Of a stretch of 64,000 nucleotides of DNA, positions 1 through 64,000 are shown piece after piece; position 1 is the first letter of the stretch, and each line of letters opens with the position of its first letter. Position numbers and translations under genes: made by a program. The notes under the pieces were generated by a model, which was given only the letters and a program-made list of their open reading frames with translations, ran no database searches and was not told the origin of the DNA. Source of the stretch: Streptomyces sp. NBC_01198. Lineage in GTDB: Bacteria; Actinomycetota; Actinomycetes; Streptomycetales; Streptomycetaceae. Where the stretch lies: the NCBI RefSeq assembly GCF_036010485.1, contig NZ_CP108568.1, positions 6,432,001 to 6,496,000 on the forward strand, given 5' to 3'.

Positions 1-564
1 GTCGGCGACCTGCGCGGTGTAGTTGCCGCGCAGCTCCTCCCAGGTGGCCGCGGAGATCTGCCGGGTGGTGCGGTGCGGTCCGCGGCGCGGCGAGACGTAC
101 CAGAAGCCCATGGTGACGCTCTCCGGCTCCGGCTCCGGCTCGTCCTCCGCGTCGTCCACCGACGACTTGAGCACCTGCTCGGCGAGTTCGTCGGTGGCCG
201 CCGCCACCGTGACGTCGGCGCCGCGGTTCCAGCGCGAGATGAGGATCGTCCAGCCGTCGCCCTCGGCGAGGGTGGCGCTGCGGTCCTTGTCGCGCGCCTG
301 TCGCAGCACGGTGGCGTCCGGCGGCAGCAGTGTCAGCCCGGACTTGACGCTCTCCAGCGACGCGCCCCGGGCGAACGGGTGCTCACCGGAGGTGAACCGG
401 CCGAGGAAGAGCGCGTCGACCACGTCCGACGGCGAGTCGCTGTCGTCGAGACGCAGATGGATGGGAAGGGCGCGGTGCGGCGCGGTCGGCTCGGCGGCCC
501 GGCCCGATCCTGGTCCGGTGGTGGGCGGCACTTGCCTCCTCGGTTCACGGGGTGTCGCGGACAT
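1..564 (-). CDS. DUF5925-type ATP-binding protein, N-terminal part (runs off the left edge)
   Basis: The gene runs leftwards from an ATG at 564 and its 3' end lies outside the window, so 188 codons are visible. The reading frame is open throughout. The translation contains SDSPSDVVDALFLGRF, ATLAEGDGWTILISRWNRG and an acidic stretch followed by MGFWYVSPRRGPHRTTRQIS. I recognise this as the N-terminal domain of the Streptomyces DUF5925 family, in which an AAA-type ATPase module follows; that module is not visible here. The role is unknown. No strong ribosome binding site precedes the ATG. A GTG 12 codons further in has AGGAGG only 3 nt upstream, which is too close, so the ATG is preferred. Confidence 0.65.
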   Translation of the reverse strand, partial: MSATPREPRRQVPPTTGPGSGRAAEPTAPHRALPIHLRLDDSDSPSDVVDALFLGRFTSGEHPFARGASLESVKSGLTLLPPDATVLRQARDKDRSATLAEGDGWTILISRWNRGADVTVAAATDELAEQVLKSSVDDAEDEPEPEPESVTMGFWYVSPRRGPHRTTRQISAATWEELRGNYTAQVAD

Positions 565-711
565 GTGTCCATGATCGGGCACCCGCGCCCTTTTGGCCCA
601 GTGTTTTTCCGCCCGGCCGCGGACGCCGCCCGCGCCGGACGTCCGCTGGTCACCGAGGGTGGCGGAACAGGTGTACGGTTCCGTTCACTGTTCGACTGCG
701 GAGCCCCCGAT

Positions 712-723
712 GGTGTCAACACC
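712..723. promoter_or_regulatory. Short dyad in the divergent intergenic region
   Basis: GGTGT-CA-ACACC is a perfect dyad with 5-bp arms. It lies between the leftward gene ending at the window edge and the rightward small gene at 839. It could be an operator, but arms this short occur by chance. A TAGGGT -10-like box at about 790-795 precedes the small gene. Confidence 0.2.
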
Positions 724-838
724 CTTGAGAAGTAGGTGAATCGGGCATCCGGGTCGGACGTGGGATGCGCACGTGACGCGGCGGGGCGATAGGGTTAGCC
801 TGCCCGGGCCGGGTGCCCTCGTCAGGGTGGGGAGAGTC

Positions 839-1102
839 ATGGAACAGATAGCGATGCACGGCAGGCCGCGAGTGCCTGCCATCAGTGCGGGAACGGGTGC
901 GTCCAGTGCGCGTCTCGACCGGCACCTGGCGATACTGGCCGGGCCGGCCCTGCCGCAGCGCGAGACCGAGGAGGCGACCGTGCTGATGCGCGAGCTCACC
1001 TCGCGCAACACCGTGCACACCACGGCCAATCGTGGTGCCAGGGTCTCGCTCTTCGCCCCGCTCCGACGGCTGCGCAGATCGCTCTTCGGCAACCGCCGCT
1101 GA
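839..1102 (+). CDS. Small basic conserved hypothetical protein (87 aa)
   Basis: The ATG at 839 follows a GGGGAGAG ribosome binding site at a good distance. The protein is 87 aa and basic at its C-terminus (LFAPLRRLRRSLFGNRR). It has the look of a small streptomycete family with a conserved TANRGARVSLFAPLRRL ending. There is no signal peptide, membrane helix or metal motif. The function is unknown. The divergent arrangement with the DUF5925 gene suggests a shared promoter region but not a shared function. Confidence 0.6.
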   Translation: MEQIAMHGRPRVPAISAGTGASSARLDRHLAILAGPALPQRETEEATVLMRELTSRNTVHTTANRGARVSLFAPLRRLRRSLFGNRR

Positions 1103-1230
1103 ACGGTTTCCGCTGTTCGCGCGCTCTTCCGTAGTGCTCCGGTGCGCCCTCGTCCCACTCCCGCGTCAGCCGCGCCCGCCTCTCCCCGCCGGCCGGCCAC
1201 GCGGATGCGGACTTCCGTGCCCCGCGGCCC

Positions 1231-2478
1231 TCACACCAGCGCGAACTGCCCGTCAGGTCCCTCTTCACGATGGTCGAGTACGGACGCCGGCCTGCGCCTG
1301 GCCGCCGGCACCGGCAGGACGCCCGCGTCGCGCAGTGCCCTCGCGGTGATCGTGCGGCCGGGCCGGTCCGCCAGGCTGCGGGCCAGCGCGTCCCGCGCGC
1401 CGTCCGACTCGGCGAGCAGGGTCAGGACGCTGATCACTTCCAGCAGGTCCGAGGTGCAGTGCCGGGTCCAGCGCGGCGGTCGCAGCGCTTCGAGCGAACC
1501 AGGCGCGCCCGGCGCCGTACGCCGCTCCCACCACGCCTCCAGGACCCGCACCCCGCCGACCCTACGATCCCAGGCGGCAGGCGCGACCGGGGAGATCCGG
1601 CCCGCACCGATCCGCAGTTCGCGCTGCTCCCGGTCGTACTCCAGCTCCTCCTGGCCCGGTGCCGCGGGCAGCGGCGCCCGGACGTAGGGACGGCTGCCGC
1701 CGGGCAGCCGGGGCGCCGCCGGGTCGCGCCCCTCGGCCGGGTCGGCGAGCCGGGCGCCGCGGGTGTGCAGCCACAGCAGGCGGCCGCCCAGTGCGACGCC
1801 GCTGCGCCAGTCGCCGGGGTCGGCGGGGAAGGGCACCTCGCAGCCGCCGGGCGCCGGGCGGGCCGCGGCGGCCACCCAGGCCAGGACGTCCCGCGCGGTG
1901 ACCTCGGCGGCCAGCCGCGCCGAGAGCAGGCCGAGCAGGCCGGGGGCGAGGTTGGGGTCCCTGCCGCCCGGCTGCCGGAAGAGCGGGCGTATCCGGCCCG
2001 GGCGGCCGGCGGGCGAGCGGCCGTCGGGCAGCAGCGCGGAGAAGGCCACGGCAGGCTCGTGCGCCTCCGGCAGATACGCCTGCTCGACGGCGAAGATCTG
2101 CTGGTCGTCCAGCACCCGCCAGAGCTCGGGCCGTGCCGCGTCGATCAGCCGGTGATCGGGTATCAGCCACTGCCGGTCATGGGCGCCGTGCTGGATCAGG
2201 ACCGGCTCGGGGCAGCGGCCGTCCTCCCGGGCCAGCGCGGTGGTCGGTGTGCGGTGGCCGGGCAGCTGGCCGACCCGGGTGTGCAGCCCGCGGGTCCGGG
2301 TGGGGTGCAGCAGCGCGTCCCGCTCCGCCTCGCCCCGCGCCGCGGTGAACAGCGCCCAGCGGTCGCGCAGCGTGTTGGCGTCCGGCGCCATGGGCCAGCC
2401 GCGGCCGATCCGCAGCGGGCGCACGGACCACGGCATCACATCGTGCAGCACAGGCGCGTCGTCGCTCACCGCATGCAT
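1231..2478 (-). CDS. Type-ISP-like restriction/modification family protein (stand-alone C-terminal-type domain)
   Basis: A 415-aa protein beginning MHAVSDDAPVLHDVMPWSVRPLRIGRG. Conserved-looking blocks include LIQHGAHDRQWLIPDHRLIDAARPELW, SALLPDGRSPAGRPGRIRPL and ARDVLAWVAAAA. This matches the proteins annotated in streptomycetes as type ISP restriction/modification enzyme, which correspond to the C-terminal specificity region. No methyltransferase motif and no helicase or nuclease motif is present, so enzymatic restriction or modification is doubtful. The start lies 14 nt after the stop of the upstream GntR gene, so it is probably the third gene of the hmgA operon. A GTG three codons in is an alternative start. 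Confidence 0.6.
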   Translation of the reverse strand: MHAVSDDAPVLHDVMPWSVRPLRIGRGWPMAPDANTLRDRWALFTAARGEAERDALLHPTRTRGLHTRVGQLPGHRTPTTALAREDGRCPEPVLIQHGAHDRQWLIPDHRLIDAARPELWRVLDDQQIFAVEQAYLPEAHEPAVAFSALLPDGRSPAGRPGRIRPLFRQPGGRDPNLAPGLLGLLSARLAAEVTARDVLAWVAAAARPAPGGCEVPFPADPGDWRSGVALGGRLLWLHTRGARLADPAEGRDPAAPRLPGGSRPYVRAPLPAAPGQEELEYDREQRELRIGAGRISPVAPAAWDRRVGGVRVLEAWWERRTAPGAPGSLEALRPPRWTRHCTSDLLEVISVLTLLAESDGARDALARSLADRPGRTITARALRDAGVLPVPAARRRPASVLDHREEGPDGQFALV

Positions 2479-2492
2479 GCTACTGAGCCCGC

Positions 2493-3248
2493 TCAGCGTG
2501 CCTCCATGGTCACGGTGAACGAGAACCGGTCTCCCCGGTAGTGGATCCGCACCACGTCCACCGCCCGGCCCGACTCGTCGTAGGTGACGCCGGTGTAGTG
2601 CAGGATCGGGCTCAGCAGCGGCACCTGGAGCAGCCGGGCGGTCTCCGGGGAGGCCAGCCGCGCCTCCACCGTGTCTATGATCCGGCTGATCCGCACCCCC
2701 AGCACGTCCCGCAGCACCTTGGTCATCGGCCAGCGCTCCAGGTCGGCCAGGTCGATCCGCGCGGCCAGTTCCGGCCGGACGAAATTCTCCGCCCAGTTGG
2801 TGGGCTCGCCCGCCTCGTCGCAGCGCAGCCGCCGGTAGGCGACCGCCTCCGTCAGATCGGCGAAGTGCTCGCCCACCTCCGGCGGCAGCGCCGCCGGGCC
2901 GTGCTGGAGGACCGCCGTGCGCCCGCCGGACTGCTGGGCCACGATCGCGTCCACCGACCCCAGCAGGCGGACCGGCGCTCCGCGCCGCGCCGCCGGCTCG
3001 ATGAAGGTGCCGCGCCTGCGGTGCCGCGATATCAGGCCCTCCTCCTCCAGCTCCTTGAGCGCCTGACGCATGGTGAGCACGCTCACGCCGTAGTGCCCGG
3101 CGAGGTCGTCCTCGGTCGGCAGCCGCAGCGGGTCGTCCGGGCGGCGGCCCAGTATCGAGGCGCGCAGCGACTGCGAGACCTGATACCACAGCGGCAGCTT
3201 GCGGTTCAGGACCAGCGAGTCGGGGGCGAACCAGGTCACGGCGGTCAC
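2493..3248 (-). CDS. GntR-family regulator, HutC type (wHTH plus UTRA domain)
   Basis: A 251-aa protein with an N-terminal GntR winged helix (about residues 12-78, with [22 protein letters not shown] and a RRRGTFI wing) and a C-terminal UTRA ligand domain (about 100-245, ending [22 protein letters not shown]). HutC-type members bind small acids or sugars in the UTRA fold. The GTG start at 3248 overlaps the stop of the homogentisate dioxygenase gene in a GTGA, which indicates translational coupling. Regulation of tyrosine or homogentisate degradation is the obvious hypothesis from this context. The effector is not known. Confidence 0.85.
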
Positions 3249-4552
3249 AGCCGGAAGTTTCTCTCCAGCCCCTCCCACACCCTGTCGTAGCCCTGCTGCC
3301 GATGGCCCGCCGACAGGGCGGACTCGGTGGGCACGACCGGCCAGCGGGTCTCGAACATGAACGCCAGCCCGTCGTCGACCCGTTGCGGGACCAGGTCCGC
3401 GGTGCTCGCCCGGTCGAAGGTGGTCCGGTCCGGGCCGTGCGCGGACATCATGTTGTGCAGGGAGGCGCCGCCGGGGACGAAGCCCTCGGCCTTGGCGTCG
3501 TAGGCGCCCTCGATCAGGCCCATGAACTCCGACATCACGTTGCGGTGGAAGTACGGCGGCCGGAAGGTGTCCTCGCCGACCAGCCAGCGCGGTGCGAAGA
3601 CCACGAAGTCCGCGCCGGCCAGCCCCGGGGTGTCGGACGGCGAGGTCAGCACGGTGAAGATCGACGGGTCCGGGTGGTCGTAGCTGATCGAGCCCAGCAC
3701 GTTGAAGCGGCGCAGGTCGTACAGATACGGCACGTGGCTGCCGTGCCAGGCGACCACGTCCAGCGGTGAGTGGCCGTAGCGGGCCGACCACAGATTGCCG
3801 CCGAATTTGTTCAGGACCTCGGTCTCCTCGTCCCCGTCCTCGTAGGCGGCGACCGGGGCCAGGAAGTCCCGCGCGTTCGCGAGCCCGTTGGCGCCGATCG
3901 GTCCCAGCTCCGGCAGCTGGAAGGGCCGCCCGTAGTTCTCGCACACATAGCCGCGGGCGGTGCCGTCCGGCAGCTCGACCCGGAAGCGGATGCCGCGCGG
4001 GATCAGCGCGACATGGCCCGGCTCGGCGCGCAGTACTCCCAGCTCCGTCCGCAGCAGCAGCGCGCCCTGCTGCGGCGCGATCAGGAACTCCCCGTCGGAG
4101 GAGGAGAACACCCGCTGCCGCATGGGGCGGTTGGCGGCATACCAGTGGATGCCGATGCCCTCACGGCGCAGCACGTCACCATTCCCGCCGACGGTGACCA
4201 GGCCCTGCACGAAGTCGGTCGGCTCCTCGGGTAGCGGCAGCGGACCCCAGCGCAGCCGGTTGGGATCGGGCTCCACGTCGAGGAAGGGGCCGCTGCGCAG
4301 CTCACCGTTCGGCACTCGCTCGAAAGGGGGGTGAGCGGCGGACGGGCGGATGCGGTAGAGCCAGCTGCGGCGGTTGTGCGCGCGCGGCTCGGTGAAGGCG
4401 GTGCCGCTCAGCTGCTCGGCGTACAGCCCGAACGGGGCGCGCTGCGGTGCGTTGCGCCCCACCGGGAGCGCGCCGGGCACGGCCTCGCTGCTGTGCTCGT
4501 TCCCGAAGCCCGCCGAATACTCGAGGCCCTTGCCGTCCTGGTCGATGTCCAT
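3245..4552 (-). CDS. hmgA: Homogentisate 1,2-dioxygenase
   Basis: Cleaves the ring of homogentisate to maleylacetoacetate in tyrosine and phenylalanine degradation. It is a cytoplasmic non-heme Fe(II) enzyme. The protein is 435 aa, the usual family length. The iron ligands expected from the human enzyme fall in place: His336 and Glu342 in the [13 protein letters not shown] segment and His372 in NMMSAHGPD. The N-terminus ([25 protein letters not shown]) is also typical. The ATG at 4552 is preceded by GGGGAG. It is the first gene of a coupled operon with GntR and the type-ISP-like gene. A perfect 16-bp inverted repeat lies just upstream. The maleylacetoacetate isomerase and fumarylacetoacetase genes are not adjacent. 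Confidence 0.95.
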
Positions 4553-4571
4553 GCCGCGCTCCCCGCCGTGT

Positions 4572-4609
4572 CGTCCTGATTCCTATGCTGGACCATAGGA
4601 ATCAGGACG
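4572..4609. promoter_or_regulatory. Perfect 16-bp inverted repeat upstream of hmgA
   Basis: Two perfect 16-nt arms, CGTCCTGATTCCTATG (4572-4587) and its complement (4594-4609), are separated by CTGGAC. The repeat begins 19 bp upstream of the hmgA ATG and 13 bp after the stop of the GDSL hydrolase gene, both on the minus strand. It could be the operator of the hmgA operon, overlapping its promoter, or a hairpin terminating the upstream transcript. There is no U-tract. AT content is higher than in the neighbourhood, which favours an operator. Confidence 0.6.
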
Positions 4610-4622
4610 GCAACCCCCCGCC

Positions 4623-5450
4623 TCACGCCTGTGGACAACTCCCTGCTCCGGCCGTGATCTGCCTGCTCAGCGCCCGTATCGTGGCCGCGGCGATGACCGC
4701 GTGCCCGCGGGCGGTGGCGTGCACGAGGTCCGCGCTGTAGAGGTCGCGGTCGCCGACCGCGGGGTGGTCGTACATCTCGACCAGCACCGCCCCGTGGCGC
4801 TCGGCGGATCTGCGGACGATGCCATTGAGCCGGGCGACGCCCTTCTCCAGCGGCCCGCCGCGCAGTTCGGGCACCGCCGCGGCCACGTTCGCCAGCGCGA
4901 AGGTGAGCAGCGTCGTCCCGGGGGCGGCGAGCCGCCCGAAGAGCAGGTCCATCTCACGGGCGACCACGGCCGGGGAGAAGCCCGGCAGCAGCAGGTCGTT
5001 GCCGCCGCAGACGACCGCGACCAGGTCGGGTGCGAAGGCCGCGGCGCGATCCGCCTGCCGCTCGCGTACCTGGGCGGTGGTCAGGCCGCGCATCCCGAGA
5101 TTCGTGTGCACGGCGTCAGGGGCGGCGGTGAGCAGCGCCTCGGCGGTCCGGTCCGCCCAGGACCCGGTGCGGTAGCCGCGCTGCGGATCGCCCAGGCCCT
5201 CGGCGAGGCTGTCGCCCACCACGGCGAACCGCCGCCAGGGCGCGCCCCGCAGCAGTTCGGCGCCCTCGCCTTCCGCCAGGCAGTGCGGGTCCGCGGCCTC
5301 CGCGGGATAGGCGGCCGCCCAACCGGTCCTGGCCGCGGGGGCGCTGGTTGCCGACCTGGAACCGGCCGTAGGACCGCTGGCTGCCGACCCGGAACCGGCC
5401 GCCGGGGCGGTTGCGGGCGTCCCTTCGCCGGGGCTCGACGCGTGGGTCAT
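4623..5450 (-). CDS. SGNH/GDSL-family hydrolase
   Basis: A 275-aa esterase or lipase-type hydrolase. The SGNH blocks are visible: block I GDSLAEG with nucleophile Ser81, block III GGND at 149-152, and block V D241-x-x-H244 in ADLVHATARGH. The first 45 residues are Ala/Gly/Ser/Pro-rich and low in complexity, with no clear signal peptide, so a cytoplasmic location is more likely. The start codon lies 1 nt after the stop of the MFS exporter gene, so the two are co-transcribed. The substrate cannot be inferred. Confidence 0.85.
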   Translation of the reverse strand: MTHASSPGEGTPATAPAAGSGSAASGPTAGSRSATSAPAARTGWAAAYPAEAADPHCLAEGEGAELLRGAPWRRFAVVGDSLAEGLGDPQRGYRTGSWADRTAEALLTAAPDAVHTNLGMRGLTTAQVRERQADRAAAFAPDLVAVVCGGNDLLLPGFSPAVVAREMDLLFGRLAAPGTTLLTFALANVAAAVPELRGGPLEKGVARLNGIVRRSAERHGAVLVEMYDHPAVGDRDLYSADLVHATARGHAVIAAATIRALSRQITAGAGSCPQA

Positions 5451-5451
5451 G

Positions 5452-6888
5452 TCAGGACTCCTTCACCAGGGTGCGGGCCATGGCCAGGCCCACCAAGGCG
5501 GCGACCGCGGCCAGCGCGGCGCAGACCAGGAAGACGTCGCGGTACGCCTGCGGCCCGGCGATGCCGTGCGCGGCGATCACCGACGCGGTGGCCGCGACCC
5601 CCAGGGCGCCGCCCACCTGCCGTGCGGTGGTGGTCATGCCGACCCCGGAGGCGAACTGCCGCGGCGGCAGCGACCCGGCGGCCGCGGCGGACAGCGCGGT
5701 CAGCGCCGCGCCGAAGGCCGCGCCGCCGATCAGGCCCACCGGCAGCCACAGCGTCAGAAAGCGGGGGTCGCTGCCCAGGCCGAGATACGACCACACGCCG
5801 ACCGCGGCGAAGGCGGCCATCGACACCCCGACCACGGCCGGGAGTTGGTGCGGCTTGGCCCGGCTGCCCACCGCGAGCGCGGCGACCGCAGAGGTCAGCG
5901 CCCCGGGGGTGACGGCGAATCCGGCTTCGAGCACCGAGTAGTGCCAGACGCTGGTCAGGAACAGCGGGCTGCTGAGCAGCCAGCCGAAGAGCGCCGCACC
6001 GGTGAAGGCCGCGGCGGCCGAGGCCGCCGCGAAGGTGCGGTTGCCGAAGAGGGCCGTCTCGACGGCGGGGGCGTCGTGGCGGGTGGAGCGGACCAGCGCG
6101 ACGGCGATCAGCGCCGCGCCGCCCGCCACGCTCGCCACCGTGCCGGTGCGGGTCCAGCCCCAGTCGCTGCCCTTGGTGAGCCCCAGCACGAGCAGGGCGA
6201 TGCCCGCGGTGACCGCGGCCGTGCCCAGCGGGTCGGGGAGCCGCCGCCGGGCACCGGCGGGCTCGGGAAGGCCGCGCAGGCCGGCGAGGACCAGGGCGGC
6301 GCCGACGGGCACATTGATCAGGAAGACCGCCCGCCAGCCGAAGGCGTCGACCAGGACGCCGCCGAGGGCGGGCCCGGCCGCGGTGGCCATCGAACCGGCC
6401 GCTCCCCAGGCGCCGATGGCCGCGGGGAGCCGCTGAGGCGGGGTCGTGGCGAGCAGCAGGCCGAGGGCGGCCGGGATCATGCCCGCCGCAGTCGCGCCCT
6501 GCAGGGCGCGTGCGGTGATCAGCCACGGCAGGCCGGGCGCGCACGCGCACAGTGCGGACGCGACGGTGAAGCCGGCCAGCGAGGACAGGAAGAGCCTCTT
6601 GCGCCCGAAGGCGTCGGCGATCCGGCCCGCCGGGGTGAGCAGGGCGGCGAAGAGCACGGCGTAGCTGCTGACCACCCAGGACAGGTCGGAGACCCCGTCG
6701 GCGGGGAAGCTCCGCGCCAGGTCGGGAAAGGCGACGTTGACGACGGTGGTGTCGAGGAACGCGATGAAGGTCGCACCCGCGCTGAGCAGCAGGACGACTC
6801 CGGGACGCGCGCCCGTGCCCTGCGGGGGCGGCGGCCCCGCGGCCGGCGGTGCGGAAGAGGCGGAAGCGGGTGAGGACAGTGAGGACAT
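5452..6888 (-). CDS. MFS drug exporter, DHA2-type (14 TM)
   Basis: A 478-aa integral membrane protein with about 14 hydrophobic segments. The first helix motif FLDTTVVNVAFPDLARSF and the following GRIADAFGRKRLFLSSLAGFTVAS are hallmarks of the DHA2 (EmrB/QacA) family of proton-coupled drug exporters. The ATG at 6888 is preceded by AAGGA; an upstream in-frame ATG would add 16 residues without a ribosome binding site. It is divergent from a TetR gene at 7064 with a dyad between them, the standard arrangement for a TetR-repressed efflux pump. The SGNH hydrolase gene follows immediately. The substrate is unknown. Confidence 0.9.
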   Translation of the reverse strand: MSSLSSPASASSAPPAAGPPPPQGTGARPGVVLLLSAGATFIAFLDTTVVNVAFPDLARSFPADGVSDLSWVVSSYAVLFAALLTPAGRIADAFGRKRLFLSSLAGFTVASALCACAPGLPWLITARALQGATAAGMIPAALGLLLATTPPQRLPAAIGAWGAAGSMATAAGPALGGVLVDAFGWRAVFLINVPVGAALVLAGLRGLPEPAGARRRLPDPLGTAAVTAGIALLVLGLTKGSDWGWTRTGTVASVAGGAALIAVALVRSTRHDAPAVETALFGNRTFAAASAAAAFTGAALFGWLLSSPLFLTSVWHYSVLEAGFAVTPGALTSAVAALAVGSRAKPHQLPAVVGVSMAAFAAVGVWSYLGLGSDPRFLTLWLPVGLIGGAAFGAALTALSAAAAGSLPPRQFASGVGMTTTARQVGGALGVAATASVIAAHGIAGPQAYRDVFLVCAALAAVAALVGLAMARTLVKES

Positions 6889-6936
6889 GGCCGTCCTTGC
6901 CTTGATGACGGGAAACATACTGGCGGTACGGAACAT

Positions 6937-6953
6937 ACATACCGAAGGTATGT
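6937..6953. promoter_or_regulatory. Probable TetR operator between MFS exporter and TetR
   Basis: ACATACC-GAA-GGTATGT is a perfect dyad with 7-bp arms, 48 bp upstream of the exporter start. A degenerate related motif (AACATACTGGCGGTAC) lies just to its left. Position and size fit binding by the divergently encoded TetR at 7064. Confidence 0.65.
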
Positions 6954-7063
6954 CGCTGTCAAGGCCCGCTTTTGGCTAGGGTGGGCAGCGGACCGACGAG
7001 AACGGGGGCAAGACGGCGCCGGCACCGGCGCCCCGGCGCGGGCCGGCCGACAGGAGCAGGAGG

Positions 7064-7711
7064 ATGGCCGTGGCGGCAGCGGGTACGGCGACAGACAGCG
7101 GCGGACGCCGGCCACGCGTACGCCCGACGCAGCGGGAGCGCTCCGACGCGACCGTCGAGGACCTGCTGGCCGCCGCGCGGACGCTCTTCGCGAACTCCGG
7201 ATACGCCGCCACCTCGCTCGACGCCGTCTGCGAAGGGGCCGGCGTCACCAAGGGCGCCCTCTACCACCACTTCGCCGGCAAGAAGCAGCTCTTCAGCGCC
7301 GTCTACGCCCGCGAGCAGGAACGCCTCGCCGCCCGCATCACGGCCGCGTACGTCGCCGTCGCCGACGACCCGTGGGAAGCGGTCCTCGAGGGCTGCCGGG
7401 CCTATCTGGAGGCCTCGCTCGACCCCGAGGTGCAGCGCATCACCCTCTTCGACGCGCCCGGCGCGCTCGGCTGGGAGGCGATGCGCGACCTCGGCGTCAA
7501 CTGCCGCGAGCTGACCCGCAAAGGCATCGCCCGCGCGATCAGGAAGGGCGCCATCCTCGAACGCCCCGCCGCCCCGCTGACCTCGATGCTCTACGGCGGT
7601 CTGAGCGAGAGCGCCATGGCGATCGTCAGGGCCGACGACCCTCAGGCCGCCCTGGGGGAGGCGCTCGCCGACCTGCGCACGCTGTTCGACGCGCTCGCAG
7701 CCGGGAGCTGA
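7064..7711 (+). CDS. TetR-family repressor of the divergent MFS exporter
   Basis: A 215-aa TetR protein. The N-terminal helix-turn-helix is at about residues 28-75 (DLLAAARTLFANSGYAATSLDAVCEGAGVTKGALYHHFAGKKQLF). The rest is a divergent helical ligand domain. The ATG at 7064 has AGGAG seven nt upstream. The head-to-head position with the exporter and the dyad at 6937-6953 make local repression of efflux the likely role. A second TetR gene begins 5 nt after its stop. Confidence 0.88.
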   Translation: MAVAAAGTATDSGGRRPRVRPTQRERSDATVEDLLAAARTLFANSGYAATSLDAVCEGAGVTKGALYHHFAGKKQLFSAVYAREQERLAARITAAYVAVADDPWEAVLEGCRAYLEASLDPEVQRITLFDAPGALGWEAMRDLGVNCRELTRKGIARAIRKGAILERPAAPLTSMLYGGLSESAMAIVRADDPQAALGEALADLRTLFDALAAGS

Positions 7712-7716
7712 CGCCG

Positions 7717-8334
7717 ATGGCGGGCGCCGGGGGCCCACCGGACGCCGACGGCGGGCTGCTGCGCCGCGCGCCCGTACAGCGGCGCAGCACCGAGCGGCTG
7801 GAACGGATACTCGACGCCTGCGCGCGGCTGCTCGACGAGGCCGGTTACGAACGGCTCAGCACCCGGGCGGTCGCCGCCCGGGCCGGAGTGCCGATCGGCT
7901 CGGTCTACCGCTTCTTCGCCGACAAGCGCGCGATGGCCGACGCGCTGGCCCACCGGAACCTGGACGACTTCCTCGACCGGACCGCGGCCAGGCTGGCGGA
8001 GCCCGGCTCCGGCGACGGCTGGCGGGCGGCGGTCGAGGTGCTGGTCGACGAGTACACCGCGATGAAGCGCACCGCCCCCGGCTTCGCCCTGCTGGATTTC
8101 GGCGTGCCGGGCGAGAGCAACCACGACCTGGCCGAGCGGCTTCCCGCGCTGCTCGGCGACCGGCTCACCACCGACCCCGCCGACCCGCGGCTGCGGCTCG
8201 CGCTGGCGATCGCGGTGGAGGCCGCGGACGCCGCGCTCCAACTCGCCTTCCGCACCGATCCGGACGGGGACCCCCGGGTCGTCGCCGAGACCAAGCAGCT
8301 GGTCCTGGCCTATCTGGCCACGGTCCTCGACTGA
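7717..8334 (+). CDS. TetR-family regulator (second of a tandem pair)
   Basis: A 205-aa TetR protein with HTH at about residues 22-66 (ARLLDEAGYERLSTRAVAARAGVPIGSVYRFFADKRAM). The C-terminal part (VLVDEYTAMKRTAPGFALLDFGVPG) resembles the TetR_C_17-like group. The start at 7717 follows GGGAG and lies 5 nt after the stop of the preceding TetR gene, so they are one transcript. Two unlike TetR regulators in tandem beside one exporter is somewhat unusual. The target of this one is not evident. Confidence 0.85.
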   Translation: MAGAGGPPDADGGLLRRAPVQRRSTERLERILDACARLLDEAGYERLSTRAVAARAGVPIGSVYRFFADKRAMADALAHRNLDDFLDRTAARLAEPGSGDGWRAAVEVLVDEYTAMKRTAPGFALLDFGVPGESNHDLAERLPALLGDRLTTDPADPRLRLALAIAVEAADAALQLAFRTDPDGDPRVVAETKQLVLAYLATVLD

Positions 8335-8436
8335 CGGCGCCGGCCGCGGAACGGGCGGGGCCGCCGCCCCCGAGCACCCGGGTCGGCCGCCCCCGAACAC
8401 CGGCCCGCAGGACGGGACGCGTTGTCGGTACCCGCG

Positions 8437-8471
8437 AGTAGTGTCGTTGTCAGTATCGATCAGTAGTGTCG
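8437..8471. repeat. Direct repeat upstream of the molybdopterin oxidoreductase
   Basis: AGTAGTGTCG occurs twice, at 8437-8446 and 8462-8471, 25 bp apart, ending 46 bp before the start codon at 8518. It might be a direct-repeat activator or sigma site. No clean -35/-10 pair was found here. Confidence 0.3.
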
Positions 8472-8517
8472 AAGACCAACGCGCGCCAGTGCCGTCGCCG
8501 TCCAGGGGGAGTCACCG

Positions 8518-10755
8518 ATGACCCGTACCGCTCTGCGCATCTGCCCGCTCTGCGAGGCCACCTGCGGCCTCGTCCTGACGGTCGACCAGGAACGGGTCAC
8601 GCATGCCCGCGGCGACCGCGAGGACGTCTTCAGCGCCGGATTCATCTGCCCGAAAGGCGCCTTGTTCGGGGCTCTCGACGCCGACCCCGACCGGCTGACC
8701 CGCCCGCTGGTGCGCAGGGACGGCAAGCTGGCCGAGGCCAGTTGGGCCGAGGCGTTCGAGGCCGTCGCCGCGGGCATCGGCGCGGTCAAGGACACCTACG
8801 GCGGCGAGGCCGTCGGCGTCGTCCTGGGCAATCCCAACGTCCATACGATGGCCGGCGCCCTCTACCCGGCGCAGCTGGTGGGGGCGCTGGGCACCCGCAG
8901 CGTCTTCACCGCGAGCACCCTGGACCAGATGCCCAAGCACGTGAGCTGCGGCTATCTCTTCGGCGACCCCAACGCGATCCCGGTCCCCGACCTCGACCGC
9001 ACCGACCACCTGGTGCTGATCGGCGCCAACCCGCTGGTCTCCAACGGCAGTCTGGCCACCGCCGCCGACTTCCCCGGCAAGCTCAAGGCGCTGCGGCGGC
9101 GCGGCGGGCGGCTGGTCGTCATCGACCCCAACCGCACCAGGACCGCCGCGGCCGCGGACCGCCACGTGGCGCCCAGGCCAGGCACGGACGCGGCACTGCT
9201 CTTCGCCATGGTGCAGGTGCTGTTCGCCGAAGGCCTCGCCGACCCGGGTGACCTGGCACCGCACCTCAGCGGTGTGGCGGAGGTCGGCGCCCTCGCCGCG
9301 GAGTTCACCCCCGAGGCCGTCGCCGCGTACTGCGACGTCCCCGCCGCGGACATCCGCACCCTCGCGCGGGACCTGGCCGCCGCCGAGCGGGCCGTGGTCT
9401 ACGGGCGGCTGGGCAGCACCGCCGTCGAGTTCGGCACCCTGGCGAGCTGGCTGGTGGACGTGCTCAACGCGCTGACCGGGAATCTGGACCGACCGGGCGG
9501 CGCGATGTTCCCGCTCGCGGCCACCGCCAGGGCGCCCCGGCCGGCACGCCCCGGCAAGGGCTTCACCACCGGGCGCTGGCGCAGCCGGGTGTCGGGACAC
9601 CCCGAGGTCAAGGGCGAACTGCCCACCGCTGCCCTCGCCGAGGAGATCGACACGCCGGGGGAGGGCCGGCTGCGCGGGCTGGTCGTGGTGGCGTCGAACC
9701 CGGTGCTCTCCGCACCTGACGGCCTGCGGACGGACCGGGCGCTGGCCGGGCTGGACTTCATGGTCAGCGTCGATCCGTATCTCAACGAGACGTCACGGCA
9801 CGCCCATGTCGTGCTGCCGCCGCCTCCGCCGGCCCGCAGCGCGCACTACGACTTCGCGTTCAGCACCCTCGCGGTGCGCAACACCGTCCGCTACAGCCCG
9901 CCGGCCGTGCCGCTCGCCGCCGGATCCCCGGACGAGCCGGAGATCCTGGCGCGGCTGATCCTCGCCGTCCTCGGCCACGGCGGCCCCGACGCCGACCCGG
10001 CGCTGGTCGACAGCCAGGCCGTGCAGCGCCGGCTCGGCTCGGAGACCGCCGACCCGCACTCGCCGGTGCACGGCAGGGACGCCGCCGAAGTGGCCGCCCA
10101 GCTCGACGGCCGCACCGGCTACGAGCGGCGGCTCGATCTGATGCTGCGGCTCGGACCCTACGGCGACGGCTTCGGCGCGGACCCGGAAGGCCTCACCCTG
10201 GCCCGGCTCCTCGACCACCCGCACGGCATCGACCTGGGTCCGCTGGGCTCGCGGCTGCCCGCAGTGCTGCGCACCGCCTCCGGCACCGTCGAGCTGGCCG
10301 CGGCGCCGATCGCCGCCGACGTGCCGCGGCTGCGGGCGGCGGTCGCCCGCGGCGGCGACGGGCAGTCGCTGGTGCTGATCGGGCGCCGGCATCTGCGGTC
10401 CAACAACAGCTGGATGCACAATGTGCCGGCGCTGACCGGCGGCAGCAACCGCTGCACCGCCCAGCTGCACCCCGAGGACGCCGCCCGGCTCGGCCTGGCG
10501 GACGGCGCTCTCGCCCGCATCAAAGGCGACGGCGGCGAGATCACCGCGGCGGTGGAGATCACCGACACCCTGCGACGCGGTGTGGTGTGCCTGCCGCACG
10601 GCTGGGGTCACGACCGCAACGGCACCCGGCTGGCCACGGCCTCCCGCGAGCCCGGCGCCAATGTCAACCAGCTGCTGGACGGCAGCCGCCTCGACCCGCT
10701 GTCCGGCACCGCGGTGCTCAACGGCTTCCCGATACAGGTGGAGGCGGCGGGCTGA
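8518..10755 (+). CDS. Molybdopterin-dependent oxidoreductase with one [4Fe-4S] cluster
   Basis: A 745-aa member of the DMSO-reductase superfamily (formate dehydrogenase/nitrate reductase type). The N-terminal cluster ligands are Cys9, Cys12, Cys16 and Cys44. Molybdopterin-binding segments follow (LIGANPLVSNGS, VVIDPNRTRTA, LNALTGNLDRPGGAMFP). The C-terminal molybdopterin-guanine dinucleotide domain includes LIGRRHLRSNNSWMHNVP and LPHGWGHDRNGT. At the expected metal-ligand position the sequence reads TASTLDQMPKH (Ser133), not an obvious Cys or Sec. There is no Tat signal, so it is cytoplasmic. No electron-transfer partner gene is adjacent. The ATG is preceded by AGGGGGAG. The substrate is unknown. 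Confidence 0.85.
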   Translation: MTRTALRICPLCEATCGLVLTVDQERVTHARGDREDVFSAGFICPKGALFGALDADPDRLTRPLVRRDGKLAEASWAEAFEAVAAGIGAVKDTYGGEAVGVVLGNPNVHTMAGALYPAQLVGALGTRSVFTASTLDQMPKHVSCGYLFGDPNAIPVPDLDRTDHLVLIGANPLVSNGSLATAADFPGKLKALRRRGGRLVVIDPNRTRTAAAADRHVAPRPGTDAALLFAMVQVLFAEGLADPGDLAPHLSGVAEVGALAAEFTPEAVAAYCDVPAADIRTLARDLAAAERAVVYGRLGSTAVEFGTLASWLVDVLNALTGNLDRPGGAMFPLAATARAPRPARPGKGFTTGRWRSRVSGHPEVKGELPTAALAEEIDTPGEGRLRGLVVVASNPVLSAPDGLRTDRALAGLDFMVSVDPYLNETSRHAHVVLPPPPPARSAHYDFAFSTLAVRNTVRYSPPAVPLAAGSPDEPEILARLILAVLGHGGPDADPALVDSQAVQRRLGSETADPHSPVHGRDAAEVAAQLDGRTGYERRLDLMLRLGPYGDGFGADPEGLTLARLLDHPHGIDLGPLGSRLPAVLRTASGTVELAAAPIAADVPRLRAAVARGGDGQSLVLIGRRHLRSNNSWMHNVPALTGGSNRCTAQLHPEDAARLGLADGALARIKGDGGEITAAVEITDTLRRGVVCLPHGWGHDRNGTRLATASREPGANVNQLLDGSRLDPLSGTAVLNGFPIQVEAAG

Positions 10756-10901
10756 CCGGCCGGGCCGCCCCACGACGGCGAGGGGCACGCCGCCGCACCA
10801 CGGGGCGTCCCGGCGCCGTCGCCCGTCGCGGGTACGCCGCCGGCCGGCCCGGCCGCCGGCCCAGGGGTGACCGAGGGAACGCGGCAGGGCCTGGCACCGT
10901 A

Positions 10902-10920
10902 AAACTATCGGCGCTAGTTT
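10902..10920. promoter_or_regulatory. Operator copy A (AAACTA-N7-TAGTTT) upstream of the aldehyde dehydrogenase
   Basis: AAACTATCGGCGCTAGTTT has 6-bp perfect arms. On the opposite strand it matches the second copy at 15086-15104 at 16 of 19 positions. It ends 45 bp before the ALDH start. The second copy lies in front of the tetR gene at 15057, so that TetR is the likely binder. Confidence 0.7.
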
Positions 10921-10965
10921 GGGCGTCGGACGCAGTGGCGACGAGAAGGCGGCAGGTGGACGGTC

Positions 10966-12450
10966 ATGGCTGACGGCGGCGGCACGGGCAAGGCGTACGG
11001 GACGGGCGTGGCGGGCGGCACCGGGGACGCGGGCGGCGCGGCCGGGGTCTACCGCGGGCAGGACGCGGTGTTCATCGGCGGTGAGTGGCGGCCCGCGGCC
11101 ACCGAAGGCACCATCGACGTCATCGACCCGGCGACCGAGCAGGTCATCGCACGCGTGCCGGCCGGCAGCGCACTGGACGTGGACGCCGCCGTACGGGCCG
11201 CCCGCGCGGCACTGCCGGGCTGGGCGGCCACCCCGCCCGCCGAGCGGGCCGCGGTGCTCGGCGCGGCACGCGACCTGCTCGCCGCCCGCCGGGAGGAGAT
11301 CGCCGCCACCGTGTCGGCGGAGCTGGGAGCGCCACCGGCCTTCGCCACCGCCGTGCACGCAGACCTGCCCACCGCCGTGATGGCCTCCTACGCCGAACTG
11401 GCCGCAGCACACCCCTTCGAGGAGCAGGTCGGCAACTCGCGGGTGCTCCAGGAGCCGGTCGGCGTGGTGGGCGCGATCACGCCGTGGAACTACCCGCTGC
11501 ACCAGATCGTCGCCAAGGTCGCCCCCGCGCTCGCCGCCGGCTGCACGGTGGTGCTCAAGCCCGCTGAGGACACCCCGCTGGTGGCCCAGCTCTTCGCCGA
11601 CATCCTGGCCGCGGCGGGACTGCCGGCGGGAGCCTTCAACCTGGTCACCGGGCTCGGCCCGGTCGCAGGCCAAGCGCTGGCCGAGCATCCGGGCGTGGAC
11701 CTGGTGTCGTTCACCGGCTCCACCGCGGTCGGCCGGCAGATCGGTGCGGCGGCGGGCGCCGCCGTCAAGCGCGTCGCCCTCGAACTGGGCGGCAAGTCCG
11801 CGAACGTCATCCTGCCGGGCGCCGACCTGGCCCGCGCGGTCAACGTCGGCCTCGCCAACGTCTTCGCCAACTCCGGCCAGACGTGCAGCGCCTGGACCAG
11901 GATGCTGGTGGACGCCGCGCGCTACGACGAGGCCGTCGCCATCGCCGCCGCCTCCACCGCGAAGTACCTGCCGGGCGACCGCCTCGGCCCGGTCGTCAAC
12001 GCCAAGCAGCGCGACCGGGTGCGCGGTTACATCCGGCGCGGAGTGGAGGAGGGCGCCAGGATCGTGGCCGGCGGCCCCGACGCCCCCGACGGCAAGGAGA
12101 CCGGCTACTACGTCCGGCCCACCGTCTTCGCCGACGTCGCCGCCGACATGGCGATCGCGCAGGAGGAGATCTTCGGCCCGGTCGTCGTCATGATCCGCTA
12201 CGAGGACGAGGAGGACGCGCTGCGGATCGCCAACGGCACGGTCTACGGGCTCGCGGGGGCGGTCTGGGGCGCCGACGAGGACGCCGCCGTCGCCTTCGCG
12301 CGCCGGATGGACACCGGCCAGGTGGACATCAACGGCGGCCGGTTCAACCCGCGGGCCCCCTTCGGCGGCTACAAGCAGTCCGGCGTCGGCCGCGAGCTGG
12401 GCGCGCACGGCCTGGCCGAATACCTCCAGACCAAGTCGCTGCAGTTCTGA
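10966..12450 (+). CDS. Aldehyde dehydrogenase (NAD(P)+-dependent)
   Basis: A 494-aa ALDH-superfamily enzyme oxidising an aldehyde to the acid. The general base Glu273 sits in ELGGKSAN and the nucleophile Cys307 in [16 protein letters not shown] and the C-terminal [14 protein letters not shown] are also present. The first 30 residues are Gly/Ala-rich and atypical. The start could lie a little further in, but the ATG at 10966 is the one closest to the operator. It is followed by a tandem 17-bp repeat and an alcohol dehydrogenase gene. The operator upstream suggests control by the TetR encoded at 15057. Confidence 0.9.
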
Positions 12451-12491
12451 CGCCGTGGCCCGGCCCGGCACGTCCCACGTGACGTCGCCGA

Positions 12492-12593
12492 CCCACCCGG
12501 TACACCGGCCCACCCGGTACACCGGCCCACCCGGTACACCGGCCCACCCGGTACACCGGCCCACCCGGTGCACCGGCCCGACCGGTGCACCGC
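12492..12593. repeat. Tandem array of a 17-bp repeat, about five copies plus one degenerate
   Basis: The unit CCCACCCGGTACACCGG occurs at 12492, 12509, 12526 and 12543. A fifth copy at 12560 has one change (GTGCACC for GTACACC), and a degenerate sixth runs to 12593. Each unit contains the dyad CCGGT-AC-ACCGG. The array fills the gap between the aldehyde dehydrogenase stop and the alcohol dehydrogenase ribosome binding site. It could form cruciform or RNA hairpins or act as a cluster of binding sites. Confidence 0.9.
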
Positions 12594-12645
12594 TCCACCG
12601 GCACCCACCCGCCCCAGCCCATCGCCGAACCGATCAGGAGACCCC

Positions 12646-13728
12646 GTGGTCCGCGCAGCCGTCCTGCCAGCCGTCAACGCACCGCTGGTCGTCACCGAGA
12701 TCGACCTGCCCGACCCCGGCCCCGGCCAGGTACGGGTACGGCTCGCGGCGGCCGGCGTCTGCCATTCCGACCTCTCGCTGTCCAACGGCACGCTGCGCCA
12801 GCCGGTACCCGCCGTCCTCGGCCACGAGGGCGCGGGCACGGTCGTCGCGGTCGGCGACGGCGTCGACCACGTGGCCCCCGGTGACCAGGTGGTGCTCAAC
12901 TGGGCGCCGGCCTGCGGCAACTGCCACTTCTGCGGGCTCGGCGAGGTGTGGCTGTGCGCGAACTCCGGCAACGCCGCGACCACCCCCTACGCGACCCTCT
13001 CCGCCGACGGCAGCCCGCTGCATCCGGGTCTTGGCACGGCGGCCTTCGCGGAGGAGACCGTCGTCGGGGCCGCCGCCGTCCTCCCGCTGCCCGAGGGCGT
13101 GCCGCTGACCGACGCCGCCCTGCTCGGCTGCGCGGTGCTCACCGGCTACGGAGCGGTGCACCACGCGGCGGCGATACGCCCCGGCGAGTCGGTTGCCGTC
13201 TACGGCGTCGGCGGGGTCGGCCTCGCGGTGCTGCAGTCCGCCCGGCTCGCGGGTGCGGAACAGATCGTCGCCGTCGACGTCGCCCCCGGCAAGGAGGAAC
13301 TGGCCAGGACGGCGGGCGCCACCGACTTCGTCGTCGCCGGCGAGGACACGGCCAAGCGCATACGCGGCCTGACCGGCGGTCACGGCGCCGACGTGGCCAT
13401 CGAATGCGTTGGCCGGGCCGACACCATCCGCACCGCCTGGTCCTCCACCCGGCGCGGCGGCCGCACGACGGTCGTCGGCATCGGCGGCCAGGACCAGAAG
13501 GTGACCTTCACCGCGCTGGAACTCTTCTACTTCGGCCGGACGTTGTCAGGGTGCGTGTACGGCAACTGCGACCCGGCGAAGGATCTCCCCGTCCTCGCCG
13601 GGCACGTACGCGAGGGCCGCCTCGACCTGTCCGGCATGGTGACCGAGCACATCGGCCTCGACGGCATCCCGGCGGCGTTCGAGGCGATGACCGCGGGGCG
13701 CGGCGGCAGGACGCTGGTCGTCTTCTGA
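12646..13728 (+). CDS. Zinc-dependent alcohol dehydrogenase (MDR family)
   Basis: A 360-aa medium-chain zinc alcohol dehydrogenase. Catalytic zinc ligands are Cys39, His60 and Cys162. The structural zinc is bound by Cys90, Cys93, Cys96 and Cys104 in CGNCHFCGLGEVWLC. The nucleotide site is YGVGGVG at about 186-192. Organisation resembles class III-like and mycothiol- or NDMA-type dehydrogenases more than quinone reductases. The GTG at 12646 is preceded by AGGAG with 5-nt spacing. It follows the aldehyde dehydrogenase in the same direction, so alcohol-to-aldehyde-to-acid oxidation by the pair is a reasonable inference. The substrate is unknown. Confidence 0.9.
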   Translation: MVRAAVLPAVNAPLVVTEIDLPDPGPGQVRVRLAAAGVCHSDLSLSNGTLRQPVPAVLGHEGAGTVVAVGDGVDHVAPGDQVVLNWAPACGNCHFCGLGEVWLCANSGNAATTPYATLSADGSPLHPGLGTAAFAEETVVGAAAVLPLPEGVPLTDAALLGCAVLTGYGAVHHAAAIRPGESVAVYGVGGVGLAVLQSARLAGAEQIVAVDVAPGKEELARTAGATDFVVAGEDTAKRIRGLTGGHGADVAIECVGRADTIRTAWSSTRRGGRTTVVGIGGQDQKVTFTALELFYFGRTLSGCVYGNCDPAKDLPVLAGHVREGRLDLSGMVTEHIGLDGIPAAFEAMTAGRGGRTLVVF

Positions 13729-13801
13729 GGCCCCGCCCGCCGGCGAGACCAGGATCGCGACACCTCCCGCCCACACCAGCCAGACCACCGCACCGAGGGT
13801 C

Positions 13802-13825
13802 GCCCCGGCCCACCGGCCCCGGGGC
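13802..13825. terminator. Candidate hairpin terminator between convergent genes
   Basis: GCCCCGG and CCGGGGC form a 7-bp stem with a 10-nt loop. It overlaps the stop codon of the DUF402 gene and lies between that gene and the convergent alcohol dehydrogenase. There is no U-tract. Confidence 0.35.
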
Positions 13826-14370
13826 TAGGCGCTCCCGCCCACCATCGCCAGCCAGCACTTGTGCACCCCGTCGAAGGGCCCCTCGGCGCGCGCTATCGCG
13901 CCCATCAGCCAGCGGGCCGACTCCTCGGCCGCGGCGACGACATCGGCCGGGTAGCCGTAGCGCACCTGGTGCTCGGCGAATTCGTCCTCGTCGACCAGGA
14001 TCGGCGCCGGCGCCGCGCGCTTGAGCAGCACGTCGAGGTCGAGGTCGACCATGGTGACCTCGTCCTCCGACGGCCACCGCGGCGGGGTGGTGATGTCGCA
14101 GTAGATCTCGGTCGCGCGCGGGGCCGCGTTGAAGGTCGCCGTCCACCACGCCTCGCGCGGGAAGAGCAGCACATGGGCCTCGGGCACCGGCACCTCGGGG
14201 TTGTGGCCCTTGCGCATCACGCTGTCGGCGGGCAGCCCGAGCCATATCCCGTGCTCGTCCTCGCCGAGCCGCCGCATCCGCAGATTCCAGTGCAGCGTGC
14301 CGTCGTATTTGCGGTAGTTGACCTGGATGAGCCGCTGCGTGGCCGCCAGGGGTGAATCCGATGTCGACAT
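13825..14370 (-). CDS. DUF402-domain protein (FomD-like fold)
   Basis: A 181-aa protein of the DUF402 family. Visible features are an N-terminal beta-rich part (LIQVNYRKYDGTLHWNLRM) and the conserved acidic C-terminal half (EIYCDITTPP, VTMVDLDLDVLLK, ILVDEDEFAEH). In FomD-type relatives such acidic residues bind divalent metal for nucleotidyl-phosphonate or nucleoside-diphosphate hydrolysis. No phosphonate genes are near, so a general phosphohydrolase role is only a possibility. The ATG at 14370 has AGGA eight nt upstream. It is not obviously linked to its neighbours. Confidence 0.75.
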   Translation of the reverse strand: MSTSDSPLAATQRLIQVNYRKYDGTLHWNLRMRRLGEDEHGIWLGLPADSVMRKGHNPEVPVPEAHVLLFPREAWWTATFNAAPRATEIYCDITTPPRWPSEDEVTMVDLDLDVLLKRAAPAPILVDEDEFAEHQVRYGYPADVVAAAEESARWLMGAIARAEGPFDGVHKCWLAMVGGSA

Positions 14371-14403
14371 GGCGTCATCCTGCCAGCCGCCGCCCGCCCT
14401 TCG

Positions 14404-15057
14404 TCAGCCTTCCGCGGACGCCCGGGTGTTGGCGTCCGCGTACTGCAGCGCCAGGCCGTCGAGCAGCGCCCGGAGCCCGGTCTCGAAAGCGCCCGAGTCG
14501 ACCCGCTCCCGGTTCCTGGCCAGCAGATGGGCCTGTCCGAGGTGGGGGTAGTCGGCGGGGTCGTAGGCCTCCGCGTCGCCCACGAAGCCGCCCGCGAAGG
14601 AACCGAGCGCGGAACCGGTGACGAAATACCGCATCAGGGCCCCGATCCGGGTCGCCTGGGCCGGAGGCCAGCCCGCCTCCACCATGGCGCCGAAGACGGC
14701 GTCGGCCATCCGCAGGCCCGCCGGGCGCAGGCCGGGGCCGGTGGCGAGGAAGGGCACGATGTTCGGGTGCTCGGTCAGGGCCGCGCGGTAGGAGCGGCCC
14801 CAGTCGAGCAGCGCCTTCCGCCAGTCCGTGCCCCCGCTGAACATCGACAGGTCGACCTGGTCGACCACCGTGTCGGCGACCGCGTCGAGTATCGCTTCCT
14901 TGGTGGAGAAGTGGTTGTAGAGCGAGGGCCCGCTGACGCCCAACTCCGCGGCCAGCCGCCGGGTCGACAGGGCCGCCAGGCCCTCGCCGTCGACGAGCGC
15001 GAGCGCCGCCGTCACGATGCGGTCGCGGCTGAGCAGGGGCTTGCGGGGGCGGGCCAT
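14404..15057 (-). CDS. TetR-family repressor, divergent from an acyl-CoA dehydrogenase
   Basis: A 217-aa TetR protein with HTH at about residues 10-55 (IVTAALALVDGEGLAALSTRRLAAELGVSGPSLYNHF) and a tetracycline-repressor-like C-terminal region (HPNIVPFLATGPGLRPAGLRMADAVF). ATG 15057 was chosen; an ATG three codons upstream is possible. Its promoter region holds AAACTA-N7-TAGTTT at 15086-15104, 28 bp upstream of its own start. The same motif precedes the aldehyde dehydrogenase at 10966, so it probably controls both units and itself. Confidence 0.88.
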   Translation of the reverse strand: MARPRKPLLSRDRIVTAALALVDGEGLAALSTRRLAAELGVSGPSLYNHFSTKEAILDAVADTVVDQVDLSMFSGGTDWRKALLDWGRSYRAALTEHPNIVPFLATGPGLRPAGLRMADAVFGAMVEAGWPPAQATRIGALMRYFVTGSALGSFAGGFVGDAEAYDPADYPHLGQAHLLARNRERVDSGAFETGLRALLDGLALQYADANTRASAEG

Positions 15058-15085
15058 GCGGCACATAGTAGAGGCTGCCCGCCAT

Positions 15086-15104
15086 AAACTAGCGGTGGTA
15101 GTTT
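15086..15104. promoter_or_regulatory. Operator copy B (AAACTA-N7-TAGTTT) between TetR and acyl-CoA dehydrogenase
   Basis: AAACTAGCGGTGGTAGTTT has 6-bp perfect arms and the same 7-nt spacer as the site at 10902. It lies 28 bp upstream of the tetR start and 74 bp upstream of the acyl-CoA dehydrogenase start. Confidence 0.75.
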
Positions 15105-15178
15105 CCATCGCCCGGCGGCGGACGCGGGACAGGACCGCGGACGGGAGCACCGGTGAGGGCACGGAGGGAAGCGCGGAT

Positions 15179-16339
15179 ATGGCAGTGAACTTCGGACTCT
15201 CCGCCGAGCAGTCCGACATCAGGGCGCTCGCCCGGGACTTCACCGACCGCGAGGTCACCCCGCACGCCGCGGAATGGGACCGGGCGGAGGCGGTCGACCG
15301 TGCGATCGTGAAGAAGCTCGGCGCGGTCGGTTTCCTCGGCCTGACCATCGACGAGGAATACGGCGGCTCCGGCGGCGACCACGTCGCGTACTGCCTGGTC
15401 ACCGAGGAGCTGGGCCGCGCGGACTCCTCCGTGCGCGGCATCGTGTCCGTCTCCCTCGGCCTGGTCGCCAAGTCCGTCGCGCACTGGGGGACCGAGGAGC
15501 AGAAACGCGCCTGGCTGCCCCGGCTCACCTCGGGCGAGGCGATCGGCTGCTTCGGGCTCACCGAGCCGGGCACCGGTTCCGACGCCGGGAGCCTGACCAC
15601 CCGCGCGGTGCGCGACGGGGAGGCGTACGTCATCACCGGCGGCAAGACCTTCATCACCAACGGGACCTGGGCCGACGTCGTCCTGCTCTTCGCCCGCACC
15701 GGCAGCACCGAGGAAGGGCACCGGGGTGTCAGCGCCTTCCTCGTGCCCGCCGACACACCGGGCCTCGGCCGCCGCGCCATCCACGGCAAGCTCGGGCTGC
15801 GCGGCCAGGCGACGGCAGAGATCGTGCTCGACGGCGTACGGGTGCCGGCCGACGCGATGCTCGGGCCCGAGGGCAAGGGCTTCTCGGTGGCGATGTCGGC
15901 GCTGGCCAAGGGCCGGATGTCGGTCGCGGCCGGCTGCGTGGGCATCGCGCAGGCCTGCCTGGAGGCGGCGGTCGGCTACGCCGGGCAGCGCGAGCAGTTC
16001 GGCGTCCCCATCGCGGGGCACCAGCTGGTGCAGGAGATGATCGCCGACATAGCGGTGGACGTGGCCACGGCCCGGCTGCTGACCTGGCAGGTCGCCGACC
16101 TGATCGACCGCGGGCAGCCCTTCGCGACGGAGTCGTCGGTCGCCAAGCTGCACGCGAGCGAGGCGGCGGTGCGCTGCGCGAACAACGCGCTGCAGGTTTT
16201 CGGCGGCTACGGCTACATCGACGAGTACCCCGTCGGCAAACTGCTGCGCGACGCCCGGGTCATGACCCTCTACGAGGGCACGAGCCAGATCCAGAAGCTG
16301 CTGATCGGCCGCTCGCTCACCGGCGTCTCCGCCTTCTGA
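15179..16339 (+). CDS. Acyl-CoA dehydrogenase (FAD)
   Basis: A 386-aa flavoenzyme of the short/medium-chain acyl-CoA dehydrogenase type, introducing an alpha,beta double bond into an acyl-CoA. Visible are CFGLTEPGTGSDAG, KTFITNGTWADV, the ALAKGRMSVAAGCVGIAQACLEAA helix and the C-terminal VFGGYGYIDEYPVGKLLRDA. The catalytic base is Glu366 in LYEGTSQIQ, the position used by short- and medium-chain enzymes. The start at 15179 follows GGAGGG. Transcribed divergently from the TetR at 15057, with that regulator's probable operator between them. Confidence 0.92.
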   Translation: MAVNFGLSAEQSDIRALARDFTDREVTPHAAEWDRAEAVDRAIVKKLGAVGFLGLTIDEEYGGSGGDHVAYCLVTEELGRADSSVRGIVSVSLGLVAKSVAHWGTEEQKRAWLPRLTSGEAIGCFGLTEPGTGSDAGSLTTRAVRDGEAYVITGGKTFITNGTWADVVLLFARTGSTEEGHRGVSAFLVPADTPGLGRRAIHGKLGLRGQATAEIVLDGVRVPADAMLGPEGKGFSVAMSALAKGRMSVAAGCVGIAQACLEAAVGYAGQREQFGVPIAGHQLVQEMIADIAVDVATARLLTWQVADLIDRGQPFATESSVAKLHASEAAVRCANNALQVFGGYGYIDEYPVGKLLRDARVMTLYEGTSQIQKLLIGRSLTGVSAF

Positions 16340-16426
16340 CCCGCCGGCCGCCACGCCTTCCGAGGGACCGGCAGCCCGGACGGCCCGGCGGCACCGGACC
16401 GGCCGGGCAAGATCCCCGGAGATTCC

Positions 16427-16441
16427 CTAAGCGCTTGCTCA
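16427..16441. promoter_or_regulatory. Operator copy A (CTAAGCGCTTGCTCA) upstream of TetR
   Basis: The 15-mer contains the palindrome AAGCGCTT and matches the site at 17777-17791 at 14 of 15 positions. It lies 52 bp upstream of the TetR start at 16494. The motif resembles the AAGC-centred sites of TetR regulators of acyl-CoA metabolism. Confidence 0.65.
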
Positions 16442-16493
16442 CCCGCCAGGTAGGGTGTGACCCTGTCAACAGACCGGGTCAGAGGAGCGTGCG

Positions 16494-17147
16494 ATGAGTG
16501 CGGAGGCGGCAACCGGCGAGGCGTGGGAGGACATCACCCCCGACGCTGCCAGGCGGCTGGTGATCGCCGCGGTGCAGGCGTTCGCGGAGCGCGGCTACCA
16601 CGCCACCACCACCCGGGACATCGCGGGCCGGGCCGGCATGAGCCCGGCGGCGCTGTACATCCACTACAAGACCAAGGAAGAGCTGCTCTACCAGATCAGC
16701 CGGGTCGGCCACCAGCGCTCGCTCGCCATGCTCGGCGAGGCGCGGGACGGCGCGGGAAGCGCGGCCGACCGGCTCGACGCGGCCGTCCGCGCCTTCGTGC
16801 GCTGGCACGCCGAGCACCACACCACGGGGCGCGTGGTGCAGTACGAACTGGGCGCGCTCGCCCCCGACCACTACGCCGAGATCGTGGCGCTGCGGCGGCA
16901 GAGCGAGGACGCGATCCGCGCGATCGTCGCCGCCGGTGTGGCCGCCGGTGAGTTCGATGTGCCCGAGGTCTCCGGCACCACGCTGGCGGTGCTGTCGCTG
17001 TGCATCGACGTGGCCCGCTGGTTCAACCCGGCCGGCCGGCGTACGCCCGACGAGGTCGGCGCGCTCTACGCCGACCTCGTGCTGCGGATGGTCCGAGCCG
17101 GGGACGGCCCGGCGGCCGAGCGGGCCCTGCGGGTCGCGCAGGACTGA
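16494..17147 (+). CDS. TetR-family regulator of acyl-CoA metabolism (probable)
   Basis: A 217-aa TetR protein with HTH at about residues 20-66 (AVQAFAERGYHATTTRDIAGRAGMSPAALYIHYKTKEELLYQI). A helical C-terminal domain follows, rich in His and Trp near 100 (VRWHAEHHTTGRVVQYELGAL), as in the KstR2/FadR-like TetR group. A near-identical 15-bp motif lies before this gene and before the MaoC gene at 17749, suggesting autoregulation and control of that gene. ATG at 16494 follows GAGG-like sequence. Confidence 0.85.
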   Translation: MSAEAATGEAWEDITPDAARRLVIAAVQAFAERGYHATTTRDIAGRAGMSPAALYIHYKTKEELLYQISRVGHQRSLAMLGEARDGAGSAADRLDAAVRAFVRWHAEHHTTGRVVQYELGALAPDHYAEIVALRRQSEDAIRAIVAAGVAAGEFDVPEVSGTTLAVLSLCIDVARWFNPAGRRTPDEVGALYADLVLRMVRAGDGPAAERALRVAQD

Positions 17148-17158
17148 GCGGTGAGGCC

Positions 17159-17270
17159 GGGTCAGACGCAGGCAGGGCCCGGGCAGCGGCGGACGAGGCC
17201 GGTCAGCGGCAGGCAAGGCCCGGGCGGCGCTGGACGAGGCCGGTCAGCGGCAGGCAAGGCCGGTCATGCA
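17159..17270. repeat. 41-bp tandem repeat in a convergent intergenic region
   Basis: A 30-nt core (starting GGACGAGGCCGGTCAGCGG) occurs at 17191-17220 and 17232-17261, period 41. Degenerate partial copies lie on both sides. The array sits between the stops of TetR (+) and MaoC (-) and could act as a terminator region. It is G-rich on the plus strand. Confidence 0.7.
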
Positions 17271-17284
17271 GGGGCCGAAGCCGG

Positions 17285-17749
17285 TCAGAGGTAGAAGCGC
17301 GCGACCGTCTCCGCGACGCACACCGGCTTGTCGCCGCCCTCGCGCTCGATCGTCACCCGGGTGACCATCTGCAGGCCGCCGCCCACCTCGGTCAGCTCGG
17401 CCACCGCCGCGGTCGCGCGCAGCCGGGAGCCGACCGGGACGGGGGAGGGGAAGCGGACCTTGTTGACGCCGTAGTTGACGCCCATCCGCACGCCCTCGAC
17501 CCGGAGGAGCTGCGGGGTCAGCGACGGGATCAGCGACAGCGTCAGGAAGCCGTGCGCGATCGTCGTGCCGAACGGGCCCTCGGCCGCGCGCTCCGGATCG
17601 ACGTGGATCCACTGGTGGTCACCGGTCGTCTCGGCGAAGGCGTCGATGCGCTTCTGGTCGATCTCCAGCCAGTCCGTCCAGCCGAGTTGCTCGCCGACGG
17701 CGGCCCGCAGTTCGTCGGGCGAAGCGAAGACGCGGGGCTGCTGGGACAT
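17285..17749 (-). CDS. MaoC-family (R)-hydratase/dehydratase
   Basis: A 154-aa single hot-dog-domain protein of the MaoC/hydratase-2 family, hydrating trans-2-enoyl-CoA or a related thioester. The catalytic Asp44 and His49 lie in ETTGDHQWIHVDPERA, and the overhang motif GPFGTTIAHGFLTLSL follows. The ATG at 17749 has GGAGG 8 nt upstream; a TTG two codons earlier is possible. The 15-bp TetR site at 17777-17791 lies 27 bp upstream of the start. This links it to the acyl-CoA dehydrogenase/TetR neighbourhood in beta-oxidation-like chemistry. Confidence 0.9.
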   Translation of the reverse strand: MSQQPRVFASPDELRAAVGEQLGWTDWLEIDQKRIDAFAETTGDHQWIHVDPERAAEGPFGTTIAHGFLTLSLIPSLTPQLLRVEGVRMGVNYGVNKVRFPSPVPVGSRLRATAAVAELTEVGGGLQMVTRVTIEREGGDKPVCVAETVARFYL

Positions 17750-17776
17750 GGTCAAGGCCTCCGGGGTCGCGGGTTT

Positions 17777-17791
17777 CCAAGCGCTTGCTCA
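17777..17791. promoter_or_regulatory. Operator copy B (CCAAGCGCTTGCTCA) upstream of MaoC
   Basis: Same 15-mer as at 16427-16441 with one mismatch, 27 bp upstream of the maoC-like start. Probably bound by the TetR encoded at 16494. Confidence 0.65.
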
Positions 17792-17815
17792 GCATGGTTC
17801 CGGCGACCCCGGCTG

Positions 17816-18886
17816 TCAACGCCGCCGCACGTCCGCCGCCGCCGGCCCGCCGGTCGCGCCCGCGAGCAGGGAGTTCAGCGCGGGCCGCAGCGCCACCAGC
17901 CGGTCCAGCTGGCCGAGCTGGGCGGGGATGTCGGGGGCGGCGATCCGGATCACCAGATGCCGCGCTCCCTGCGCGACATAGCGCCCCAGGCGCTCCACCA
18001 CGGCCTCCGGCGTGCCCGCCGCGATCGCCTGGATCTTCTCCAGCTCCGCCACCGGCCGCCGGTAGTTGGCCAGGGCGTACGCGTCCATGGCCGCACGGCC
18101 GCCGTCCGCGGCGTCGGTGATCAGGACGTTCACGAAGAGCGCCGGCGCGAACGGCGTGCCGCCGCGGCCCGCCTCCCCGGCGGCGTCCCGGATCGCGGCC
18201 AGCCCCGTACCGTAGTCCGCCGGGTCGGGGGGATACGGCAGCCAGCCGTCGTAGAGTCGCCCGGCGCGGGCCAGCGCGGCCGGGGTGGCGCCGCCGAGCC
18301 AGACCGGCGGGCCGCCCGGGCGGAAGGCGCGGGTGGCCGGTACGAGGTCGTCGAAGTGCAGCACCTCCCCGTGGAAGGTCACCGGACCCTCGCCGGTCCA
18401 CAGCCGGCGCCACAGCTCCACCGTCTCGTCGAGCCGGGCGAAGCGGTTCGGCCACGGCGTGCCGGCCATCGCGTAGACCGGCCTCCCGAAGCCGCCGGGG
18501 TAGCCGGCGCCGACGCCCAGCACCAGCCGCCCGCCGGAGAGCAGGTCGACCGAGGCGATGGTCTGCGCGGCCTGGACGGGCGTACGCAGCGCGGGCAGCA
18601 GCGCGCCGGTGCCCAGCGCCACGCGCTCGGTCACGGCGGCGAGCGCGGCCAGCACGGTCAGCGCTTCGAGGCGCGGGGTGAGCAGCGAGTCGGTGGCCCA
18701 CAGCGAGTCGAAGCCGGTGCGTTCGGCGCGCACACCGAAGGAGACGGCCTCCCTGGGGTCGGTGGACTCGCCCCAGTGGACCTTCGTGCTGGGGACGAAG
18801 ACGCCCATCCGTACGGTGTCGGCGGAGACGGTCCCGGGTGCCGCGGTGCCGGCGGGACCGGTGGTCGGGGTGAACGTGCGTGTCAT
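17816..18886 (-). CDS. LLM-class (luciferase-like) flavin/F420-dependent oxidoreductase
   Basis: A 356-aa TIM-barrel oxidoreductase. Typical segments are FGVRAERTGFDSLWATDSLLTPRLEALTVLAALAAVTERVALGTGALLPALRTPV, SGGRLVLGVGAGYPGGFG and RFARLDETVELWRRLW. Such enzymes use FMNH2 or F420H2; many streptomycete members use F420. The start MTRTFTP at 18886 was preferred over an upstream ATG that would run into the operator. It is divergent from an MmyB-like regulator at 18972 with a symmetric dyad between them. The substrate is unknown. Confidence 0.88.
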   Translation of the reverse strand: MTRTFTPTTGPAGTAAPGTVSADTVRMGVFVPSTKVHWGESTDPREAVSFGVRAERTGFDSLWATDSLLTPRLEALTVLAALAAVTERVALGTGALLPALRTPVQAAQTIASVDLLSGGRLVLGVGAGYPGGFGRPVYAMAGTPWPNRFARLDETVELWRRLWTGEGPVTFHGEVLHFDDLVPATRAFRPGGPPVWLGGATPAALARAGRLYDGWLPYPPDPADYGTGLAAIRDAAGEAGRGGTPFAPALFVNVLITDAADGGRAAMDAYALANYRRPVAELEKIQAIAAGTPEAVVERLGRYVAQGARHLVIRIAAPDIPAQLGQLDRLVALRPALNSLLAGATGGPAAADVRRR

Positions 18887-18921
18887 GCCGCCGATCGTGG
18901 GCCGCCGCGGGCCGCTCCTCA

Positions 18922-18937
18922 ATTCCCGGCAGGGAAT
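18922..18937. promoter_or_regulatory. Operator dyad between LLM oxidoreductase and MmyB-like regulator
   Basis: ATTCCC-GGCA-GGGAAT is a perfect dyad with 6-bp arms. It is placed almost exactly midway: 35 bp from the oxidoreductase start and 34 bp from the regulator start. This fits the arrangement described for MmyB-like regulators, which sit divergent to an oxidoreductase with a palindrome between. Confidence 0.65.
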
Positions 18938-18971
18938 GGCCGCTGCGCGCGACCCGGGTTAGAAAGGAGCC

Positions 18972-19784
18972 GTGACCGCCCCCCAGAGCCCCGCCCAGCC
19001 CGCCGTGCAGGCCTTCCCGCAGGCGCTGCGCGCCAGCCGTGGCCGCCGCCATCTGAGCCAGCTGGAACTGGCGTTGCGCGCGGGCACCACCCAGCGGCAC
19101 ATCAGCTTCATCGAGAACGGCAGGTCCGCGCCGGGTCGGGCGCTGGTCGCGCGGATCGCCGACTCGCTCGCCCTGCCGCTGCGGGAACGCAACGGCCTGC
19201 TGCTGGCGGCCGGATACGCGCCGGTGCACCCGCAGCGCGACCTCGCCGATCCGGCGCTCGCCCCCGCGCTCGAAGCGCTCGACCACATCCTGACCGGCCA
19301 TCTGCCGTACCCGGCGATCATCGTCGACCGCTACGGGGAGCTGATCGGCGCCAACTCCGCCTTCGGGCTGATGACCGAGGGCGCCGACCCGGCGCTGCTC
19401 GGACCCCGGCCGAACATCCTGCGGCTGGCCCTGCATCCGGCGGGCATGGCCCCGCGGATCCGCAACTTCCCTCAGTGGGCACGCCACGTCATCGAGGCGT
19501 TGCGCGAGGAGCAGCGGCGCAATCCGGACGACCGGCTGGCCGCGCTGCACGACGAGCTCGCGGGATACGTACCGGCGCCGGCCAGGACGGCGGAGCAGCC
19601 GGACGCGCTGCTCGGCTTCACCGTGCCCATGGAGCTGGATTCCGCCGGCCGCGGACTGCTGCGACTGATGACCACCGTCGCGGTCTTCGCCACCGCGGCC
19701 GACGTCACGATCGCCGAGCTCAAACTGGAGGCGTTCCTGCCTGCCGACCGTGCCACCGCCGAGGCGCTGCGGCAGGATGCCTGA
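18972..19784 (+). CDS. XRE-family regulator with MmyB-like ligand-binding domain
   Basis: A 270-aa regulator. The N-terminal XRE helix-turn-helix is at about residues 15-70 (SQLELALRAGTTQRHISFIENGRSAPGRALVARIADSL). The C-terminal MmyB-like (PAS-related) domain is at about 100-260, recognisable from YPAIIVDRYGELIGANSAFGLMTEG. Family members are linked to oxidoreductases and antibiotic metabolism in actinomycetes and may bind fatty-acid-like ligands. GTG start with AAAGGAG upstream. A methyltransferase gene follows after 40 nt. Confidence 0.88.
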   Translation: MTAPQSPAQPAVQAFPQALRASRGRRHLSQLELALRAGTTQRHISFIENGRSAPGRALVARIADSLALPLRERNGLLLAAGYAPVHPQRDLADPALAPALEALDHILTGHLPYPAIIVDRYGELIGANSAFGLMTEGADPALLGPRPNILRLALHPAGMAPRIRNFPQWARHVIEALREEQRRNPDDRLAALHDELAGYVPAPARTAEQPDALLGFTVPMELDSAGRGLLRLMTTVAVFATAADVTIAELKLEAFLPADRATAEALRQDA

Positions 19785-19824
19785 CGCACCGGCGGGAGCG
19801 CCGGGCAGCTGACCGAGGAGACGT

Positions 19825-20568
19825 ATGAGCCTGCGCCACCACGAGATCGCCGAGTCCCGGCACCGCATCCTCAACCCCATCACCGAGGAGAAGCTGATGC
19901 TCCTCGGTGACCTCTGCCGGCTGCAGCCCGGGCAGCGGCAGCTCGATCTGGCCTGTGGCAAGGGCGAGATGCTCACCCGGTATGCGGAGCGGTACGGCAC
20001 CGGCGGGGTCGGCGTCGACCTGAGCGAGGTCTTCCTGACCGCCGCCAGGGAGCGGGCCGCCGAACTCGGCGTCTCGGACAGGGTGAGTTTCGAGCGCGGC
20101 GACGCAGGAGCGTACGCGGCGGAGCCCGCCGCCTTCGACGTGGCGTCCTGCATCGGCGCCACCTGGATCGGCAACGGCCTGGCCGGCACGATCGAGCTGC
20201 TGCGCCCCGCGCTGCGGCCCGGCGGCCTGATGCTGATCGGCGAGCCGTACTGGACCGCGCCGGCCCCGCAGGGCGCCCTGGACGCGACGGGCTTCGCGGC
20301 CGACGACTTCACGTCGCTGGTCGGCACCCTCGACCGGTTCGAGGCGGCGGGCATGGAGCTGCTGGAGATGGTGCTCGCCGACGGCGACAGCTGGGACCGT
20401 TACGCCGCCGGGCAGTGGTTCACCATCGCGGACTGGCTGCGCGACACCCCGGCCGACCACCCGGACGCGGCCGACATGCGGGAGTTCCTCGACCACGGCC
20501 GCCGCACCCACCTGGAGTGGAACCGCCGCTACCTGGGCTGGGGGGTGTTCGTGCTGCGCGCTCGCTGA
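19825..20568 (+). CDS. SAM-dependent methyltransferase (class I)
   Basis: A 247-aa class I methyltransferase. Motif I is LDLACGKGEM (about 40-49), followed by VGVDLSEVFLTAA and the post-motif GLMLIGEPYW. The region MADGDSWDRYAAGQWFTIADWL-like near 195-215 is typical of the small-molecule methyltransferase 11/25 group. The ATG at 19825 follows GAGGAG. It lies 40 nt after the MmyB-like regulator and is probably co-transcribed. The acceptor is unknown. Confidence 0.8.
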   Translation: MSLRHHEIAESRHRILNPITEEKLMLLGDLCRLQPGQRQLDLACGKGEMLTRYAERYGTGGVGVDLSEVFLTAARERAAELGVSDRVSFERGDAGAYAAEPAAFDVASCIGATWIGNGLAGTIELLRPALRPGGLMLIGEPYWTAPAPQGALDATGFAADDFTSLVGTLDRFEAAGMELLEMVLADGDSWDRYAAGQWFTIADWLRDTPADHPDAADMREFLDHGRRTHLEWNRRYLGWGVFVLRAR

Positions 20569-20663
20569 GCACCGGGGGGCGCGGGCCGGGCCCCGCTCGT
20601 ACGGCCGGGTCGGGCGGAATCCGAAAACCTGACGCATGTTCATCTTCCGGGGCCGACGTACCG

Positions 20664-20705
20664 GCGGTAACCTCCGCGCACCGGCTTCCGGAAGGAGTCT
20701 CAATG
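20664..20705 (+). promoter_or_regulatory. Orphan promoter/ribosome-binding-site-like segment next to the IS110 element
   Basis: Immediately left of the transposase 3' end the plus strand reads like a gene start. A GGTAACCT box (about 20667-20674) is followed by GGAAGGAG and an ATG about 5 nt later at 20703. No coding sequence follows because the minus-strand transposase gene begins its 3' end at once. It may be the displaced leader of the downstream acylase gene or of another gene interrupted by the insertion. Confidence 0.35.
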
Positions 20706-22110
20706 ATGAAGTCAAGCCGTTTGCGTGACCGGCGGGGCGGAGGTGAACGTCCGTCCGTCACGCAGCAGTGCCCAGAGCACGCTCGCTCGTCGGCGTGCCA
20801 GGGCGATGACGGCCTGGACGTGTTTGCAGCCCTCACCGCGCTTCTTGAGGTAGAAGTCCCGGTTCGGTCCCTCGCGGATGATGCTGGTCTGCGCCGACAT
20901 GTAGAACACCCTGCGCGGGCGGCGGCTGTAACGCTGGGGCCGGTGCGGGTTGCCGGTGCGGCGACCCGAGTCGCGCGGGACGGGAACCAGCCCGGCCGCC
21001 GAGGCCAGATGCCCGTCGTCGGCGTAGGCCGGGAGGTCGCCGGCTGCGACGATGAACTCGGCCCCAAGGATCGGTCCCATACCGGGCAGGGATTCGATGA
21101 TCTCGGCCTGCGGGTGGGCACGGAACGTCTCACGGATCTGCTTGTCGATCCTCTTCAGCCGGTCGTCCGGGGCCAGGATCTGCGCCGCGAGGTCGGCGAC
21201 GATCTGCGCGGCGACGCCCTCGCCGGGAAGCGCGGTCTGCTGGGCCTCCGCGGCCTCCAGAGCGGTCGCGGCGACCACGTCGGCGCTGCGGACGCTGCGG
21301 TTGGCGAGCCATGCTGCCAGCCGTGCCCGGCCGCGGCGCCGGATGGCTGCCGGGGTCTGGTAACCCGTCAGCAGGACCAGGGCGCCCTTGTGCGCCGAGT
21401 AGTCGAAGGCCCGCTCAAGGGCGGGGAAGACACCGGTCAGCACGTCGCGGAGCCTGTTGATCATCCGCACCCGGTCGGCCGCGAGGTCGGACCGGTGGGC
21501 GGTCAGCAGGGCCAGATCGGCAGCCGGCTGGGCGGGGACGTCGATCACGGCGAAGTCCCGGCGGTGTCGGGCGGTCTCGGCGATGACGCAGGCGTCGCGG
21601 GCATCGGTCTTTGCTTCGCCCCGGTAGGCGCCCGACATGCGGTTGACCGTTCGGCCGGGCACGTAGACGGCCTGCTGACCGTGCGCCGCGAGCAGGGCCG
21701 GCAGCAGCGCGGAGGACGTCCCGGAGATGTCCACCGCCCAGTGGACGTGGTCCGCCAGGTTGAGGATCTCGCCGAGCGCGGTCAAGATCGCCGACTCGTC
21801 GTTGACGACCTTCTTCGACCACAGCGTCGTGCCGGTCTCGTCGACCACCGCCGCCCAGTGGTGCCCCTTCCCCGCGTCAACGCCCGCCCAGGCCTGGGCC
21901 TTTCCATCACTCACCTGCCCCTCCTCGCTCCGCACGGCATGCCGTCGGCCCGAGGAACACCCCGCTGTCATCTCCGTAATCAGCGACCGCACAAAGCGCG
22001 CATATCTCAATCAGCAGCCAGGGCGCCCCGGAGAGCCGGGCGGCCACTCCTTCGAAGCCACTGAAGGCAAGCAGACATCAGCCACACCCGGCCCTCCCGG
22101 GCCGCCTAAC
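20703..22110 (-). mobile_element. IS110-family insertion sequence (ends approximate)
   Basis: The element contains one transposase gene (20712-21914, minus) plus about 190 bp of non-coding sequence upstream of the transposase start. IS110 elements lack terminal inverted repeats, so the ends cannot be read from one copy; the limits given are estimates. In this family the non-coding left end upstream of the transposase encodes the structured bridge RNA that directs insertion. That would be the 21915-22110 region here, which has a GC-rich inverted repeat near 22088-22104. Confidence 0.7.
20712..21914 (-). CDS. IS110-family transposase (DEDD recombinase)
   Basis: A 400-aa protein, full length for the family. 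The N-terminal RuvC-like DEDD domain starts AWAGVDAGKGHHWAAVVD and continues through VYVPGRTVNRMSGAYRGEAKTDARDA. The C-terminal transposase_20 domain contains IESLPGMGPILGAEFI and HLASAAGLVP, with the conserved serine in SAAGL. The GTG at 21914 has GAGGAGG upstream. There is no stop or frameshift, so it may be active. It lies just upstream of the penicillin-acylase-type gene, on the opposite strand. Confidence 0.93.
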   Translation of the reverse strand: MSDGKAQAWAGVDAGKGHHWAAVVDETGTTLWSKKVVNDESAILTALGEILNLADHVHWAVDISGTSSALLPALLAAHGQQAVYVPGRTVNRMSGAYRGEAKTDARDACVIAETARHRRDFAVIDVPAQPAADLALLTAHRSDLAADRVRMINRLRDVLTGVFPALERAFDYSAHKGALVLLTGYQTPAAIRRRGRARLAAWLANRSVRSADVVAATALEAAEAQQTALPGEGVAAQIVADLAAQILAPDDRLKRIDKQIRETFRAHPQAEIIESLPGMGPILGAEFIVAAGDLPAYADDGHLASAAGLVPVPRDSGRRTGNPHRPQRYSRRPRRVFYMSAQTSIIREGPNRDFYLKKRGEGCKHVQAVIALARRRASVLWALLRDGRTFTSAPPVTQTA

Positions 22111-22126
22111 AACTTACGGAGCAGAC

Positions 22127-24877
22127 ATGCCGCTACGGACCCCACGACGGATCGGCAGGATCCGCACGCTCAGAACGGCCACCGCAGGAGCGCTGCTGGC
22201 GCTCGCGGCGACGCTGGTGGCCCCGGTGCCACTGGCGGCGCACGCCGCGGACTCCGGCGACTACTGCGCAGGGCAGTGCGCCGACATCCTGCCGCCAGGC
22301 GAGAACGGCAACGCCACCTTCGCCGACATCCTGGCGAACAAGGCACTCGGCACCCGGCCCGCGCACACCGCCGACCAGCTCGGCCCGTACGCGAACCTCG
22401 CGAACGGCTACCCGACCCTCACCGACGCCACCATCACCAGCTTCTTCAACGACTCGTCCTTCGGCGTACCGCTGAACCAGATCGCCTCGATCGCCAGCCC
22501 GCGCTCCGATGTGACCATCACCCGGGACAAGAAGACCGGGGTGCCGCACATCAAGGGCACCACCCGGCAGGGCACGGAATTCGGCGCGGGTTACGCGGCG
22601 GCGCAGGACCGGCTCTGGCTCATGGACCTCTTCCGGCACGTCGGACGCGGCGAACTCTCGTCGTTCGCGGGCGGCGCCGCCGCCAACCGCGGCCTCGAGC
22701 AGGAGTTCTGGAAGCAGGCCCCCTACACCGAGGCCGACCTCCAGTCCCAGGTCGACCAGTTGGCCGACTCCGGCGGCGCCCGCGGCCAGCAGGCACTCGC
22801 CGACGCGCAGGCGTACGTCGACGGCATCAACTCCTACATCACCGCGTCGAAGAACGGGCGGTACTTCCCCGGCGAATACGTGCTGACCGGGCATGTCGAC
22901 GCCATCACCAACGCCGGCGCCATAGAGCCCTTCAAGCTCACCGACCTGATCGCGCTCGCCTCGGTGGTCGGCGCGCTCTTCGGTACCGGCGGCGGCGGCG
23001 AGGTGCAGTCGGCGCTGTCCCTGCTGGCCGCGCAGCAGCAGTACGGCGTCGCCGAGGGCACCAAGGTCTGGGAGTCCTTCCGCGAACGGGACGACCCGGA
23101 GGCCACCGCCACCGTCCACGACGGCACCGGCTTCCCCTACGCGGGCGAGCCGGCCACCGCCAAGGGCCAGGCGCTGCCCGACGCCGGCTCGGTCGTCGCC
23201 GAGCCGCTGGTCTACGACGCCACCGGCGGCGCCACCCAGGCGACGACCAGCAGCCCCGGGGTGCTGCCCGGCAACCTCTTCTCCACCAAGAAGGGCATGT
23301 CCAACGCCCTGGTCGTCAGCGGCGCCCACACCGCCAGCGGCCACCCGGTCGCCGTCTTCGGTCCGCAGACCGGCTACTTCGCGCCACAGCTGCTCATGCT
23401 CCAGGAACTGCAGGGCCCGGGCATCAGCGCCCGTGGCGCCTCCTTCGCGGGCCTGGGCATGTACATCGAGCTGGGCCGCGGCCAGGACTACGCCTGGAGC
23501 GCCACCTCCGCGTCCCAGGACGTCACCGACACCTACGCCGTCGAGCTGTGCCAGGACGCCACGCACTACATCTTCCACGGCAGTTGCGTCGCCATGGAGA
23601 AGCTGGAGCGCACCAACTCCTGGAAGCCCACCCTCGCCGACACCACCGCCGCGGGCTCCTACCGCATGCAGGTCTGGCGCACCGCCTACGGCCCGGTCGA
23701 ATACCGCGCCACCGTCGGCGGCAAAGCCGTCGCCTACACCCAGCTGCGCAGCTCCTACCGCCACGAGGCCGACTCGATCCTCGGCTTCCAGGAACTCAAC
23801 GACCCCGGCTTCGTCCACGACGCGGCGTCCTTCCAGAAGGCCGCGCGGGACATCAACTACACCTTCAACTGGTTCTACGCCGACTCGCGGCAGACCGCGT
23901 ACTACAACAGCGGCACCAACCCGGTGCGGGCGGACGGCGTCGACGCGTCCTTCCCGGTCTGGGCCCAGGCCGCGTACGACTGGCGCGGCTGGGACCCGGT
24001 GGCCAACACCGCGACCTACACGCCGCCTGCGCAGCACCCGCAGTCCGTCGACCAGGACTACTACGTCTCCTGGAACAACAAGCAGGCCCCCGGCTACACC
24101 TCGGCGGGCTTCGGCAACGGCGCCGTACACCGCGCCGACCTCCTCGACGACCGCGTCAAGGCCCTGGTCAGGACCGGCGGTGTCACCCGCTCGGCGCTGG
24201 TCAAGGCCATGGACGACGCCGCGCTGACCGACCTGCGCGGCGAGGACGTGCTGCCGGAACTGCTCCAGGTCATCAACCGCGCGCCGGTCACCGACCCGCA
24301 GGAGGCCGCCGCCGTGCAGCAGCTGACCGCCTGGAGCGCGGCGGGCACCAAACGCCACGAGACCTCGCCCGGCTCCCACACCTACGCCGACGCCGACGCG
24401 ATCCGCGTCATGGACGCGTGGTGGCCGCTGCTCGTCCAGGGCGAATTCCAGCCGGGCCTGGGCGGCGGCCTCTACACGGCGCTCACCGCCGACCTCACCG
24501 TCGACGAGTCGCCGTCCGCCGGGCACGGGCCCACCGGGTCGCACGCCGGAAGCGCCTTCCAGTACGGCTGGTGGAGCTATGTCGACAAGGACATCCGGCA
24601 GGTGCTGGGCGTGCCGGTGGCGGGGCCACTGGCGCGCACGTACTGCGGCGGCGGGCAGCCGGCCGCCTGCCGTGACGTGCTGCTGACCACGCTCAAGCAG
24701 GCCGCCGCCGTCCCGGCGACGACGGTCTATCCCGGCGACGACGGGTGCGGCGCCGGCGATCAGTGGTGCGCCGACTCCATCGTCCAGCGCCCGCTGGGCG
24801 GTATCACCGACGACCGCATCAGCTGGCAGAACCGCCCGACGTACCAGCAAGTCGTCGAATTCCCCGCGCACCGCTAG
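22127..24877 (+). CDS. Secreted penicillin acylase-family Ntn hydrolase
   Basis: A 916-aa precursor of the penicillin G/AHL/cephalosporin acylase family (S45). An N-terminal basic segment and hydrophobic core ending about APVPLAAHAAD is a signal peptide, so it is exported. The alpha-chain region includes GVPHIKGTTRQGTEFGAGYAAAQDRLWLMDLFRHVGRGELS. The beta-chain N-terminal nucleophile is Ser392 in KKGMSNALVVSG, released by autoproteolysis. Later segments include GYFAPQLLMLQELQGPGI and SYRHEADSILGFQ. Four Cys near the C-terminus may form disulfides. ATG 22127 follows CGGAG. The IS110 element directly upstream may have altered its promoter. Confidence 0.9.
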   Translation: MPLRTPRRIGRIRTLRTATAGALLALAATLVAPVPLAAHAADSGDYCAGQCADILPPGENGNATFADILANKALGTRPAHTADQLGPYANLANGYPTLTDATITSFFNDSSFGVPLNQIASIASPRSDVTITRDKKTGVPHIKGTTRQGTEFGAGYAAAQDRLWLMDLFRHVGRGELSSFAGGAAANRGLEQEFWKQAPYTEADLQSQVDQLADSGGARGQQALADAQAYVDGINSYITASKNGRYFPGEYVLTGHVDAITNAGAIEPFKLTDLIALASVVGALFGTGGGGEVQSALSLLAAQQQYGVAEGTKVWESFRERDDPEATATVHDGTGFPYAGEPATAKGQALPDAGSVVAEPLVYDATGGATQATTSSPGVLPGNLFSTKKGMSNALVVSGAHTASGHPVAVFGPQTGYFAPQLLMLQELQGPGISARGASFAGLGMYIELGRGQDYAWSATSASQDVTDTYAVELCQDATHYIFHGSCVAMEKLERTNSWKPTLADTTAAGSYRMQVWRTAYGPVEYRATVGGKAVAYTQLRSSYRHEADSILGFQELNDPGFVHDAASFQKAARDINYTFNWFYADSRQTAYYNSGTNPVRADGVDASFPVWAQAAYDWRGWDPVANTATYTPPAQHPQSVDQDYYVSWNNKQAPGYTSAGFGNGAVHRADLLDDRVKALVRTGGVTRSALVKAMDDAALTDLRGEDVLPELLQVINRAPVTDPQEAAAVQQLTAWSAAGTKRHETSPGSHTYADADAIRVMDAWWPLLVQGEFQPGLGGGLYTALTADLTVDESPSAGHGPTGSHAGSAFQYGWWSYVDKDIRQVLGVPVAGPLARTYCGGGQPAACRDVLLTTLKQAAAVPATTVYPGDDGCGAGDQWCADSIVQRPLGGITDDRISWQNRPTYQQVVEFPAHR

Positions 24878-25217
24878 CCGCGGGGGCTTCTGCGAGACGG
24901 GAGCAGGCGCCGCTCCGGCTGCGCCTGCCCCCGGCTGTCCTTGCCACGTGCGGTGGCGCCGCTTCTTTCCCGCCGTGGGGGCTGGTCGCGCGGTGGTTTC
25001 TAGTGGTGGTTGCCACGTGCGGTGGCGTGTCGCACTTGCGGTGCGCGGTGGCTTGTCGCGCAGTTCCCCGCGCCCCTGAAAACGCTCACCCTCTCCCGAG
25101 AGGGCACCCCTCAGGGTGCGAGGAACGGCGCGCGTAACCACGACGGCGGGAAGGCCGCGATCGCCACCGCAAGTGGCACCCCCCTCAGGCGGCCCACCGC
25201 ACCCCCGGATGGCATGT
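24878..25217. repeat. Intergenic repeat block 1 (streptomycete GCGCAGTTCCCCGCGCC family)
   Basis: A 340-bp gap between convergent genes filled with repeats. The 15-bp hairpin unit GCCAC-N5-GTGGC occurs at 24943 and 25012 (GCCACGTGCGGTGGC) and at 25163 (GCCACCGCAAGTGGC). A long imperfect inverted repeat is formed by 25048-25078, which contains GCGCAGTTCCCCGCGCCCCT, and 25111-25140. The same units recur at 30826-31251. Probably a transcription end or nucleoid-associated repeat. No gene was seen here. Confidence 0.8.
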
Positions 25218-26465
25218 TCAGAGCAGCGCCGCCGCCCGCAGCGTCAGCGCGGCCAGTTCCGGGTGGCAGATGTCGTTGTGCGCGCCGGAGGGAGGGCCGC
25301 CCGAGCGGACCACCGCGGAGGCGTCGACGCTGGTGCAACGTCCGGAGGCAAAGGGGGTGTTCAGGGCCGTGGCCAGGGGGACGGAGGGGGCGTCGGGGAG
25401 GCCGCGGAAGCCGTCGTGGCCGAGTGCCCCCCAGCGGTCGTCACCCAGCAGGGACCGGTCGTCGCCGGACAGGCGGGAGGCGAGGGGGTAGAAGACGCCG
25501 AGTGCCTGGTCGTGAGTGGAGTGGCAGGCCACGACGGGGCCGTCGACGCGGGACTGCAGGCCGTGCAGCGCGCCGTCGGGGGAGTAGGCCGAGTGCGAGA
25601 AGGCACCCTGCAGGAGGGTCACCGAAGCGACGTTGCGGGCCTCGGGCGGCAGCCCGGCGAGGGCGAAGGAGACCAGCCGGGCGCCGAAACTGTGCCCGAC
25701 GAGATGCACCCGGGTGCCGGGTGCCCGCGCGGCCAGCAGCCCGATCAGCGGCCCGAGTCCCGCTCGTCCCACCGTGCCGGCCCGCCCCTTCATCGCGAAG
25801 TACGTGGCCTGCCGCAACAGCTCCCGCGCCCCCGACCACACCTTCCCGCCGATCGCGTCCAGCCCGCCGAACAGCTCCTCGGCGCCGTGCACTTCGGCGA
25901 CGGCGTCGCCCAGCGCCGCGCAAACGGTCCCGGGATCGTCGGTGAGCAGCGCGGGCAGTGCCGCCGCCTCCGTGCCGCCGGCGTCCTGGGCGAGCGCGGC
26001 CGCCCGCGGCAGTGAGCAGCCGGTCAGCGTACGGACCCGCGCGGCGAACTCGTCCAGCGCCGCCGGGTCCGCCGGTCGCCTCGCGAGCAGTTCCGCGATC
26101 CGGTCGACGGTCGCGTCATGCCCGGGCAGCACCCGTTTGAGCGTGGCGAGGTCCGCGCCGGGGCCGGCGGCGGTGTGCGGGAAGTCGGGGATGGGCTCGT
26201 CGGTGAACCGCATGGACGGCCAGTGCACTCCGGCGTAACCGAGGCGCAGGCCGGGCGCGTCGGACAGCAGCGCGGGGAAGAGCCCGTAGAAGCGGTCGTA
26301 GAGCGCCGACGCCGTGGACAGGTCGTTGTTCCAGCCGTGCGAGAAGAGGACGAGGTCGGTGCGCTCCCCGGCGTGCGCCAGCAACGCGTCGCGCTGCCCG
26401 GCGTCGGCGTCGCCGTCCGCGTCGAAGGTCAGGTCCCAGTAAGGCTGCACGCTTGCCACGGCCAT
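25218..26465 (-). CDS. Alpha/beta-hydrolase-fold protein
   Basis: A 415-aa protein with an alpha/beta hydrolase core: LVLFSHGWNND near residue 45 (oxyanion strand) and the nucleophile elbow GHSFGAR with Ser259. A long insert of about 130 residues, Ala-rich and helical, separates the two. The C-terminal region contains GHDGFRGLP and HNDICHPE, which could supply the catalytic His. There is no signal peptide. ATG 26465 follows GAGGGGAG. The substrate is unknown; streptomycete relatives are usually annotated only as hydrolase or lipase-like. Confidence 0.75.
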   Translation of the reverse strand: MAVASVQPYWDLTFDADGDADAGQRDALLAHAGERTDLVLFSHGWNNDLSTASALYDRFYGLFPALLSDAPGLRLGYAGVHWPSMRFTDEPIPDFPHTAAGPGADLATLKRVLPGHDATVDRIAELLARRPADPAALDEFAARVRTLTGCSLPRAAALAQDAGGTEAAALPALLTDDPGTVCAALGDAVAEVHGAEELFGGLDAIGGKVWSGARELLRQATYFAMKGRAGTVGRAGLGPLIGLLAARAPGTRVHLVGHSFGARLVSFALAGLPPEARNVASVTLLQGAFSHSAYSPDGALHGLQSRVDGPVVACHSTHDQALGVFYPLASRLSGDDRSLLGDDRWGALGHDGFRGLPDAPSVPLATALNTPFASGRCTSVDASAVVRSGGPPSGAHNDICHPELAALTLRAAALL

Positions 26466-26639
26466 GGCTCCCCTCGCCCCGGCGAGCTGCCGGAAGCCCG
26501 TTCCGGCGGCGGCCGAAAGGCCCGTGATTGTCCGCTCTGCGCGCATCATCCCGGCCGTCCCGGCCGGCGTCCATCCCCCCTGGGGGTGAATACGGGTCGG
26601 CTGCGCCGCCGCGCGCACCCGGCCCTTCCGGATTGGGTG

Positions 26640-26655
26640 ACCGACTGCTTAGTAT
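26640..26655 (+). promoter_or_regulatory. Promoter-proximal half site ACCGACTG and -10 box TAGTAT
   Basis: ACCGACTG (26640-26647) shares its sequence with the left half of the dyad at 33541-33556. It is directly followed by a TAGTAT -10-like box (26650-26655), 44 bp before the SDR start. If the TetR at 29191 controls both sides of the island, this is where it would act. Confidence 0.35.
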
Positions 26656-26699
26656 GCGAGCACGGGGCAGCCCGGAGTCGAGTCGAAGGAGACACGGTT

Positions 26700-27488
26700 G
26701 TGGTGGTGGAAGCACTGCGCGACGCCCGAGTGGTCGTCACCGGGGCAGGCGGCGGCATCGGAGCCGCGCTCGCCCGCGCCTTCACGGCCGAGGGCGCCCG
26801 GGTGGCCGTCAACGACCTCGACGCCGACGCCGCACACAAGGTCGCCGACGAGATCGGCGCCGCGGTCGTCCCGGGCGACGCGTCCGGCATCGTGCCCGCG
26901 GCCAGAACCGCGCTCGGCGGCCGGATCGACGTCTTCTGCGCCAACGCGGGCGTCGGCACCGGCGGCGGCCCCGAGGCCGACGACGCGGCCTGGGAACTGG
27001 CCTGGGACGTCAACGTCATGAGCCATGTCCGCGCCGCCCGCGCCCTGCTGCCGGAGTGGCTGGAGCGCGGACAGGGCCGCTTCGTGTCCACCGTGTCCGC
27101 CGCCGGGCTGCTGACGATGATCGGCGCGGCGCCGTACTCCGTCACCAAGCACGGCGCGCTGGCCTTCGCAGAATGGCTCTCGCTCACCTACCGCCACCGC
27201 GGGATCGCCGTGCACGCCGTCTGCCCGCAGGGCGTGCGCACCGCGATGCTCGACTCCACCGGGCCCGCGGGCGCCCTGGTGCTCACGCCGAGCGCCATCG
27301 AGCCCGAGGACGTGGCACGGGCGGTGCTCGCCGGTATCGCCGAGGAGCGCTTCCTGATCCTGCCGCACCCCGAGGTCGCCGGGTACTACGCGACCCGCGC
27401 CGCGGAGCCGGAACGCTGGCTCGGCGGGATGAACAAGCTCCAGCGGGGCTACGAGGACCTGCGGGCGAAGGAAGGCGAGGACAAGTGA
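26700..27488 (+). CDS. Short-chain dehydrogenase/reductase (SDR)
   Basis: A 262-aa classical SDR: cofactor motif VTGAGGGIG near residues 12-20, NAG motif CANAGVG, and the catalytic Tyr146 and Lys150 in YSVTK. It opens with three GTG codons; the first, at 26700, has AAGGAG with 8-nt spacing. Its stop overlaps the GTG of the acyl-CoA synthetase gene (GTGA), so the two are coupled. In the lva-type pathway an SDR oxidises a 3-hydroxyacyl-CoA; the same role is possible here but is inferred from context. Confidence 0.88.
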   Translation: MVVEALRDARVVVTGAGGGIGAALARAFTAEGARVAVNDLDADAAHKVADEIGAAVVPGDASGIVPAARTALGGRIDVFCANAGVGTGGGPEADDAAWELAWDVNVMSHVRAARALLPEWLERGQGRFVSTVSAAGLLTMIGAAPYSVTKHGALAFAEWLSLTYRHRGIAVHAVCPQGVRTAMLDSTGPAGALVLTPSAIEPEDVARAVLAGIAEERFLILPHPEVAGYYATRAAEPERWLGGMNKLQRGYEDLRAKEGEDK

Positions 27489-29140
27489 GCGGATACGCCG
27501 ACCAGCCGTGGCTGCAGTTCTTCACCGAGGAGCAGCGCGCGGACACCGACTACCCGCCCTCGGTGCTGCACGGCTTCCTGGCCGCCGCGCGGAGCGGCCC
27601 CGACCGCCGGGCGCTGGCGTACTTCGACGGCGGGCTGACCTACGGCGAACTCGACGCGCTCTCCGACGGCCTGGCCCGCCACCTCGCCGCCCGCGGCTTC
27701 GCGCCCGGCGACCGGCTCGCCGTCATGCTGCAGAACGTGCCGCAGTTCGCGGTCGCGCTGCTCGCGGCCTGGAAGGCGGGCGGCGCCGTCATCCCGGTCA
27801 ACCCGATGTACAAGCAGCGCGAACTCGCGCACATCCTCACTGACGCCGGTGCGGCCGCCCTGGTCTGCTCCGAGCGCGCCTGGCAGGAGTACGTACGGGA
27901 CACCGCCGCGTCGTCCCCGGTGCGTATAGCGCTCACCGCGTGCGAACTCGACCTGCAGACCCGCGACGACCCACGGGTGCTGACCGCGGGCCGGCTGCCC
28001 GCCGATGACGCCGAGGACCTGCTCGCCGCCGCCCGCGCCGCGGCCGGACCGCGCCCCGACGTCCCGCTGCCCGCGGTCGGCGACACCGCCCTGGTCAGCT
28101 ACACCTCGGGCACCAGCGGACGCCCCAAGGGCGCGCTGAACACCCATGGCAACATCTCCTTCAACGCCCACCGCCAGATCCGCGTCCAGGAACTGCCCGC
28201 CGACGCCGTGGTCTTCGCGCTGGCCCCGCTCTTCCACATCACCGGCATGGTCTGCCAGCTCTCCGCCGGCCTGGCCGCCGGCCACACCGTCGCGCTGGCC
28301 TACCGCTTCGAGCCCGGGGTGGTCCTCGACGCCTTCCGCGAGCACCGCCCGGCCTACACCGTCGGACCCGCCACCGCCTTCATGGCGCTGCTCGCCAGGC
28401 CGGACGCCACCGCGGACGACTTCGCGTCCTTCCAGCTGATCTCCTCCGGCGGCGCGCCGCTGCCGCCCGCCGTGGTGGAGTCCTTCCGCGTGCGCTCCGG
28501 CGGCCGCTACCTCGCCAACGGCTACGGCCTCACCGAGTGCACCGCCCCCTGCGCCAGCGTCCCGCCGGGCTACGAGGCGCCGGTCGACCCGGTGTCCGGC
28601 ACCCTGGCGGTCGGCGTGCCCGGCCCGGGCACCATGGTGCGCATCCTCGACGACACCGGCGCGGAACTGCCGTTCGGCGAGGCCGGCGAGATCGCGGTCA
28701 GCGGTCCGATGGTCGTACCCGGCTACTGGAACCAGCCGGCCGAGTCGCAGGCCGCCATCCCCGGCGGTGAACTGCACACCGGCGACATCGGCTTCATGGA
28801 CACCGACGGCTGGCTCTACGTCGTCGACCGCAAGAAGGACATGATCAGCGCGTCCGGCTTCAAGGTGTGGCCGCGCGAGGTCGAGGACGTGCTCTACACC
28901 CACCCGGAGGTCCGCGAGGCCGCGGTCGTCGGCGTCCCCGACGCCTACCGCGGCGAGAGCGTCAAGGCGTACGTCAGCCTGCGTCCGGGTGCCACGGCGG
29001 ATCCCGCGGAGCTGGTCGCCTACTGCAAGGAGCGGCTGGCGGCGTACAAATACCCGCGCGAGATCGAGGTGCTCGGCGAGCTGCCGAAGACCGCGACCGG
29101 CAAGATCCTCCGCCGCGAGCTCAAGGCGACCGCCGGATAG
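27485..29140 (+). CDS. Acyl-CoA synthetase (AMP-forming)
   Basis: A 551-aa ANL-superfamily ligase activating a carboxylic acid to its CoA thioester through an acyl-adenylate. The P-loop YTSGTSGRPKG is at 206-216, GYGLTE and HTGDIGFMD follow, and DRKKDMISASGFKVWPREVE marks the hinge. The catalytic lysine is Lys540 in PKTATGKILRR. The GTG start is coupled to the SDR gene. It is the entry enzyme of the proposed acid degradation island; the chain specificity is unknown. Confidence 0.92.
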   Translation: MSGYADQPWLQFFTEEQRADTDYPPSVLHGFLAAARSGPDRRALAYFDGGLTYGELDALSDGLARHLAARGFAPGDRLAVMLQNVPQFAVALLAAWKAGGAVIPVNPMYKQRELAHILTDAGAAALVCSERAWQEYVRDTAASSPVRIALTACELDLQTRDDPRVLTAGRLPADDAEDLLAAARAAAGPRPDVPLPAVGDTALVSYTSGTSGRPKGALNTHGNISFNAHRQIRVQELPADAVVFALAPLFHITGMVCQLSAGLAAGHTVALAYRFEPGVVLDAFREHRPAYTVGPATAFMALLARPDATADDFASFQLISSGGAPLPPAVVESFRVRSGGRYLANGYGLTECTAPCASVPPGYEAPVDPVSGTLAVGVPGPGTMVRILDDTGAELPFGEAGEIAVSGPMVVPGYWNQPAESQAAIPGGELHTGDIGFMDTDGWLYVVDRKKDMISASGFKVWPREVEDVLYTHPEVREAAVVGVPDAYRGESVKAYVSLRPGATADPAELVAYCKERLAAYKYPREIEVLGELPKTATGKILRRELKATAG

Positions 29141-29190
29141 GGTCCATACCGGCCGGGATGCCGGCGGGCGGCACGAGAGAGGGGCAGGTC

Positions 29191-29823
29191 ATGGCACGCA
29201 GCACGACGAGCGACGACGGCGGTACGGGGACGGCCGCGGGCACCGGCTCCGGTGCGGCCGTGCCCGAGCGGCTGCTCGCCGAGGCCACCCGGCTGTTCGC
29301 CGAACGCGGCTACGACCGCACCTCCGTCCAGGAGATCGTCGAGGCGGCGGGCGTGACCAAGGGCGCCCTCTACCACTACTTCGGCTCCAAGGACGACCTG
29401 CTGCACGAGATCTACGCCCGGGTGCTGCGGCTGCAGACCGAGCGGCTGGACACCATCGCGGCCCGGGACACCGAGGTGCCGGAACGGCTCGCGGAGGCCG
29501 CGGCCGACGTGGTGGTCACCAGCATCCAGAACCTGGACGACACGAAGATCTTCTTCCGCTCGATGCACCAGCTCAGCCCCGAGAAGCAGAAGGTCGTACG
29601 GGCCGAACGCCGCCGCTACCACGAGCGGTTCCGCTCGCTGGTCGAGGAGGGCCAGCGGGACGGCCACTTCCGCCCGGGCCTGCGGCCCGACCTGGTGGTC
29701 GACTTCTTCTTCGGCTCGGTGCACCACCTCGGCACCTGGTACCACGCGGACGGCCCGCTGTCCGCCGAGCAGGTCGCCACCGAGTTCTCCGACCTGCTGC
29801 TGCACTCGGTGCGGCAGCCCTGA
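29191..29823 (+). CDS. TetR-family regulator of the acyl-CoA island
   Basis: A 210-aa TetR protein with HTH at about residues 28-75 (LLAEATRLFAERGYDRTSVQEIVEAAGVTKGALYHYFGSKDDLL). The C-terminal domain begins about 90 and contains IFFRSMHQLSPEKQKVVRAERRRYHERFRSLVEEG. The protein class resembles regulators of acyl-CoA degradation. It lies between the acyl-CoA synthetase and quinone oxidoreductase genes in the same direction. A TACCGAC-TG-GTCGGTA dyad upstream of the kinase gene at 33530 is a candidate target. Confidence 0.88.
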   Translation: MARSTTSDDGGTGTAAGTGSGAAVPERLLAEATRLFAERGYDRTSVQEIVEAAGVTKGALYHYFGSKDDLLHEIYARVLRLQTERLDTIAARDTEVPERLAEAAADVVVTSIQNLDDTKIFFRSMHQLSPEKQKVVRAERRRYHERFRSLVEEGQRDGHFRPGLRPDLVVDFFFGSVHHLGTWYHADGPLSAEQVATEFSDLLLHSVRQP

Positions 29824-29841
29824 CCCACCGGGAGCCCCAGC

Positions 29842-30825
29842 GTGAAGGCATGGCGCGTCCACCACAACGGCGAGCCGCTCGAGGCGATGCGCCTCGACGA
29901 GGTCCCCACCCCGGAGCCCGGCCCCGGCGAGGTGCTGCTGCGGGTCCGCGCGGCGGGCGTCAACTTCCCCGACGCGATGCTGTGCCGCGGTGAGTACCAG
30001 ATCCGGCCGCCGCTGCCCTTCACGCCGGGCGTCGAGATGTGCGGCGAGATCGCCGCGCTCGGCTCCGGCGTGACCGGCCTCGCCGTCGGCGCCCGGGTCA
30101 TCAGCCCCGCCGCGCTGCCCGGCGGTGCCTTCGCCGAATACGCCGTCGTGCCCGCCGCGGGCGTGCTGCCCGCGCCCGAGGCCCTGGACGACGCGGAGGC
30201 GGCGGTGCTGCACATCGGCTACCAGACCGGCTGGTTCGGCCTGCACCGCAGGGCCGCGCTGCAGCCCGGCGAGACGCTGCTCGTCCACGCCGCGGCCGGC
30301 GGGGTGGGCAGCGCGGCCGTCCAGCTGGGCAAGGCCGCGGGCGCCACCGTGATCGGCGTCGTCGGCGGCCCCGAGAAGGCCGAGGCAGCGCGCGGGCTGG
30401 GCGCCGACCTCGTGGTCGACCGGCACGCGGAGGACTTCGTGGCCGTGGTGAAGGAGGCGACGGGCGGGCGCGGCGCCGACGTCGTCTACGACCCGGTCGG
30501 CGGTGACGCCTACACCCGGTCCACCAAGTGCATCGCCTTCGAGGGCCGGATCGTGGTCGTCGGCTTCGCCGGCGGTACGGTGCCGGCCCCGGGCCTGAAC
30601 CACGCGCTGGTCAAGAACTACGCGATTCTCGGGCTGCACTGGGGGCTCTACGCGGCGCGCGAGCCGGCCGCCGTGCGGCGCGCCCACGACGAGCTCACCC
30701 GGCTCGCCGCGGCCGGCGCGGTGCGCCCCCTGGTCTCCGCCCGCCTCCCCCTCACCGCCGCCGCCGACGCGGTGACCCGCGTCTCCGCCGGCCTCACGAC
30801 CGGCCGCCTGGCCCTCCACCCCTGA
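29842..30825 (+). CDS. NADPH:quinone oxidoreductase-type MDR enzyme
   Basis: A 327-aa zinc-free medium-chain dehydrogenase/reductase. Features are VNFPDAMLCRGEYQIRPPLPFTPGVEMCGE, the QTGWFGLHRRAAL helix, the nucleotide site HAAAGGVGSAAVQLGKAAGA, and a C-terminal LVKNYAILGLHWGLYA that matches the quinone-reductase/enoyl-reductase subgroup. Zinc ligands are absent. The GTG start follows GGGAG. It could reduce an enoyl-CoA or quinone; in this operon a role in acyl-CoA processing is possible. Confidence 0.85.
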   Translation: MKAWRVHHNGEPLEAMRLDEVPTPEPGPGEVLLRVRAAGVNFPDAMLCRGEYQIRPPLPFTPGVEMCGEIAALGSGVTGLAVGARVISPAALPGGAFAEYAVVPAAGVLPAPEALDDAEAAVLHIGYQTGWFGLHRRAALQPGETLLVHAAAGGVGSAAVQLGKAAGATVIGVVGGPEKAEAARGLGADLVVDRHAEDFVAVVKEATGGRGADVVYDPVGGDAYTRSTKCIAFEGRIVVVGFAGGTVPAPGLNHALVKNYAILGLHWGLYAAREPAAVRRAHDELTRLAAAGAVRPLVSARLPLTAAADAVTRVSAGLTTGRLALHP

Positions 30826-31251
30826 ACATCGGCTCCGCCGGTGGTGCGCCCGAACTCCCCGGTCAGTCCCCCGTGCGGTCTCCTGCTTCCTCCCGCCCGG
30901 TGGGGGCGGGCCGCGCAGTTCCCCGCGCCCCTGGGTGGTTGCCACTTGCGGTGTCGGATCGCCTTCACCATCGCGATGGCTGATCGCGCAGTTCCCCGCG
31001 CCCCTGAAAAACGCTCACCCTCTCCCCAGAGGGCACCCCTGAGGGGCGCGGGGAACTGCACGCGCAACCACGACGGCGTGAAAGGCGATCGCCACCGCAA
31101 GTGGCACCCCTGAGGGGCGCGAGGAACTGGGCGCTCAGCCACGGTGGGGAGAAAGGCGGCAGGCCACCGCAAGTGGCACTCACCCGCCGCCGGGGAGAAG
31201 CAGCCCCCGCCGGGGGAGGCAGGCCTCAGCGGGGGAAGGGCGGAGCCCTAG
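30826..31251. repeat. Intergenic repeat block 2 (streptomycete GCGCAGTTCCCCGCGCC family)
   Basis: A 426-bp convergent gap made of the same units as block 1. The 18-bp arms at 30988-31005 and 31042-31059 (GCAGTTCCCCGCGCCCCT and complement) are perfectly complementary with a 36-nt loop. A further partial copy is at 30914-30931. The GCCAC-N5-GTGGC hairpin recurs at 31091 and 31163, with an inverted variant at 30941. Probably a bidirectional terminator-like structure. No coding sequence was seen. Confidence 0.85.
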
Positions 31252-32466
31252 CTAGGCGTATCGGGCGAGCTCGCGGCGAGCGAGTGAGCGGCGGTGCACC
31301 TCGTCGGGCCCGTCCGCGAGCCGCAGGCTCCTCGCCCCGGCCCACAGCCGCGCCAGCGGGAAGTCCTGGGAGACGCCGCCGGCGCCGTGCGCCTGGATCG
31401 CCCGGTCGATGATCCGCTGCACGCCCGCCGGCGTGGCGATCTTGATGGCCTGGATCTCCGTATGGGCACCTTGGTTGCCCACCGTGTCCATCAGCCACGC
31501 GGTCTTCAGCACCAGCAGCCGCAGCTGCTCGATCTCGACCCGTGACTCGGCGATCCACTCCTGGACCACGCCCTGCGCGGCGAGCGGCTTGCCGAAGGCG
31601 ATCCGGGAGGCGGCCCGGCGGCACATGAGTTCCAGCGCCCGCTCGGCCATGCCGATCAGCCGCATGCAGTGGTGGATGCGGCCGGGCCCGAGGCGGGCCT
31701 GGGCGATGGCGAAGCCGCCGCCCTCCACGCCGATCAGGTTCTCCGCCGGCACCCGGACGTCGCGGAAGACGACTTCCGCGTGCCCGCCGTGGTCGGCGTC
31801 GTCGTAGCCGAAGAGCCGCATGCCCCGGCGGATGTCCACGCCCGGGGTGTCGCGCGGCACCAGGATCTGGCTCTGCTGCCGGTGCCGTTCGGCGGCCGGG
31901 TCGGTCTTGCCCATGACGATGAACACCGCGCACGCGGGGTTCATCGCCCCGGAGATGTACCACTTGCGGCCGTTGATGACGTAGGAGTCGCCGTCGCGCT
32001 CGATCCGGGTCTCGATGTTGGTCGCGTCGGAGGAGGCGACGTCGGGCTCGGTCATGGCGAACGCGGAGCGGATCTCGCCGGCCAGCAGCGGCTCCAGCCA
32101 CTCCTTGCGCTGGGCGGGGGTGCCGAATTCGGCCAGCACCTCCATGTTCCCGGTGTCGGGGGCGGCGCAGTTGAGTGCGGTGGGGGCCAGGAAGGGGCTG
32201 CGGCCGGTGAGTTCGGCGAGCGGGGCGTACTGCAGGTTGGTCAGCCCGGCGCCGTGCTCGCCGGGCAGGAAGAGGTTCCACAGGCCCTGCCGCCGCGCCT
32301 CGGCCTTGAGTTCGGCGACGACGGGCGGTACGGACCAGTGGGCGTCGGGACCCGCCTGCTCGTACTGCTCGGCGAAGACGGCCTCGGCGGGGTGGACGTG
32401 CTCGTCGAGGAAGGCGGTCAGCCGGGACCGCAGCTCCTCCGTACGGGTGTCGAAGGCGAAGTCCAT
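31252..32466 (-). CDS. Acyl-CoA dehydrogenase, ACAD10/11-like group
   Basis: A 404-aa acyl-CoA dehydrogenase. Visible are [84 protein letters not shown] and the C-terminal [41 protein letters not shown]. The ADGPDEVH ending and the [10 protein letters not shown] segment are typical of the ACAD10/ACAD11-type enzymes rather than of short-chain ones. It follows the APH-fold kinase gene after 5 nt on the same strand, the two halves that are fused in human ACAD10 and ACAD11. Confidence 0.9.
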
Positions 32467-32471
32467 CGTGC

Positions 32472-33530
32472 TCAGTCCTCCTGCTGCGATGCTGCCCGGT
32501 CCCGGGCGTGGTCCTGGAGTTTGCGCAGTCCGCGTTCGATGAAGAGCGGGACGACGGTGCCGATCCGGTCGAATCCGGCGCCGAGGGTCTGGCCGAGGGT
32601 CCAGCGGTAGTGGATGCCTTCGAGGATCACGGAGATCTTGAAGTACGCGAAGGCGGTGTACCAGTCGATGGCGGAGACGTCGCGGCCGGACCGCCGGGCG
32701 TAGCGCTCGACGAGCTCGTCGGCGCGGGGGTGGCCGGGGGCGCCGCCGGCGGTGGGCACCGGGAAGCCGGGGATGTCGTGCTGCTCGCCGTACATGACCA
32801 GCAGGCCGATGTCGGTGAGCGGGTCGCCGAGGGTGGACATCTCCCAGTCCAGCACGGCGGTGAGCCGGTCGGCGTCGTCGAAGAGCACGTTGTCGAGCCG
32901 GTAGTCGCCGTGCACGACGGCGGGTGCGGGGGAGGCCGGCAGGGCCAGGCCCAGGGCGGCGTGCAGCTCGTCGATGCCGGGCAGGTCGCGGCTGCGGGAG
33001 GCGTCGAGCTGCTTGCCCCAGCGGCGCAGCTGCCGGTCGAGGAAGCCGTCCGGCCGCCCGAAGTCGGCGAGCCCGACGTCGGCCGGGTCCACGGCGTGCA
33101 GGTCCACCAGGGTGTCGACGAGGGTCAGCGCGACCGCCCTGGTGCGTACCGGTCCGAGCGCGGTCAGCTGGTCCTCGCCGCGGTAGGGGGTGCCCTCGAC
33201 GAAGTCCATCACGTAGAAGGGGGCGCCGATGACCTCGGGGTCCTCGCAGAGCAGCACGGTGCCGGGCACCGGGACGGGGGTGGGGGCCAGCGCGCTGATC
33301 ACCCGGTGCTCGCGGCCCATGTCGTGGGCGGTGGCCAGCACGTGCCCGAGCGGCGGGCGGCGCACCACCCAGGTGGAACTGCCGTCGCTGACCCGGTAGG
33401 TGAGGTTGGAGCGCCCGCCCTGGACCAGCGTGGCCTGCAGCTCGCCGGCCACCAGGCCGGGGCGCCGCTGGTCCAGATGACGGCGCAGCCTGTCGAGGTC
33501 CAGGCCCCGTGGGCTGTCGGTTTCACTCAT
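32472..33530 (-). CDS. APH-fold phosphotransferase (ACAD10/11 N-terminal-type kinase)
   Basis: A 352-aa aminoglycoside-phosphotransferase-fold kinase. The N-lobe includes [16 protein letters not shown]. The catalytic loop [15 protein letters not shown] has His207 and Asp209, and the metal site [16 protein letters not shown] follows. The sequence family is that of the ACAD10/ACAD11 N-terminal kinase and LvaA, which phosphorylate a 4-hydroxyacyl-CoA before elimination, rather than antibiotic kinases. The start at 33530 lies 10 bp from a perfect TetR-type dyad. It is the first gene of a two-gene operon with the acyl-CoA dehydrogenase. Confidence 0.88.
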
Positions 33531-33540
33531 ACGCGAATCG

Positions 33541-33556
33541 TACCGACTGGTCGGTA
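33541..33556. promoter_or_regulatory. TetR-type operator TACCGAC-TG-GTCGGTA
   Basis: A perfect dyad with 7-bp arms, starting 10 bp upstream of the kinase start codon at 33530. This architecture is common for TetR repressors of CoA-dependent catabolism. The half site ACCGACTG also occurs at 26640-26647 in front of the other half of the island. The TetR at 29191 is the nearest candidate. Confidence 0.65.
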
Positions 33557-33592
33557 TGTCGTCTAGTTCCCGGGCTGGAGCCGCCGCGCGCG

Positions 33593-33622
33593 TTGACGCA
33601 TCCCGGGTGCCGCGCCTAGGCT
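33593..33622 (+). promoter_or_regulatory. Promoter of the glucarate dehydratase gene (leaderless)
   Basis: TTGACG (33593-33598) and TAGGCT (33617-33622) are separated by 18 nt. The predicted transcription start falls on or next to the ATG at 33631, which has no ribosome binding site. This supports leaderless translation from 33631. Confidence 0.6.
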
Positions 33623-33630
33623 CCGGACTT

Positions 33631-34968
33631 ATGGGTGAACGTGATTCATATATGCAGACAGCAGCTCCGGCGGGTCCGTCCGACGCGTTCACGGTCGCCG
33701 AGGTGCGGCTGACTCCCATCCTCATCGCCGACCCGCCGCTGCTCAACACCCAGGGCGTCCACCAGCCCTACACCCCCAGGCTCATCATCGAGGTCGTCAC
33801 CACCGACGGTACGTCCGGGGTGGGTGAGACGTACGGCGACACCCGTTATCTGGACCTCGCGACCCCGCTGGCGGGCGCACTGCCCGGGCACCGGATCACC
33901 GATCTGAACGGGCTGTTCACCCTGGCAGAACGGGTCTGCGGCGACCCCGCCGACGTGTCGGACTCCGTGGACGTCGGCGGGCTGCGCGGCGTGCAGACCG
34001 CCGACAAGCTGCGGCTGTCGGTGATCTCCGGCTTCGAGGTGGCCTGCCTCGACGCGCTCGGCAAGAAGCTGGGCCTGCCGGTGCACGCGCTGCTCGGCGG
34101 CAAGGTCCGCGACGGCGTGGACTACAGCGCCTACCTCTTCTACCGGCTCGCCGAACACCCGCAGGGCCAGGGCGAGCGCGACGACTGGGGGGCCGCGCTC
34201 GACCCGGCGGGCGTGGTGGCGCAGGCCCGGCGGTTCGCCGACACCTACGGCTTCGGCTCGTTCAAGCTCAAGGGCGGCGTCTTCCCGCCCGAGCAGGAGA
34301 TCGCCGCCGTCCGCGCGCTGGCCGAGGCCTTCCCCGGCAGGCCGCTGCGGCTCGACCCCAACGGCGCCTGGTCGGTGGAGACCTCGCTGCGGGTGGCCGG
34401 TGAACTGGGCGGAGTCCTGGAGTATCTGGAGGACCCGGCCAGCGGCACCGGCCGGATGGCCGAGGTCTCGGACGGCACCGGCGTCCCGCTGGCCACCAAC
34501 ATGTGCGTGACGACCTTCCAGGAGATCAAGGAGGCCTTCGCCCGCGACGCCGTCCAGGTGGTGCTCTCCGACCACCACTACTGGGGCGGCCTGCGCAACA
34601 CCCAGCAGCTCGCGGCGATCTGCCGGACCTTCGGCGTCGGCCTGTCCATGCACTCCAACACCCACCTGGGCATCAGCCTGGCCGCGATGACCCACGTCGC
34701 GGCCACCGTGCCCAACCTGGACTACGCCTGCGACTCGCACTACCCCTGGCAGACCGAGGACGTGATCACCGAGCGCCACGTCTTCACCGGCGGTGCCCTG
34801 ACGGTGAGCGACCTGCCCGGGCTGGGAGTGGAGCTGGACCGCGACGCGCTGAAGGCCCTGCACCAGCGCTGGCTGGACGACGACGGCACGATGCGCGACC
34901 GCGACGACGCCGCCGCGATGCGCAAGGCCGACCCCGGCTGGCGTACACCGGCCGTACCGCGCTGGTGA
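33631..34968 (+). CDS. gudD: Glucarate dehydratase-family enolase-superfamily enzyme
   Basis: A 445-aa enolase-superfamily acid-sugar dehydratase. The catalytic K-x-K is Lys212/Lys214 in FKLKGG. The first metal ligand is Asp242 in LDPNGAW, and the base His341 is in MHSNTHLG. LSDHHYWGGLRNTQQLAAIC is characteristic of glucarate dehydratase rather than galactonate or mandelate enzymes. The product would be 5-keto-4-deoxyglucarate. The start at 33631 fits a leaderless transcript; an ATG at 33652 is the alternative. It converges with a gluconate permease/kinase operon, so the locus handles C6 sugar acids. Confidence 0.85.
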   Translation: MGERDSYMQTAAPAGPSDAFTVAEVRLTPILIADPPLLNTQGVHQPYTPRLIIEVVTTDGTSGVGETYGDTRYLDLATPLAGALPGHRITDLNGLFTLAERVCGDPADVSDSVDVGGLRGVQTADKLRLSVISGFEVACLDALGKKLGLPVHALLGGKVRDGVDYSAYLFYRLAEHPQGQGERDDWGAALDPAGVVAQARRFADTYGFGSFKLKGGVFPPEQEIAAVRALAEAFPGRPLRLDPNGAWSVETSLRVAGELGGVLEYLEDPASGTGRMAEVSDGTGVPLATNMCVTTFQEIKEAFARDAVQVVLSDHHYWGGLRNTQQLAAICRTFGVGLSMHSNTHLGISLAAMTHVAATVPNLDYACDSHYPWQTEDVITERHVFTGGALTVSDLPGLGVELDRDALKALHQRWLDDDGTMRDRDDAAAMRKADPGWRTPAVPRW

Positions 34969-34976
34969 CGGGGGAG

Positions 34977-35019
34977 CGGTGGGGGGCGGCGGGCCGCGCC
35001 GGCCCGCCGCCCCCCACCG
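34977..35019. terminator. Strong bidirectional hairpin terminator
   Basis: Arms at 34977-34995 and 35001-35019 are perfectly complementary over 19 bp with a 5-nt loop (GCGCC). The hairpin sits between the convergent glucarate dehydratase and gluconate permease genes, 9 bp after the former's stop. U-tracts are absent, as is usual in streptomycetes. Confidence 0.8.
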
Positions 35020-35040
35020 GTTGCTTCGGGTGCCGGCGGG

Positions 35041-36438
35041 TCAGATCACCAGCGACAGCAGCATCACGAAGCCGAGCGCCACCACGGAGATGACGGTCTC
35101 CATCACCGACCACGTCTTGAGCGTCTGCGGGACGTCCATCCCGAAATACTCCTTCACCAGCCAGAAGCCGGCGTCGTTGACGTGCGAGAAGAACAGGGAG
35201 CCGGCGCCGACCGCAAGCACCAGCAGCGCGGTGTGGGTGGACGACATGCCCTCGGCCAGCGGCGCGGCCAGGCCCGCCGCCGAGATGATCGCCACCGTCG
35301 CGGAACCGGTCGCGACCCTGATCAGCACCGCGATCAGCCAGGCGAGCAGCAGCGCCGAGATGTGCCAGTCCTTCGACCAGTCGAGGATCATCTGCCCGAC
35401 ACCGCAGTCGATCAGCGTCTGCTTGAAGCCGCCGCCGGCGCCGACGATCAGCAGGATGCCGGCGATCGGCCCGAGCGAGGCGTCCACGGTGGCGGAGACG
35501 CGGTCCTTGGTGAAGCCCGCCGCCCGGCCGAGGGTGAACATCGCCACGACGACCGCGGCCAGCAGCGCGATCAGCGGGGTGCCGATGACGTCGAAGATCC
35601 GGTAGGCCAGGCTGCCCTGGTCGTCGATGATCACGTCGGCCAGCGCCTTCGCCAGCATCAGCACCACCGGCAGCAGCATCGTGCACACGGTGGCGGCGAA
35701 GCTCGGCCGCCGCTCCAGGTCGTCAGAGGCGCGGGCCGGCGTCATCCGCTCCGGCGGTTCGACGTCCACCCAGCCCGCCGCGACCCGGCCGAAGAGCGGT
35801 CCCGCGATGGCCAGGGTGGGCAGCGCCACCAGCACGCCGAGCGCCAGGGTGATGCCCATGTCTGCGTGGATCGCGCCGATCGCCGCCAGCGGCCCGGGGT
35901 GCGGCGGCACCAGGCCGTGCATCACGGATAGGCCCGCGAGCGCCGGGATGCCGAGCCTGATCAGCGACTGGCCGCTGCGCCGGGCCACCAGCAGCACCAC
36001 CGGGATCAGGATGACGATGCCGATCTCGAAGAACAACGGCAGCCCGACCAGGCCGGCGATCAGCGCCATGGCCCACGGCAGCCGCTTCTCGCTGGTCCTG
36101 GCGAGGATGGTGTCGACGATCTGGTCGGCGCCGCCGGAGTCGGCGAGCAGCTTGCCGAGGATCGCGCCCAGCGCGATCAGCGTGCCGACGCTGGCGACGG
36201 TCGAGCCCAGGCCGGCCGAGTAGCTGGCGACGGTCTTGGCCAGCGGGGCCCCCGCGACGGCGCCGAGCACGCCGGAGCCGATGGTCAGGGCCAGGAAGGC
36301 GTGCACCTTCCACCGGGTGATGAGCAGGACGATGACGGCGATGCCGGCGAGCGCGGCCAGGGCGAGCCGGGTGTTCCCGGCGTCGGCTATCGGCGGTGGC
36401 GTGGCGGCGGCCAGCAGCTCGACGCTGAGTGCGGACAC
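35041..36438 (-). CDS. gntP: Gluconate:H+ symporter, GntP family
   Basis: A 465-aa polytopic permease of the GntP family, with about 12-14 hydrophobic segments. Signatures are LIALGAILGKLLADSGGADQI, GLPLFFEIGIVILIPVV, SVMHGLVPPHPGPLAAIGAI, RVATGSATVAIISAAGL and SHVNDAGFWLVKEYF. It imports gluconate or a related sugar acid with protons. GTG start, 42 nt after the stop of the gluconokinase gene, so kinase and permease form one operon under the divergent GntR at 37136. Confidence 0.92.
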   Translation of the reverse strand: MSALSVELLAAATPPPIADAGNTRLALAALAGIAVIVLLITRWKVHAFLALTIGSGVLGAVAGAPLAKTVASYSAGLGSTVASVGTLIALGAILGKLLADSGGADQIVDTILARTSEKRLPWAMALIAGLVGLPLFFEIGIVILIPVVLLVARRSGQSLIRLGIPALAGLSVMHGLVPPHPGPLAAIGAIHADMGITLALGVLVALPTLAIAGPLFGRVAAGWVDVEPPERMTPARASDDLERRPSFAATVCTMLLPVVLMLAKALADVIIDDQGSLAYRIFDVIGTPLIALLAAVVVAMFTLGRAAGFTKDRVSATVDASLGPIAGILLIVGAGGGFKQTLIDCGVGQMILDWSKDWHISALLLAWLIAVLIRVATGSATVAIISAAGLAAPLAEGMSSTHTALLVLAVGAGSLFFSHVNDAGFWLVKEYFGMDVPQTLKTWSVMETVISVVALGFVMLLSLVI

Positions 36439-36480
36439 GGGTGCTCCAAGGAGGTGGACGGGGACAGGGGACAGGGGGCG

Positions 36481-36993
36481 TCAGCGGGGGAGTGCGGCCA
36501 GCGCGCGCTCGGTGATCTGCTGCGGGCCGCCGTCGATCGGGACGACGGCGCCGGCCTCGTCGGGCGCCAGCGGTTCGAGCGCGTCGAGCTGGGAGTCGAG
36601 CAGCCCCGAGGGCATGAAGTGCTCCGTCCTGGCGGCGAGTCGGGCGGCGATCAGCTCGGCGGGACCGTCCAGGTGGACGAAGAAGACGCCGGGCGCGTCG
36701 GCCCGCAAGCGGTCGCGATAACGGCGGCGCAGGGCGGAGCAGCTGACGACGCCGCCCCGGTCGCCGCGCTCTTCGATCCACGCGGCTATGGCGTCCAGCC
36801 AGGGCGCCCGGTCGGTGTCGTCCAGCGGGTGGCCCGCCGACATCTTGGCGATGTTGGCCGCCGGGTGGAAGCCGTCGGCCTCGGCGTAGGGCACCCCGAG
36901 CCGTTCGGCCAGCAGCGCGCCGACCGTCGACTTGCCGGAGCCCGACACCCCCATGACCACGACCACCGATCGCCCTGCGGGTCCAGCTGTCAT
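36481..36993 (-). CDS. gntK: Gluconokinase (thermoresistant type)
   Basis: A 170-aa P-loop kinase phosphorylating gluconate to 6-phosphogluconate. Walker A GVSGSGKST is at 15-23. DGFHPAANIAKMSAGHPLDDTDRAPWL, CSALRRRYRDRLR and HFMPSGLLDSQLDALEPL are family signatures. ATG 36993 follows GGAGG. First gene of the operon with the permease, divergent from the FadR-type regulator. Confidence 0.95.
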   Translation of the reverse strand: MTAGPAGRSVVVVMGVSGSGKSTVGALLAERLGVPYAEADGFHPAANIAKMSAGHPLDDTDRAPWLDAIAAWIEERGDRGGVVSCSALRRRYRDRLRADAPGVFFVHLDGPAELIAARLAARTEHFMPSGLLDSQLDALEPLAPDEAGAVVPIDGGPQQITERALAALPR

Positions 36994-37087
36994 GGGGCTG
37001 CCTCCACGTCCTCCGCCTGTGCCGCACACCGCGTCCTGCGGCGCGTGTGCCGCCAGCTGAACACTTAAGGTACTACTTATTCAAGAT

Positions 37088-37111
37088 GTCGTGATGCAAA
37101 CGTCATACGAC
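37088..37111. promoter_or_regulatory. Candidate GntR operator in the gluconate divergent region
   Basis: GTCGT (37088-37092) and ACGAC (37107-37111) bracket an imperfect dyad. On the minus strand a TTGCAT / TAGTAC promoter (18-nt spacer) overlaps it and would drive the gluconokinase/permease operon. The segment is AT-rich for this genome. Confidence 0.35.
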
Positions 37112-37123
37112 TGCGTCGGCGCT

Positions 37124-37129
37124 TAGGCT
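37124..37129 (+). promoter_or_regulatory. -10 box of the FadR-type regulator (leaderless)
   Basis: TAGGCT ends 6 nt before the ATG at 37136, so the transcript would start at or just before the codon. There is no ribosome binding site. Confidence 0.5.
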
Positions 37130-37135
37130 GTCGTC

Positions 37136-37864
37136 ATGCCACAGCAGGAATCCCGGCGGGACGTGCAGGACCAGGGGGGCGGCCTGCACTCCCGGGTCCT
37201 GGCCGAGCTCGGCCCGGCCATCGCCTCCGGCGACTACCCCCCCGGCACGGTGCTACGCATCGACGAACTGGAGGCCCGCTACGGCGTCTCCCGCACGGTG
37301 GTCCGCGAGGCGGTCAGGGTGCTGGAGGCGATGCAACTGGTGGAGACCCGGCGCCGGGTCGGCATCACCGTGCGCCGCACCGAGGAGTGGAACGTCTTCG
37401 ACCCGGCCGTCATCCGCTGGCGGCTGGCCGGCGCCGACCGCTCCCGCCAGCTGCGGTCGCTGACGATGCTGCGGACCGCGGTGGAACCGGTCGCGGCCGG
37501 GCTGGCCGCGGCCGCGGCCACGCCCGGGCAGTGCCGCGAACTCACCGTCCTGGCCGCCGAGATGGCCGCCGCGGGGCGCGCCGCCGACCTGGACGCATAT
37601 CTCGTCCACGACATCGCCTTCCACCGCGTGGTGCTCGAAGCGTCGGGCAACGAGATGTTCGCCCGGCTCGGCGACGTGGTCGCCGAGGTGCTCACCGGCC
37701 GCACCGAGCACCATGTGATGTTCACCGCCCCCGACCCGGCCGCCGTCACCCTCCACGTCAGGGTCGCCGAGGCGGTACGCGCCAGGGACGCGCGCGCGGC
37801 AGAGGAGCTGATGCGGGAGGTCTGCGTGGGCGCGCTGCGCGAGCTGGACATCCTGGCGCCCTGA
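37136..37864 (+). CDS. GntR-family regulator, FadR subfamily (probable gluconate repressor)
   Basis: A 242-aa regulator. The winged helix is at about residues 18-80 (GDYPPGTVLRIDELEARYGVSRTVVREAVRVLEAMQLVETRRRVG). The C-terminal FCD ligand domain is at about 100-235, with probable metal-ligand positions in YLVHDIAFHRVVLEASGN and the distal HVRVAEAV. FCD regulators sense carboxylic acids. Head-to-head with the gluconokinase/permease operon, it is the obvious repressor of gluconate use. The transcript appears leaderless. Confidence 0.88.
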   Translation: MPQQESRRDVQDQGGGLHSRVLAELGPAIASGDYPPGTVLRIDELEARYGVSRTVVREAVRVLEAMQLVETRRRVGITVRRTEEWNVFDPAVIRWRLAGADRSRQLRSLTMLRTAVEPVAAGLAAAAATPGQCRELTVLAAEMAAAGRAADLDAYLVHDIAFHRVVLEASGNEMFARLGDVVAEVLTGRTEHHVMFTAPDPAAVTLHVRVAEAVRARDARAAEELMREVCVGALRELDILAP

Positions 37865-37902
37865 AATCCCTTTTACCGCCGGCCGCCCGCGGTGCTGCAC
37901 TG

Positions 37903-38796
37903 ATGGGCATGACCGCCCGCCCGCCCACCCCGCCCCAACCCTTCCGCTGGTCGCTCTCCCGCTACGGAGGCACCACCGAGGCCCGGCTCGGCGCCCTCAC
38001 CGACGGCACGGGACCGGCCCGGCTCTGGCACCTGCCGGAACTGACCGCGTGCACCGGCAAGGTGCTCGCCCGCTCCCGCGCCGCCGACCTCTGCTTCGTC
38101 GGCCGCTCCCTGGACAGCATGTACGACCTGCTCACCGGAGCGCTGGAGGACGCCCGCTGGCCGGGCCGGCTGATCCGGCTGCCGCTGTCCACCGACACCC
38201 GGGGCCGCGGCTACGACCAGCGGCAGCGCAGGCGCTTCCGCGCGCACCTGGCCGCCGCGGGCCTGGAGCCGTACGCGCTGGCCCGCCGCAAGCGGCCGCT
38301 GGCGCTGGTGGACGTGGTCCACGAGGGCACCACCTTCGACACCGTGCACGGCGAACTCGCCGCCTGGATCGCCGAGAGTCGCGAGCCGTGGCCGGTGATC
38401 CGCCGCAAGCTCCGCTACGTCGGCGTGACGGTGCGCGGCAGGACCGGCCCGGGCCACTGGCGCTGGCAGCAGTCGCCGGAGTCGGCCGCCTGGGTGCGTA
38501 CGCTGCCGGCCGGACACGTCGTCAACGTGTCGGTGCCGGCCCGGGTGTGGCGCTGGTACGGCGACGACCAGCCGAAGCTGCACGGCTCATTCCCCGCCGC
38601 CCGCTGGTTCGACGACGACGCGGCCGAGCCGTGGCGCCACGCCCAGCTGCCCGAAGCGCTGGCCGAGTCCCTGGCCCTGGTCGCCGCCGGCCGGACCCGT
38701 ACCGTACGCGACGGGCTGGTGCGCGCCGTCGCCGCCGAGCCCGGCTTCGCCGACCGGGAGGTACGCGCCCTGGCGGGCGCCCTGCGCGGCCGCTGA
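37903..38796 (+). CDS. Conserved hypothetical protein with a phosphoribosyltransferase-like motif
   Basis: A 297-aa protein without a certain family assignment. It contains ADLCFVGRSLDSMYDLL in the N-terminal half and LALVDVVHEGTTFDTV at about 129-144. The latter resembles the PRPP-binding loop of phosphoribosyltransferases (hydrophobic stretch, acidic residues, then T/S-rich). The C-terminal half is basic and Trp-rich (GPGHWRWQQSPESAAWV, VNVSVPARVWRWYGDDQPKLHGSF). No signal peptide or membrane segment. ATG 37903 or 37909 may be the start; neither has a strong ribosome binding site. The function is unknown. Confidence 0.7.
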   Translation: MGMTARPPTPPQPFRWSLSRYGGTTEARLGALTDGTGPARLWHLPELTACTGKVLARSRAADLCFVGRSLDSMYDLLTGALEDARWPGRLIRLPLSTDTRGRGYDQRQRRRFRAHLAAAGLEPYALARRKRPLALVDVVHEGTTFDTVHGELAAWIAESREPWPVIRRKLRYVGVTVRGRTGPGHWRWQQSPESAAWVRTLPAGHVVNVSVPARVWRWYGDDQPKLHGSFPAARWFDDDAAEPWRHAQLPEALAESLALVAAGRTRTVRDGLVRAVAAEPGFADREVRALAGALRGR

Positions 38797-38828
38797 CTTC
38801 CCGCCGGAACGGCCCCCGTTGCAGGCGG

Positions 38829-38869
38829 TGCCGGGCACATCCCGCCCGGCAGCGCGGCACCGCGGTGCC
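38829..38869. terminator. Hairpins between convergent genes
   Basis: TGCCGGGC (38829-38836) and GCCCGGCA (38844-38851) form an 8-bp stem with a 7-nt loop. Just downstream GGCACCGCGGTGCC (38856-38869) is a 14-bp perfect palindrome. They lie between the convergent hypothetical gene and the DUF202 gene. Confidence 0.55.
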
Positions 38870-38872
38870 GGC

Positions 38873-39199
38873 TCACCACACCACCACGGCCCCGAAGACC
38901 GCGAGCGCCACCATGCACGCGACCACCGCGAGCGCCGATCCGGACGGCATCAGCACCGGCTGGGGCGCCCCCAACTGCACCATCCGGCGGTGCGCGAGCC
39001 ACAGGAAGGCCAGGAAGACCAGCACGGCCAGGCAGACCGCGAGCACCGCGGGCGCGCCCCCGTCGTGCAGCGCCTGGCGCCCGGCGAGCACCGCGGTCAC
39101 CGCGCACGACAGGGTCGTACGCCGCCATGCCAGCCGGGTGCGCTCCGGCTGCAGCCCCGGGTCCCGGTCGCTCTCGACCGGCTGCCGGACGGCCGTCAC
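38873..39199 (-). CDS. DUF202-family membrane protein (108 aa)
   Basis: A 108-aa membrane protein with three hydrophobic segments and the DUF202 N-terminal signature LQPERTRLAWRRTTLSCAVTAV. The GTG start overlaps the stop of the second DUF202 gene in a GTGA. Such small pairs are common in actinobacteria; the function is unknown. Confidence 0.85.
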   Translation of the reverse strand: MTAVRQPVESDRDPGLQPERTRLAWRRTTLSCAVTAVLAGRQALHDGGAPAVLAVCLAVLVFLAFLWLAHRRMVQLGAPQPVLMPSGSALAVVACMVALAVFGAVVVW

Positions 39200-39609
39200 C
39201 CGGCCCAGCCCACGAGCACCACCGCCACTATCGCCAGCGCGATCGCCGCGACCAGCACCGCGAGCACCGCCGGGAAGCGGGACACCGGCAGGTTCGCGCC
39301 GCGCCGTATCGCCCGCTCGCACCGCACCCAGTGGTTGACCGCCCGCAGCGTGCAGGCCACACCGCCGGCCAGCAGCGCGAGCGCCAGCGCCACCCGCGCC
39401 CAGTGCGTCAGGTGGTCGGTGAGGAACTGGTCCACGGCGAAGCCGCCGCCGATCAGGGCGAGCGCGGTACGGATCCAGGCCAGGAAGGTGCGCTCGTTGG
39501 CGAGCGAGAACCGGTAGTCCGGCGTCTCCCCCTCGTCCTGGACCCGGCCCGGCGTGAACCACAGCCGCACCGCGTCCCGGCCCGCGCCCAGCTGATCGAA
39601 TACGCTCAC
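39196..39609 (-). CDS. DUF202/YidH-family membrane protein (137 aa)
   Basis: A 137-aa protein with the YidH-type signature FSLANERTFLAWIRTALALIGGGFAVDQF and three membrane helices. Its C-terminus is VAIVAVVLVGWAG-like. It is translationally coupled to the following DUF202 gene. The two probably form a heteromeric membrane complex; that is inference. Confidence 0.88.
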   Translation of the reverse strand: MSVFDQLGAGRDAVRLWFTPGRVQDEGETPDYRFSLANERTFLAWIRTALALIGGGFAVDQFLTDHLTHWARVALALALLAGGVACTLRAVNHWVRCERAIRRGANLPVSRFPAVLAVLVAAIALAIVAVVLVGWAG

Positions 39610-39701
39610 CCGTCCACACTATGCGGTGCCGTACGCTCCCACCTGCGCGGGCTTCGTGCGGCCCCCCAGCGGCGGCGGAGTGCCGCGGCCGCCGCGGTGC
39701 G

Positions 39702-40241
39702 CTACGCCGCCGGGCCGGACCGGGCGAGCAGCCGGCGGTAGGCCTCCAGGCCGTCCGGCACCCACTGCCACTGCCCGAGTCGTTCCGCCAGCTCCTCCTC
39801 GGTGAGGAAGCCGTGCCAGGCGACCTCCGACTCCTGCGGGGAGACCGGCAGGTCGCAGCGCACCTGGTAGACGGCCGACCACCAGGTGTGCGGACCCTCG
39901 GCGTAGAGGAAGCGGAACAGCGGCTCGGGCTGCGGCAGCCCGCTGACCCCCAGCTCCTCCTCGGCCTCGCGCAGCGCGGCCTCGTCGTAGGACTCGCCGG
40001 CGCCGAGCACACCGCCGACGAAGAGGTCGTAGAGGGAGGGGAAGACCAGCTTGTGGGCGGTGCGCCGGTGGACGAAGATCCGGCCCGCCCCGTCCCGTAC
40101 CAGCACGAACGCCGCCCGGTGCCGCAGCCCGCGCGCGTACGCCTCCGCCCGCCGCACCTGCCCGACGACGCGGTCCTGCTCGTCGACCACGTCGATGATC
40201 TCGTCGGCGGACAGCCCGCCCGCCGCGTCGCCTTCGCTCAT
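39702..40241 (-). CDS. Nudix hydrolase (IPP isomerase-like subgroup)
   Basis: A 179-aa Nudix protein. The Nudix box runs from Gly77 to Gly98, with Glu83, Arg91, Glu92, Glu95 and Glu96 in GX5EX7REUXEEXGU register. The N-terminal half (EIIDVVDEQDRVVGQVRRAEAYARGLRHRAAFVLV) matches the YfcD/isopentenyl-isomerase-like subgroup. ATG 40241 was preferred over an upstream TTG. The substrate is unknown. Confidence 0.88.
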   Translation of the reverse strand: MSEGDAAGGLSADEIIDVVDEQDRVVGQVRRAEAYARGLRHRAAFVLVRDGAGRIFVHRRTAHKLVFPSLYDLFVGGVLGAGESYDEAALREAEEELGVSGLPQPEPLFRFLYAEGPHTWWSAVYQVRCDLPVSPQESEVAWHGFLTEEELAERLGQWQWVPDGLEAYRRLLARSGPAA

Positions 40242-40377
40242 ACGCCGATTCAACCACCGCCCCTGCGCCCCTGCGCCCCTGGGCGCCCGCAGGCCCGCGC
40301 GGTCTTGCGTACCGCGAGCCGCGGCAAGGATGATCGTCCGAGTCGGTGACCTGGGACCGGAGCGACGGGAGAGTCGG

Positions 40378-42246
40378 TTGACCGTACGGCGGGAACCCCT
40401 GCGGATCGCGAACTGCTCCGGCTACTACGGCGACCGGCTCTCGGCCGCGCTGGAGATGGTCGAGGGCGGTCCGATCGACGTCCTGACCGGCGACTACCTC
40501 GCCGAACTGACCATGCTGCTGCTCTGGAAGGCCCGGACGCGCGACCCGGAGGCCGGTTACGCCCTGTCCTTCCTGGCGCAGATGCGCGAGGTACTGGGCA
40601 CCTGCCTCGAACGCGGCATCAAGGTCGTGGTCAACGCCGGCGGCCTCAACCCGGCAGGGCTGGCCCGCAAGCTGCGCGAACTGGCCGCGCTCGGCGGCCT
40701 GCACCCCGACGTCGCCCACGTCGAGGGCGACGACCTGCTCGGCCGGCTGCCCGAACTCCAGGCACGCGGCCACGACTTCGCCCACCTGGCCAGCGGCCGC
40801 CCGCTGGCCGGCTCCGGAGTGCAGGCGCTCACCGCCAACGCCTACCTGGGCGGCTGGGGCATCACGCAGGCGCTGCGCTCCGGCGCCGACGTCGTCATCT
40901 GCGGCCGGGTCACCGACGCCTCGCTGGTGGTCGGCCCGGCCGCCTGGGCCCACGGCTGGGCGCCCGACGACTGGGACGCGCTGGCCGGTGCGGTCACCGC
41001 GGGACACATCATCGAATGCGGCACCCAGGCCACCGGCGGCAACTACTCCTTCTTCACCGAGATCCCCGACCCCGTCCACCCCGGCTTCCCGATCGCCGAG
41101 GTCGCCGCCGACGGCTCCAGCGTCATCACCAAGCACCCCGGCACCGGCGGCGCGGTCAGCGTCGGCACGGTCACCGCCCAGCTGCTCTACGAGATCGGCC
41201 GTCCGCGTTACCTCAACGCCGACGTGGTCGCCCGCTTCGACACCGTACGGCTCGCCCAGCAGGGGCCCGACCGGGTCGCGGTCGACCGGGTCATCGGCGA
41301 GCCCGCACCCGACACCCTCAAGGTGTGCCTCAACCACCGCGGCGGCTACCGCAACGCGGCCACCTTCGTCCTGACCGGCCTGGACCTCGACGCCAAGGCC
41401 GACTTCGCCGAGGCCACCCTGCGCGACGCCACCGGCGGCCCCGCCGCCTTCGCCACCTACGACCTGCGGCGCGAGCACGGCGGGGCCTGCGACCGCCTCA
41501 CCCTCACCGTCAAGGACCCCGACCCGGACGTGGCGGGCCGCGGCTTCTTCACCGCCGTCGCCGGCTCCGCGCTGGCCGGCTACCCCGGCCTCTACCTGGA
41601 GCACGCCACCCCCCGGGCCACCGAATACGGCGTCTACTGGCCCGCGCTGATCCCCGCGGCCGAGGTCACCGAGGTCACCGTGCTCGCCGACGGCACCCGG
41701 CTGCCGGTCCCGCGCCCGCCGGCCGCCGACCCGGCCGCGTCCCCCTCACCCGCCTTGCCCGACCTGCCCGCGGACGACGCCGTCCCGCCCGAGCCGCAGC
41801 CGCCGCACGGTGCCGTCCCCGACAGCTCGCCGCCGCGCACCGGCCGGCCGGAACCGTACGATCCGCGGCTCGCCAGGACCGTACGGCTGCCGCTCGGCAC
41901 CCTGCTCGGCGCCCGCTCCGGCGACAAGGGCGGGGACGCCAACGTCGGGCTGTGGGCCCGCAACGACCTCACCTACCTGTGGCTGCGCGACTACCTCGAC
42001 GTCCGGCGGCTGCGCGCCCTGCTGCCGGAGACCGCCGCGCTGCCCGTCAGCCGCTACGAGCTGCCCAACCTGCGGGCCGTCAACTTCCTCGTCCACGGCC
42101 TGCTCGGCGACGGCGTCGCGGCGTCCACCAGCGCCGACCCGCAGGCCAAGGCACTCGGCGAACGGCTGCGCGGCTGCCTCGCCGACATCCCGGAACACCT
42201 GGTCGACCTGCCGCGCGGCCCCTACGCCGCCCCGCCCGAGGAATGA
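40378..42246 (+). CDS. Acyclic terpene utilization AtuA-family protein (DUF1446)
   Basis: A 622-aa protein. The N-terminal DUF1446/AtuA domain spans about residues 5-450 (IANCSGYYGDRLSAALEMVEGGPIDVLTGDYLAELTM, ADVVICGRVTDASLVVGPAAW, HIIECGTQATGGNYSFFTEI). A Pro/Ala-rich linker covers about 465-510. A C-terminal AtuA-like domain follows (LGTLLGARSGDKGGDANVGLWARND). Pseudomonas AtuA acts in citronellol/geraniol degradation, but its reaction is not established. The TTG start at 40378, after GGGAGAG, puts the conserved IANCSG near the N-terminus as in relatives; an ATG at 40330 is the alternative. Confidence 0.8.
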   Translation: MTVRREPLRIANCSGYYGDRLSAALEMVEGGPIDVLTGDYLAELTMLLLWKARTRDPEAGYALSFLAQMREVLGTCLERGIKVVVNAGGLNPAGLARKLRELAALGGLHPDVAHVEGDDLLGRLPELQARGHDFAHLASGRPLAGSGVQALTANAYLGGWGITQALRSGADVVICGRVTDASLVVGPAAWAHGWAPDDWDALAGAVTAGHIIECGTQATGGNYSFFTEIPDPVHPGFPIAEVAADGSSVITKHPGTGGAVSVGTVTAQLLYEIGRPRYLNADVVARFDTVRLAQQGPDRVAVDRVIGEPAPDTLKVCLNHRGGYRNAATFVLTGLDLDAKADFAEATLRDATGGPAAFATYDLRREHGGACDRLTLTVKDPDPDVAGRGFFTAVAGSALAGYPGLYLEHATPRATEYGVYWPALIPAAEVTEVTVLADGTRLPVPRPPAADPAASPSPALPDLPADDAVPPEPQPPHGAVPDSSPPRTGRPEPYDPRLARTVRLPLGTLLGARSGDKGGDANVGLWARNDLTYLWLRDYLDVRRLRALLPETAALPVSRYELPNLRAVNFLVHGLLGDGVAASTSADPQAKALGERLRGCLADIPEHLVDLPRGPYAAPPEE

Positions 42247-42300
42247 CGCCCCGGGGCCCCGCTGCGCCGCCCCGGCCCTCGTCCGGGGGATGATCGGACC

Positions 42301-43269
42301 ATGAGCAATCTCGATGTGAAGCCCGCGGCCGCGGTCTGCGGCGGCCGCCAGGACGTGTCCGCCGCACCGGTCCGCGAACTGCTCACCGCCCGGACCGTCC
42401 AGCTCGGCGAGAGCACCCAGGTGCGGCGGCTGCTCCCCAACCTCGGCCGCCGGATGGTCGGCGCCTGGTGCTTCGTCGACCACTACGGCCCCGACGACAT
42501 CGCCGACGAGCCCGGCATGCAGGTCCCGCCGCACCCGCACACCGGCCTGCAGACGGTGAGCTGGCTGCACGAGGGCGAGGTGCTGCACCGCGACAGCCTC
42601 GGCAGCAAGCAGACGGTGCGCCCGCGCGAGCTCGGCCTGATGACCTCCGGACGCGGCATCTCCCACTCCGAGGAGTCGCCCCGCGCCCACGCCCGCTACC
42701 TGCACGGCGCCCAGCTGTGGGTCGCCCTCCCCGAGTCCCACCGCCACACCGGACCCGGCTTCGAACACCACGCGGAGCTCCCCGAGATCACCGGCGGCGG
42801 CGGACTCCACGCCCGGGTGATCCTCGGCGCCCTGGACGGCGCGATGTCCCCGGGCACCGCCCACACCCCCATCGTCGGCGCCGACCTCACCCTCGCCGCC
42901 GGCACCCACGCCCGCCTGCCACTGGACCCCGACTTCGAATACGCCGTGCTCTCGATGTCCGGCGAAGCCGAGGCCGACGGCGTCCGCCTCTCCCCGGGCT
43001 CGATGCTCTACCTCGGCTGCGGCCGCCCCGACCTCCCGCTGCACGCCGACGTCGACAGCTCCCTGATGCTCCTGGGCGGCGAGCCCTTCGCCGAACGCAT
43101 CGTGATGTGGTGGAACTTCGTCGGCCGGTCAGGTGAGGACATCGCGGAGGCCCGCGACGCCTGGGGCGCCGGCGACCGCTTCGGCGAGGTCCACGGCTAC
43201 GCCGGCCCCCGCCTCCCGGCCCCGGACCTCCCCCCGACCCCGCTGAAGCCGCGCGGGCGGGAGCGCTGA
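42301..43269 (+). CDS. Pirin-family protein
   Basis: A 322-aa bicupin of the pirin family. The metal site residues His78 and His80 (PPHPHTGLQTVSWLHEGE) and His122/Glu124 (GRGISHSEE) are all present. The C-terminal cupin contains SGEAEADGVRLSPGSMLYLG and GEPFAERIVMWWNFVGRS. Family members include quercetin-degrading dioxygenases and redox-sensing regulators. ATG 42301 begins 54 nt after the AtuA-like gene, probably one transcript. Confidence 0.92.
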   Translation: MSNLDVKPAAAVCGGRQDVSAAPVRELLTARTVQLGESTQVRRLLPNLGRRMVGAWCFVDHYGPDDIADEPGMQVPPHPHTGLQTVSWLHEGEVLHRDSLGSKQTVRPRELGLMTSGRGISHSEESPRAHARYLHGAQLWVALPESHRHTGPGFEHHAELPEITGGGGLHARVILGALDGAMSPGTAHTPIVGADLTLAAGTHARLPLDPDFEYAVLSMSGEAEADGVRLSPGSMLYLGCGRPDLPLHADVDSSLMLLGGEPFAERIVMWWNFVGRSGEDIAEARDAWGAGDRFGEVHGYAGPRLPAPDLPPTPLKPRGRER

Positions 43270-43412
43270 CCTGGCCTCTGCGATGCGCGACCGAGCTGTC
43301 GCCGACGTTCACCGCAGGGGCCGCGGCTGCCGGGGTCGGCCCCAGGAGCGGCGTTCCTGGCGGCCGGCCAAGTCCTTGTGCGAGCCGCTTCCGATCTGTC
43401 TCATCACCGGAC

Positions 43413-43433
43413 TTGACCTGGAGCGCGCTCCAG
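43413..43433. promoter_or_regulatory. MerR-type operator and -35 box upstream of the aldo/keto reductase
   Basis: TTGACC (43413-43418) runs into the perfect 16-bp palindrome CTGGAGCGCGCTCCAG (43418-43433), which ends 17 bp before the ATG at 43451. A palindrome placed just after the -35 box is the standard site of MerR-family activators, and a MerR gene lies downstream in the same unit. Confidence 0.75.
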
Positions 43434-43450
43434 ATCCGAGGATGGCGGGC

Positions 43451-44395
43451 ATGGACAACACCATCAGCGACTCCCCGTTCATCCTCGGCACGATGGACTT
43501 CGGCACCCGCGTCGGCACGGACGAAGCTTTCGCGCTTCTCGATTCCTTCGTCGCCGGAGGAGGTGTCTGGCTCGACACCGCGAACTGCTACTCATTCTGG
43601 GCCGATTCGAGCGGCGTCGGAGGCGCCAGCGAGCGCGTCATCGGCGCGTGGCTCCGCGCCCGTCCCGGCGCGCGCGACGTGGTGCGGATCGCCACGAAGG
43701 TCCGGCAGAATCCGCTCGTCCCACACACCTGGCCGCAGAGCGCCGAAGGACTCTCCGCCCGCGCTGTGCGAACCGGCGTTGAGGAGAGCCTGAGGCGCCT
43801 CGGCGTCGATCACGTCGATCTTCTCTGGGCCCACGCCGAGGACCGCACCGTGCCGATGGCGGAGACGGTCGGTGCCTTCGGCGAGCTGGTCGCGAAGGGG
43901 ACGGCTCTGCGCGTCGGGGCGGCCAACCACACTGCCTGGCGCGTCGAGCGCGCCCGGTCGCTCGCCCGGGAACAGGGCGTGGAACCGTGGACGGCCCTGC
44001 AACTGCGCCACTCCCTCGTCCAGCCGCGCCCGCTCACCCGCCTCACGGAAGCCGGCCATCGCCTGCTCGCTGACGAGGACCTGGACCTCGCGCAGTCGGA
44101 GGGGCTGACCGTGTGGTCATACAGCTCGCTGATGTGGGGCTCCTACGTGCGCACAGACAAGCCGCTTCCCCGGACTTACGATCATCCTGGCACCGCCGGG
44201 GTGCTCGCGGTCCTGGACGACGTGGCCGGCGAGCTGTCGGCTACGAAGAACCAGGTCGTCCTCGCATGGCTGATGCGGCAGGGAATCGACCCCATCGTCG
44301 GCGCGAGCCGGGTGGAGCAGATCGAGGAGGCACTCGCCGCACGCCGTGTGCGGCTGGACGACGAGCACCTGGCGCGCTTCGCCGAAGCACGCTAG
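43451..44395 (+). CDS. Aldo/keto reductase
   Basis: A 314-aa AKR-superfamily NADPH-dependent carbonyl reductase. The catalytic tetrad is Asp42, Tyr47, Lys83 and His128 (DTANCY, ATKVRQ, LWAHAED). ATG 43451 with GAGG upstream was preferred over an ATG three codons earlier. It is followed after 23 nt by a MerR gene and preceded by a MerR-type operator, so the regulator very likely controls this reductase. The inducer and substrate are unknown. Confidence 0.9.
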   Translation: MDNTISDSPFILGTMDFGTRVGTDEAFALLDSFVAGGGVWLDTANCYSFWADSSGVGGASERVIGAWLRARPGARDVVRIATKVRQNPLVPHTWPQSAEGLSARAVRTGVEESLRRLGVDHVDLLWAHAEDRTVPMAETVGAFGELVAKGTALRVGAANHTAWRVERARSLAREQGVEPWTALQLRHSLVQPRPLTRLTEAGHRLLADEDLDLAQSEGLTVWSYSSLMWGSYVRTDKPLPRTYDHPGTAGVLAVLDDVAGELSATKNQVVLAWLMRQGIDPIVGASRVEQIEEALAARRVRLDDEHLARFAEAR

Positions 44396-44418
44396 CAGCG
44401 GTCAGGAAAGGAACCCCC

Positions 44419-44769
44419 GTGACCACCCGCCTCACTCCGGCAGTAGCAGCCGACCGTACGGGCGTCTCCCTCGACACGCTGCGCTACTACGAGCGCGAAG
44501 GCCTGATCGGCCCGATCCAGCGCTCGTCCGGCGGACGCAGGGAGTACACCGAGGAGGACGTCTTCTGGATCGGTCTGGTCACGTGCTTTCGTGAGGCCGG
44601 CCTCGGCATCGCGGACCTGCGTGATTTCGTTGCCATCCTGCGCGCCGACCATTCCGCGCAGGATCGGGTCGCCTTCCTCCGCGAGCGCCGAGCCGCCCTG
44701 GAGCAACGCGTCGCGGCGCTGTCCCGGGCCATGGCGGTCCTCGACGATAAGATCACCTACTACAGCTGA
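44419..44769 (+). CDS. MerR-family transcriptional regulator
   Basis: A 116-aa MerR protein. The HTH and wing are at about residues 6-50 (AVAADRTGVSLDTLRYYEREGLIGPIQRSSGGRREYTEEDV), the dimerisation coiled coil at about 80-112. There is no cysteine-rich metal-binding tail, so it belongs to the small-molecule or redox type rather than the metal type. GTG 44419 follows AAAGGA. Co-transcribed with the aldo/keto reductase and likely autoregulated through the palindrome at 43418. Confidence 0.92.
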   Translation: MTTRLTPAVAADRTGVSLDTLRYYEREGLIGPIQRSSGGRREYTEEDVFWIGLVTCFREAGLGIADLRDFVAILRADHSAQDRVAFLRERRAALEQRVAALSRAMAVLDDKITYYS

Positions 44770-44947
44770 GCGCACCGGCCCGCCCCGCACCCAGCAGGCC
44801 CGTCCCACTGCACACCGCCCAGCACCCCGGCCCCCACCACGCCCTGACCCGGTCGCGTGACCACGCTGAGCAACCAAGCCCAAGCGATAGAGCACTTTCC
44901 GTGTTTCTGGTCAACTCTCGGACAGCCCACATCGGAAGGTGCGGGGT

Positions 44948-45391
44948 TCAGGAAACGCCCTTGCGCAACGACGCGATGAGGTGGTCAAGGTCCCCTCGTG
45001 CCGTGTATCTACGGATCGGGTCGATGTAGTCGCGTGACTCGATGATCTGACCGTCCCGCACACGCATGACGAAGACACAGGGCACCTTGGCCGTGGAGTC
45101 GTCCGGCAACGTGAACTCGTAAGCGAACTCGGCGACGATCACCTCAGGATCGGCGGTCTCGTGGACGACGACATCGACGACACTCCTCTTCGGCAAGGAC
45201 TCCCGGGCTTCCGGAGGCACCGTGAAGTGCTCCCGGAGCGCACGCCGACTCGTCAACGGTTCGGACTCCGGCGTCGCCATCGGATGCCGGACATCGGTGA
45301 CCTCGCCATACAGGTTGGGCAACTCGCTTGATTTCCCGGCGGCGACACCATGAACAAGCCGGAGAAACACCTCGCGCGGACTCAGACTCAC
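44948..45391 (-). CDS. SnoaL-like/NTF2-fold protein
   Basis: A 147-aa protein of the NTF2/SnoaL-like fold: YGEVTDVRHPMATPESEPLTSRRALREHFTVP, VHETADPEVIVAEFAYEFTL, and the C-terminal FVMRVRDGQIIESRDYIDPIRRY. Members are ketosteroid-isomerase-like enzymes or binding proteins. GTG 45391 with a G-rich ribosome binding site was chosen; a TTG four codons upstream is possible. Codon use is a little less GC-rich than its left-hand neighbours. Confidence 0.8.
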   Translation of the reverse strand: MSLSPREVFLRLVHGVAAGKSSELPNLYGEVTDVRHPMATPESEPLTSRRALREHFTVPPEARESLPKRSVVDVVVHETADPEVIVAEFAYEFTLPDDSTAKVPCVFVMRVRDGQIIESRDYIDPIRRYTARGDLDHLIASLRKGVS

Positions 45392-45403
45392 AAGACCCCC
45401 CAA

Positions 45404-45869
45404 GTAATAGGCACAGACAGCTAACGATCATTATCGCCTGATGCGGGCCCGTGCCGCGTACTGTCTCGACGAACAGCACCCCACCCGTCCGACCCCACCC
45501 GTGGCACTGAACGCCGACATGCGGTTTCACCTGAGGAGTGCTCCTGCGACACCAACGGCCAGGACCCTCCACAGATCTCATCGTTGCAGATCAGGAGCAC
45601 TAGTCGCGTCTCTGAGCAAGCGGCAGACCGACCGCTCGTGAAAGCCCGCCGGCGGGAGCGTCGTGCGGTTTGCGGCGGGGCTTCGTTCCTTTCCTGTTGG
45701 TGGACCTGTAGGCGTACGCCGCACCGGTGGCCAGGACACGTCCGGCACATCCCGGTCGGGGAGAGGCCGTCGTGGCGGGCCGCCGGAGTCTGGCTGAGCC
45801 GGCGGCCCGCCTGCCTCGCCTCGCGATCCCGCGGGCGTCAGCGGCACCTGGCCGCCTGGAGGGGTGGCG
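45404..45869. other. 466-bp gap with no recognisable gene
   Basis: All six frames were read. Open frames exist but none gives a recognisable family or a start with a good ribosome binding site. The part near 45420-45440 is AT-richer and probably holds the promoter of the NTF2-like gene. Confidence 0.5.
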
Positions 45870-46386
45870 TCAGGCGACCAGCCAGGTGACGCCGTGGGGG
45901 GTCAGGGTGTCCAAGAAGCCAGTGGGGTCGTACGCCTGGGACGGGGCCAGGACGCCTGCTGGAGCGGACCCGGCGGCGAGGCGTACCGCCCCCTCGACGG
46001 CGATCACCGCAGTCAGGCCGTAGACGTCGGGGCCGCCCACCCATCCCCGGACGTTCGTCCCGAGGACTTCCGCTGCCATCAGCCAGCGGCTCGCGCGGCG
46101 AGCCGATTCCGGGAGGACCTCCGGTACCCGGCCGCTTCCGTGAACTGTGGGCGGCGGCCTGACCCGTGCAGGGCCCCGCATTCGAGCATCGCCCCGGCCT
46201 GGAAGTGACGAACCCGCGCCGCCGCCGGATACGCGGCACAGGCCCGACCCAGCGCCGGCGAGCAGAACAGCGCACGATCGAAGGACCCGACCGGACGCGG
46301 CGGCGGCACCCTGCGGTGGGCCCGGCCGTCGAAGGCGAGGTCATGCCTGGAGCAGAGAAGGTCCCGGAACTCTGCAACCACCGCAT
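45870..46386 (-). pseudogene. Remnant of a saccharopine-dehydrogenase-like (NAD(P)-binding) protein
   Basis: The minus-strand frame ending at 45870 reads WVGGPDVYGLTAVIAVEGA followed by APAGVLAPSQAYDPTGFLDTL and a normal stop. This is the usual C-terminus of saccharopine dehydrogenase/trans-acting enoyl reductase-like proteins (about 45870-46080). Upstream the similarity is lost and jumps frame near 46080-46180. No N-terminal Rossmann motif is found. It is interpreted as a truncated, frameshifted remnant. Only the C-terminal piece is confidently assigned; the right-hand limit is approximate. Confidence 0.5.
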
Positions 46387-46405
46387 CCTGGTGCCAGTCA
46401 GAGCA

Positions 46406-46948
46406 CTACTCGGCGAACCGGTCGATCACGGCCGCGCAGAACGCGGGCAGGTCGGCTGGGGAGCGGCTGGAGGTGAGCCAGCCGTCGGTGACGACCTCCT
46501 CGTCGACCACATCGGCGCCGGCGTTGCGCAGGTCGGTGCGGATGCTGGGGAACGAGGTGAGGCGGCGGCCGTCGACGACACCGGCTTCGGCCAGCGTCTC
46601 CGGTCCGTGGCAGATGGTCGCGACCGGCTTGCCGGTCCCGGCGAACGCCTTGACGAAGCCGACCGCGTCCTCGCTCATGCGCAACTGGTCGGGATTCATC
46701 GTGCCGCCGGGCAGGAGCAGCGCGTCGTAGTCGTCGGGGGAGGCGTCGGCGACGAGCTTGTCGACCGAGAACGTCCCCGCAGGGTCGAGGTCCATCTGGC
46801 GGGCCTGGATGTCGCCGGTGTGCAGGGAGAGAAGTTCGGTCTGCGCCCCCGCTCCGAGCAGTGCGCCGCGGGGCTCCTCCAGTTCCACCCGCTCGACGCC
46901 GTCTGTGGCCAGGATCGCTACCTTCCGGCCCTGGAGTGTCTGTGGCAT
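46406..46948 (-). CDS. DJ-1/PfpI-family protein (type 1 glutamine amidotransferase fold)
   Basis: A 180-aa PfpI/YhbO-type protein with nucleophile Cys113 and His114 in ATICHGPETLAEAG and the strand-loop ALLLPGGTMNPDQLR. The most common sequence at the elbow is CHGPW; here it is CHGPE. Relatives act as stress-related deglycases or chaperones. ATG 46948 follows GGAG-like sequence. It is flanked by a pseudogene and a decayed region, so it looks like a survivor in an eroded segment. Confidence 0.88.
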   Translation of the reverse strand: MPQTLQGRKVAILATDGVERVELEEPRGALLGAGAQTELLSLHTGDIQARQMDLDPAGTFSVDKLVADASPDDYDALLLPGGTMNPDQLRMSEDAVGFVKAFAGTGKPVATICHGPETLAEAGVVDGRRLTSFPSIRTDLRNAGADVVDEEVVTDGWLTSSRSPADLPAFCAAVIDRFAE

Positions 46949-47390
46949 GGTCAGGGCTCCTTCATGATCGTCTGGGCACCCAGGTCCCCGAGCCCCCGAG
47001 TGCAACCCCCTCATTCCAGGGTCGCATCTTGCGGCGCCCGGTCCAAATACCTCGTGCCGGGGCAAAAGCCCTCCGTGATGCCTGCCCGTCCGCGCCGAGA
47101 GGGCGGGCCAGCGCGATGCGCTCGTGCGGACCGCCCCGCTCCCCGGCGAAGCCGAACTCTGGTGCCGCATCAGGGTCGCCGGGGCGCTGACGCACGGTTC
47201 GCAGTTCGCAGGTCCGCGACGGCCGCCACCCATGTCGCCCAGGAGGAGACCACCGTCCTGGCCCCCGCCCCCCTCCACCACTGACCCGACCGCCCACGAC
47301 GCGGGCCCCGCCATTCCCACGGTGGGGCCGCGTCGCCGAGCGTCGCGGGTACCTCCCGATCGGGGACGTCGAGAGTGGCCTGCGGCTCCA
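46949..47390. other. Non-coding or decayed segment between the PfpI gene and the alpha-galactosidase remnant
   Basis: No convincing coding sequence in either direction. Several open frames have low-complexity Arg/Pro-rich translations typical of shadow frames. It probably contains the promoter of the PfpI gene at its left end. Confidence 0.45.
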
Positions 47391-47421
47391 ATTATTAGTT
47401 TATTAGTAATAATCCTTGACA
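47391..47421 (+). promoter_or_regulatory. AT-rich operator overlapping a TTGACA promoter element
   Basis: ATTATTA (47391-47397) and TAATAAT (47407-47413) form a 7-bp dyad with a 9-nt spacer. Within it TTATTA-G-TAATAA (47400-47412) is a second perfect dyad. TTGACA follows at 47416-47421, with a weak -10 candidate at about 47439. The AT-rich island is very unlike its surroundings and looks like a sugar-responsive operator (ROK or LacI type) upstream of a carbohydrate operon. Confidence 0.6.
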
Positions 47422-47510
47422 CCTTCCGGCGCCGCCCGCACAGTTCTCGTCGTGGCGTACATCCCTGGCCCTCACTGGAACACCTCCTACGCGCCGGGCG
47501 CTCCGGCCCC

Positions 47511-47840
47511 CGTGACGCCCAGGGGCGGCTGACCGCCAACCCCGAGCGCTTCCCGTCAGGCATCCCCGCGTTGGTGATCAAGGTCGACGATCTGTGCGGG
47601 ACAGCCGAGAAGCTCGGACCCGGGCCCGCCTTCGAGGAGTTCAGCGACGCGGTGGCCAAGTCCGGCCGCGCCGTGCGGCTGCGACCGCGCGGCCTGGACC
47701 GGGATGCCCGCTACCGGGACACCGCGAGCGGCGCCGAGTACAGCGGCGCGCACCTGCCGTTACTACGGACTGCTGCCGGCGAGGACCGCCGACCAGGATG
47801 CCGAGCTGGTCATCCTGGTCCGTCAACGAACCCACCGGGC
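47511..47840 (+). pseudogene. Alpha-galactosidase (GH27/36-type) remnant
   Basis: The plus strand carries consecutive pieces of an alpha-galactosidase with the intervening parts missing. RDAQGRLTANPERFPSGI (from 47511) is the block before the first catalytic strands. IKVDDLCG and FEEFSDAVAKSGR match the catalytic-strand block. GLDRDARYRDTASGAEYSGAHL is the C-terminal beta-domain. After one extra nucleotide near 47757 the next frame continues as YYGLLPARTADQDAELVIL. Large internal deletions plus this frameshift show it is dead. It precedes a galactose/galactonate operon, so it probably once fed it. Confidence 0.6.
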
Positions 47841-47917
47841 ACGGCAGCCCCCGATCCCGCCCGCAGCCGTCACCGGAGTCGCCGACCAGCCCGAACGCAG
47901 AGGAGCCGACCCGTCCT

Positions 47918-48679
47918 ATGAACGTCACCGCAGCCCGATTCGCCGGACAGGTGGCCGTCGTCACCGGCGCGGCCGCCGGCATCGGCGCCGCCACCGCCCG
48001 CCGCCTCGCGGGCGAGGGCGCAAGCGTGGTCCTCGCGGACATCGCCGCGGACGCGGGGCGGGAAGTCGCCGCCGGCATCCGTGAGCGCGGCGGGGCCGCG
48101 GAGTTCGTGACGGCGGACGTCTCCTCGCCGGGGGACTGGGACCGGCTCGTCGCCGCCGCGCACACCTTCGGACCGGTGGACGTCCTGGTCAGCAACGCCT
48201 TCACCGTCGACGTCGCCCCCGCCCACGAGACGAGCCTGGCCTCCTGGGAACGGCAGCTGGCGGTCAACCTCACGGGCGGCTTCCTCGGGGTCAGAGCGCT
48301 GCTTGCCGACCTGCGCGAGCGCCACGGCGCCATCGTGCTGATCTCCTCCGTGCACGCCCACAAGGGCATTCCCGGCCACCCCGCCTATGCCGCCGCCAAG
48401 GGCGCCCTGCTCTCGCTGTCCGGTCAGCTGGCCGTGGAGTACGGCCCCGAGGTACGCGTCAACGCCGTGCTCCCGGGCCCTATCCTCACCGCCGCCTGGG
48501 ACCGCGTTTCCCAGGAGGACCGGGACAAGAGCGTCACCGAGACGGCCGCCGGCCGCTTCGGCAGCCCCGAGGAGGCGGCTGCCGCGATCGCCTTCCTGGC
48601 CTCGCCCGAAGCGTCCTACATCACCGGATCGAGCTTGCTGGTGGACGGCGGCTGGAGCGTCGTCAAGGGCTCCGCCTGA
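47918..48679 (+). CDS. SDR, probable D-galactose 1-dehydrogenase
   Basis: A 253-aa classical SDR with cofactor motif VTGAAAGIGAAT (15-26), the catalytic Tyr157 and Lys161 in YAAAK, and C-terminal YITGSSLLVDGGWS. It is the first gene of an operon encoding galactonate dehydratase, KDPGal aldolase and a PfkB kinase. Oxidation of galactose to galactonolactone is therefore the most sensible assignment, but this is inferred from context. The ATG at 47918 has AGGAG about 12 nt upstream, a long spacing. Confidence 0.75.
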   Translation: MNVTAARFAGQVAVVTGAAAGIGAATARRLAGEGASVVLADIAADAGREVAAGIRERGGAAEFVTADVSSPGDWDRLVAAAHTFGPVDVLVSNAFTVDVAPAHETSLASWERQLAVNLTGGFLGVRALLADLRERHGAIVLISSVHAHKGIPGHPAYAAAKGALLSLSGQLAVEYGPEVRVNAVLPGPILTAAWDRVSQEDRDKSVTETAAGRFGSPEEAAAAIAFLASPEASYITGSSLLVDGGWSVVKGSA

Positions 48680-48731
48680 CCACGACCCGCCCGTCCGACA
48701 TGCCACCCGAGCTGGAGAGAGGCACTACAAC

Positions 48732-49466
48732 ATGACCCCGTACGCGCGCCGCGGAGTGCACGGCCAGACCGTGGAGACCCTCGCGCGCCGGGTGCTCAGC
48801 GGTGAGATCCCCGAGGGGTCGACACTCGATCTCGTGGCGTTGCAGGGCGAGTTGGACCTCAGCCTGACCGCCCTTCGCGAATCCCTGAAGGTCCTCGCGG
48901 CCAAGGGCATGGTCGACGCGCGGCAGAGGCGCGGCACCTTCGTACGCGCCCGGGCCGACTGGAACCTGCTCGACGCGGACGTGCTGCGCTGGCAGTTCGC
49001 CGGCGGTACCGGGGCCGGCTCCGACCTGTCGCTGCTGCGCAACCTCGGCGAAGTCCGCGGCATCGTCGAACCCGCCGCCGTCCGGCTCGCCGCCGTACGC
49101 CGCACCGACGACGACCTGACCGCCCTCGACGAAGCACTCACCGCGATGGCCCGCCAGGACGGCGGTCCTGCCCACGCCGTCGAGGCCGACCTGGCCTTCC
49201 ACCGCGCCCTGCTCGCCGCCACCCACAACGAACTGCTCGAACGCATGGAGATGGTCATCGAATCGGGACTCGCCCACCGCGACGAGATCGTCCACAGTTC
49301 ACCGCACGGCGAGGACCCGGTGCCCAGCCACCGTGCCGTCCTCGAAGCGGTGCGCGACCGGGACCCGGACGCAGCGGAGGCCGCCATGAGAGCCCTGCTC
49401 GACCAGGCGGTACGCGATCTGGACCTCGTGCACGGCACCGGCTCCGGGGTGGAGGACGACCGGTGA
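48732..49466 (+). CDS. GntR/FadR-family regulator (DgoR-like)
   Basis: A 244-aa regulator. The winged helix is at about residues 8-75 (RRVLSGEIPEGSTLDLVALQGELDLSLTALRESLKVLAAKGMVDARQRRGTFV). DWNLLDADVLRWQF then leads into an FCD ligand domain (about 95-230, with EADLAFHRALLAATHNELLERM). E. coli DgoR is of this type and senses galactonate. ATG 48732. The stop overlaps the galactonate dehydratase start, so regulator and enzyme are translated together. It is a likely repressor of its own operon. Confidence 0.88.
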   Translation: MTPYARRGVHGQTVETLARRVLSGEIPEGSTLDLVALQGELDLSLTALRESLKVLAAKGMVDARQRRGTFVRARADWNLLDADVLRWQFAGGTGAGSDLSLLRNLGEVRGIVEPAAVRLAAVRRTDDDLTALDEALTAMARQDGGPAHAVEADLAFHRALLAATHNELLERMEMVIESGLAHRDEIVHSSPHGEDPVPSHRAVLEAVRDRDPDAAEAAMRALLDQAVRDLDLVHGTGSGVEDDR

Positions 49467-50608
49467 AGATCTCTCGGGTCGAGACCTTCCTCGTGGCGCC
49501 CCGCTGGCTGTTCTGCCGGGTCGAGACCGACGAGGGACTGGTCGGCTGGGGCGAGCCTGTGGTGGAGGGCCGCGCCGAAGTGGTGCGCGCCGCCGTCGAC
49601 GTCCTGGCAGAACAGCTGATCGGCCAGGACCCGTTGCGCATCCAGGACCACTGGCAGGTGCTCACCAAGGGAGGCTTCTACCGCGGTGGCCCGGTGCTCT
49701 CCAGCGCCGTCGCCGGACTCGACCAAGCGCTGTGGGACATCGCGGGTAAGGCCTACGGCGCCCCCGTGCACGCGCTTCTCGGCGGGGCGGTACGCGATAC
49801 GGTTCGCGTCTACGCCTGGGTCGGGGGCGACGAACCGGCCCGGCTCACCGATGAGATCAACGCCCAGATCGACGCCGGCTTCAGCGCGGTCAAGATGAAC
49901 GCCGCGGGCCGCACCGACCCCCTCACCACCCCGGCGGGCACCGCCGCCGTCGTGGAGCGGGTGGCCGCCGCCCGCGAGGCGCTCGGCCCGCACCGCGATG
50001 TCGCCGTCGACTTCCACGGCCGCTTCACCCCGGCCGGCGCCCGGCGGGTCCTGCACGAAATCGGCCCGCTCCACCCGCTGTTCGTCGAGGAGCCGCTGCT
50101 GCCGGAACACGGCCACCTCACCGCGTCCCTGGTCGCGTCCACACCCGTCCCGCTCGCCACCGGCGAACGGCTCTACAGCCGGGCCGAGTTCCTCCCCGTG
50201 CTCAGCGCCGGCATGGCCATCGCCCAGCCCGACCTCTCGCACGCCGGCGGCATCACCGAGGTGACCCGGATCGCCGCCCTCGCTGAGACCTTCGGCGCGC
50301 AGCTGGCGCCGCACTGCCCGCTCGGCCCCATCTCCCTCGCTGCCAGCCTCCAAGTCGCCTTCTGCACACCGAACTTCCTCATCCAGGAGCAGAGCCTTGG
50401 CATCCACTACAACAAGGACGCCGACCTGCTGTCCTACCTTCTCGACACCGAGCCCTTCCGTTTCACCGAGGGCCACGCCCGGCGCACCACCCTGCCCGGC
50501 CTGGGCGTCACCGTCGACGAGAGCGCGGTCCGTGCCGCCGACCGCGCCGGGCACGCATGGCGCAACCCCGTATGGCGCCACGCCGACGGGTCCTTCGCCG
50601 AATGGTGA
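49463..50608 (+). CDS. dgoD: D-galactonate dehydratase
   Basis: A 381-aa enolase-superfamily dehydratase producing 2-keto-3-deoxy-galactonate. Features are LDQALWDIAGKAYGAPVHALLGG, the catalytic-lysine strand FSAVKMNAAGRTDPL (Lys144), the metal-site strands VAVDFHGR and VEEPLLPEH, and LAPHCPLGPISLAASLQV with the conserved His. The close match to dgoD-type sequence (KMNA, CPLGPI) separates it from glucarate dehydratase. The GTG is coupled by GTGA to the GntR gene; its stop overlaps the next gene. Confidence 0.93.
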   Translation: MKISRVETFLVAPRWLFCRVETDEGLVGWGEPVVEGRAEVVRAAVDVLAEQLIGQDPLRIQDHWQVLTKGGFYRGGPVLSSAVAGLDQALWDIAGKAYGAPVHALLGGAVRDTVRVYAWVGGDEPARLTDEINAQIDAGFSAVKMNAAGRTDPLTTPAGTAAVVERVAAAREALGPHRDVAVDFHGRFTPAGARRVLHEIGPLHPLFVEEPLLPEHGHLTASLVASTPVPLATGERLYSRAEFLPVLSAGMAIAQPDLSHAGGITEVTRIAALAETFGAQLAPHCPLGPISLAASLQVAFCTPNFLIQEQSLGIHYNKDADLLSYLLDTEPFRFTEGHARRTTLPGLGVTVDESAVRAADRAGHAWRNPVWRHADGSFAEW

Positions 50609-51459
50609 CCGGAGCACCGGTCGTGCGGGTGACCACCGACCCCGGGCACGGCGGGCGTTGGACGTCGCTGTCGTCAGGGGGGAGGGAGTGGCTCTGTCAC
50701 CGAGACGAGCCGCGCCGCCGGTGGGTACGGCCGGGTGACGCCTTCGCCGACGCGGGCGGCCTGGAGGAGTGCGTCCCCACGGTGCGCGGCGGCCCGGACC
50801 ACGGCGACGCCTGGTCCCGGCCGTGGACGCAGGACGGCGATACCGCGTCGGTGCGGTGCCCCGACTTCCACCTCACCCGTACCCTCGGCGTCGCGGACGG
50901 CGGTGTCGTTGCCGACTACCGCCTGACGGCCGAACCCGGCTACCGCTTCCTGTGGGCAGGCCACGCCCTGCTCGACGTCTCCGAACAAGGGCGGATCGCC
51001 GTCATCGAGGGCGCGCCCGGTCGGCTCTACCGCGACGGCGGCTCCGACTGGGAGGCGTTCGCCTGGCCGCGGGCGGGGGTCGGGGACGCCGCCACCGCCG
51101 CGGGCGGCCCCGACGCGCCCGCCGTGCCCCCGGCTCCCGTGTCACCGGACATCCGCTTCGACCTGCTCGGCCCGGACGACGGCACTGCGCTGGGAGCGAT
51201 CGTCGACACCGCGCGGGCAACCGTCCACGACGGCCGGAACACGCTGGAGTTCGCCCTCGAAGCGCCGGGTCAGCCCGTCTCCGTCGCCGTGTGGCGCAAT
51301 CTCCGCGGCTTCCCGGAAAGCGCCCCGTACCGCTCGATCGGCGTCGAGCCGATGCTCGGCCGGGTCTTCGACCTGGCCGCAGCGGGGGAGCGGGACGCGG
51401 CGCGGGTGCCCGCGACGGGGGAGGTCCGCTGGCGGCTGACGATCACCGCGCGCCCGTGA
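50602..51459 (+). CDS. Galactose mutarotase-like superfamily protein
   Basis: A 285-aa beta-sandwich protein of the aldose-1-epimerase (GalM-like) superfamily: GGRWTSLSSGGREWLCHRDEP, GGLEECVPTV, WSRPWTQDG, and the distant YRSIGVEPMLGRVFDL. The usual catalytic His/Glu set of true GalM is only partly recognisable, so an epimerase activity on the sugar or a lactone-related role is uncertain. ATG 50602 overlaps the stop of dgoD, so it is firmly part of the galactonate operon. Confidence 0.75.
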   Translation: MVTGAPVVRVTTDPGHGGRWTSLSSGGREWLCHRDEPRRRWVRPGDAFADAGGLEECVPTVRGGPDHGDAWSRPWTQDGDTASVRCPDFHLTRTLGVADGGVVADYRLTAEPGYRFLWAGHALLDVSEQGRIAVIEGAPGRLYRDGGSDWEAFAWPRAGVGDAATAAGGPDAPAVPPAPVSPDIRFDLLGPDDGTALGAIVDTARATVHDGRNTLEFALEAPGQPVSVAVWRNLRGFPESAPYRSIGVEPMLGRVFDLAAAGERDAARVPATGEVRWRLTITARP

Positions 51460-51564
51460 CGCGTAATCAGCACGCTTACCGGCGTGGGGAGCAGGTCCCG
51501 TCCCGTCCCGTCCCGTCCCGAGCCGGGCCGACCGCCCGGCTCAGCAGTGGAAAGGAGCCCGCAC

Positions 51565-52212
51565 GTGGACCTACTGACCGCGCTGCGTACCCACCGGCTC
51601 GTCGCGGTCGTCCGCGGCGCCGACCCCGACGCCGCCCACCGGGCGGTGATGGCCCTGACAGAGGAAGGCGTCGCCCTGGTCGAGGTCTCGCTCAGCGGCG
51701 CGGGGGCGCTCGACGTCATCGCCCGGACCCGCGCCTCCCTCGGGCCCGCCGCTCCGCTCGGCGCCGGCACCGTGCTCACCGCCGACGACGCCCGCGCCGT
51801 CCAGGCCGCCGGAGCCGACTTCGTGGTCACCCCCGCACTCGGCGAAGGGGTCACCGCCGCCCGTGAGTTGGGCATGCCCGTACTCGCAGGGGTGATAACG
51901 CCCACTGACATCGTGACCGCCCGAGGGATGGGCGCCGAAGCGCTGAAGATCTTCCCCGCGGAGCAGGCCGGCGGCCCCGGCTACCTCCGCGCCCTGCGCG
52001 GTCCCTTCCCCGACCTCCCCTTTGTCCCGGTCGGCGGTGTGGACGCCCCCGCCGCCCGGGCCTACCTCGCCGCCGGTGCCACCGCCGTCGGCGTCGGCTC
52101 CCCGCTCCTCGGGGACGCGGCCGACGGCGGCAGCGTGGACGCGCTACGGATCAGGGCCCGGGAGTTCCTGCGGGCGGTGCGGGACTTCGGCCAGGGACAG
52201 GAGGACCGGTGA
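51565..52212 (+). CDS. dgoA: 2-dehydro-3-deoxy-phosphogluconate/phosphogalactonate aldolase
   Basis: A 215-aa class I aldolase of the KDPG/KDPGal family, cleaving KDPGal to pyruvate and glyceraldehyde 3-phosphate. The Schiff-base Lys128 is in EALKIFPAEQAGG and the catalytic Glu40 in LVEVSLSG; GAGTVLTADDA and VPVGGVDAPAARAYLAAGA follow. The segment at 43-45 reads LSG where KDPG aldolases usually have LRT, and the KIFPAE ending is typical of the KDPGal branch. GTG 51565 follows AAAGGAG. Confidence 0.88.
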   Translation: MDLLTALRTHRLVAVVRGADPDAAHRAVMALTEEGVALVEVSLSGAGALDVIARTRASLGPAAPLGAGTVLTADDARAVQAAGADFVVTPALGEGVTAARELGMPVLAGVITPTDIVTARGMGAEALKIFPAEQAGGPGYLRALRGPFPDLPFVPVGGVDAPAARAYLAAGATAVGVGSPLLGDAADGGSVDALRIRAREFLRAVRDFGQGQEDR

Positions 52213-52375
52213 AGCCCCGGCCCGCGACGCGGCCCGCGGCGGCGAGCAGCGTGCGGAGCGCAGGAATGAGCGCCGCGGTGAGCGCCGTAGGGCTCGCCGT
52301 GCGAACCGGCCCGGTTCGCGGCGCGGCCGCCCCCCGCGGACACCGCGGCGTTTCCGGTCCGCGGCGGGCTGCACG

Positions 52376-53365
52376 ATGATCCCCCTCGCCGAGGGGCCGA
52401 TCGTCTGCGTCGGCGAGACCATGGCCGCGCTCGTACCCGAGCCCGTGGGCCCGCTCGTGGCGGCAGCGGGACTGCGGGTCGCCGTAGCCGGGGCCGAGTC
52501 GAACGTGGCGATGTACCTCGCCGACCACGGCATACCCGTGCGCTGGGTGTCGGCGCTCGGCGACGACCCCTTGGGGCGGCGGGTGCTGGCCGAGGTGGCG
52601 GCGCCCGGGGTCGACGTGAGCAGCGTGCGCGTCGACCCGACCCGGCCGACCGGACTGCTGGTCAAGGACCCCGGAGCGGCCGGGACCCGCGTCCACTACT
52701 ACCGCCGGGGCTCGGCCGCCTCGGCGCTCGGGGCCGGCCTGCTGGCCGGCCCCGCCGTACGGGATGCGGGGCTGCTGCACCTGACCGGCATCACCGCCGC
52801 CCTGTCACCGTCCTGCCGGGGGCTGGTGGAGGAGGCCTTGGGCGGTCCACTTCCGGTGAGCTTCGACGTCAACCACCGTCCCGCGCTGTGGACGGACGGC
52901 TCCGCCTCCGATCTGCTGCATGCCCTCGCCGACCGCGCCGATCTGGTCTTCGTCGGCCTCGACGAGGCCCGGGCGCTGTGGGGCGAGCGGATCGGCGCGC
53001 CGGACGACGTACGGAGCCTCCTGCCCGGCCCGCGCCTGCTCGTGGTCAAGGACGGCGCCCGCGCGGCGACCGCCTTCGACGGTGGCGTCGCGCACACGGT
53101 GCCGGCCCTGCGCACCGAGGTGGTCGAGCCCGTCGGTGCGGGCGACGCCTTCGCAGCAGGCTTCCTGACTGGGCTGCGCCGCAGCGAGCCGCTCCCGAGA
53201 GCGCTGCGTCTGGCCCATCTGACCGCGGGCGCCGCCCTGCGGGTGCCCGGCGATCACGGCCCGCTGCCCCCGGCGGAGCGGATCGCCTCGCTGCTGGCCG
53301 CCTCGGAGGAGGAGTGGCGGCAACTCGGCCCGACGGCCCGGCCGGACGCACCCGGGACCGCCTGA
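52376..53365 (+). CDS. PfkB-family sugar kinase (2-keto-3-deoxygluconate/galactonate kinase)
   Basis: A 329-aa ribokinase-family kinase with substrate motif VAGAESNVAMYLADHG, KDPG-type block VSFDVNHRPALW, and signature 2 EPVGAGDAFAAGF with catalytic Asp257. The DVNHR motif is typical of KDG kinases, consistent with phosphorylating 2-keto-3-deoxygalactonate between dgoD and dgoA. The ATG at 52376 has no ribosome binding site; it overlaps (ATGA) the stop of a 37-codon frame that starts at 52266 after GGAGCGCAGGA. Translation may therefore be coupled to this leader. Confidence 0.85.
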   Translation: MIPLAEGPIVCVGETMAALVPEPVGPLVAAAGLRVAVAGAESNVAMYLADHGIPVRWVSALGDDPLGRRVLAEVAAPGVDVSSVRVDPTRPTGLLVKDPGAAGTRVHYYRRGSAASALGAGLLAGPAVRDAGLLHLTGITAALSPSCRGLVEEALGGPLPVSFDVNHRPALWTDGSASDLLHALADRADLVFVGLDEARALWGERIGAPDDVRSLLPGPRLLVVKDGARAATAFDGGVAHTVPALRTEVVEPVGAGDAFAAGFLTGLRRSEPLPRALRLAHLTAGAALRVPGDHGPLPPAERIASLLAASEEEWRQLGPTARPDAPGTA

Positions 53366-53504
53366 ATCCGCACGACGCCCCGATGCCGGTACGTCGGGCA
53401 CGACCACTTCCCGGTCAGCCCAGGCGGGCGGACGATTCAATTCCGCGGCGGCGACGCGCGGCACGATCTGGCGGCGGCGCAGCTATCGTTCCAGGTGGCC
53501 GAGG

Positions 53505-54095
53505 TCACGGCCCTTGTCCGCGTGCAGCTTGGCTGTGCGGCGGCGCCTTGGCCTGGAGGGAGGCCGGGCGGGAGCTGTGGGCGTCCCATGCACGACAGTT
53601 GGCCCGTGGGGCCAGGTCCTCGCTCGGCCATGGCAGAGATGCCGATCCCGATAGGTCAGGGTGTGGCGAGGCCTCGGTGAGTGCCGTCCAGTCTCCGACC
53701 GTCTCCTGGTGCGAACCGCTCGCCGTGCTCGCAGCCACTGCTTCGGCGTCCTCGGCGGAGCACGGCGTCCCTGCTCGGGTGAGCGGGACAAGTGGCCACG
53801 CAGGGCCCGCACCGGCCGGCTCTCCATCGAAGGCGGTCCAGTCCCGGGGGCCGTCGAACCGCCGTGCCCGGCCGACGGCGTCGGCGACTTCGTCGCCCAC
53901 CTGGAGAGACGCGTACGGGCGCATCAGCAGTTCGAAGGAGAAGGGGATCCCGGCGCCGGGGTGGATGGTGATTTCCCACCACGGCCATCGCACCGACACT
54001 TGGTCCCACGTGACACCCTGCTCGACGCTGGTAACCGTGAAGGGGCACGCGACCGACAGCACGTCACCGACCCGGAAGTCCCCCTCATCAATCAT
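53505..54095 (-). CDS. Hypothetical protein (196 aa)
   Basis: Starts MIDEGDFRVGDVLSVACPFTVTSVEQGVTWDQV and continues WPWWEITIHPGAGIPFSFELLMRPYASLQVGDEVADAVGRARRFDGPRDWTAFDGEPAG. The first 110 residues look like a real compact domain with normal amino-acid use; the last 70 are of poor quality and may be out of frame or decayed. The family was not recognised. No strong ribosome binding site. It might be the surviving part of a longer gene. Confidence 0.45.
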   Translation of the reverse strand: MIDEGDFRVGDVLSVACPFTVTSVEQGVTWDQVSVRWPWWEITIHPGAGIPFSFELLMRPYASLQVGDEVADAVGRARRFDGPRDWTAFDGEPAGAGPAWPLVPLTRAGTPCSAEDAEAVAASTASGSHQETVGDWTALTEASPHPDLSGSASLPWPSEDLAPRANCRAWDAHSSRPASLQAKAPPHSQAARGQGP

Positions 54096-54239
54096 TCGGC
54101 CGGGGTAGACGGGTCTTCTCGGGGTCCCGGGGTCCACGAGGACCTGGCGGCCAGGGGCCTGCTCGCCCGTGGGCGCCCAGCGCCGGATGCCCCAACTCGG
54201 CCTCAGCCACCTCCCCTCCGCGCTGCTCGAACCGGTCCC

Positions 54240-54405
54240 CGCAGTATTGCCGCCAGTCCCCGACAACGGCGACGCGTACGTCGTTCCCGCGTTCTCCGGC
54301 CTCTTCGCTCCCTACTGGCGCTTCGACGCGCGCGGTGTGATCACCGGTCCTACCGCGTACGTCACCAAGGCGCACCTGGCCCGGGCGGTCCTGGAGGCTC
54401 AGGCC
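54240..54405 (+). pseudogene. Glycerol kinase fragment
   Basis: The plus strand reads [17 protein letters not shown], then [14 protein letters not shown], then [16 protein letters not shown]. This is the conserved C-terminal FGGY_C region of GlpK (usually [17 protein letters not shown]). It ends abruptly at about 54405, where the antisense glycosyltransferase fragment begins. Nothing of the N-terminal domain is present. Confidence 0.75.
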
Positions 54406-54870
54406 TTAGCGGTTGTTGCGGGGCAGCACGAGGCCGGCGACCGCCTGCACCCGGTGGTCGGCGGGGGGCTGCAGGACCTTGTGGGGGGCCTTGGGGGCGA
54501 GCTGGACGTCGGAGTCGACGGTGAGGAAGATGTCGGCGTCCGGGCAGTGGCGGGCTGCAAGCACCTGCGCGTGGCGCTTGCCGCGGTTGGGGGTGCGGTG
54601 CCAGGAGGTGCGCAGGCCTTGCTCGGCCCGCTCGCACATGTACGGCGCGGTCTGCACGAGCAGCACCGCGGCCAGCGGGGTCCACGCCCAAAGAGCCCGG
54701 CCGGTGCCCGCCCCGCTGGCTGACAGCCACGCCCGCAGGGCGTACGCGGAGAGCGTGACCGCGATGATCCCCAACGCTGCGGCACCGGCTACCACGAGCG
54801 CGCGTGGGCGCCTGACGTCGGTGATCGTCCCAGTTGCCGCGCCCGTCTCCTGCGCGTGGCGGCCGGTCAC
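54406..54870 (-). pseudogene. Truncated family-2 glycosyltransferase (hyaluronan-synthase-like) remnant
   Basis: A 154-aa frame from a GTG at 54870 to a TAA at 54406. It has N-terminal membrane segments (VVAGAAALGIIAVTLSAYAL and [12 protein letters not shown]), then [18 protein letters not shown] and [14 protein letters not shown]. The latter are GT2 motifs that in intact synthases lie about 150-250 residues in. The segment between is missing and all sequence after RNNR is lost. An internal deletion and a truncated 3' end indicate a pseudogene, cut at the same junction as the glycerol kinase piece. Confidence 0.65.
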
Positions 54871-55138
54871 TACCGGTCGGTGCCGCGGCGGAAGCCGTGT
54901 CGCACGCCGGCCACCCCGAGCAGTACAGGGCGAGGGCCGCTTCGACCATCCACCAGCCGGCGAGCGTCAGGTCACCGATCACCATGACGCCGGTTCCGGT
55001 GTGGGCAAAAGTGGTTGTGGTACATGACGGCGTCCCTTCCGAACCCATGCCGGCTCGCCGATTCGCCGGTTCAACGGGCGGTGACCGCTTCCACCGAGGC
55101 ACGTCTGGGTCGGCAACTGGTCCACCGGTGTGGGCGCG
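54871..55138. other. Segment without an assignable gene
   Basis: The minus strand reads VMVIGDLTLAGWWMVEAALALY at about 54925-54990. This may be a membrane-segment remnant of the adjoining glycosyltransferase locus, but no complete gene or family is recognisable. Confidence 0.4.
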
Positions 55139-55178
55139 CGCCATCCGCCCCCCGGACCGGTCCGGGGGGCGGATGGCG
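55139..55178. terminator. 40-bp perfect palindrome, terminator of the formaldehyde dehydrogenase gene
   Basis: Arms at 55139-55158 and 55159-55178 are perfectly complementary over 20 bp with no spacer (half: GCCATCCGCCCCCCGGACC plus one flanking base). It lies 13 bp beyond the stop codon at 55192 of the minus-strand dehydrogenase gene. Confidence 0.8.
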
Positions 55179-55191
55179 GTCCTCGGGTCCT

Positions 55192-56367
<1,176 letters not shown>

Positions 56368-56950
56368 GTCTGCTCCCTCAGGTGTCGCCAGAGGTGCGCG
56401 GCACCACGCGCTGTCGTGCACGGCTCAGGAGACCTGACTTCGGTAGCCGGCGCGACGGGTCCGTGTCTCCCGCATGCCTCTCCGGGCCGCGCACCGGGCT
56501 CAGGGGACGGTGTGTGATCCGCCGCCGGGCCGCTACGCGGAGCCCCGGCGCCCCGCCGACGTGCCGCCCGATACCCCCGCATTCCACACTAGACGACCAT
56601 GTATCGGTCGACCAGTTATGTTTTCCGGACACGACGGGCCCTGGCAACTACGGATCTCCGGCTCAGGCCACCGGTCGGCCACCGTGCCCGTCCTGGAGTA
56701 CGTGGCGACGTTCTTGTCCGCGCTCGGAGTGGGCGGCCGCGCCTGGTCGCCTCGTCGCTCCCCAAGCCCGAACCCGGGGCGCCACCCAATGTGGCGACCG
56801 AAGCGACGAACCAGGACAACGTCCAGCACTCCGCGCGCGCTGCTGGTACGCCTCGACGCGATACTCCGTGGGCATCGCGACCTGCTCAAGGGGCGCCATG
56901 CGGCGGCCTGCGTGGCAAGGGTGGATCATGGGCATGGGATCCCACCGGGG
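56368..56950. other. 583-bp intergenic region, no gene recognised
   Basis: All frames give only low-quality translations. An AT-richer patch at about 56598-56635 contains a GGTCGACC core and could hold the promoter of the formaldehyde dehydrogenase gene, some 230 bp upstream of its start. Confidence 0.5.
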
Positions 56951-57160
56951 TCAGCGGTTGCGTGCCGACTTCACCGCTCTGCGCAGCGAGTCGGCCAGCG
57001 CGGCAGCGGCGGCGATCGGCAGCAGCCACCACGCGTTCAGTCCACTCGTGGCCAACCCGGCGGTGGCGCCCAGCGCCAGTAGCGTCCAGAGGGCGACCTG
57101 CCAGTCGTCGCCGACGACGAAGTCGTACCAGAACAGGCCGAAGGCCCGGAGCCGTTTCAT
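56951..57160 (-). CDS. Small membrane protein (69 aa)
   Basis: MKRLRAFGLFWYDFVVGDDWQVALWTLLALGATAGLATSGL and a second hydrophobic stretch WWLLPIAAAAALADSL followed by a basic tail. Two membrane helices. The ATG overlaps the stop of the upstream COG4280-type gene (ATGA), which supports it being real. It is probably an accessory subunit of that protein; the function is unknown. Confidence 0.75.
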   Translation of the reverse strand: MKRLRAFGLFWYDFVVGDDWQVALWTLLALGATAGLATSGLNAWWLLPIAAAAALADSLRRAVKSARNR

Positions 57161-57927
57161 CGGGGGAGTCCTCTTCCGTCAGGCCGGCGGACTCCATGGC
57201 GTGCGGCGGCACCGCGCAGGACGCGGGTGTATCCCAGCGCGAGCAGCGCCACGGCCGGCACCAGGACCAACAAGGCCGCGTCCGCCCCCGGCCATGTCAC
57301 TTGGGCGCCCTCGGCCGACCAGAAGAGACCGAACGAGGTCAGCAGGGTGCCGACGATGAACTTCAGCGTGTTCTCCGGCACGCGGGCCAGCGGTGCCCGG
57401 ATTGCGAAGCCCGCTCCGGTCACCACGACGACAGCCAGCGCCGCGCCGAGTGCGGCCAGCGGAACGTCGTGCTGGCTGCCGCCGAAGGTGATGACGATGA
57501 ACGCGACTTCGAGGCCCTCCAGGGCGACACCCTTGAAGGCGAGGGTGAAGGCGTACCAGTCCTGGACCCGGCCGCGCCGCAGGGCCGGCGCCTGTTCGGC
57601 AGCGGCGACGTCCCGGGCGAAGGCGGCCGACTCGTCGCGCTGTTCCTTCCAGCCCGATGCCCGCAGGATCGCCTTGCGCAGCCACTGGAGGCCGAAGAGC
57701 AACAGCAGCGCGCCGACCACTACCCGCAGTCCACTGAGCGGGATCCGTGCGACAGTCGGGCCGAGGGCACCCACCACCGCGGCGAGGACGAGCAGCGCCG
57801 CGGCGGCCCCCTGCAGTGCGGACCGCCAGTGGCGGCCGGTGCCCGCGGCCAGAACCACGGTCAGCGCCTCCACCCCTTCCACCACACAGGCGAGGAAAAC
57901 CGTCACGACCAGGGCGAACGGACTCAT
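57157..57927 (-). CDS. COG4280-type multi-pass membrane protein
   Basis: A 256-aa polytopic protein with about six helices. It begins MSPFALVVTVFLACVVEGVEALTVVLAAGTGRHWRSALQGAAAA and later has FKGVALEGLEVAFIVITFGGSQHDVPLAALGAAL. Two repeated halves each carry a VEG-EA/LEG-EV acidic motif, as in UPF0016/COG4280 cation-transport-like proteins. It might transport a divalent cation. It is coupled to the 69-aa membrane protein and divergent from a COG4705-type gene. A GTCTACA-N4-TGTAAAC site lies 91 bp upstream. Confidence 0.75.
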   Translation of the reverse strand: MSPFALVVTVFLACVVEGVEALTVVLAAGTGRHWRSALQGAAAALLVLAAVVGALGPTVARIPLSGLRVVVGALLLLFGLQWLRKAILRASGWKEQRDESAAFARDVAAAEQAPALRRGRVQDWYAFTLAFKGVALEGLEVAFIVITFGGSQHDVPLAALGAALAVVVVTGAGFAIRAPLARVPENTLKFIVGTLLTSFGLFWSAEGAQVTWPGADAALLVLVPAVALLALGYTRVLRGAAARHGVRRPDGRGLPR

Positions 57928-58018
57928 GCCACACTTCCCCTTCTCCGGAGCGCCTACTCGGGGAGCCGGACGATAGCCGGGACCGGCAGGCGGGCTCGCA
58001 CGCACCCGCCGCACCTGT

Positions 58019-58036
58019 GTCTACAGCCTTGTAAAC
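58019..58036. promoter_or_regulatory. Operator copy A (GTCTACA-N4-TGTAAAC)
   Basis: An 18-bp imperfect dyad, one mismatch between arms, 91 bp upstream of the COG4280-type gene. It is the same motif as at 58203-58220. Confidence 0.65.
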
Positions 58037-58202
58037 AGCGCTGATCGCAGTGTGCCACGGGACTTCGGCAATTCCCCCGGGGCCACCGGAGGTGACGCGG
58101 GCCGCGACCGTGCCGGCCGGGAGAACGGCGAGGGGGGCTGACGGCGTCGCCCATAACGCACGTGCTGGTGCGAGGGTCGGTGGTGCCGCCTGCCGCCTCA
58201 TC

Positions 58203-58220
58203 GTCTACATTTCTGTAGAC
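58203..58220. promoter_or_regulatory. Operator copy B (GTCTACA-N4-TGTAGAC)
   Basis: A perfect 18-bp dyad with 7-bp arms, 45 bp upstream of the COG4705-type gene. TACA-TGTA symmetry recalls BlaI/CopY-type operators, although those usually have a 2-nt spacer. No regulator gene is adjacent. Confidence 0.7.
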
Positions 58221-58265
58221 ACTGATGGATGCGGCGTGTGCAGCGCCGGGAGAGCGGCGGTGCCC

Positions 58266-59108
58266 ATGGGACAGAGTGGCTACGGTTACGACTCGGGAGC
58301 CGGTGCCGGACTGGGGACCGATCCCGGGCCGGTCGGACACCGGCAGCTTTCCGAGGCAGCGGAGGCGCAGGCGTGGAGCAAGGTCCCCGAGGTCACCGTA
58401 CTGTTCTGGACGACCAAGATCCTCACCACTGGGATGGGCGAGACCACCTCCGACTTCCTGTCGAAGTCCCCAGCGGTAGGGGGCGCCCTCGGCCTGATCG
58501 GCTTCACCGGTTTCCTGTGGCTTCAGTTCCGCGCGCCCCGCTACTCGCCGTGGATCTACTGGGGGGCGATCGTGATGGTGAGCATCTTCGGCACCATGGC
58601 CGCCGACATCGTGCACGTCGTCGGCATCCCTTACGCCGTCTCCACGGTGGTGTTCGTCCTGGCGCTGGCCGGCATTCTGACCGCTTGGTACCGCAGCGAG
58701 GGCACGCTCTCCATCCACAGCATCCACACCCCGCGCCGCGAACGGTTCTACTGGGCGACCGTATTGGCCACCTTCGCCCTCGGTACGGCGGCCGGCGACC
58801 TCACCGCTACGTCCTTCCGTCTCGGCTACTTCTCCTCCGGCGTCCTCTTCGCCGCCCTGATCGCCGTGCCGGCACTGGCCCGGCTCGCCGGACTCAACGC
58901 GGTGGCCGCCTTCTGGTGGGCCTACGTACTGACCCGGCCGCTGGGCGCCTCCTTCGCGGACTGGATGGGCGTGTCCAAGGACAGGGGCGGACTCGGCTGG
59001 GGCACCGGCCCGGTCAGCCTGGTGCTGGCCGTCCTGATCGCGGCCCTCGTGGCCTGCCTCGCCGCCCAGCACCGCCGACACCGGAGGCCTGCCGTCGCCG
59101 CCGACTGA
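58266..59108 (+). CDS. COG4705-type multi-pass membrane protein
   Basis: A 280-aa protein with about eight helices in two repeats, each starting with a VPEVTVLFWTTKILTTGMGETTSDFL or ERFYWATVLATFALGTAAGDLTATSF motif. The acidic residues inside helices suggest cation handling. The N-terminal 40 residues are Gly-rich and soluble. ATG 58266 was chosen; the ribosome binding site GGAGAG is rather distant. It is divergent from the COG4280-type gene, and both promoters carry the same dyad, so they are probably co-regulated. The function is unknown. Confidence 0.75.
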   Translation: MGQSGYGYDSGAGAGLGTDPGPVGHRQLSEAAEAQAWSKVPEVTVLFWTTKILTTGMGETTSDFLSKSPAVGGALGLIGFTGFLWLQFRAPRYSPWIYWGAIVMVSIFGTMAADIVHVVGIPYAVSTVVFVLALAGILTAWYRSEGTLSIHSIHTPRRERFYWATVLATFALGTAAGDLTATSFRLGYFSSGVLFAALIAVPALARLAGLNAVAAFWWAYVLTRPLGASFADWMGVSKDRGGLGWGTGPVSLVLAVLIAALVACLAAQHRRHRRPAVAAD

Positions 59109-59371
59109 CACCCCGACCGGCTCCGACTCTGCCGCGACAGTGTGTGGCACTTGTTCGGAACCGGGGCTTCTGGCCGGCGTCACGGCCGGTCAGGAGCCTG
59201 GTCGTCTTCCTGCGATATCCCGTGCGCGGACCGGGCCGAGGTCCCTCTTGCAGCGGCTGGCGCAACGCGCGTGCCGCGTCGGACTGCACCTGTCCGACAT
59301 CCCCCGGGAGGCTGTTCGACCCCACCCAGGTCACGATCGGCCGCGGCTATTCCCTGCAGATCTACTACTGT

Positions 59372-60049
59372 TCATCCCGAGGGGTTGGGGCGGGTCAGGC
59401 CGAGGTCGTAGGCGAAAATCACGGCCTGGACGCGGTCCCTGGCGCCGATCTTCGCCAAAACCCGGCCGACGTGCGTCTTGACGGTGGATTCCGACAGCAC
59501 CAGGCGTTCGGCGATCTCGCCATTGGTACAGCCTTCACCCATCACCGTCAGGATCTCCCGTTCGCGATCGGTGAGGGTCTGCCACCGCGGGTCGCGGTCG
59601 GCACCGCCGTGACGCGGGCTGACCGGCAGTCGGCCGGCGTACGTGTCGAGCAGCCGCCGGGTCAGAGCGGGTGCGATCACCGCGTCGCCTTTCGCCACGG
59701 CACGGATCCCGGACAGCAGTTCTTCCGGCCGGGCGTCCTTGAGCAGAAAGCCACTGGCGCCGGCACGCAGCGCGGCGTGGGCGTATTCGTCGACGTCGAA
59801 GGTGGTGAGGACGAGGATGCGGGAGCGTCCGCCGCCGGCGACGATGCGGCGGGTGGCCTCGATGCCGTCCATTCCGGGCATGCGCACGTCCATCAGGACG
59901 ACGTCGGGTCGCAGGACGGCCGCTTGGCGGACGGCCTCCGCGCCGTGGGCCGCTTCGCCGACCACCTCCGTGTCCGGTGCGGTCTCCAGCAGCATGCGGA
60001 AACCCAGACATTGCAGTGGCTGGTCGTCCACGATGAGGACAGTGGTCAC
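59372..60049 (-). CDS. NarL/FixJ-type response regulator
   Basis: A 225-aa regulator. The receiver domain is residues 1-120 with acidic pocket Asp8/Asp9, phosphorylation site Asp54 (VVLMDVRMPG) and Lys104 (FLLKDA). The LuxR-type HTH is at about 158-215 (LTDREREILTVMGEGCTNGEIAERLVLSESTVKTHVGRVLAKIG). The GTG start overlaps the stop of the histidine kinase gene in a GTGA. It controls, most likely, the ABC exporter genes upstream in the same operon. Confidence 0.93.
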   Translation of the reverse strand: MTTVLIVDDQPLQCLGFRMLLETAPDTEVVGEAAHGAEAVRQAAVLRPDVVLMDVRMPGMDGIEATRRIVAGGGRSRILVLTTFDVDEYAHAALRAGASGFLLKDARPEELLSGIRAVAKGDAVIAPALTRRLLDTYAGRLPVSPRHGGADRDPRWQTLTDREREILTVMGEGCTNGEIAERLVLSESTVKTHVGRVLAKIGARDRVQAVIFAYDLGLTRPNPSG

Positions 60050-61404
60050 GTCGGACCGCCTGACGATTCGGGGCATCGGGTGAGGTTGAGCACGGCCTCG
60101 ACGGTCCAACCTCCGCCGGGACCGGGTCCCGCTACGACGTCTCCGCCGTAGAGGGCGACGCGTTCTTTGATTCCGCCCAGCCCATGCCCTTCGGCGGGCT
60201 GAGGACCGAACCGGTCGGCACCGCCCGGCCCTCCCGTGTCCTGGACCCGTACCCGTAGCCGGGCGTCGTCGAGGCTGATGGCCACATGTGCCCAGGTGTC
60301 GGGGCCTGCGTGCTTCAGGGTGTTGGTGAGTGCTTCCTGGACGATGCGGTAGACCATCAGCTGAATGGCGGGGTCCAACGTGTCCAGGGCGCCGCTGGAG
60401 TGGTACATGACTCGGGGTCCGGCGGCCCTGATGCGTGTGTACAGGGCGTCCAGGTCCGCGATGACGGGCTGCGGGTTGAGCTGGGGAGCGTCCGTCTGCT
60501 CGCGCAGGACGCCGAGCATGCGCCGCAGTTCCCCCAGGGCCCTTCGCCCGGTGTCCCCGATGAGCAGCAGGGCTTCCCTGCCTCGTTCGGGCGTGGTCTC
60601 GACAGCGTACGCGCCGCCGTCGGCGAGTGTGATGATCACCGACAGGTTGTGGCCGATGATGTCGTGCATCTCCCGGGCCACTCGGGTGCGTTCGGCGACA
60701 GCGGCCAGTTTGCTGCGCTGGTCGCGCTCCGTCTCCAGACGCGCGGCGCGCTCGCGCAAGCCGGCCAGTTGAGCCCGGCGGATGCGTACCGCCAGTCCCA
60801 GGGCGACGGCGGCCGTCGCGGCGCTGTAGAGGAAGAACAGGGCATCCGGAGCGGACACCGCGCTCGAGTAGCGGACAGCCACCAGGCTCAGCGCTGCTGC
60901 CATCGCCGCGCACGCCCAGGGCAAATGGCGCAGGCGCCCGTGCAGCGCCAAGCTGTACAGCGCCACGAGCAGCGCGGCATCGGCACGCAGCAGTGCTCCC
61001 AGCGACCATTGGAGGAGGAATACGGCCAGGGCGATGGCGAGCGTCGCCGTCGGAGCGCGACGCCTCCACAGCAGAGGAAGGACGAGACCGGCTTGTACCG
61101 CCAGGGTTCCCACCACCGGCAGGCGGGTGATCATGTCGTGGATGCCGCGTGGGCCGTCGGGGTCCACCAGGTCGGGCACGCAGAACATCAGGAAGACCCA
61201 GCTCACCACGGCCGTGTCCAGCAGCCAGGGACGGTTGCGGTCCGTCTGGCGCATCCACGCGCCGGTCCGGGCTGCCCAGGCGACCAGCTGATGCCCCGAC
61301 AGCGCGTCGGCAGGCGCGAGCCGCAGGCTGCCTGGTCCGCCGTCCAGCGGGCTGTCGTAGCTGTTCGCCGATGTCATGTCTTCCGTAGTCCAGGTCGTTG
61401 GCAT
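60046..61404 (-). CDS. Sensor histidine kinase, HisKA_3 type
   Basis: A 452-aa membrane kinase. About five to six helices form the N-terminal sensor half (residues 60-220) without an extracellular domain. A coiled linker follows. The H-box is REMHDIIGHNLSVIITLADGG, and the C-terminal HATPase contains VYRIVQEALTNTLKHAG and GHGLGGIKERVALYGG. This is the NarX/DesK-type kinase common beside ABC-2 exporters. ATG 61404 or 61377 may be the start. Partner of the response regulator at 60049. Confidence 0.9.
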   Translation of the reverse strand: MPTTWTTEDMTSANSYDSPLDGGPGSLRLAPADALSGHQLVAWAARTGAWMRQTDRNRPWLLDTAVVSWVFLMFCVPDLVDPDGPRGIHDMITRLPVVGTLAVQAGLVLPLLWRRRAPTATLAIALAVFLLQWSLGALLRADAALLVALYSLALHGRLRHLPWACAAMAAALSLVAVRYSSAVSAPDALFFLYSAATAAVALGLAVRIRRAQLAGLRERAARLETERDQRSKLAAVAERTRVAREMHDIIGHNLSVIITLADGGAYAVETTPERGREALLLIGDTGRRALGELRRMLGVLREQTDAPQLNPQPVIADLDALYTRIRAAGPRVMYHSSGALDTLDPAIQLMVYRIVQEALTNTLKHAGPDTWAHVAISLDDARLRVRVQDTGGPGGADRFGPQPAEGHGLGGIKERVALYGGDVVAGPGPGGGWTVEAVLNLTRCPESSGGPT

Positions 61405-61460
61405 GTCGCAGCGCCGGAGAGGGTCGGCGCTGCGACGGTGGTGGAGCCTCGACGGTGCCC

Positions 61461-62309
61461 TCAGGCGTCGCTGTGCACCAGGCGCCACGCGGCACCGGCC
61501 AGCGCGAGCACGGTCCAGCCCAGGAACACGGCAAGACCGGCCGCCGGCGCGAGGGTGGTGGCGTCGTGATGCAGGGTGAAAAGCGCCTCACCGGCGTTGC
61601 TGGGCAGGTAGGGGCTGATGTTGTCCTGCCAGGAATTGGGCAGCAGCGAGACCAGGCCGGGGATGAGCATCAGCGTGGCGACCAGCACCGAGACGCCGCC
61701 CGCCACTGACCGAAGGAGCGCGCCGAGTGCGGTGCCGATCACAGCGACCAGGCCGAGGTACAGGCCCGCTCCGAAGAGAGCCCGTACGGCTCCGGCGTGG
61801 GAAATGCTGAGGTCCGCCGGTGTGCCGGAGACGATGCTGCTGCCGAACAGAAAGGTGACGAACGCCCCGACCGTGCTGATGACCAGAGCGACCGCGCCGA
61901 AGACCGCGGCCTTGGACCACAGCACCGGCAGGCGGCGCGGTACCGCGGCCAGGGTGGAACGGATCATGCCGGTCGAGTACTCACCTGCGGTGACCAGGAC
62001 GCCCAGGACGCCGAGCGCCAGCTGGGCGAAGTTGGTACCGAAGAGGGAAAGGCTGACCGCTGTGGAGTTGGCGAAGTCCGCGTCCATGTGCTCGCCGGAG
62101 TCGACGGCGGACTTGTACCGCGCGGAGGCGATCAGCCCGAAGGCGACCAGGAACAGCAGGCCCAGCCCGAGGGTGATCCACGTGGAGCGCAGGGTCCAGA
62201 GCTTTGCCCACTCCGAGCGCAGAACCCGCGGGCCGGTCACCTTGTAGAGAGGACGCGCGGGCCCGACGGATGTGGGGTCGGGGGGCTGAGTGGTGGTGAC
62301 GGTGGTCAT
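61461..62309 (-). CDS. ABC-2-type transporter permease
   Basis: A 282-aa membrane protein with about six helices: LRSEWAKLWTLRSTWITLGLGLLFLVAFGLIAS at the start, QLALGVLGVLVTAGEYSTGMIRSTLAAVPRR, and further pairs near 150-180, 195-220 and 250-275. These are the features of streptomycete ABC-2 permeases. Its ATG shares one base with the ATPase stop. With the ATPase at 63244 it forms an exporter of unknown substrate, possibly an antibiotic or lipid. Confidence 0.88.
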   Translation of the reverse strand: MTTVTTTQPPDPTSVGPARPLYKVTGPRVLRSEWAKLWTLRSTWITLGLGLLFLVAFGLIASARYKSAVDSGEHMDADFANSTAVSLSLFGTNFAQLALGVLGVLVTAGEYSTGMIRSTLAAVPRRLPVLWSKAAVFGAVALVISTVGAFVTFLFGSSIVSGTPADLSISHAGAVRALFGAGLYLGLVAVIGTALGALLRSVAGGVSVLVATLMLIPGLVSLLPNSWQDNISPYLPSNAGEALFTLHHDATTLAPAAGLAVFLGWTVLALAGAAWRLVHSDA

Positions 62310-63244
62310 CAGGCGGCCCTCCCGGGAGTGTCGACGCTGATGGTGCCGTGGTACTCGACGGCATCCCGGGTCAGGTCCATGAAGGCCTGTTCCAGGGAAA
62401 CAGCGCGGTCGCTGAGCTCGAACAGCGGGATGCCGTGCTCGGCTGCCTTGTAACCGATGGCGCGGGCGGTCATACCGATCACCTGCAGTTCCTCCGTGCC
62501 CGCCTCCCCGGTGATCTCGATGCCCGGGCCGGCCAGCACCTCGCGCAGGCGGGCCGGGTCGGCGGTCGCCACGCTCACGGTGTCGCCGCCGGCCGCTCGG
62601 ACAAGATCCTTGACGGTGGTGTCGGCCAGGAGCCGTCCGCGGCCGACGACGATGAGCTGGTCGGCGACCAGTGCCATCTCACTCATCAGGTGCGAGGAGA
62701 CGAAGACGGTGCGGCCTTCTCCGGCCAGCCCGGTGAGCAGGTTCCGTATCCACAGCACACCCTCGGGGTCCAGCCCGTTGACCGGCTCGTCGAGCATGAC
62801 GGTGGCCGGATCACCCAGCAGCGCGGCGGCGATGCCCAGGCGCTGGCCCATGCCGAGGGAGAACGCTCCGGCGCGCTTCCTGGCCACCGGCTGCAGGCCG
62901 GTCAGCTCGATCACCTCCTCGACCCGGCGACGCGGGATGCCGTGCGAGAGCGCCAGGGCGTTGAGGTGGTGGTAGGCCGAGCGCCCTGGGTGGATCGACT
63001 TGGCCTCCAGGAGCGCGCCGACCTCTTGGAGGGGCGCGCGGTGGTCGGCGTATCGTTTGCCGTTGACCGAGACGTTGCCGCTCGTGGGTGCGTCCAGCCC
63101 GACGATCATGCGCATGGTCGTGGACTTGCCGGCGCCGTTCGGACCGAGGAACCCGGTGACGGTGCCGGGCCGGACGACGAAGGCCAACTCGTCGACCGCG
63201 GTCTTCTCCCCGTACCGCTTCGTCAGCTCACGTGCCTCGATCAT
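62309..63244 (-). CDS. ABC transporter ATP-binding protein (DrrA-like)
   Basis: A 311-aa ATPase. Walker A GPNGAGKST is at about 37-45, the signature FSLGMGQRLGIAAAL (LSGGQ variant) at about 131, and Walker B ATVMLDEPVNGLDPEG follows. A C-terminal extension (about 220-311) is typical of DrrA/CcmA-type exporters. First gene of a four-gene operon with permease, kinase and regulator. Confidence 0.92.
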   Translation of the reverse strand: MIEARELTKRYGEKTAVDELAFVVRPGTVTGFLGPNGAGKSTTMRMIVGLDAPTSGNVSVNGKRYADHRAPLQEVGALLEAKSIHPGRSAYHHLNALALSHGIPRRRVEEVIELTGLQPVARKRAGAFSLGMGQRLGIAAALLGDPATVMLDEPVNGLDPEGVLWIRNLLTGLAGEGRTVFVSSHLMSEMALVADQLIVVGRGRLLADTTVKDLVRAAGGDTVSVATADPARLREVLAGPGIEITGEAGTEELQVIGMTARAIGYKAAEHGIPLFELSDRAVSLEQAFMDLTRDAVEYHGTISVDTPGRAA

Positions 63245-63499
63245 CGCTCACCCTGTCGTGCCGCGGACCGGCCCGTTCTGGCCCGTCCTCCACCAGAAAC
63301 GCTACGGGCCGTCACGGTCCTTGCCGTGGTACCGCGGGCTGGAATCACGGGAAGCGGGTCATACCGGGGTACTACCCGGCCTGCACCTGCGTGGCTACCT
63401 CGCCCGCCGGCCCGGCCTCGGCCCGGCGTCCAGCACCTCAATCTCGTCCGGGGGCTGGGTCTCGGCCTTCCGGGTGGATGGCAGGGCCGGGGTCGCCCG

Positions 63500-63775
63500 A
63501 ATGGTCCACGGCAGGCCCAAGACGGCCCTGCGGCGCAGCCACCAGACGGTCACGACCATCAGGAGCACCGCGAGGACGCTGTACGCGACGCCTCGATCGC
63601 CTGGAAGTGCCAGAAGCGACTGCCCGGTTGGTAGCTGGACCATTGGGTGCAGCCGTGTCTGGTCAGCCAGGCGACGAATGCCCGGTCGGAGCTCACGCCG
63701 TCGGCGCGGGCCCGCTGGAACAGAGTCGTCAGTTCCGTGCTCTTGACGCCTTGGAGCGGGCGGTCGGCCCTGTGA
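63500..63775 (-). pseudogene. C-terminal remnant of an ABC-type membrane transport protein
   Basis: Reading leftwards from about 63765, one frame gives STELTTLFQRARADGVSSD, then AFVAWLTRHGCTQWSSYQPG and FWHFQAIEA. A one-nucleotide deletion near 63590 shifts the end into the next frame, VAYSVLAVLLMVVTVWWLRRRA. This is the characteristic extracytoplasmic tail plus last membrane helix of actinobacterial ABC-2-like membrane proteins. Everything upstream is missing. The stretch from 63395 reads as a small membrane protein only because of the shift. Confidence 0.6.
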
Positions 63776-63780
63776 CCCCG

Positions 63781-64000
63781 CTAGAGCAAGGCGCCGCCAG
63801 TGGCATCGAGGGTCTGGCCGGTAGCCCGGCCTGCGTCATCTGATACCAGGAATGCGACCACGCCGGCGACGTCATCGGGCATCCCGACCCGAGCCAGCGG
63901 CGAGCGAGCCGCGGTGGCAGCCCGTGCCGCTTCGTCCGAGCGCAGCCACCAGGCGTTGAGGTCGGTGTCGATCGCACCAGGATTGACCGCGTTGACCGTG
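63781..64000 (-). CDS. SDR-family oxidoreductase, C-terminal part (runs off the right edge)
   Basis: The last 72 codons of an SDR are visible: VNAVNPGAIDTDLNAWWLR, LARVGMPDDVAGVVAFLVSD and GQTLDATGGALL followed by TAG. These are the standard substrate-loop, helix and C-terminal GG segments of classical SDRs. The catalytic and cofactor motifs lie beyond the window. The product is not assignable. Confidence 0.85.
   Translation of the reverse strand, partial: TVNAVNPGAIDTDLNAWWLRSDEAARAATAARSPLARVGMPDDVAGVVAFLVSDDAGRATGQTLDATGGALL

Follow-up and report, generated by a model that had tools for sequence, protein, structure and literature searches.

Two inverted repeats between divergent membrane-protein genes of Streptomyces sp. 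NBC_01198 are probably operators of a BlaI/MecI-family repressor encoded far from them, whose regulon would serve undecaprenyl-phosphate recycling under envelope stress. We analysed a window of 64,000 nucleotides (contig NZ_CP108568.1, positions 6,432,001 to 6,496,000). An earlier note had described there a divergent pair of membrane-protein genes (of COG4280 type and COG4705 type; OFeT_1 and DUF347 below), a gene for a 69-aa membrane protein coupled to the first, and GTCTACA-N4-TGTARAC-type dyads in the promoters of the pair. Genes and dyads are present as described:

56951..57160, minus strand: gene for a 69-aa membrane protein (from the ORF list), with a 4-base overlap (ATGA) with the OFeT_1 stop
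57157..57927, minus strand: OFeT_1 (iron/lead transporter type) permease, 256 aa, start MSPF (PF16955, 45.1 bits against a cut-off of 26.9)
58019..58036, no strand: predicted operator 1, GTCTACAGCCTTGTAAAC, at one mismatch from the consensus and 92 bp before OFeT_1
58203..58220, no strand: predicted operator 2, GTCTACATTTCTGTAGAC, matching the consensus palindrome exactly, 46 bp before DUF347
58266..59108, plus strand: DUF347 membrane-protein gene, 280 aa, four repeats (PF03988, 158.5 bits against a cut-off of 28.2, in 4 stretches)

The divergent genes are separated by a 338-bp gap, and both dyads lie inside it. A scan of 57900-58300 for sigma-70 promoters found none. The 69-aa protein had no match in Pfam and NCBIfam profile searches; its gene adjoins OFeT_1 in 17 of the 18 copies in the genus, so the two look like an old operon. 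Besides scoring above the PF16955 cut-off, the OFeT_1 protein has two ExxE pairs (E17/E20 and E137/E140) that are invariant in an alignment of 11 rows and lie inside predicted helices, as membership of this family, an iron-lead transporter in the Pfam description, would have it. Its scores are below the NCBIfam cut-offs for EfeU (19.2 against 255 bits) and TIGR00145 (20.5 against 303.8 bits). In DUF347, residues E59, D63, D114, D178 and D232 are invariant (8 rows) and also inside predicted helices, so the earlier observation of acidic residues within helices is borne out for both proteins. The cation transport suggested from it is plausible for OFeT_1, given the Pfam family and the two ExxE motifs, whereas for DUF347 we only infer it. 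Structure models of the two proteins (mean pLDDT 75 for OFeT_1 and 81 for DUF347) returned no Foldseek match under an E value of 0.001. VIA-align placed HGSNAT first for the DUF347 model, with a Z of 7.1; this score is one that common helical arrangements also reach, and we therefore read no function from it.

Conservation of the intergenic region was followed in the nearest relative with the gene pair (G032). The middle of the region is deleted there between the sites, and the arms of both are retained: those of the 58019 site are identical, and the 58203 site is also kept. Homology to the compared 18 kb of G032 covers 56950-59113 apart from this deletion and stops at both gene ends, so the pair looks as if it moves as a cassette. 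Among the other genes of the window, those next to the pair, in 59372-61488 and 61461-63244 (both minus strand), are for a response regulator (Response_reg and GerE) and a histidine kinase (HisKA_3), followed by ORFs that resemble an ABC transporter pair by eye. This region contained no operator at up to three mismatches. The product of 55192-56421 (minus strand) is a zinc alcohol dehydrogenase, nearest to glutathione-independent formaldehyde dehydrogenase (306 bits against a model cut-off of 637).

The operator motif and the genes behind it

We searched the 7.9-Mb genome for RWCTACAN4TGTAGWY and calculated chance expectations from a third-order Markov model trained on five stretches of this genome, the window among them. 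There were five exact matches, with 0.05 expected, and seven matches at up to one mismatch, with 2.2 expected. The scan that the earlier note had proposed as a check thus pointed to a larger regulon than the pair, and all seven sites stand upstream of some gene. The sites outside the window, with the repressor gene discussed below, are:

1916831: site before a second DUF347 gene (genome motif scan)
G000:C1:4834299-4834805: BlaI/MecI-family repressor gene of this genome, 1.66 Mb from the pair (PF03965, 79.1 bits against 22.6)
4834829 and 4834848: tandem dyads between the BlaI-protease genes and a divergent DedA-PAP2 pair
6867168: site before a PAP2 phosphatase gene (genome motif scan)
6879920: site before a UppP/BacA gene, one mismatch (genome motif scan)

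We asked how much of this could be accidental. With 2.2 sites of this quality or better expected, the two that carry a mismatch (58019 and the one before UppP) are not beyond chance by number, and the 58019 site taken alone is not beyond chance either; these are the points in favour of the dyads being chance palindromes without function. The 58203 site, an exact match, clearly exceeds chance expectation. Of the 35 genomes of the genus, 33 contain exact sites, 126 in total, compared with 2 sites for the reversed pattern. This excess, the position upstream of genes, the classes of those genes and the conservation in G032 leave a chance origin with practically no probability at the level of the whole motif, where the reversed-pattern control and the Markov expectation rule it out. 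The view that the two genes have an operator in common is upheld by the two dyads in their shared intergenic region and by the spread of the motif through genome and genus.

Of 200 family genomes, 97 contain the stricter GTCTACAN4TGTAGAC and none contains its control. The free spacer is biased as well: its first base is G in 116 and its last base C in 115 of 177 site-gene pairs (one mismatch allowed; sites between divergent genes enter twice). At the class level, RWCTACAN4TGTAGWY occurs exactly in 23 of 197 genomes. Seventeen of these are outside the family, and at the one locus taken from each (L300-L315 and L321) regulon genes are absent within 1.5 kb of the exact match. Eight genomes of another family (f26; L307-L314) have AACTACA-N4-TGTAGTT palindromes, 14 sites in all, with none of the regulon genes at the eight loci fetched; these are perhaps the sites of another regulator.

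We next examined the genes behind the sites in relatives, for which the 78 loci fetched hold 85 distinct exact sites, from 121 outside this genome. Seventy-six of the 85 lie no more than 300 bp upstream of regulon families, counted as BlaI, DedA, PAP2, DUF347, UppP (two kinds), phosphodiesterase and EfeU. The second kind of UppP has 28-30% identity to UppP and 39% to a protein (at L233) called BacA by Pfam. The remaining nine sites include those of two family-2 glycosyltransferases, a metallophosphoesterase and a fasciclin protein, and two others (L045, L100) belong to genes that look polysaccharide deacetylase-like by eye. For DUF347, an exact site is found upstream of 16 of 30 loci in the genus, which amounts to 16 of the 19 loci with identity of at least 64%; the 14 of 30 loci with no exact site upstream count against our preferred explanation. 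Of 18 OFeT_1 copies, 7 have a core site (one mismatch allowed) in the 300 bp before the gene, and none has the reversed core. OFeT_1 belongs to the regulon only partly, in some species.

A candidate repressor and its protease

The genome has three BlaI-family (PF03965) genes, at 0.82, 3.39 and 4.83 Mb, and the window has none. The 4.83 Mb gene most likely encodes the reader of the operator, acting from 1.66 Mb away. The sole solved chain matched by its product is 2g9w, which we take to be Mycobacterium BlaI. The tandem TACA/TGTA dyads of its own promoter stand 24 and 43 bp before the gene. The best BlaI match has the operator (one mismatch allowed) upstream in 30 of the 30 genomes fetched, with two sites in 25. 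These loci are the best match per genome in 30 of the 35 genus genomes, the five lowest-scoring being left out; in one (L173) the BlaI gene was unmatched and the row was read from the protease and DedA neighbours, and in another (L180) DedA was unmatched. The only genus genomes without exact sites, G008 and G025, also have no close ortholog (best BlaI 58% and 47%), and the two other BlaI genes of this genome have no CTACA/TGTAG dyad upstream. A TACA/TGTA core is given for the BlaI operator in one report (PMC4549145), and tandem GTCTAT-type inverted repeats are described as the operator form of Clostridium BlaI in another (PMC8457756). On these grounds we favour the 4.83 Mb protein, and control from elsewhere, as the earlier note had supposed, is probable.

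It is improbable, on the same evidence, that the sites are recognised by some other protein, such as either of the remaining two BlaI paralogs or a dimeric regulator unrelated to them, although several observations lean that way. Genus genomes contain 2 to 8 matches each to the 4.83 Mb BlaI, and further BlaI genes are near DUF347 genes in many of them. Two genomes have exact sites yet no close ortholog (G010, 2 sites, best BlaI 53%; G016, 1 site, 52%, this genome being 71% complete). In G032 a divergent BlaI (43-46%) and a protease stand directly beside the OFeT_1/DUF347 pair, and the region upstream of this BlaI has no RWCTACA-N4-TGTAGWY-type operator, so the true regulator partner of the pair could differ. 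The cognate-looking protease-BlaI pair of that locus (L214, 7869-9187) shows a different dyad, CACCGATATCGGTG, in its own upstream region. The absence of an adjacent regulator noted earlier therefore holds for this genome but not for G032, nor for a Frankia cluster described below, where BlaI and protease genes are adjacent. We also looked for the remnant of a lost BlaI-protease pair downstream of DUF347; a window-wide tblastn with the G032 proteins gave a best E value of 0.35, and the idea was rejected.

The 4.83 Mb BlaI gene adjoins a gene for a 303-aa protease in which H167, E168 and H171 (HExxH) are invariant across 5 aligned proteins. Its membrane location was read from hydrophobic sequence. 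Pfam assigned it to Peptidase_M48 (51.7 bits), with no M56 row; the protease domain at 109-183 was the only Pfam match, and a C-terminal penicillin-binding sensor domain was not found. In the staphylococcal systems, a membrane zinc-protease is reported to remove the repressor upon a signal (PMC7593790, PMC9834060). Since no penicillin sensor was found in the protease here, the inducing signal should differ from penicillin. What the sequence shows is a genome-wide set of predicted operators, the conservation of these sites, and the pairing of the putative repressor gene with a protease gene.

Carrier recycling, metal and pH

Lipid-carrier recycling is the target of bacitracin. C55-PP is dephosphorylated by UppP and PAP2 proteins (PMC4790310), and DedA proteins are candidate C55-P translocases, named as such only in 2022 (PMC9876793), so that one operator would span the outer half of the carrier cycle. 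As the regulon core (UppP, PAP2 and DedA) corresponds to undecaprenyl-phosphate recycling, envelope stress is the best reading of the signal. In the mechanism we propose, a BlaI dimer bound to GTCTACA-N4-TGTAGAC would silence the target promoters, and would repress its own promoter too, via the two tandem dyads. A disturbed envelope, short of lipid carrier, would be the signal upon which the putative membrane protease with its HExxH motif removes the repressor. Derepression would then supply the external half of the undecaprenyl-phosphate cycle, that is, the UppP and PAP2 phosphatases and DedA as a candidate flippase, and DUF347 and the ExxE iron-type permease, both with presumed activities, would be made alongside these recycling genes.

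We tested the place of DUF347 in this scheme from its gene neighbourhood, using the best 80 of at least 592 loci, named and from several phyla (about 6 kb reach, 0.91 Mb). UppP lies within about 6 kb in 7 of these loci, DedA in 10 and both in 4; the seven with UppP are in Actinomycetota and Bacillota. About 0.24 loci with UppP would be expected from the density of BacA (68 matches, some of them fragments, in about 260 Mb from 60 class genomes), a rough comparison, as search methods and taxa differ. The operator (at up to one mismatch) is within 350 bp upstream in 13 of the 80 loci, all Streptomycetaceae, in a count that took in only loci with a match beginning near base 6000. Among distant DUF347 neighbours, BacA and LD-carboxypeptidase had two matches each; here 50 of 188 proteins were scanned and 25 of 48 families listed, and we therefore use only the links to UppP and DedA. 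We conclude that DUF347 is tied to the carrier cycle by operator and gene neighbourhood.

In a Frankia alni MAG (L247), UppP, DedA, DUF347, OFeT_1, the 69-aa gene, protease and BlaI stand in one cluster; the operator is absent from the two gaps scanned there, at up to three mismatches. Islands in two other genomes (L207, L208 and L209 in G019 and G007) have extra BlaI-protease genes, PAP2 and DUF347, and that of G019 adds an MGDG-synthase-like protein, a polysaccharide deacetylase and a MacB/FtsX exporter.

A rather unlikely alternative is that the same BlaI and regulon answer lead or an excess of iron as a toxic metal. The cation would be moved by DUF347, OFeT_1 or both, and phosphate set free outside the cell by UppP/PAP2 would precipitate it in the manner of PbrB from Cupriavidus. 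A Frankia study describes DUF347 as a potential metal transporter and includes three paralogous operons with UppP and DUF347 among lead-induced genes (PMC4531530), and PbrB is reported to dephosphorylate C55-PP, precipitating lead with the phosphate (PMC4790310). OFeT_1 is itself of the iron-lead type, and its divergent place beside DUF347 is taken by the iron permease EfeU at two Streptomyces loci (L222, L223). The layout there is that of the window pair, and of the two operators between the genes one is exact and the other has a mismatch. Neither EfeU nor OFeT_1 is an obvious envelope gene, which weighs against envelope stress. However, the conserved core (BlaI-protease divergent from DedA-PAP2, and UppP) needs no metal, two operator genes in relatives are the glycosyltransferases, and the extra-BlaI island carries a glycolipid synthase, a polysaccharide deacetylase and a PAP2 protein. 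The signal of CopY is copper. Beta-lactams are known signals of BlaI and MecI (PMC7593790). We hold envelope stress likelier than metal because the carrier cycle is the most conserved core and envelope genes occur in the extra-BlaI island. As for the metal or stress regulon proposed earlier, the evidence speaks for envelope stress no less than for metal, and the regulon is not limited to the pair, its core being UppP, PAP2 and DedA.

It is also doubtful that the regulon serves pH (acid) stress, with carrier recycling and cation handling adjusted jointly. Several DUF347 matches (among L228-L299) come from acid-named or peat sources (Acidithiobacillus, Acidiphilium, Alicyclobacillus, Streptacidiphilus, and palsa and fen MAGs), but many others come from organisms without such names. 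The use of DUF368/DedA translocases is described as pH-dependent, but the effect reported is alkaline (PMC9876793). The metal and pH readings share repressor and regulon with the envelope-stress reading, and the three are not exclusive of one another.

As one joint and tentative suggestion that goes beyond envelope stress in general, the sensor-less BlaI-protease pair might monitor the undecaprenyl-phosphate pool and turn on the entire external recycling branch, with DUF347 as a working part of that branch, for example a second carrier translocase or an ion-coupling partner of UppP/DedA, and with the ExxE permease handling the phosphatases' cation by supplying or removing it. More broadly, the set is probably best described as a lipid-carrier recycling regulon under a BlaI-type repressor, with DUF347 as a member and OFeT_1 as another in some species. 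DUF347, which is widespread and of unknown function according to Pfam, would gain a testable role through an operator shared with UppP, PAP2 and DedA, and a BlaI repressor without a penicillin sensor would gain a likely job. Two membrane proteins of unknown role would likewise gain a likely job and a named candidate controller, and the operator could be a ready reporter for finding the inducing signal.

Relation to known systems

Among the matches listed in the open-licence literature, we found no description of this regulon. Its closest counterparts in regulation are the BlaI/MecI-BlaR1/MecR1 systems (Staphylococcus; BlaI Rv1846c of Mycobacterium tuberculosis), with which it shares the Penicillinase_R domain, TACA/TGTA dyads, a self-operator and an adjacent gene for a HExxH membrane metalloprotease. 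It differs from BlaR1/MecR1 in that the protease has 303 aa and no beta-lactam sensor domain was found in it, and from the BlaI/MecI systems in that the predicted regulon comprises UppP, PAP2, DedA, DUF347 and an iron-type permease. The targets reported for Mycobacterium BlaI are blaC, ftsQ and Rv1303, the last co-transcribed with ATP synthase genes (PMC12565901).

Clostridium thermocellum BlaI_0696 and BlaI_1845, as described in PMC8457756, share GTCTAT/GACTAT inverted repeats and two tandem dyads at the repressor promoter. In that account the GTCTAT arms are five apart, whereas here the GTCTACA arms are four apart; the regulons are small and largely of sensory genes; and two dyads are seemingly strictly required, whereas most targets here have one. 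With pbr lead resistance and the Frankia DUF347-UppP idea, the regulon has in common a C55-PP phosphatase with a metal-type membrane protein, and DUF347 beside UppP (PMC4531530, PMC4790310), but its candidate repressor is of the BlaI family, whereas that of pbr is the MerR-type PbrR.
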